NCBI GenBank assembly: GCA_002401565.1
Contig: NVTL01000009.1
Span: forward strand, 5,257-30,060
DNA length: 24,804 bases
Origin: Rhodospirillaceae bacterium
Lineage (GTDB): Bacteria > Pseudomonadota > Alphaproteobacteria > Rhodospirillales > Magnetovibrionaceae
Reading direction: 5' to 3'
Shown: positions 1 to 24,804 of the stretch, piece after piece
Position numbering within the stretch: position 1 is the first letter of the stretch
How the letters are laid out: every line of letters starts with the position of its first letter
Program-made: the position numbers and the translations under genes
The notes under the pieces: model-generated
Seen by the model: only the letters and a program-made list of their open reading frames with translations
What the model was told of the DNA's origin: nothing
Databases searched by the model: none

Positions 1-197
1 GTTGCCACAACGCGGCCTTGTTTGGTGCCAACCAAAACGCCACAACCTGTTCCGCAAAAACGACAAACGCCTTTATCCCAACGAATGTCGCTGTGGCCTG
101 CTGCATTGGCCGTCACGGCTGGCAACGTCACACCCGCAGCAACGGCGGCGGCCGCTGCTGCTTGGGATTTGATGAAGTTTCTTCTGGTGATGTTCAT
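1..197 (-). CDS. napA: Periplasmic nitrate reductase catalytic subunit NapA, N-terminal part (cut by window edge)
   Basis: Only the first 65 codons are present; the rest lies beyond position 1. The protein starts [12 protein letters not shown], a twin-arginine export signal followed by an alanine-rich hydrophobic stretch. This fits a molybdoenzyme folded in the cytoplasm and exported by Tat. After it comes [19 protein letters not shown], the start of the Cys motif that binds the [4Fe-4S] cluster in NapA-type molybdopterin oxidoreductases. NapA reduces nitrate to nitrite in the periplasm. The ATG at 197-195 overlaps the napD stop codon (ATGA), so translation is probably coupled, and an AGGAG lies shortly upstream. 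The twin-arginine signal, the Cys motif and the napF-napD context make NapA much more likely than the assimilatory NasA, which lacks a Tat signal. Confidence 0.93.
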
Positions 198-463
198 CGT
201 ATTTGCTCCTTTTCGACGAGGTTTTCCTCGTCAGATTTTTCGAAGTGATTGTAAATCAGCGAGGCCGACAAAACGCCTTCCTGCTTTTGCATTTCTATTA
301 ACGTGTCCGCAGCGACCCGATCGTTTTCCACATCAACGGTGACAACTATTTTCCCGGCGTCGCTGACACCATGAATTTCAACGCCTTCCAACGCCAGCAA
401 TCGTTCTTTCACGACGGCGACTTGTTCGGGGCGGGCATGGACGACCAGTCCGGATATACTCAT
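194..463 (-). CDS. napD: NapD, chaperone for NapA maturation
   Basis: This 89-residue protein begins [14 protein letters not shown] and matches the small ferredoxin-like-fold NapD family. NapD binds the NapA twin-arginine signal and holds back export until the molybdenum cofactor is inserted. It acts in the cytoplasm. Length is typical of the family. The C-terminal tail (about residues 75-89) is charged and probably disordered. The gene overlaps both neighbours by four bases (ATGA with napF upstream and napA downstream), which supports a single napFDA transcript. Confidence 0.93.
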
Positions 464-978
464 GCGGCACGTTCCTCTGTTTTAGAATTTATGGTTACAC
501 TGTTGGTTGGGCAGGGGGCGACACAGGCGCCACACCCGGTGCACAACGCATCATCAATAATGGGGTCGGCAATACCGCCAACCGCCAGCTTAAATTGAAT
601 GGCGCGGACATCGCAACGATCCCCGCAAACCCGGCACGTGATGGCATTCGCCGAAAGACACTTGTCGTCGATTTTTGCCAACATATGCCACGGTTTAGGT
701 TCAGACGCGTCGGCATCAATGTGCAACGCGTCATCCACACATACATCCACACACGCTTTGCAAAACGTGCATTCACCAGATTTAAAGTTAACTTCGGGGT
801 ATCTGCCCGCACCACGGTGCAAAATGCCTTCATCACAAGCCGACAGGCATTTATCACAGAGCGTGCACGCGTCAAGAAAGGCATCTTCCACCAACGCCCA
901 AGGCGGGCGCATGGGTGGGGCTGAGCGGGCTGTTGGCCGCCCCGTAAACATAGACCTGCGTGTCAAAGATACTTGCAT
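460..978 (-). CDS. napF: NapF, four-cluster ferredoxin-type protein of nitrate reductase operon
   Basis: The product has 172 residues and four cysteine groups. Three are CxxCxxCxxxC motifs: C38/C41/C44/C48, C70/C73/C76/C80 and C146/C149/C152/C156. The fourth is looser: C107, C115, C118 and C122. This matches NapF, a cytoplasmic iron-sulfur protein proposed to help NapA maturation or electron supply. The N-terminal LTRRSMFTGR is typical of NapF and is not an export signal here. It is the first gene of napFDA, with a 283-bp gap upstream that should hold the operon promoter. NapF is preferred over a generic ferredoxin because napD and napA follow directly. Confidence 0.93.
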   Translation of the reverse strand: MQVSLTRRSMFTGRPTARSAPPMRPPWALVEDAFLDACTLCDKCLSACDEGILHRGAGRYPEVNFKSGECTFCKACVDVCVDDALHIDADASEPKPWHMLAKIDDKCLSANAITCRVCGDRCDVRAIQFKLAVGGIADPIIDDALCTGCGACVAPCPTNSVTINSKTEERAA

Positions 979-1261
979 AAAGACACCTGCATTTCGAGCT
1001 CCAGTTCAACGGCTTAACGCCGTATTAAGCCCGGTTTAAAACCGAGCTCAGCAACTCTTAAATCCTGCTCCCCCGACAATATTTAAATTGCACAGTTTCA
1101 AGATGCATAAGTTTGGCACAATGATTTCAGTATGGTCAACACAAGAAAGTAAAAATCGTGATTTTCATTGATATTATAATATATTAGCTGAATAGTAGGA
1201 TATTCTAATACTGGAAAACAAAGGCCGCTTTACAGACATTATGTCTCATAAAAAGAAGGCT
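979..1261. other. Intergenic region upstream of napFDA
   Basis: This 283-bp gap lies between the end of korB and the start of napF, both on the minus strand. It should contain the napFDA promoter. It holds the two inverted repeats at 1011-1044, a very AT-rich stretch at about 1140-1215 that includes TATAAT on the minus strand (1178-1173), and a 13-nt palindrome at 1234-1246 just beyond korB. An imperfect FNR-like dyad, TTGAC-N4-CTGAA on the minus strand, lies at 1126-1139. I could not fix a -35/-10 pair, and no obvious intrinsic terminator for korB was found. Confidence 0.6.
1011..1044. repeat. Two adjacent inverted repeats in the napF leader
   Basis: The first dyad is GGCTTAA (1011-1017) with TTAAGCC (1025-1031) around a 7-nt centre. 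One base further is a perfect palindrome, CGGTTT-A-AAACCG (1032-1044). They lie 33-66 bp upstream of the napF start and would be in its 5' leader or promoter. They could be operator sites or leader hairpins. No U tract follows on the minus strand, so they do not form a terminator. Confidence 0.45.
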
Positions 1262-2278
1262 TTAGGTGTCGGCAACCGTCCACGTATGGCCGGCCCGCAG
1301 CACATCGTTAAGGTTGCTTGTGGTGCCCGAACTTTCGCGTTGAACTAATTTACGAATTTCAACCTCAAAAATATGACCGGGTTTGCAATACAATACGCCA
1401 ATGGCGATGGGCAGTTTATCACCGTTCATATCGGCCAACAGCGCCGCCAGAGCGCGATCGGTCTCGTCATGGACCAAAATATCGTCTGCGCTGATGCCCT
1501 GTTCACCCAAGGTGACAATCTCCAAAGACAATGTGCCGGGCTTGATTCTTAAACCAAGGGCATGGTCTTTGCCAAACAACAAGGGTTTGCCATGTTCCAC
1601 ATAAACCTGTTTGACGGCCACTTTGTCCTTAGCCGTGAATTCGGTGAAAATACCGTCATTAAAGACGATGCAGTTTTGGAAAATTTCGACAAAGGACGTG
1701 CCTTTGAACGCATGCGCGCGGGTTAAGGTCGCAACCAGTTGCTTTTGCGCATTGTCCACACCGCGCGCCACAAAATGCGCGCCTGCCCCCAAAGCCACCA
1801 GCGCGGCGGACAAAGGGTTTTCGATGCTGCCATGGGGCGTTGACGGCGAACGTGTCCCGACCCGAGACGTGGGTGAAAACTGCCCCTTGGTGAGGCCGTA
1901 AATTTCATTGTTAAACAGCAAAAACTGCACATCAACATTGCGCCGCACCAAATGAACAAAGTGATTGCCACCAATCGACAAAGCATCGCCATCGCCAGAG
2001 ACCACCCACACATCCAAATCTGGGTTGGCCAGTTTAATGCCCGTGGCAATGGACGGCGCACGGCCGTGAATGCCATGAAAACCATAGGTCTTCATATAAT
2101 AGGGAAAACGCGCTGCACAGCCGATGCCCGATACAAATACGGTGTTTTCGGTTTTGGCTTCGACATCCGCCAAGGTCCGCTGCACGGCTTTTAAAATCGC
2201 GTAATCACCACAACCGGGACACCAGCGCACTTCTTGATCGGAGACGAAGTCTTTGGCTGTTAATTTTATATCACTCAT
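1262..2278 (-). CDS. korB: 2-oxoacid:ferredoxin oxidoreductase, beta (TPP-binding) subunit
   Basis: This 338-residue protein is the thiamine-diphosphate subunit of a two-subunit 2-oxoacid:ferredoxin oxidoreductase. It carries WCPGCGDY near residues 19-25, with two of the cysteines expected for the cluster site. The TPP/Mg motif GDGDALS begins at residue 95 and ends at FNN (122-124), followed by EIYGLTKGQFSPTS. With KorA it would interconvert 2-oxoglutarate and CoA with succinyl-CoA and CO2 in the cytoplasm, using ferredoxin. The start codon overlaps the korA stop by 4 bp (ATGA). Substrate choice (2-oxoglutarate rather than pyruvate) is inferred from resemblance to KorB; a broader 2-oxoacid range is possible. 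Confidence 0.9.
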   Translation of the reverse strand: MSDIKLTAKDFVSDQEVRWCPGCGDYAILKAVQRTLADVEAKTENTVFVSGIGCAARFPYYMKTYGFHGIHGRAPSIATGIKLANPDLDVWVVSGDGDALSIGGNHFVHLVRRNVDVQFLLFNNEIYGLTKGQFSPTSRVGTRSPSTPHGSIENPLSAALVALGAGAHFVARGVDNAQKQLVATLTRAHAFKGTSFVEIFQNCIVFNDGIFTEFTAKDKVAVKQVYVEHGKPLLFGKDHALGLRIKPGTLSLEIVTLGEQGISADDILVHDETDRALAALLADMNGDKLPIAIGVLYCKPGHIFEVEIRKLVQRESSGTTSNLNDVLRAGHTWTVADT

Positions 2279-4173
2279 TTTGCAGCCTCCAAATGGGCGC
2301 GAATAGCGTCTTCCAACTCAACGATTTTAAAGGGCTGTCCGGTCATCTTGTTCAAACCTTTAGCATCTAACAAGTACTGATCGCGCAACACTTTGACAAA
2401 TTGCCCGCAGTTCATTTCTGGCACCAAGATATGGTCAAACCCGGCTAATAAATCACCCAAGTTTTGCGGCAACGGCCAGATGTGGCGCACGTGTACATGG
2501 CTGACGTCGACCCCGGCCTCTTGTAAATTGTTCACGGCGCGGCTGATCGGGCCGTATGTTGAACCCCAGCCAACGATCACCAGTTTGCCGCTATCTGCGC
2601 CGGATTCAACATGTTGATCGGGAATATCACGGACCACGCCGTCGATTTTTGCGGCGCGGAGGTCGGTCATTTTTTGATGGTTTTGAGGGTCAGACGAAAT
2701 TTCACCGGTTTCATAGCTTTTTTCCAAGCCGCCAATATGGTGTTCTAAATTCGGCGTTCCGGGAATTGCCCAAGGCCGCGCCAAGGTTACCTCATCGCGC
2801 ACGGTGGAATCAAAATATTCGCCTTCTTTGTGCAGATTGATGGGGAATTTTTCCAGCTGGTCAATGTCGGGAATCAACCAAGGTTCAGACGCATTGCCGA
2901 TATAGCCATCGCTGAGGACCATCACGGGCGTCATATATTTGGTGGCGATTTTACTGGCTTCGATGGCGACGTTGAAACAGTCGCCCGGTGACCGCGCCGC
3001 AATCACAACAATTGGTGCCTCTCCGTTACGGCCATACAGGGCCTGCAACAAATCAGATTGTTCGGTTTTGGTGGGCAGCCCGGTGGACGGTCCGGCACGT
3101 TGCGTATTGATCACCACCAACGGCTGTTCGGTGCTGACGGCTAAGCCCAAAGCTTCGCCTTTTAAGGCAATGCCGGGACCGGAACTGGACGTCACGCCCA
3201 AGGACCCCGCATACGACGCGCCAATGGCGGCACACACGGCCGCAATTTCATCTTCGGCCTGAAAGGTCACGATATCGTGTTCAACCATGTGCGACAAAGC
3301 GTGCAAGACAGGGGACGCAGGCGTAATCGGATACGAGCAAAAGACCAGCCTTAAGTCCGCCAGTTTTGCCCCAACGGCAAGACCCCAAGCCATGGCTTCG
3401 GCACCCGTAATGGTGCGGTACAAGCCCGGTTCAATATTCGGAGCTTTGGCGACAGAAAAACTGCTCAGGCCGTCTGAAATTTCCATGGTTTCGGCTAAGG
3501 CATGCCCGGCATTCAATGCGGCAATGTTGGCTGCGGCAATTTGTGGACGTTTGGCAAATTTGGTTTTCAACCAATCTACGGTGGGGGTGCGCAGACGATC
3601 AAACATCCAATAGACAAAGCCCAGCGCCCAAAAGTTTTTACACCGCAGAGCTTCTTTTTTCGACAAGCCTTTTTCTTTCGACAAGCCAAGGCTTGCGACC
3701 GCATCAAGGGTCAGCTTGGAAATATCCAATTCAATCACCCGGTAAGCGTCTAAGCTGCCATCGGTGCGCGGATCAATTTCGTAATTGGCGCGGTGGATGT
3801 TGCGCTCTTGAAAAGAGCCAACATCTAAAAGAATGATGCCGCCGATCTTTAAGCCCGCCAGTTCGACTTTCAACGCAGCCGGGTTCATCGCCACCAAAAC
3901 ATCAAAATTATCGCCTGCGGTTTTAATAACGCGCGAGCCAAAATTGATTTGAAAAGCCGACACGCCAAACGTGGTGCCAATGGGGGCGCGAATTTCAGAC
4001 GGATAATCGGGAAACGTCGACAGGTTGTTTTGCGCCACGGCCGTGGCCAGCATGAACTGGCCCCCGGTGATTTGCATGCCATCACCGGAATCACCGGAAA
4101 AACGAACCACCGCAGATTCAAGCGTTTGGCGGGATGGGGATTTAATTTGAGCGTTGAGCGGAGTTTCAGGCAC
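2275..4173 (-). CDS. korA: 2-oxoacid:ferredoxin oxidoreductase, fused gamma-alpha subunit
   Basis: The 632-residue protein joins the gamma domain (about residues 20-215, with VVRFSGDSGDGMQITGGQ and FPDYPSEIRAP) to the alpha pyrimidine-binding domain (about 245-630, with YPITPASPVLH and SSSGPGIALKGEALGLA). This is the normal KorA fusion. The start is GTG at 4173, preceded by AAAGGA. An ATG seven bases upstream is out of frame and soon hits TGA, so GTG is the best start. A tandem 18-bp duplication near 3652-3687 encodes the local repeat GLSKEKGLSKKEA. It is co-translated with korB. Its 85-bp upstream gap contains a GATAAG/CTTATC dyad that may be an operator. Confidence 0.91.
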   Translation of the reverse strand: MPETPLNAQIKSPSRQTLESAVVRFSGDSGDGMQITGGQFMLATAVAQNNLSTFPDYPSEIRAPIGTTFGVSAFQINFGSRVIKTAGDNFDVLVAMNPAALKVELAGLKIGGIILLDVGSFQERNIHRANYEIDPRTDGSLDAYRVIELDISKLTLDAVASLGLSKEKGLSKKEALRCKNFWALGFVYWMFDRLRTPTVDWLKTKFAKRPQIAAANIAALNAGHALAETMEISDGLSSFSVAKAPNIEPGLYRTITGAEAMAWGLAVGAKLADLRLVFCSYPITPASPVLHALSHMVEHDIVTFQAEDEIAAVCAAIGASYAGSLGVTSSSGPGIALKGEALGLAVSTEQPLVVINTQRAGPSTGLPTKTEQSDLLQALYGRNGEAPIVVIAARSPGDCFNVAIEASKIATKYMTPVMVLSDGYIGNASEPWLIPDIDQLEKFPINLHKEGEYFDSTVRDEVTLARPWAIPGTPNLEHHIGGLEKSYETGEISSDPQNHQKMTDLRAAKIDGVVRDIPDQHVESGADSGKLVIVGWGSTYGPISRAVNNLQEAGVDVSHVHVRHIWPLPQNLGDLLAGFDHILVPEMNCGQFVKVLRDQYLLDAKGLNKMTGQPFKIVELEDAIRAHLEAAK

Positions 4174-4201
4174 AAGGCATCCTTTTTGTGAAAGTCCAAG
4201 G

Positions 4202-4217
4202 GATAAGGATTCTTATC
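4202..4217. promoter_or_regulatory. Inverted repeat upstream of korA
   Basis: A perfect dyad, GATAAG-GATT-CTTATC, lies 29-44 bp upstream of the korA GTG start. It is in the short gap between the receiver gene and korA, where a promoter or leader operator could sit. No regulator is assigned. A TATAAT on the minus strand (4258-4253) abuts the receiver-gene stop codon, but no good -35 box matches it. Confidence 0.35.
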
Positions 4218-4258
4218 ACAATTCGGTGAATTTCTACAAAAATACTTTTGAAATTATA

Positions 4259-4621
4259 CTAAGACAGCATTTCTTGGAGGCGACTGATCAGCTGTTTTGC
4301 ATCTATTGGTTTTGAAATATAACCCGTCGCCCCGGATTCATATATTTCATCATAAGACTTAGGGTCCGCGACAACCGTCGCCGCCAAAATAGGTGTGTTT
4401 TTCAGCGTATCTTCTTGGCGCATGCGGCGCATGGCTTCAAACCCAGACATTTCGGGCATTTGGATATCCATGATGATCAGATCAGGGGGATCGGCAAGAG
4501 CGGCCTCCACCGCCACGGCTCCGCGCGTGACAAAGGTGATCTCATGACCAAGATCTTTTAAAATGCCCTCGTAAATGTCGAGGTGCAATTCATCGTCATC
4601 GACTATTAAAATATTTGCCAT
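4259..4621 (-). CDS. Stand-alone response regulator receiver protein (CheY-like)
   Basis: The product is 120 residues and consists only of a receiver domain. It has the acidic pocket VDDDE at residues 7-11, the phospho-acceptor D52 in IIMDIQMPEMSG, a conserved Thr in AATVV and the Lys in SKPID. I chose the ATG at 4621, which has GGGTGGA upstream. A GTG at 4630 would add MEK. There is no output domain, so it must act through protein contacts or as a phosphorelay intermediate. It starts 43 bp after the hybrid kinase gene on the same strand, so the kinase HPt domain is its likely phosphodonor (inference). Confidence 0.9.
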   Translation of the reverse strand: MANILIVDDDELHLDIYEGILKDLGHEITFVTRGAVAVEAALADPPDLIIMDIQMPEMSGFEAMRRMRQEDTLKNTPILAATVVADPKSYDEIYESGATGYISKPIDAKQLISRLQEMLS

Positions 4622-4664
4622 TTTTTCCACCCGTTATGGACCGCCCCCCAATGCCTCAATAGTA

Positions 4665-7600
4665 TCACATTTTCAAGGAAGCCGCGGCCTTTATTGCCGG
4701 AGCCAAAGCCGTTTCTAAGTTATCGAGCAAATCGCCAATTTGGTCCATTTTATTTTCGGTTAAGGCGATTTCAAGTTTACTGCTGTGGGTGCACACGTCT
4801 TTGGCGTCTAAAATGCCCGCACTGCCCATCAATGTGTGGGCCAGTCTTGATGCTTCACTATAGTGTTTGTTGTCCACCATTTTCCTCAAATTGGGCATCA
4901 CATCGCCGTAGGCCACATTAAATTTCACCAGAACCTTGTACAAAAGATCTTTTTTACCGTTCAAGCGCTCCAGAGCAATCTCAAGATTAAAAGGCGGCAA
5001 GTGGGCTGGAAGGCATGAAGCCACCGATTTGTCCGCCGGTTCTTTCTGCCCAATCCATTTCAAAATGGTTGCAAACAAAATATCGGGATTAATCGGTTTG
5101 GTGACAAAGTCATTCATGCCGGCGGCAAGCGCCTTGGTGCGCTCCGTCTCCATAGCATGAGCGGTCAAGGCAATAATCGGCAAGGTCCTTTGCCCCAAAT
5201 CATTGCGTATAATTTTGGTCGCCGTGTAGCCATCCATGATCGGCATCTGAACATCCATCAGGACAAGATCAAATTTAAACGTTCTGTTGCCTAAGGCTTG
5301 CACGGCGTCTTCGCCATTGTTGACGGCCGATACGATGGCCCCTTTGTCTTCTAACAATTCACGCGCAATCATCTGGTTGATGTCATTGTCATCCACCAAC
5401 AAAATATGACGGCCGCGCAGGCCATCCAAATTTTGGTGTTTTGGGTCCGTATCTCTGCGGTGCAAATGAGCCTGTTCGCCCTTCACGGCGGCCAAGGCAA
5501 ATGTCGCGGTGAAGAAAAAACAACTGCCTTTGCCCAACGTGCTGACCACGCCAATTTCGCCACCCATCAGTTCCACAAGTTTTTTGGAAATGGCAAGCCC
5601 CAAACCCGAGCCACCATATTTGCGCGTGGTCGAAGCATCGGCTTGAGAAAAGGATTTAAACAAACCGCTCATTTGTTTCGGCGTGAGACCGATGCCGCTG
5701 TCGGTCACTTCAAAACGCAAACAAGCTTCGTTTTTGTTTTGACTTTCCAAGGCCACGGACACGTTCACGTTGCCGTGGTCGGTAAATTTGATGGCATTTC
5801 CGACAAGGTTGGTCAGGGCTTGTCCCAACCGTAAAGGATCGCCCACCAAATTTGTTGGCACATCGTCGGCACACGAAACCTCCACCGACAAACCTTTCTC
5901 TGCAGCCTTGGTTTCGATCAAAGTCGCGAGGCCTTTTAGAACAGTGCCGATTTTAAAATCAACGTGTTCCATATCCAATTTTCCGGCTTCTATTTTTGAA
6001 AAATCGAGGATATCGTTAATCAGCCCTAACAAGGCGTTAGATGAAAAATCTATTTTTTCCAAATAGTCCTGTTGTTTTTCATCAAGTTTGGTTTTTAACA
6101 TTAAATGCGACAAACCAATGATGGCCCCGATGGGGGTTCTGATTTCGTGGCTCATGTTGGCGAGGAACTTCCCGCGTGCTTTGTTGGCTTGTTCTGCCGA
6201 TTGTCTGGACACCTCTAACTCTTCATTCGACAATGCATTTTCCAACATAATCGAAATCTGATCGGACATGTGCGTTAACACTTCGACGTCTTCGGGGGTG
6301 TATTGCTTGAAGGTGCCCAGAATGATAATGCCAAGGGTTTTACCTTTCGACAGCATCGGCAGCACCAGTAATTCTTTGGGATGATGTTTGCTGAGACCCA
6401 AATCGATGGTGGGCGCGGCGTCTTCGGGCAGGTCCTGTATATGGCGCACAGTTTGATCGGCGGCAACTTGTGCCGGAAGGGAATCGCGCAAACCCACAGA
6501 GCTCATCGACGCGGCACTGACACCGTGAAAAACAAAGGGGTACACAGCCTGCTCTGTTTCTTCCAACAGATAAATACCGCCAATTTTTGACTCGCTCAGA
6601 TCAACAACCCGGTCCAAAGCTTTCTGCAGCAAATCGCGGGGATCAAGCGTGGTGATCAGCAACGATGTTAACTCATGAAACTTCCGGATTTTTTCCAGAT
6701 AAGCCAAAGCCGCTAAATTTTGTTCAATTTGGACTTCAAGCTTGCCGCCATGTTCGGCCAGTTTTTCTTCTGCTTTTTGGCGTTCGTTGATTTCAAGTTT
6801 CAGGCTTTGCTCTGAATTTTTAAGCTTTCGGTATAGTTTTGCGACATACGTTAAAAGCCCGGCCATAAACGTGAACGAAATGGTAAAGGCCACAATCCAG
6901 CGCCAATATTCTTCAAACAACATGGACAAAGACACGCGGCCAAATTCACGAAACGGGCCGATGCGCAGATTTTGCATCAACGTGCGAATGGGTTGGTAAT
7001 TTAAAGGAACCGTCCACCCCGCATTGTTACCCGCCTGTGCGGCCGGATCGGTGGCCTGCATTTCCAACAAAGCAATTGCGACTTTTTGGGCGACATCATC
7101 CGGCGTATGGGCCAGTTTTGCCATGGGCCATTCTGGCACCAGCAGGGTGCTGATTTTATAGGGAAAGCTTTCAATGCCTTGACCGTATCCGGTGCCGATG
7201 ACCTTAAAATCATCCAGATTAATTTTGCCTTCTGCGGCCATGCGTTCCAGGGTGTCGGTGCGCACGGTGCCCGCGTCGACTTCACCATTGCCCACGGCAA
7301 AAACAACCGCGTCATGTTTGCTGCGAAAAACCAAGGCCTCAAAATCGGCATAGGGGTCAATGCCATTTTTTTTGAGTTCGAACCACGCCGCCTGAAAACC
7401 ACCCAGAGAATTTTCCTTCACTGCCATAAACGAAGTGATGGTTTTTAAGTCTGCGATGGAGTGAATATCATTGCGGCTGGCTTTGACAAGGATCACGCCG
7501 CCAAAAACCGTCAACGCACGCCCGTCGGGGCCACGGTTTTTTAACGTCGCCAAACGGCTGGTGCCGTACAGGGTTTCCATTTCCACGTAAATAGAGGGGT

Positions 7601-7877
7601 TCACCAGCAAAAAATCGACGTCACCGCCCGCGACCTTTGGCGTAATTTCGTCAAAGCCCAAAGGCACCAATTCGATTGTATACCCCTCGATTTTTTGGCT
7701 GAGAAAGTCGGCCGTGGGGGCCCATTGTTTAAAGGCTTGTTGTTCGCCACGTTTCGCCAATACGCCCAGTTTTAAGACTTTATCCGCCGCAAAACTGTCC
7801 GCAGAAAAGCCCATGACCAGCATCAGGCTCAACAGCCCAATGGCGATACGAAAGCCCTTATACAAAATGCCCCTCAT
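4665..7877 (-). CDS. Membrane hybrid histidine kinase with PhnD-like periplasmic sensor, GAF, HisKA/HATPase, receiver and HPt domains
   Basis: The 1070-residue protein begins with a signal peptide (about 1-30). Next is a periplasmic-binding domain of the phosphonate/phosphite PhnD type (about 33-305, with [25 protein letters not shown] and [13 protein letters not shown]). One membrane helix follows (about 327-346), then a coiled coil (352-400) and a GAF-like domain (400-550). The HisKA domain carries H577 in NMSHEIRTP; the ATPase domain has NLVGNAIKF and the G boxes DSGIG and [10 protein letters not shown]. The receiver has D829/D830 and D875 in LMDVQMP. The C-terminal HPt domain has H1014 in [11 protein letters not shown]. 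All key residues for a His-Asp-His relay are present. The ligand is unknown: PhnD-like sensors are not always phosphonate sensors. msrA lies upstream and a receiver protein downstream. Confidence 0.93.
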
Positions 7878-7943
7878 GAAAAAAATGCCCCTTCCCTTTT
7901 TTCATCCCCTCAACTCATAGCAAATTTTCGGACCAGAAGAAAC

Positions 7944-8429
7944 TTACAATACCCAATCTGGGCGCACAAAATGGCAGGTGTACCCGTTTGGTAGCGTTTC
8001 CAAATAATCTTGGTGTTCCGGTTCGGCCAACCAAAAATCACCTGCTGGTTTGACTTCGGTGACCACCTTGTTGGGCCAATGTCGCGAAGCATTTACGGCC
8101 TCAATCGTTTTCAGCGCGACCTGTTTTTGCTCTTCGTCGACGTAATAAATGCCGGATCGATAAGACGTTCCCCGGTCATTGCCCTGTTGGTTCACCGTGC
8201 TGGGATCATGGATTTGGAAGAAAAATTCTAAAAGTGTGCGGTACGATATTTGCTCTGGATCAAATTCAATTTCGAGGCCTTCCGCATGAGTACCATGGTT
8301 AGGATACGTGGCATTTTGAACATCGCCGCCCGTATAGCCAACCCGCGTGGAAAAAACACCCGGCAACTTTCGGATTAAATCCTGCAGCCCCCAAAAACAT
8401 CCCCCGGCCAATACAGCACGTTCAACCAT
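7944..8429 (-). CDS. msrA: Peptide-methionine (S)-S-oxide reductase MsrA
   Basis: This 161-residue protein reduces methionine-S-sulfoxide in oxidised proteins. The catalytic motif GGCFWG has its nucleophilic Cys at residue 11. GYTGG, NYP-like [11 protein letters not shown], and the block [11 protein letters not shown] are also diagnostic. A Cys near the C-terminus (YTCHFV) could resolve the disulfide. There is no signal peptide, so it is cytoplasmic. AAGGAAC precedes the ATG. The hybrid kinase starts 66 bp downstream on the same strand, so co-transcription is possible. Confidence 0.95.
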
Positions 8430-8457
8430 GTTCGTTCCTTAATCTGCTTTGATGTGA

Positions 8458-8485
8458 ATTTTAAGCTTACACCGATTGTGCACAA
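8458..8485 (-). promoter_or_regulatory. Candidate sigma70-type promoter of msrA
   Basis: On the minus strand TTGTGC (8485-8480) and TAAAAT (8463-8458) are separated by 16 bp and lie about 29 bp before the msrA ATG. The -10 matches TATAAT at five of six positions; the -35 is weaker. The -35 region is also part of a 10-bp palindrome, TTGTGCACAA. Confidence 0.35.
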
Positions 8486-8569
8486 AAAAGAAAGCGAGAC
8501 TGGTCAGCAACGGACAAGTCTTTATACTGGGAATGGTTCAGACTTAATTCATACGGTCATAGGTTTTTC

Positions 8570-9382
8570 ATGCGTTTTTCCTGCTTTATTTTGGTCCTGT
8601 TTTATAGCGTTTCTTGGGGAGCCCAAGCCGCGTCTTCCCCCCCAAACCTGCGCTCCAGCCTTGATAAGGCGGCGCACAACATCGTGTGTTTGGGCTGGGC
8701 CGATCTTCAAGGCACCCCACGTTCTATACAATTTAGTTCGCCAAAAAAAGATTGCAAAAAACCAACCTCATATAAAAGGCCCGCACTGTTTGTTAAATGG
8801 CGAAAGGATCAGAGAGCCCAATACGTCGACGCCTTGGTCCAAGATGAACAGGGGACTTATACGTCCATTTGGCATGCGACGCTCAGCGCTCCACATTTTA
8901 AAACCATCAATGCCATTAAGTTGCGAAGGTTTAAAGACCAGCTTGAATTAGACATTGTGATCCATCAAACCGCCATGCCATCGGCGCCGCGTGAAGGCTC
9001 ACAATCAGGCAAAACAAGCTCTTTTCGTCCGGGTCCTCCGTTAGAGCGCCGTTTTGTTTTTTTTGAACACGGGTATCTGTTGGCCCCTAAATCATGTGCA
9101 GAGCAAACATCACCAACGCCCTTGGTCTGTCTTAAAAGGTATCGCGCGCACCTTGAAAAATTTTGGGTCAAAAAACAACAAGCCTCTTGCCCTGACCAAA
9201 CCGCACGCAAACCAGATCAGCCCGCAACCTATTGCCAAACCCACGTTTATACAGATGATGAACGACAAGCCGCCCTGCGCGCGGGCCTTAAACCGTTCAC
9301 AGGCAGCTTGTGGGTGCGGCGTTATCTGCGCTGTGAAATCAATTGGCTCAAAACCCAACTGTTGGCCCCAGACTGCCCGTAA
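8570..9382 (+). CDS. Hypothetical secreted cysteine-containing protein
   Basis: I do not recognise this 270-residue protein. It starts with a clear signal peptide (MRFSCFILVLFYSVSWGAQA, cleavage near residue 20), so it is probably periplasmic or secreted. The mature part is basic and has several cysteines (IVCLGW, KKDCKK, KSCAEQ, LVCLKR, ASCPDQ, TYCQTH, LRCEIN, APDCP), an even number that would suit disulfides. There is a proline/serine-rich linker around residues 140-155. It is transcribed divergently from msrA and stands alone. A TATACT at 8523-8528 could be a -10 box, but no good -35 accompanies it. The signal peptide and sustained coding character make it a likely real gene. Confidence 0.75.
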   Translation: MRFSCFILVLFYSVSWGAQAASSPPNLRSSLDKAAHNIVCLGWADLQGTPRSIQFSSPKKDCKKPTSYKRPALFVKWRKDQRAQYVDALVQDEQGTYTSIWHATLSAPHFKTINAIKLRRFKDQLELDIVIHQTAMPSAPREGSQSGKTSSFRPGPPLERRFVFFEHGYLLAPKSCAEQTSPTPLVCLKRYRAHLEKFWVKKQQASCPDQTARKPDQPATYCQTHVYTDDERQAALRAGLKPFTGSLWVRRYLRCEINWLKTQLLAPDCP

Positions 9383-9399
9383 AAATTACCTCCCTTAAG

Positions 9400-9435
9400 A
9401 AATAAAACCCCGGACGCGATTGCTCGCCTCCGGGG
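9400..9435 (-). terminator. Intrinsic terminator facing the minus strand
   Basis: The hairpin pairs CCCCGGA (9408-9414) with TCCGGGG (9429-9435) and, after one C/C mismatch, GCGA (9416-9419) with TCGC (9424-9427) around a 4-nt loop. On the minus strand it is followed by TTTTATTTC; on the plus strand it is followed by CCTTGGG, not a T run. It therefore terminates minus-strand transcription best, though it lies only 25 bp past the stop of the 8570-9382 gene and may also slow plus-strand transcripts. Confidence 0.75.
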
Positions 9436-9452
9436 CCTTGGGATTGTGCTGT

Positions 9453-9468
9453 GGTGCAACAACAACCC
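9453..9468 (+). repeat. Direct repeat copy 1 (GGTGCAACAACAACCC)
   Basis: This 16-bp sequence is repeated perfectly at 9730-9745, 277 bp downstream and in the same orientation. This copy lies inside the candidate small RNA, so the RNA carries its complement. The bases that follow (ATGAGC here, ATGGAGC in copy 2) are also similar, which suggests a duplicated urtA leader. Confidence 0.85.
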
Positions 9469-9544
9469 CATGATGAGCCGAAACTCACCGGGTATAGTTT
9501 TTGCGGTCTTTGCATTCGAAGTCAAGACACGGAAAACATTAAGC

Positions 9545-9602
9545 TATTTCTGCCTAATATTTAGACACAGAATATTTATTGCTGAATAAATAGGCAGGAA
9601 TA
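9545..9602. repeat. Long imperfect inverted repeat upstream of the urtA sigma54 promoter
   Basis: Arms of 12 nt pair with one mismatch: TATTTCTGCCTA (9545-9556) with TAGGCAGGAATA (9591-9602). The AT-rich centre contains AATATTTA twice (9556-9563 and 9571-9578). The centre is about 155 bp before the predicted transcript start, a usual distance for enhancer-binding activators of sigma54. It does not match the GCAC-N7-GTGC pattern typical of NtrC sites. Confidence 0.4.
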
Positions 9603-9650
9603 CCGGTTGCCGTCTTTAATTATAAGTAAGATACATTCCAAATATTTTCA

Positions 9651-9663
9651 CATCATATTGATT
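9651..9663 (+). promoter_or_regulatory. IHF-like site
   Basis: CATCATATTGATT fits the reverse IHF consensus YAA-N4-TTGATW with one mismatch. It sits between the upstream dyad and the sigma54 promoter in AT-rich DNA, where IHF bending commonly helps an activator reach sigma54 polymerase. The motif is short and degenerate, so this is tentative. Confidence 0.3.
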
Positions 9664-9702
9664 TATAATGATTATTTCTAACTCTCTGTAAAAGAAATCC
9701 TC

Positions 9703-9718
9703 TGGCACGCTCTTTGCA
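9703..9718 (+). promoter_or_regulatory. Sigma54 (-24/-12) promoter of the urt-ure operon
   Basis: TGGCACGCTCTTTGCA matches the sigma54 consensus fully, with the invariant GG (9704-9705) and GC (9716-9717) exactly ten bases apart. The predicted transcript start is about 9729, giving a leader of about 37 nt with GGAG at 9751-9754 before the urtA ATG. The position, immediately before a urea-uptake and urease operon, agrees with nitrogen-limitation control through an NtrC-type activator. Confidence 0.88.
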
Positions 9719-9729
9719 TTTATGGCGAC

Positions 9730-9745
9730 GGTGCAACAACAACCC
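9730..9745 (+). repeat. Direct repeat copy 2, at the predicted 5' end of urtA mRNA
   Basis: This is the second copy of the 16-bp repeat (first at 9453-9468). It begins at about nucleotide +2 of the sigma54-dependent transcript and ends five bases before the urtA Shine-Dalgarno sequence. It is the predicted pairing target of the candidate small RNA at 9400-9490. Confidence 0.8.
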
Positions 9746-9765
9746 TTTATGGAGCGTATTGAAAA

Positions 9766-11049
9766 ATGAAATACACTATTCGTACTCTGATTGGCGCAGG
9801 CGTACTTGCGACAACAACAGCCCTTTCCGGCATGGCACAGGCGGCCGAAACCATCAAAATCGGCGTCTTGCATTCTTTGTCCGGAACCATGGCGATTTCG
9901 GAAACAACACTTAAAGACACCGTGTTGATGATGATCGAAGAACAAAATAAAAAAGGCGGCCTCTTGGGCAAACAGCTTGAAGCCGTGGTCGTTGACCCTG
10001 CGTCGAACTGGCCTTTGTTTGCGGAAAAAACCCGTGAATTGATTTCCAAAAATAAGGTTGATGTCATTTTCGGCGCTTGGACTTCGGTTTCTCGTAAATC
10101 GCTCTTGCCTGTGATCGAAGAATTGAACGGCATGCTGTTTTACCCCGTTCAATACGAAGGCGAAGAAAGCTCGCGCAACGTTTTTTACACCGGGGCAGCC
10201 CCGAACCAACAAGCCATTCCCGCGGTTAATTATTTGTTGAGCGAAGACGGCGGCAAAGCCGAACGCATTATCTTATTGGGAACAGATTATGTGTATCCTC
10301 GGACCACCAACAAAATTCTGCGTTCTTACTTGAACAGCAAAGGCATTTCCGATGCGGACATCATGGAAAACTACACTCCGTTTGGCCATTCTGATTGGCA
10401 AACCATTGTTGCCGACGTAAAGAAATTCGCGTCCCAAGGCAAAAAGACCGCCGTGGTTTCCACCATCAACGGTGATGCCAACGTGCCTTTTTATAAAGAA
10501 CTCGCAAACCAAGGCATCAAAGCCGAAGACATTCCCGTGATCGCATTTTCCGTTGGTGAAGAAGAACTCGCCGGATTGGACACGGGCCCCTTGGTTGGTC
10601 ACTTGGCTGCGTGGAATTATTTCATGAGCGTTGAATCTCCTGAAAACGAAAAATTCATCAGCACGTGGAAAAAATTCATCAAAGACGACAACCGCGTCAC
10701 CAACGATCCAATGGAAGCAACTTACATTGGCTTTAAAATGTGGGGCCAAGCGGTTCAACAAGCCGGCACCACAGACGTTGATGCGGTTCGCCAAGCTATG
10801 TACGGCCAAAAAGTCAAAAACCTGACTGGCGGCATGGCTGTTATGAACACCAACCACCACTTGTCAAAACCTGTTGTCATCGGCGAAATCCAAGACGACG
10901 GTCAGTTTGATGTTGTGTGGGAAACAGACGGCGTTGTCAAAGGCGATGCTTGGTCTGACTTCATTCCCCAAAGCGCAAAGCTAAAATCCGATTGGACCTA
11001 TCCTTGGGCTTGCGGAAATTGTTCTGTGGCTAAATACGCGGCCCAATAA
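9766..11049 (+). CDS. urtA: Urea ABC transporter, periplasmic urea-binding protein UrtA
   Basis: The 427-residue protein has a signal peptide (MKYTIRTLIGAGVLATTTAL..., cleavage near AQA-AE at about 26) and then a type I periplasmic-binding fold. Features typical of UrtA are IKIGVLHSLSGTMAISE, the SNWPLFAEKTRELI block, FGAWTSVSRKSLLPV, NGMLFYPVQYEGEESS and the Cys-containing end WACGNCSV. It captures urea in the periplasm and delivers it to UrtBC. GGAG lies 11 bases before the ATG. It is the first gene after the sigma54 promoter. A strong terminator follows, so it is probably made in excess over the other operon products. Confidence 0.96.
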   Translation: MKYTIRTLIGAGVLATTTALSGMAQAAETIKIGVLHSLSGTMAISETTLKDTVLMMIEEQNKKGGLLGKQLEAVVVDPASNWPLFAEKTRELISKNKVDVIFGAWTSVSRKSLLPVIEELNGMLFYPVQYEGEESSRNVFYTGAAPNQQAIPAVNYLLSEDGGKAERIILLGTDYVYPRTTNKILRSYLNSKGISDADIMENYTPFGHSDWQTIVADVKKFASQGKKTAVVSTINGDANVPFYKELANQGIKAEDIPVIAFSVGEEELAGLDTGPLVGHLAAWNYFMSVESPENEKFISTWKKFIKDDNRVTNDPMEATYIGFKMWGQAVQQAGTTDVDAVRQAMYGQKVKNLTGGMAVMNTNHHLSKPVVIGEIQDDGQFDVVWETDGVVKGDAWSDFIPQSAKLKSDWTYPWACGNCSVAKYAAQ

Positions 11050-11077
11050 GGCCTGGCCTTTTCAAAACAAAAACGAT

Positions 11078-11122
11078 CCGGGGCGGAAATTAGATTTTAA
11101 ATTTTCGCCCCGGCAGTTTTTT
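11078..11122 (+). terminator. Intrinsic terminator between urtA and urtB
   Basis: CCGGGGCG (11078-11085) pairs with CGCCCCGG (11106-11113). The stem continues inward through AAATT/AATTT-type pairing and the hairpin is followed by CAGTTTTTT. It is a strong rho-independent signal inside the operon. Partial readthrough would supply urtB and the genes beyond it while most transcripts end after urtA. No convincing new promoter was found between it and urtB. Confidence 0.85.
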
Positions 11123-11157
11123 AAACCTATATTTTTTATAAGATGAAGGCGATGTTC

Positions 11158-12798
11158 ATGCCGAAATTTAAATTACATTTAGCCCTGATCGTGACCACGT
11201 TTGCGGTTCTGTTTTCCAGTCCGGCTTTGGCGATTGATTTTGCTGATGGTGTTCAAGCGCTCAACGCAAAAAGCTATTCAGACAAAGGTCGCGCCGCCGA
11301 AGCCTTGGCCGCCACCGGGCATGAGCGCACCGTCACCGTTTTGACAGCCCTGTTGAACAGTGAACTGTTTTATCAAAAATCAGATGGCGAAGTTTTCATC
11401 GCTAAAAAATCCGGAAAAGTTTATATCCTCAGCTCACCCCTGACCGGGGCTGATCTTGGCGAGACAAAAAAAAATGCCCTCAAAAAAATTCGCATCAACA
11501 ACAAATTGCGCGGAAAACTAAAGGGCTTGTTGGGCGGTCTCACGTTAATGAGCGCGGATGCCGATCAGCGTTTCAGCGCCGCCGATAAAGTCTTCAAAGC
11601 CAGCGACCCAGCGATGCTCGGTTTACTAGAGCGAGCTCTGTCCCGCGAAGAAAACGAAGACGTTAAATCCAGATTAACCCGCGCCCATGCGGCCATTGTT
11701 TTGGAACATTCCAAAGACAGTTCGGCCCGCATTGCGGCAGCCAAAACCCTCGCCAATTTCACCAATCCCGATGTCGCTTCTTTGTTGGGAAAACTTTCGT
11801 TTTTAGATGACAACGGACACCCCATTGAAAAAGACGCCGCCGTTTTTGCAGCCATAAAAGACGCTCATAAAACCGTTGAAAGTCAGCTTTCAAAATGGGC
11901 GGTTCTGGGTAATTTATTCCAAGGCGTATCGTTGGGATCTGTGCTTTTATTGGCCGCCGTTGGCTTGGCCATTACGTTTGGCGTGATGGGCGTGATCAAC
12001 ATGGCGCATGGCGAAATGGTGATGATAGGCGCGTATACGACTTTCATCGTGCAAGACCTGTTTCGAAGCCATTTTCCAGAGGCCTTTGACTGGTCTCTGG
12101 CCGTCGCCGTACCTGCCGCTTTTTTGGTTACCGGCGCCGTGGGCATTGCCATTGAACGCGGCGTCATTCGCTTTTTATATGGGCGTCCTTTGGAAACGCT
12201 GTTGGCAACGTGGGGTGTCAGTTTGGTTCTGCAGCAAATGGTGCGGTCGATCTTTGGCCCCACCAACCAAGAAGTCGGCAACCCGTCGTGGATGTCCGGC
12301 GCGATCGAAACATCAACCGGGTTGGTGCTGACCTATAACCGCATTTGGATCATTGTTTTTTCCCTGGCCGTTTTGGCCATGTTGGCCGTGATCGCCAAAA
12401 AAACAATGTTTGGTTTGCAAATGCGCGCGGTCACCCAAAACCGTGCCATGGCATCCAGCATGGGCATTCGGTCCGGTTGGGTTGATGCCTTAACCTTTGG
12501 CTTGGGGTCTGGCGTTGCGGGCATGGCGGGCGTGGCGCTCAGCCAAATCGACAACGTGTCCCCAAACTTGGGCCAAGCTTACATCATCGATAGTTTTATG
12601 GTCGTGGTGTTTGGCGGCGTTGGCAATTTATGGGGAACCTTAGTCGGCGCATTCTCGCTGGGTATCTTGAACAAATTCATGGAACCGTACGCCGGGGCCG
12701 TGTTGGCGAAAATCTTCATCTTGGTCGGCATCATCTTGTTCATTCAAAAACGTCCACGGGGGCTGTTTGCCCTCAAGGGCCGCGCGGTGGAGAATTGA
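11158..12798 (+). CDS. urtB: Urea ABC transporter permease UrtB
   Basis: This inner-membrane permease has about 546 residues. A signal-like helix (MPKFKLHLALIVTTFAVLF, then SPALA) leads an N-terminal extra domain of about 230 residues that is helical, charged and probably periplasmic. The LivH-type permease domain follows, with GNLFQGVSLGSVLLLAAVGL, GVINMAHGEMVMIGAY, ERGVIRFLYGRPLETLLATWG and FGGVGNLWGTLVGA. The extra N-terminal domain is normal in proteobacterial UrtB. In-frame ATGs also occur at 11143 and 11152; 11158 was chosen because GAAGG lies at a suitable distance before it. The terminator just upstream suggests reduced expression compared with urtA. Confidence 0.94.
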   Translation: MPKFKLHLALIVTTFAVLFSSPALAIDFADGVQALNAKSYSDKGRAAEALAATGHERTVTVLTALLNSELFYQKSDGEVFIAKKSGKVYILSSPLTGADLGETKKNALKKIRINNKLRGKLKGLLGGLTLMSADADQRFSAADKVFKASDPAMLGLLERALSREENEDVKSRLTRAHAAIVLEHSKDSSARIAAAKTLANFTNPDVASLLGKLSFLDDNGHPIEKDAAVFAAIKDAHKTVESQLSKWAVLGNLFQGVSLGSVLLLAAVGLAITFGVMGVINMAHGEMVMIGAYTTFIVQDLFRSHFPEAFDWSLAVAVPAAFLVTGAVGIAIERGVIRFLYGRPLETLLATWGVSLVLQQMVRSIFGPTNQEVGNPSWMSGAIETSTGLVLTYNRIWIIVFSLAVLAMLAVIAKKTMFGLQMRAVTQNRAMASSMGIRSGWVDALTFGLGSGVAGMAGVALSQIDNVSPNLGQAYIIDSFMVVVFGGVGNLWGTLVGAFSLGILNKFMEPYAGAVLAKIFILVGIILFIQKRPRGLFALKGRAVEN

Positions 12799-12799
12799 C

Positions 12800-13969
12800 A
12801 TGACACTCGCCAGAAAACCGCTGATCATGCGCATTGGCAATGATCGCCTCGCCCGTAATGTTTTGGGGCTTCTTTTGATCGCCGCGTTCCTTGTGCCGAT
12901 TTTAAATTTATGGGTTCCCGAAAGCTCACCCTTTCATGTGCCCAGTTATGTTGTCGCGTTGTTTGGCAAATACCTAACTTATGCTTTGTTGGCCTTAAGC
13001 GTCGATTTGGTGTGGGGTTATTGCGGCATTTTAAGCCTTGGCCATGGTGCATTTTTTGCGCTGGGCGGATACGCCATTGGCATGCATATGATGCGTCAAA
13101 TTGGCGAACGCGGTGTGTATGGTAATGCTGAACTTCCTGATTTTATGGTGTTCCTGAACTGGCAAGAACTGCCCTGGTATTGGTACGGTTTTGATAGCTT
13201 TGGCTTTGCGGTTTTGATGGCTCTGTTGGTGCCGGGATTGCTGGCCTTTATCTTTGGCTGGTTTGCCTTTCGGTCCCGCGTCACGGGCGTGTATTTATCG
13301 ATCATCACCCAAGCCATGACCTATGCTTTGCTGCTGGCTTTTTTCAGAAACGACATGGGCTTTGGCGGCAACAATGGCCTCACCGATTTTAAAGATATTT
13401 TGGGGTTCAGCCTGCAAACCGATGGCATGCGCGCAACGTTGTTTTTCCTGTCCGCCATGGCGGTCATTGGGGGCTATTTAATTTGTCGCATGATTGTGGA
13501 TTCCCGGTTGGGCCGGGTCATCGTGGCGATCAGAGATTCCGAAAGTCGGGCTCGTTTTTTAGGCTACCGGGTTGAATATTACAAACTGTTTGTCTTCACC
13601 GTATCAGGTGTTTTGGCGGGCGTCGCCGGAGCGTTGTATGTGCCGCAGGTCGGCATCATCAATCCATCGGAATTTGCGCCCGCGAATTCCATCGAAATTG
13701 TTATCTGGGTGGCGCTGGGCGGACGCGGAACTTTGATTGGGCCTATCCTTGGGGCCGTGGCGGTCAATTACGGTAAGACCTATTTCACCGGAGCATTTCC
13801 CGAAGGTTGGCTGTTCATGTTGGGTGGTCTGTTTATTGTCGCCACCTTATTTTTACCCAAGGGCATCGTCGGCACCAAGAGCATCATCGAAGGCTATGAG
13901 CGTTATCGATTGCGTCTGGCGAAATACTTAAGGCCCTATGATTACGTCAAAGGAGGATCAGGCCGATGA
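12800..13969 (+). CDS. urtC: Urea ABC transporter permease UrtC
   Basis: The 389-residue LivM-type membrane permease is the partner of UrtB. Family features include ALLALSVDLVWGYCGILSLGHGAFFALGGYA, SRVTGVYLSIITQAMTYAL, GFGGNNGLTDF, and the EAA-like loop RDSESRARFLGYRVEYYKLFVFTVSG. It spans the membrane about eight to ten times. The ATG at 12800 follows the urtB stop by one base and has GGTGGAG upstream. A longer in-frame opening inside urtB would need a TTG start and is less likely. The stop overlaps the urtD start (ATGA). Confidence 0.95.
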   Translation: MTLARKPLIMRIGNDRLARNVLGLLLIAAFLVPILNLWVPESSPFHVPSYVVALFGKYLTYALLALSVDLVWGYCGILSLGHGAFFALGGYAIGMHMMRQIGERGVYGNAELPDFMVFLNWQELPWYWYGFDSFGFAVLMALLVPGLLAFIFGWFAFRSRVTGVYLSIITQAMTYALLLAFFRNDMGFGGNNGLTDFKDILGFSLQTDGMRATLFFLSAMAVIGGYLICRMIVDSRLGRVIVAIRDSESRARFLGYRVEYYKLFVFTVSGVLAGVAGALYVPQVGIINPSEFAPANSIEIVIWVALGGRGTLIGPILGAVAVNYGKTYFTGAFPEGWLFMLGGLFIVATLFLPKGIVGTKSIIEGYERYRLRLAKYLRPYDYVKGGSGR

Positions 13970-14721
13970 GCCATACTCAAGAAGTCAAAAGCATTCTTTA
14001 TTTAGATGGCGTGTCGGTCAGTTTTGACGGATTTAAGGCTCTGAACAATCTTAGCCTCTATGTCAACGAAGGCGAAATGCGCGCCATCATCGGACCAAAC
14101 GGTGCGGGCAAAACAACCATGATGGATGTCATCACCGGAAAAACGCGCCCCGATGAAGGCGACGTTATATTTGGTGGTAATGTTGACCTGACCCAATTGG
14201 ACGAAGCCGCCATTGCAAATTTAGGCATCGGTCGAAAATTTCAAAAACCAACGGTGTTTGAAAATCAATCCGTGTTCGACAATTTAGAATTGGCTTTGGC
14301 CGGCAATCGCCGGCCTCATGAAAACTTATTTTTCAAATTGCAATCGGACCAGTTGGATCACATCAACGAAACACTTAAGCAAACTTCATTAGCCATCCAC
14401 CGTAATAAAATTGCCGGGGCTCTTTCCCACGGTCAAAAACAGTGGTTAGAAATCGGCATGCTGCTGATGCAAAAACCCGACTTGTTGTTGGTGGATGAAC
14501 CGGTCGCGGGCATGACCGACGCGGAAACCGCCACCACCGCCGAACTGTTAAAAGACATTGCCAAAACCAGATCCGTTGTGGTGGTTGAACACGATATGGA
14601 CTTTGTCAAAGCGCTGGATTGTCGGGTCAATGTTTTGCACGAAGGTTCGGTATTGGCCGAGGGCAGTTTGGAAAATGTTCAGGCCAATGAACAAGTTATT
14701 GAAGTGTATTTGGGGCGTTAA
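13966..14721 (+). CDS. urtD: Urea ABC transporter ATP-binding protein UrtD
   Basis: This 251-residue LivG-type ATPase energises urea import at the cytoplasmic face of UrtBC. Walker A is GPNGAGKT (43-50), the signature is LSHGQ (153-157), Walker B is LLLVDE (173-178), and the switch His is in VVEHD. The signature has His in place of the common second Gly, which is usual for UrtD. AGGAGG lies ten bases before the ATG, the best Shine-Dalgarno sequence in the operon, and the start overlaps the urtC stop by 4 bp. Confidence 0.96.
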   Translation: MSHTQEVKSILYLDGVSVSFDGFKALNNLSLYVNEGEMRAIIGPNGAGKTTMMDVITGKTRPDEGDVIFGGNVDLTQLDEAAIANLGIGRKFQKPTVFENQSVFDNLELALAGNRRPHENLFFKLQSDQLDHINETLKQTSLAIHRNKIAGALSHGQKQWLEIGMLLMQKPDLLLVDEPVAGMTDAETATTAELLKDIAKTRSVVVVEHDMDFVKALDCRVNVLHEGSVLAEGSLENVQANEQVIEVYLGR

Positions 14722-14725
14722 GAAA

Positions 14726-15421
14726 ATGTTGAACGTACAAGGAATTGATCTTCACTATGGCGCGTCACAAGCTTTGCGGGGCGTAGAGTTATCGGCGGAA
14801 ATTGGTCAGGTGACCTGTATCATGGGGCGAAACGGTGTTGGCAAAACATCACTGCTGCGCGCCATCGTCGGTCAACAAGCCACCAGCGGCGGGACCATCG
14901 AATGGGAAGGCCAAGACATTACAAAACTGAAACCCCATGAACGGGCACGCCGGGGCATTGCTTATGTTCCCCAAGGCCGCGAAATCTTTCCGTTGATGAG
15001 TGTCGAAGAAAATCTGCGCACCGGGTTTGCCCCCTTGCCTAGGTCGTTGCGTCATGTGCCCGACGAAATATTTGAATTGTTTCCAGTACTCAAAGACATG
15101 CTCCACCGCCGAGGCGGAGACCTGTCCGGCGGTCAGCAACAACAGCTGGCCATCGCCCGCGCGTTGGTCACACGGCCACGATTGTTGGTCTTGGACGAAC
15201 CCACCGAAGGCATTCAACCGTCCATCATCAAAGACATCGGGCGGGTCATCGACTTGTTGGCGTCGCGCGGGGACATGGCGGTTTTGTTGGTCGAACAATA
15301 TTTTGAATTTGCCAGAGATTTAGCCGATGCCTATTGCGTAATGGACCGGGGCGAAGTCGTCATGGCCGGAAGCAAAGCTGAAATGGTGGAAGATGATGTC
15401 CGTCGTCACCTCACCGTCTAA
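14726..15421 (+). CDS. urtE: Urea ABC transporter ATP-binding protein UrtE
   Basis: The 231-residue LivF-type ATPase pairs with UrtD. Walker A is GRNGVGKT (34-41), the signature is LSGGQ (134-138), and Walker B is LLVLDEP (154-160), followed by TEGIQPSII, a hallmark of UrtE/LivF. The ATG at 14726 is four bases after the urtD stop and gives the standard family length; an upstream in-frame extension into urtD is rejected. The 3' end overlaps ureD by 29 bases, which ties transporter and urease genes into one transcript. Confidence 0.96.
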   Translation: MLNVQGIDLHYGASQALRGVELSAEIGQVTCIMGRNGVGKTSLLRAIVGQQATSGGTIEWEGQDITKLKPHERARRGIAYVPQGREIFPLMSVEENLRTGFAPLPRSLRHVPDEIFELFPVLKDMLHRRGGDLSGGQQQQLAIARALVTRPRLLVLDEPTEGIQPSIIKDIGRVIDLLASRGDMAVLLVEQYFEFARDLADAYCVMDRGEVVMAGSKAEMVEDDVRRHLTV

Positions 15422-16262
15422 GACCCTCAACAACCAAAGCCAAGGCATGACGGGCGCCGTAAAATTGGCGTTTGCAAACTCTGGTGGAAAAACCCATTTG
15501 GCCGACCTGTATCAGACGTCGCCGTTGCGCGTGCTGTTTCCAAACGCTGCGCAGGACGATATTTTATCAGCCGCCTTGGTCACGACGTCGGGCGGGCTGG
15601 TCGGCGGCGACCGTTTAAGCATTGAGGTTAAACTAGATGCTTATACCAACGTTCAAGTCATCGGCCAAGCCGCCGAAAAAATTTATCGATCCAATGGCCC
15701 AGATACTATTTTTGAGGCCGATTTGACGGTTGGCGAAAATGCATGGCTGGAATGGTTGCCCCAAGAAACCATCGTTTTTGATCAAGCCCGTCTGCGCCGC
15801 AAAACGTCTGTCGATGTTGCCACAGGCGGCACGTTTTTAGGCGCGGAAATATTGGTGTTTGGACGCACCGCCATGGGCGAAAGTTTTGACGCCGGGCTGG
15901 TCCGCGATGCGTGGGACGTTCGCCAAAATGGAAAGTTAGTTTGGCAGGATGCTTTGTATTTATCCGAAGATATTAAATCGATATTAAATCACCCGGCGGG
16001 ATTTGACAGGGCGCGCTGTGCCGCCACCAGTATTTTGGTCTGCGGTGATGCCGGTGATTATTTAGATTTTGTCCGCGCTCTTTTAAGCACGGCCCCCGAT
16101 GGCGTGAACTGTGCCGCGACAGTTACCAACGGCATTCTTGTAACCCGTTGGATGGCCTTAGAAGCTCAAGATTTGCGAAAATGTTTTGGCGAATATTGGG
16201 CGGCGATGCGCCATGAACTTAAAGGTCTTCCCCAAACCATGCCACGACTTTGGCACATGTGA
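15393..16262 (+). CDS. ureD: Urease accessory protein UreD
   Basis: The 289-residue protein is UreD (UreH), a cytoplasmic scaffold that binds apo-urease and, with UreF and UreG, admits nickel. Characteristic blocks are PLRVLFPNA, SGGLVGGDRLSIEV, AAEKIYRSNGP, WLEWLPQETIVFD and GRTAMGE. The start lies within the end of urtE (29-base overlap) with GGTGGAAG before it. A later in-frame ATG at 15447 would remove 18 residues and is possible, because the first residues are not conserved. The last residues overlap nothing; ureA begins 16 bases after. Confidence 0.94.
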   Translation: MMSVVTSPSKTLNNQSQGMTGAVKLAFANSGGKTHLADLYQTSPLRVLFPNAAQDDILSAALVTTSGGLVGGDRLSIEVKLDAYTNVQVIGQAAEKIYRSNGPDTIFEADLTVGENAWLEWLPQETIVFDQARLRRKTSVDVATGGTFLGAEILVFGRTAMGESFDAGLVRDAWDVRQNGKLVWQDALYLSEDIKSILNHPAGFDRARCAATSILVCGDAGDYLDFVRALLSTAPDGVNCAATVTNGILVTRWMALEAQDLRKCFGEYWAAMRHELKGLPQTMPRLWHM

Positions 16263-16277
16263 TTAGGAGTATACAAT

Positions 16278-16580
16278 ATGAAATTAACACCCCGAGAAAA
16301 AGACAAACTGCTGATTTCTATGGCCGCCGAAGTCGCGCGCAAACGATTGGCGCGCGGCGTAAAATTAAATCACCCCGAAGCCATCGCCCTGATCACCGAT
16401 TTTGTAGTCGAAGGCGCGCGCGATGGAAAAACCGTTGCCCAAATGATGCAAGACGGCGGCAAGGTGTTAAGCCGCGATCAAGTCATGGACGGCATTGCCG
16501 AAATGATCCACGACGTTCAGGTCGAAGCCACATTTCCCGATGGCACCAAGCTTGTCACCGTTCACCAACCCATTCGTTAA
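16278..16580 (+). CDS. ureA: Urease gamma subunit UreA
   Basis: A 100-residue protein of exactly the usual UreA length, starting [20 protein letters not shown] and containing [26 protein letters not shown] in the middle. It is a structural subunit of the cytoplasmic (UreABC)3 enzyme. TAGGAG stands before the ATG. Separate ureA and ureB genes are the normal bacterial arrangement. Confidence 0.97.
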
Positions 16581-16593
16581 CAGGACTATCATC

Positions 16594-16905
16594 ATGATCC
16601 CCGGAGAAATCATCACCGCCAAAGGCAACATCATTTTAAATGCAGGGCGAGAAACCTTAACCCTGTCCGTTGCAAATGCAGGTGACCGCCCGATACAAGT
16701 CGGCAGCCACTATCATTTTTATGAAACCAATACAGCCCTGACCTTTGACCGTAAATTATCGAAAGGCTTTCGCTTGGACATTCCGGCCGGAACCGCCGTT
16801 CGGTTCGAACCCGGTCAAACCCGCGACGTTGATTTGGTTGCTTATGGCGGGGACCGTATTTCCATTGGATTTAATGCCCGCGTTGATGGAAAGTTAGAGG
16901 ATTAA
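16594..16905 (+). CDS. ureB: Urease beta subunit UreB
   Basis: A 103-residue structural subunit beginning [20 protein letters not shown] and containing [35 protein letters not shown] and GFNARVDG, all typical of UreB. The ATG at 16594 gives the standard length; earlier in-frame starts lie inside ureA. It begins 13 bases after the ureA stop and ends two bases before ureC. Confidence 0.97.
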
Positions 16906-16907
16906 AC

Positions 16908-18617
16908 ATGGCCTATTCAATTGACAGACCCTCGTACGCCGCCATGTTCGGCCCCACCAAAGGCGACAAAGTTCGCTTGGCCGATACGGAATTGTTCATC
17001 GAAGTCGAAGAAGACCGCACCACGTACGGCGAAGAAATAAAATTCGGCGGCGGCAAAGTTATTCGTGACGGCATGGGCCAATCCCAATCTTCACGAGCCC
17101 AAGGCGCGGTGGATACCGTCATCACCAACGCCCTGATCGTCGATCATTGGGGCATCATCAAAGCCGACATCGGCATTCGCGGTGGACGCATCGTGGGCAT
17201 TGGCAAGGGGGGCAATCCCGATACTCAACCCGACGTCGACATCATCGTCGGCCCCGGCACCGAAGTCATCGCCGGTGAAGGCCGCATCATCACGGCGGGT
17301 GGCATCGATGCACACATTCATTGGATCTGTCCGCAACTGATCGAAGACGCTTTGCATTCGGGCATCACCACCATGTTGGGCGGCGGCACCGGACCCGCCG
17401 AAGGCACCAACGCCACAACCTGCACGCCCGGACCATGGCATATGAAACGCATGATCCAAGCGGCCGATGGCTTGCCCATGAACTTGGCCTTTTTTGGTAA
17501 GGGTAACGCATCGCGTCCAGATGCATTGTTGGAACAAATCAGCGCCGGAGCCTGTGGCCTTAAACTGCACGAAGATTGGGGCACCACGCCCAGCGCCATC
17601 GACATGTGCTTGACCGTTGCCGAAGACACCGACATTGGTGTGGCTATTCATACCGATACCTTAAACGAGTCCGGCTTTGTCGAAAATACCATCGCGGCAT
17701 TCAAAGGTCGCACCATCCATGCCTTTCATACCGAAGGAGCGGGCGGCGGCCATGCCCCCGACATTATTACGGTGTGCGGCGAACAAAATGTATTGCCGTC
17801 ATCGACCAATCCAACGCGGCCCTATACCGTTAATACCATCGATGAACATTTGGATATGTTGATGGTGTGTCATCATTTGGACAGTCGCATTCCCGAAGAC
17901 ATCGCTTTTGCCGAAAGTCGTATTCGCAAAGAGACCATCGCGGCCGAAGACATCCTTCATGACATCGGTGCTTTTTCCATGATCGCGTCCGACAGCCAGG
18001 CCATGGGCCGTGTTGGCGAAGTGTTGATCCGCACCTGGCAAACCGCTGATAAAATGAAACGTCAACGCGGACGGTTAGCAGAAGAAACCGGCGACAACGA
18101 TAATTTCCGCGTCAAACGTTACATCGCAAAATACACCATTAATCCAGCCCTCACCCACGGCATCGCCAAACATGTGGGATCAATCGAGCCCGGAAAGCTG
18201 GCTGATTTGGTATTGTGGAATCCGGCTTTTTTCGGCGTAAAGCCAGACATGGTGATCAAAAGCGGCATGATAATTTCCGCAGCCATGGGCGATCCCAATG
18301 CGTCGATCCCCACACCTCAACCCGTGCATTACCGAAAAATGTTTGGCGCTTACGGCAAGGCCCTAACACAAACGTCTGTCACCTTTGTCAGTCAAATCGC
18401 TTTGGAAAATGACATTGCCAAACGATACGGCACCAGCAAGGAAATGATCGCCGTTAAGGGGTGTCGCACGGTAAAAAAGGCCGACATGATCCATAACTTT
18501 GCCACACCCAAAATCGAAGTCGATTCCGAAACGTATGAGGTCCGCGCGGACGGTGAATTGTTGACGTGCGAACCCGCCGAAATCCTGCCCATGGCGCAAC
18601 GTTATTTTTTGTTTTAG
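16908..18617 (+). CDS. ureC: Urease alpha (catalytic) subunit UreC
   Basis: The 569-residue catalytic subunit hydrolyses urea to ammonia and carbamate with a dinuclear nickel centre. All key residues are present: the nickel ligands H136 and H138 ([10 protein letters not shown]), carbamylated K219 (GLKLHEDWG), H248 ([12 protein letters not shown]), H274 ([12 protein letters not shown]) and D362 (ASDSQAMG). The flap motif has C321 and H322/H323 (VCHHLDS). Length is standard and no frameshift is seen. The protein should be active once nickel is inserted by UreDEFG. Confidence 0.98.
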
Positions 18618-18626
18618 GAGCACACC

Positions 18627-19100
18627 ATGCGCCGCGTAACGCACATTATCTTTAAGGCTGACCAAGATCAAAGTGTTGTCAAAGGCACCGTAACCTTAAA
18701 TTTCGAAGACCGCTTTCGCCGCCGCATTCGTCTGCACGATGATGCGGGCGAAGCGTTTTTGTTGGACCTGTCCCATGCCACACGGTTTGAAGACGGGGAT
18801 GACTTGGCGTTATCAGATGGGGGCGTATTGAAGGTCGTCGCCGCACAAGAAGATGTGCTGGACGTTACGGGAAAAGACAACCAGCACACGGCGCGTCTGG
18901 CGTGGCATATAGGCAATCGCCACACTCCGATCGAAGTTTTAAAATCAGGTGAACTACGCATTCAATACGATCATGTTTTGCTGCATATGCTGGAAGGTTT
19001 AGGGGCGACGACACAGCGAGCATCGGCTCCGTTTGTTCCAGAATCCGGAGCCTATGATAATACCGCACAAGGAGCGTCTCATGACCACGCTCACGGATAG
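18627..19100 (+). CDS. ureE: Urease accessory protein UreE (nickel metallochaperone)
   Basis: This 157-residue protein has the UreE layout: an N-terminal peptide-binding domain (RRRIRLHDDAGEAFLLDL) and a metal-binding domain with AWHIGNRHTPIE and the DHVLLHML helix. It ends in a short His-rich tail, HDHAHG, which can bind nickel but is much shorter than the tail in Klebsiella. TAGGAG overlaps the ureC stop codon. Its 3' end overlaps ureF by 20 bases. Confidence 0.94.
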   Translation: MRRVTHIIFKADQDQSVVKGTVTLNFEDRFRRRIRLHDDAGEAFLLDLSHATRFEDGDDLALSDGGVLKVVAAQEDVLDVTGKDNQHTARLAWHIGNRHTPIEVLKSGELRIQYDHVLLHMLEGLGATTQRASAPFVPESGAYDNTAQGASHDHAHG

Positions 19101-19779
19101 AGCCCTTCTTAAATTATTGGCGTGGCTGTCGCCGTCCTTTCCCGTGGGGGCATACGCCTATTCTCATGGATGTGAATATGCGGTAGAACGTGGGCAGATT
19201 TTCGATTATGCCTCGGCCCAGTCGTGGACAACCTTTATCTTGGAATTTGGGTCCGGCCGCATTGATGCCGACCTTTTTGTCGCCACCTATAGGGCGGTTG
19301 AACAAAATGATTTTGATAAATTTATGCAGATTTCCACTCAAGCCGATGCGTTAAAAGGTACATCCGAATTGGGGCTAGAAGCTCGCGCCCAAGGCCAGGC
19401 TTTTATAGACGGAGTATTGCGGGCTTGGCCGGATGACAAAATTTCTATGTTTTCTAAACTTTTAAAAACACACAACATCAAACCGTCCTACGCCGTATCG
19501 GTTGCCGTGGCGGCGGCGACCTCTAACATTGATTTGCAGGCGGCATTGGCGGCGTATCTTCATGCCTTTGGTGCGAACATTGTCAGTGCCATTGTGCGCT
19601 TGGTGCCGTTGGGCCAGACCGATGGGCAAAAAATAATTGCGTCTTTGGAACCCGTCATTGAACGGTCCTTGGCAGAAAGTTTGGCGCGTTGTTCTGATGA
19701 TTTAGGATCGGCGGCTTTTGGTGTGGACCTGATGTCCATGAAACACGAAACTCAATATTCAAGGTTATTTAGATCATGA
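19081..19779 (+). CDS. ureF: Urease accessory protein UreF
   Basis: The 232-residue all-helical protein bridges UreD and UreG in urease activation. It contains [25 protein letters not shown] near the N-terminus and ends with [17 protein letters not shown], both strongly conserved in UreF. The ATG at 19081, with AAGGAG upstream, gives the family length; an in-frame upstream start lies inside ureE and is rejected. Its stop overlaps the ureG start (ATGA). Confidence 0.96.
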
Positions 19780-20399
19780 CAAGCAATCCCCTGCGCGTTG
19801 GCATTGGCGGTCCCGTTGGTTCTGGAAAAACGGCACTGTTAAAATCACTGTGTCAAAAATTACGCAAGACGTACGACATCGCCGCCATCACCAACGACAT
19901 CTATACCCGTGAAGACGCCGAGTTTTTGGTGCGAGAAAGTGCCTTGGACGCAGACCGTATTTGTGGCGTTGAAACAGGTGGGTGCCCGCACACGGCTATT
20001 CGCGAAGATGCCTCGATGAACTTGGCCGCCGTGCAAGACATGTCGACCAAATTTCCAAACCTTGAAATCATTTTTATTGAATCGGGTGGGGACAATTTGT
20101 CCGCAACGTTTTCCCCCGAACTCGCCGACATTACGATTTATGTCATCGATGTTTGTGCCGGGGAAAAAATCCCCCGCAAAGGTGGTCCCGGCATCACCCG
20201 GTCCGATCTTTTGGTCATCAACAAAATTGAATTGGCCCCTTATGTCGGGGCGAATTTAGAGATCATGGAGAAAGATGCAAAACGCATGCGCCAAGATCGC
20301 CCCTTTGTTTTTGCCAATGTCGAAAAAAACGACGGCCTGAACACCATTCTTAATTTCATCATCCAAGCCGGTGGACTTGAAGCCAGAGATTTAGCTTAA
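19776..20399 (+). CDS. ureG: Urease accessory GTPase UreG
   Basis: The 207-residue SIMIBI-class GTPase powers nickel delivery into urease. It has the P-loop GPVGSGKT (12-19), the nickel-binding CPH motif (C70-P-H72 in [16 protein letters not shown]), [18 protein letters not shown], and [11 protein letters not shown] for guanine recognition. No His-rich N-terminal extension is present. It is the last gene of the operon and converges on the patatin gene 58 bp away. The gap has only a weak TTTAGC/GCTAAA hairpin across the stop codon and no clear intrinsic terminator. Confidence 0.97.
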
Positions 20400-20457
20400 C
20401 ATCAGATCGCTAAAGTGAACATGGCGACCCTCTAATAAAGCCTCTCAGTATGTATTA

Positions 20458-21612
20458 TTATTCATCAAATCGGTCTGGATAAGGGAGTTTTCCGCGGTCA
20501 TCATCGTCTAATACATATCGGCGCATGGCGGCATCTGTTAAGGCATAGCCCCAATCGATCAGCTGTTCTTGTTCGTCAGCCTTAAAATGATTAAGACGCG
20601 TGCGGATGTCTTTCATGCTGGCGGTTTTAAGATTGTCTGATAGCAAAGCCGGGGCCTTGCCGTTCTGGTCCAGCTGATAATTCTCAATCTCTGTTGCAAT
20701 GCCCCAATACGCACCACCTCTGATCTTTTGTGTAAAATCATCAATCAGTTTGCGTTTGCGCAACGCCCGTGTTTGTTCGGTCATGATGTCAACAACGCGC
20801 AGGGCTCGTCTTAAATAGTCAAAACCAAGGGTGGGTTTTACACCAAACTTACCCCCCGCATCGCTGACCAAAACGGTTGCTTTGCTGTTCCAAATACGTT
20901 CCAAACCTAAGTTGTCATAGATGCCCCCGTCCCCCAACTGGAGCTCTTCTTTGATATCATCATTGTCAAAAAGTTCCGGCTTCCCGCCATCATTTTGCTT
21001 AAAATAAGACCAGTCGGAAGATTTAAACTTAAGCTTCACAGGGCAAAATACGGGGGGGAAACCACTGGACGCTGCAACAACCGTTGCCAGCGAAATATCT
21101 GGAATGTCAATTTTACCGATGCGGTAATCCGCCATATAAGGCTGTGCAAATCTTAAGCTGACAGCCGTTTGCAGGCCCGTTGCATACAACGTAAACCTTG
21201 GCCGTTCCCCCGGAATATCCTGCAAAGTTTTGCCTTTAAATAAAAGCTTATCATACGTTTTGATTAGCTGTTCCGCAGCGGACGTAAAAGGGTTAAAGAC
21301 GCCGATAAAGCCAGCTTTAATATCAATGCCTGTCGCGAACATCACCCGCAGGGGTTCTATAATGATGTCTTGAAAATTAGAGGCCGTTCCAACGCCATCA
21401 AAATCCAGTTCATCCCAACGCATAGCCAGATAAGCGGCAACAATCGAACCACCAGACACGCTTGTATACTCATCGATTTTTGGTAACCATCCCAGTTCAT
21501 TTAAACGCCAAAGTGAGCCTAAATGATAAAGGCCTGCACGATATCCTCCACCAGACAAAGCGAGCCCAATACCTTTATTTTCTTTTTTAGCCTTTACCTT
21601 ATCGTCGACCAT
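20458..21612 (-). CDS. Patatin-like phospholipase family protein
   Basis: The 384-residue protein has the patatin catalytic dyad: an oxyanion loop LALSGGGYRAG (residues 18-26), nucleophile S53 in SVSGGS, and the aspartate D228 in LGDGGIYDNLGLE. No signal peptide or membrane helix is seen, so it probably acts in the cytoplasm or at the inner membrane face as a serine acyl hydrolase. Its lipid substrate cannot be told from sequence. The region after residue 240 is a family-variable C-terminal extension. It is monocistronic and convergent with the urease operon, with a good promoter upstream (21655-21682). Confidence 0.9.
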   Translation of the reverse strand: MVDDKVKAKKENKGIGLALSGGGYRAGLYHLGSLWRLNELGWLPKIDEYTSVSGGSIVAAYLAMRWDELDFDGVGTASNFQDIIIEPLRVMFATGIDIKAGFIGVFNPFTSAAEQLIKTYDKLLFKGKTLQDIPGERPRFTLYATGLQTAVSLRFAQPYMADYRIGKIDIPDISLATVVAASSGFPPVFCPVKLKFKSSDWSYFKQNDGGKPELFDNDDIKEELQLGDGGIYDNLGLERIWNSKATVLVSDAGGKFGVKPTLGFDYLRRALRVVDIMTEQTRALRKRKLIDDFTQKIRGGAYWGIATEIENYQLDQNGKAPALLSDNLKTASMKDIRTRLNHFKADEQEQLIDWGYALTDAAMRRYVLDDDDRGKLPYPDRFDE

Positions 21613-21654
21613 GTCACCCGCCTTGCGTTAAAACAACCACACTCTCAAAGCGTT

Positions 21655-21682
21655 ATTATACGCAGAAACTCCCTTTTTGCAA
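21655..21682 (-). promoter_or_regulatory. Probable sigma70-type promoter of the patatin gene
   Basis: On the minus strand TTGCAA (21682-21677) and a perfect TATAAT (21660-21655) are separated by 16 bp. Transcription would begin about 35 bp before the ATG at 21612. Confidence 0.55.
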
Positions 21683-21722
21683 TAATCGTACTATTGCCGT
21701 TGCCGGTGGCCGAGAATCTGTA

Positions 21723-21869
21723 GTGTTGGGATACTGTTCGCCAAAGGATTTAGCGTTCTTGAAGGGCGCTGTCGAAGCTTGCGAAGACCGGGCCAAATAT
21801 ATAGCCAAATACCGATCGTTTTCCGGTGGTGATGTTGGCGACGACGCGCATGTCATCCCCATCATCTGA
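21723..21869 (+). pseudogene. Possible remnant of a protein gene (C-terminal fragment)
   Basis: The plus-strand frame ending at TGA 21867-21869 reads like real protein, with SPKDLAFLKGAVEACEDRA followed by KYIAKYRSFSGGDVGDD and HVIPII. It is open back to about 21591 without any ATG, and the only usable start would be GTG at 21723. Its upstream part overlaps the patatin promoter. I do not recognise the family. It may be a decayed fragment or chance coding. Confidence 0.25.
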
Positions 21870-22235
21870 GCCGTGACAGAGGCGTCAAAAACAGCGGAGA
21901 AGTCCTGAGAGTAGCTTTGACCATTCCTAGATTCTTCCAAGTTAGGCCCATTATTATCGATTTTATTCATGCGTTATTTTTGAGGAAATACGGCCGACGT
22001 AAAGCCCCCCAAATTAATCCGTTAAAGATGAGATATAAAACGGATCTCGTCAGTTTACCCTCGGCTCCCCTTTTTGAAGCCACACATAACTATTTTCGCA
22101 TTGGCATTACTCTTTTATGACATCCCGCACCAAAAGAACCCCATTCACGGTATAATTTTGTATATTCCTTTAAAAAAAAAACGTAATCGGTTTAAACTCC
22201 ACCAGAGCTAAATCGTATTTTAAGGACCGCTGCGC

Positions 22236-22670
22236 ATGACCGATAAACCTGCCCCGATTTTAAGTGATCGTTATGTCTTGATTGTGGACGACGAGCCCTT
22301 TCATTTACGCTTGGTTCACAAAATCGTCAGCAATCTGGGCTATAGCCACATCCTCACCGCAGATTCAGGGCTCACCGCTTTACAAGTGATTGACAAAGAC
22401 ACGACAAATCGCGCGGTCGAATTGATCATCACAGATTGGGATATGCCCGATATGAGCGGTCTGGAACTTCTCAACGAAATGCGCCACGCTCGGTCGCGTT
22501 ATGAATTGCCGATCATTATGATGACCGCTCATAAAAGCGGAGACGTGGTTTCCGAGGCCGTCAGACAGGGCGCAGACTGCGTAATTTTCAAACCCTTTAG
22601 CGCGGCAACGCTCAAAGAAAAAATCATAATTGCCCGGTCACGCGAACACAAGCCAGAAGAAAGTCAATAA
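22236..22670 (+). CDS. CheY-like single-domain response regulator
   Basis: The 144-residue product is a receiver domain with a 10-residue leader and a short charged tail. The acidic pocket is VDDE at residues 17-20, the phospho-acceptor is D67 in LIITDWDMPDMSG, Thr is in MMTAH and Lys is in IFKPFS. This sequence style is common in CheY-like proteins of Rhodospirillales. No kinase is adjacent, so its partner is elsewhere. AAGGA precedes the ATG. It is not part of the tetR transcript, which has its own promoter. Confidence 0.9.
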   Translation: MTDKPAPILSDRYVLIVDDEPFHLRLVHKIVSNLGYSHILTADSGLTALQVIDKDTTNRAVELIITDWDMPDMSGLELLNEMRHARSRYELPIIMMTAHKSGDVVSEAVRQGADCVIFKPFSAATLKEKIIIARSREHKPEESQ

Positions 22671-22704
22671 ATTTCAATATGTTAGAGAATGCCCTAATGT
22701 ATGG

Positions 22705-22733
22705 TTGACACATCAAGGGGGCTTCCCTATATA
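22705..22733 (+). promoter_or_regulatory. Promoter of the tetR-exporter operon
   Basis: A perfect TTGACA (22705-22710) is followed, after 17 bp, by TATATA (22728-22733); TATATT two bases on is an alternative -10. The -10 region lies inside the left arm of the inverted repeat at 22726-22772, so a protein bound there would block polymerase. Confidence 0.75.
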
Positions 22734-22772
22734 TTTAACCAACTGGTTTAACTGTTTGGTTAAATATATAGG
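22726..22772. promoter_or_regulatory. TetR-type operator: 17+17 nt perfect inverted repeat
   Basis: CCTATATATTTAACCAA (22726-22742) and TTGGTTAAATATATAGG (22756-22772) are perfect inverted copies around a 13-nt spacer. The spacer holds another GGTTTAAC, so the TTTAAC unit occurs in several orientations. The repeat ends eight bases before the TetR start codon and covers the -10 box. The adjoining TetR protein is the obvious candidate to bind it (inference). Confidence 0.8.
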
Positions 22773-22780
22773 ACCTTCTT

Positions 22781-23425
22781 ATGAATTCGTTATCTTCCCG
22801 CCGCGAAAAAACGCCCGCAAAGGCGTCCAACGATGAAATTTTAGACATCGCCACCCGTGCGTTTGCAGCCAAAGGCTTTGAAGGCGCGCGCATGGATGAA
22901 ATTGCCAAGGACGCGAACGTCAACAAAGCCACCTTGTATTACCGCATCGGCGATAAGGATGCGTTGTACGAAGCCGTTTTAAAACGCATTTTCACCGCCA
23001 AGGTCAAACGCCTGGAACAAATGCTGGCCACCGTTGATGATGTCGAAGAACGCATCCGTGTTTTTGCCTCGATCTTGGTGGACGGCGATCAACCCCAACA
23101 ATTTTCCGCCATTATGCTGCGCGAAATTGCCGGCGGTGGGGACAATTTACCCGACGATGTTTTACCCCTGATGGGCCGCATCGTCGGCGCGCTGAGACAG
23201 ACTTTGGAACAAGGCGTCAAAGAAGGACGCTTTCGCCCCGTTAATCCCTTTTTGGTTCACATGGCTTTGGTTGGCGCCTGTACATTTTATGCCAGCAACG
23301 GCCCTATTCGGCGCCGGGTCGCAGCCCTTGCCCCCGATGGCTCAGCCCTAAAAACCGAAATGACCCTCCCCGATGCGGCCCAAGCCATCGCTGATGTTTT
23401 GCTGAATGGCGTCCGCAAATCCTAA
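22781..23425 (+). CDS. TetR/AcrR family transcriptional regulator
   Basis: The 214-residue protein has an N-terminal TetR DNA-binding domain (about residues 15-65) with AFAAKGFEGARMDEIAKDANVNKATLYYRIGDKDALYEAV, including the diagnostic helix-turn-helix and the LYYRIGDKD end. The rest is a helical ligand-binding domain of unknown ligand. It is transcribed from a promoter overlapped by a large palindrome, so it probably represses itself and the exporter gene 26 bp downstream until an inducer binds. Confidence 0.93.
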   Translation: MNSLSSRREKTPAKASNDEILDIATRAFAAKGFEGARMDEIAKDANVNKATLYYRIGDKDALYEAVLKRIFTAKVKRLEQMLATVDDVEERIRVFASILVDGDQPQQFSAIMLREIAGGGDNLPDDVLPLMGRIVGALRQTLEQGVKEGRFRPVNPFLVHMALVGACTFYASNGPIRRRVAALAPDGSALKTEMTLPDAAQAIADVLLNGVRKS

Positions 23426-23451
23426 TTTAAGAAAATACGAGAGATAAGTTA

Positions 23452-24804
23452 ATGGTAAAAGATCTTCGCACCCGCATCGAAACTGGCTTTGAAGCCTATG
23501 GACGTTTTGTCACAGCCAAATCCTGGTTGGTTTTGTTCCTGTCGCTTATGGTGGTTGGCACACTGGCGTCCAACCTGCCCAAAACCGTCATGGATACGGC
23601 GACCGAAAGTTTCTTGCACAAAGACGACCCGGCCCTGTTGGCCTATAACGAATTTCGCGATCAGTTTGGGCGCGATGAATTGGTTGTTGTGGCGATTGAA
23701 ACCGACGATGTGTTTGATCCGGCATTTTTAAAAAAGCTGAAAAAGCTTCACAATGAACTGCGCGACAATACCCCGTATCTGGATGACATCACCAGCCTGA
23801 TCAATGCTCGCAATACCTTTGGCAAAGAAGACGAATTGCTGGTCGAAGACCTGTTCCAAGAGTGGCCGACCACGCCCGCCGAGTTTGAAGAAAAACGCAC
23901 CCGCGCGTATGCCAATCCGCTTTTTGAAAATACATTCTTGTCCGAAGATCGTAAAATCACCGCCATCGTCATGCGCACAGATGTCTACACCCACGAAGGC
24001 ATCGAAGAAGATGCCTTGGGTGGATTTGACGATCTGTCCGCACCAACCGGGGATACAAAAGTCGAACGGGCTTTTTTATCGGACAAAGAAAATTCCGAAT
24101 TGGTCGAAGCCGTCGAACGCATCGCTTATTCTTATGATGGACCAAACTTTAAAGTTTATGCTTCTGGCTCGACCGTGGTTGCCGATGCTTTGAAAAAAGC
24201 CATGCAAACCAATATGGCGCGGTTCACCCTGATGGGCTTGGGCGTCATTGGAGTTGTTTTGTTCATCATGTTCCGCCGCCCATCTGGTGTGGTGTTGCCG
24301 CTGATCATCGTTGTTTTGTCGGTGTTGGGCACCCTTGGCTTGTTGCCGTTGACCGGGCGCGCCTTTACCTTGCCCATGCAAATCTTGCCTTCGTTTTTGT
24401 TGGCGGTTGGCGTCGGTGCCGCCGTTCACTTTTTGGCGATTTTCTTTCGCCAAGTGCAAAGTGGTCACAGCCGCGCAGACAGCGTGATTTACACCATGGG
24501 TCATTCGGGCCTGCCCATCGTGATGACTTCGGTCACCACGGCTGCAGGTCTGGCATCATTTTCCGGAGCAGAAGTCGCTCCGGTTGCCGACCTTGGCATC
24601 ATCACCGCGTTGGGCATTATGCTTTCGTTGTTGTTAAACTTAAGCCTGCTGCCCGCCGCTTTGACCTTGTTGCCCTTAAAAGCAAAATCCAGCGACCGCG
24701 CGCACTCTCGTCACAAACGCATGGATGATCTTTTAAAATCAATTTCGAAATTTTCCGTTGAACGCGCGAATGTTGTTTTGGGGGTCACGGCCATTCTTTT
24801 GGTG
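23452..24804 (+). CDS. RND/MMPL-family exporter, N-terminal part (cut by window edge)
   Basis: The frame is open for 451 codons to the window end with no stop; the family usually has about 750-900 residues. After one membrane helix (about 24-42) there is a long periplasmic loop (about 45-260). A five-helix bundle follows: FTLMGLGVIGVVLFIMF, LPLIIVVLSVLGTLGL, ILPSFLLAVGVGAAVHFLA, the TSVTTAAGLASF block and ITALGIMLSLLLNLSLLPA. The helix-rich segment matches the MMPL/RND superfamily, which moves hydrophobic molecules out of the cytoplasm or membrane using the proton gradient. Substrate unknown; hopanoid or lipid export and drug efflux are both possible. The tetR gene directly upstream suggests inducible expression. 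Confidence 0.88.
   Translation, partial: MVKDLRTRIETGFEAYGRFVTAKSWLVLFLSLMVVGTLASNLPKTVMDTATESFLHKDDPALLAYNEFRDQFGRDELVVVAIETDDVFDPAFLKKLKKLHNELRDNTPYLDDITSLINARNTFGKEDELLVEDLFQEWPTTPAEFEEKRTRAYANPLFENTFLSEDRKITAIVMRTDVYTHEGIEEDALGGFDDLSAPTGDTKVERAFLSDKENSELVEAVERIAYSYDGPNFKVYASGSTVVADALKKAMQTNMARFTLMGLGVIGVVLFIMFRRPSGVVLPLIIVVLSVLGTLGLLPLTGRAFTLPMQILPSFLLAVGVGAAVHFLAIFFRQVQSGHSRADSVIYTMGHSGLPIVMTSVTTAAGLASFSGAEVAPVADLGIITALGIMLSLLLNLSLLPAALTLLPLKAKSSDRAHSRHKRMDDLLKSISKFSVERANVVLGVTAILLV

Follow-up and report, generated by a model that had tools for sequence, protein, structure and literature searches.

Many bacteria draw on urea as an important source of nitrogen. In Helicobacter, the 5' ureB small RNA (RF02514) acts as an antisense on the urease operon, and IstR-1, a type I antitoxin RNA, is encoded divergently from its target, tisB. 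Among Alphaproteobacteria, NfeR1 of Sinorhizobium meliloti is described, in the passages of the report that concern it, as acting in trans on ntrBC, which it silences by anti-Shine-Dalgarno seeds, and its promoter bears TGC-N11-GCA, a putative NtrC motif in rhizobia (PMC10746234). Passages of another report place a guanidine-I riboswitch upstream of a gene named urtA in Alcanivorax (PMC9788540), and the single published control of Urt encountered in the literature covered here is the action of PII on the transporter in cyanobacteria. Searches of an open-access collection of papers yielded no RNA acting on urt mRNA.

The window, i.e., the whole stretch of DNA analysed (24,804 nucleotides), comes from a Rhodospirillaceae genome of 3.03 Mb in 113 contigs that is 86% complete. 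It holds a run of urea transporter and urease genes: 3' of the RNA locus, NCBIfam matches identify UrtA (427 aa), UrtB, UrtC, UrtD, UreC, UreE and UreG, Pfam matches add UreA, UreB and UreF, an ABC ATPase (14558-15418) sits in the place of UrtE and the frame in the place of UreD (15393-16259) is without an NCBIfam match. From sequence comparison, we consider it quite probable that the minus strand upstream of urtA encodes a conserved, independently transcribed small RNA of three hairpins that is dedicated to the urt(-ure) mRNA and represses its translation. A scan of the whole window found no Rfam 15 family at gathering score at the RNA locus, where E values up to 5 add two far sub-threshold matches only; together with the literature, this agrees with the first-pass annotation, which knew of no described RNA of such a kind for urt-ure operons. 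The same scan gave no guanidine-I riboswitch match in the window. It did give a 5_ureB_sRNA match at 17064-17349 (minus strand, 103 bits), opposite ureC, which may reflect just conserved urease coding sequence.

In common with IstR-1/tisB, the urt RNA is adjacent to, divergent from and non-overlapping with its predicted target and is perfectly complementary to a long stretch of the target leader. Unlike IstR-1/tisB, it would act on an operon for nutrient transport that has a promoter of sigma54 type, the first product being UrtA and not a small toxic membrane peptide, and its contact lies at +1 plus the Shine-Dalgarno. It also differs from cis-encoded antisense RNAs, which lie opposite to their target transcript and overlap it: the RNA (9494-9399) does not overlap the target, which starts near 9730, but lies ~235 nt upstream in the window and 209-243 nt upstream over the 27 loci discussed below. 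The Helicobacter RNA is likewise antisense to a urease operon, its match in the window lying elsewhere than the RNA locus. With NfeR1, as the cited passages present it (PMC10746234), the urt RNA shares an alphaproteobacterial origin, a connection to nitrogen control and anti-Shine-Dalgarno pairing, but it is encoded beside its target, whereas NfeR1 is described there as trans-acting. The Alcanivorax element, in the passages cited (PMC9788540), is also an RNA before a urtA-named gene, but a riboswitch.

Table 1. Features of the small RNA locus and the urtA upstream region, with positions in the window
Feature	Position	Strand	Basis or remark
Small RNA	9399..9494	-	covariance-model match; z -7.0; covariation
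Stem-loop 1	9472..9489	-	9489-9484 pairs with 9477-9472
Stem-loop 2	9440..9469	-	5' arm 9469-9462, 3' arm 9447-9440
Stem-loop 3 and U-tract, intrinsic terminator	9397..9435	-	sequence, covariation, 3' ends across loci
Candidate sigma70-type -35 box TTGACT of the small RNA	9520..9525	-	poor -10 in the window
Palindrome TGCCTAATATTTAGACA, candidate NtrC-type site	9551..9567		palindrome scan
Second palindrome TGCTGAATAAATAGGCA	9580..9596		palindrome scan
Sigma54-type promoter of urtA	9703..9717	+	TGGCAC-N5-TTGC
Predicted target of the small RNA	9730..9745	+	first 16 nt of the predicted urtA transcript
urtA Shine-Dalgarno GGAG, second contact	9751..9754	+	3/4 bases paired in the window's duplex
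urtA	9766..11049	+	first gene of the urea transporter and urease run; TIGR03407 1.2e-174

The predicted transcript (Table 1) is ~95 nt long, with its 5' end probably near 9490-9494, and the minus strand from 9500 to 9392 has a folding energy of -54 kcal/mol (z = -7.0), equalled by none of 200 shuffles. Both the 5' hairpin and the intrinsic terminator of the first-pass annotation are there, but what it called an unpaired middle folds as a second hairpin, whose 5' arm and loop make up the seed (9468-9453), with UGUUGCACC in the loop region. GCUC (9478-9475), in the 3' arm and linker of stem-loop 1, is able to pair with the urtA Shine-Dalgarno. The terminator stem (9435-9429 with 9414-9408, inner pairs 9427-9424 with 9419-9416) is followed by UUUUAUUUCUU, the U-tract reaching 9397; a simple terminator scan did not list it among its results, probably because the stem is interrupted. 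As sequence features, the compact structure and own terminator of a base-pairing small RNA are thus present. The UUGCA loop has a mean openness of only 0.40 in the RNA of the window (0.30-0.99 over 27 RNAs), and the first 16 nt of the leader have one of 0.63 (0.28-0.85 over 27 loci). To the left of the RNA lie an open frame (8570-9382, plus strand, 270 aa) without a Pfam or NCBIfam match and, at 4665-7877 on the minus strand, a hybrid histidine kinase with phosphonate-binding periplasmic, GAF, receiver and Hpt domains. The hairpin was also considered as a plus-strand terminator of the left-hand gene and rejected as such, since no T-run follows it on the plus strand in the window.

In an alignment of 24 RNAs, which was fitted to the structure model, 92.1% of the cells are paired and double changes occur at 24 of the 25 structural pairs. 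None of 500 shuffles reaches the observed value on any of five structure measures, and sliding the partner by 1-3 columns lowers pairing to 36-55%. RNAalifold, applied to the same alignment, gives an agreeing structure in which 23 of 24 predicted pairs are double-changed. G-U cells exceed A-C cells in the paired columns (70 vs 17), which identifies the minus strand as the RNA strand. As judged from these comparisons, the structure of the RNA, its strand, its terminator and its fixed place divergent from urtA are conserved.

The 27 loci with this RNA belong to 26 genomes in 11 groups. A first covariance model built from 6 RNAs (the window's RNA being one of the 6 training rows of the model that matches it) found 20 places in 19 of 297 genomes of the order, and all but one (G057) of these adjoin urtA or a urtA homologue. 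In 385 genomes of the class there were 5 matches, viz., the window's own, the known one in Nisaea, two of family f97 beside urtA, and G458. With no urtA in their loci, the G057 and G458 matches were discounted as chance hits. Both searches used strict filters that miss weak relatives, so that the counts are lower bounds; G007, G013 and G045, for example, carry the RNA, were missed by the order-wide search and were recovered with a second covariance model. Carriers include the cultured strains Magnetovibrio blakemorei MV-1 and Nisaea denitrificans DSM 18348, a Sneathiellales MAG and several Rhodospirillales MAGs; three (G417, G589, G666) lie outside the window's order and are kin at class level only. 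One genome (G164) has two urtA copies (L139, L150), each with its own adjacent small RNA, and the first bases of the L150 leader have drifted. The model match in G161 (L143) stands beside a diverged urtA homologue whose leader is without the motif, possibly through retargeting or by chance.

The predicted sigma54-dependent start of urtA follows from a GG-N10-GC site (GG 9704-9705, GC 9716-9717) that puts +1 at ~9729-9730, about the first base of GGTGCAACAACAACCC. This sequence stands at 9453-9468 and again at 9730-9745 (16/16 identical), and the minus strand at the first place is a perfect 16-nt complement to the urtA transcript start, just as annotated. GCTC (9478-9475) pairs with GAGC (9752-9755) at the Shine-Dalgarno, which is the second contact formerly proposed for GCTCAT. 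The 15-mer GTGCAACAACAACCC occurs exactly at just two places in its own genome; with up to 2 mismatches it has 24 places, vs 31 for a reversed control. Compensatory changes, named beforehand as a check, are seen in no fewer than four separate groups. Lineage-specific letters common to the seed copy and the leader are GCAATAAC in G046, GCAATAA in three genomes of one family (G045, G181, G214), CTGCAACAACAA in two of a third family (G134, G151), GGTGCAAGACAAC in two of a more distant family (G589, G666) and CAACAATAA in G004. At most loci of family f20 the similarity continues through the Shine-Dalgarno, the leader reading CGTAGTGGAG and the copy being identical or having 1-2 changes. Misfits are found at leader positions 1-3 in G004, at the 5' end in G164b, at one base in G203 and after the tenth base in f29. 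GCAATAAC is also found in three genomes that have the leader only (L087, L091, L122), which indicates that the leader changes independently and that the RNA, where there is one, keeps step with it.

Duplex energies were compared for 27 RNA-leader pairs, a set that leaves out second records of the same contigs, N. nitritireducens (a near copy of N. denitrificans) and G161, whose model match is without complementarity. Over the 11 groups, own pairs average -43.2 kcal/mol vs -33.9 when groups are permuted, and the same holds for leader positions +1..+13 alone (-20.2 vs -16.7) and +12..+36 alone (-19.0 vs -15.0), with 0 of 20,000 permutations as good in each case. In 11 of the 27 single genomes the own leader is stronger than every other-group leader; the RNA of the window is bound more strongly by 9 of 21 other-group leaders than by its own, and that of G004 by 17 of 21. 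Shuffled leaders, the control that had been called for, are all beaten (300 of 300) by the own duplex in 24 of 27 pairs, and in the others 1 (G051), 1 (G151) and 4 (L129) of 300 reach it. The duplex begins at the transcript 5' end and extends to the Shine-Dalgarno, taking in at least three of the four GGAG bases in 25 of 27 pairs (all four in 19) and two of them in G023 and G134. Transitions between leader and copy that keep a G-U pair number 39 vs 17 that break it (binomial p 0.002, the rows not being independent; 13.5 vs 7.1 when group-averaged), a bias that may be due in part to the GC-rich (G-rich) RNA stem. At the sequence level, the seed and the anti-Shine-Dalgarno part co-evolve with the urtA leader of the same genome, and the complementarity to a translation initiation region that characterizes base-pairing small RNAs is found here in co-evolving form.

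The leader motif has a wider distribution than the RNA. A urtA orthologue at 70% identity or more is present in 22 of 60 genomes, own included (in G006 as a 180-residue piece only; a 69-residue fragment in G003 was left out), and upstream of these lie both RNA and leader motif in 11, the motif alone in 8 (as the variant GGTTCAACAAC in G041) and neither in 3. The pattern of a sigma54 site plus GGTGCAAYAAC occurs at 63 loci of the genome collection, of which 34, with the same promoter-motif spacing, are urtA by tblastn; 14 of the 34 have the upstream copy and a model match and 20 do not (L103 being too short to judge). Mesorhizobium, other Rhizobiales and several further Alphaproteobacteria have GGTGCAAYAAC at the urtA +1 without the RNA, and leader-only loci include L068, L086, L096, L099, L114 and L117. 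The pattern that the first-pass annotation regarded as adverse, i.e., a leader kept without the RNA, is therefore partly borne out (8 of 22 orthologues, 20 of 34 pattern loci); RNA and motif go together in 11 of the 22. Within genus g15 the RNA is present in G051 and absent from G027, which has kept the leader. Presence or absence of the RNA requires 10 changes on a 49-row UrtA tree, vs 16.7 when shuffled, and this patchy distribution looks as expected from repeated loss, with gains also possible. The second covariance model, applied to 28 genomes including 21 with the leader only, found no convincing RNA copy elsewhere in the 21; three weak matches in leader-only genomes (G306, G039, G043; E 0.003-0.03) have no urtA within a 3-kb locus. 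The 11-mer GTTGTTGCACC has 14 places in 11 leader-only genomes, 11 of them the urtA leader itself, and the other 3 show, by eye, no such RNA and are coding-like. Since the motif survives without the RNA, it is not kept solely for the RNA, and so the leader core either has a value of its own (as initial transcribed sequence, protein site or site of another RNA) or outlives the RNA.

We propose that the RNA is made from a sigma70-type promoter and that its loop UGUUGCACC would nucleate on GGUGCAAC, the free 5' end of the sigma54 transcript. Pairing would then spread into the 5' arm of hairpin 2 and on to the Shine-Dalgarno, where it would block ribosome entry at urtA and destabilise the urt message. 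The message driven by NtrC and sigma54 would have to rise above a threshold set by the RNA, so that urea uptake would begin only in real nitrogen shortage. A small RNA duplex over the Shine-Dalgarno predicts blocked 30S entry and hence repression, and as the duplex here reaches that site, repression is the predicted outcome. The main rival is that the same RNA and the same pairing have a positive effect, shielding the 5' end of the urt mRNA from pyrophosphohydrolase or RNase. It fits a contact that starts at the predicted +1, but the occupation of three or more Shine-Dalgarno bases in nearly all pairs should block initiation, and we hold this outcome to be unlikely.

A genuine RNA with many mRNA targets, of which urtA is merely the one next to it, would sit well with the generic nature of anti-Shine-Dalgarno stretches. 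The exact 15-mer, however, is confined to the urtA-RNA locus of its own genome, and more than half of the loci with promoter and GGTGCAAYAAC are urtA; a second target family was not found with this pattern in the genome collection, the 29 non-urtA loci being judged by eye. A single sequence recurs in these 29, presumably glutamate synthase, and it looks like an open coding stretch rather than a promoter. We regard such a broad role as quite improbable. Very improbable, in our estimate, is that the two copies are direct DNA repeats bound by a regulator, e.g., a looping operator pair, with incidental hairpins. GGTGCA resembles an NtrC half site, and genomes that lack the RNA still conserve the leader copy; but at 27 loci the upstream copy is part of the same RNA structure, complete with covarying helices and a terminator, and the G-U and wobble biases are strand-specific. 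Moreover, in f27 one change common to both copies breaks the half site (CTGCAAC), in G004 the half site is broken in both copies, differently, and similarity beyond the core follows the own genome too.

As to how the repressing RNA would itself be controlled, TTGAC stands 27-40 nt upstream of it in 19 of 27 loci, and whole-promoter scores are in the top 5% of shuffles at 3 of 27, the window's being matched by 36 of 200. In 22 of 27 loci the interval separating the two promoters holds palindromes of the form TG..TAA...TTA..CA (at least 8/10), and in 15 of 27 a palindrome ends 133-136 and/or 161-164 nt before the urtA +1, both counts being without a shuffle control. Those of the window begin 57 and 86 nt upstream of the RNA 5' end. 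The AT-rich palindrome pair may be an NtrC-type enhancer between divergent promoters that serves both directions; this reading of one enhancer with two outputs arises from its position at ~-162 and ~-133 from the urtA +1 and just upstream of the small RNA promoter too. On this more speculative view, which we hold to be less likely than not, NtrC would both switch on the sigma54 urt message and adjust, probably downwards, the divergent RNA that silences it. A single intergenic cassette would then form a complete nitrogen switch in Alphaproteobacteria, one repeatedly lost in evolution with its target site left in place.

Control of Urt would gain a translational level from such a dedicated RNA, encoded beside its target and found in more than a single alphaproteobacterial order. 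The RNA would also show an antitoxin-like geometry serving nutrient economy, and would give a naturally replicated case of RNA-RNA co-evolution.
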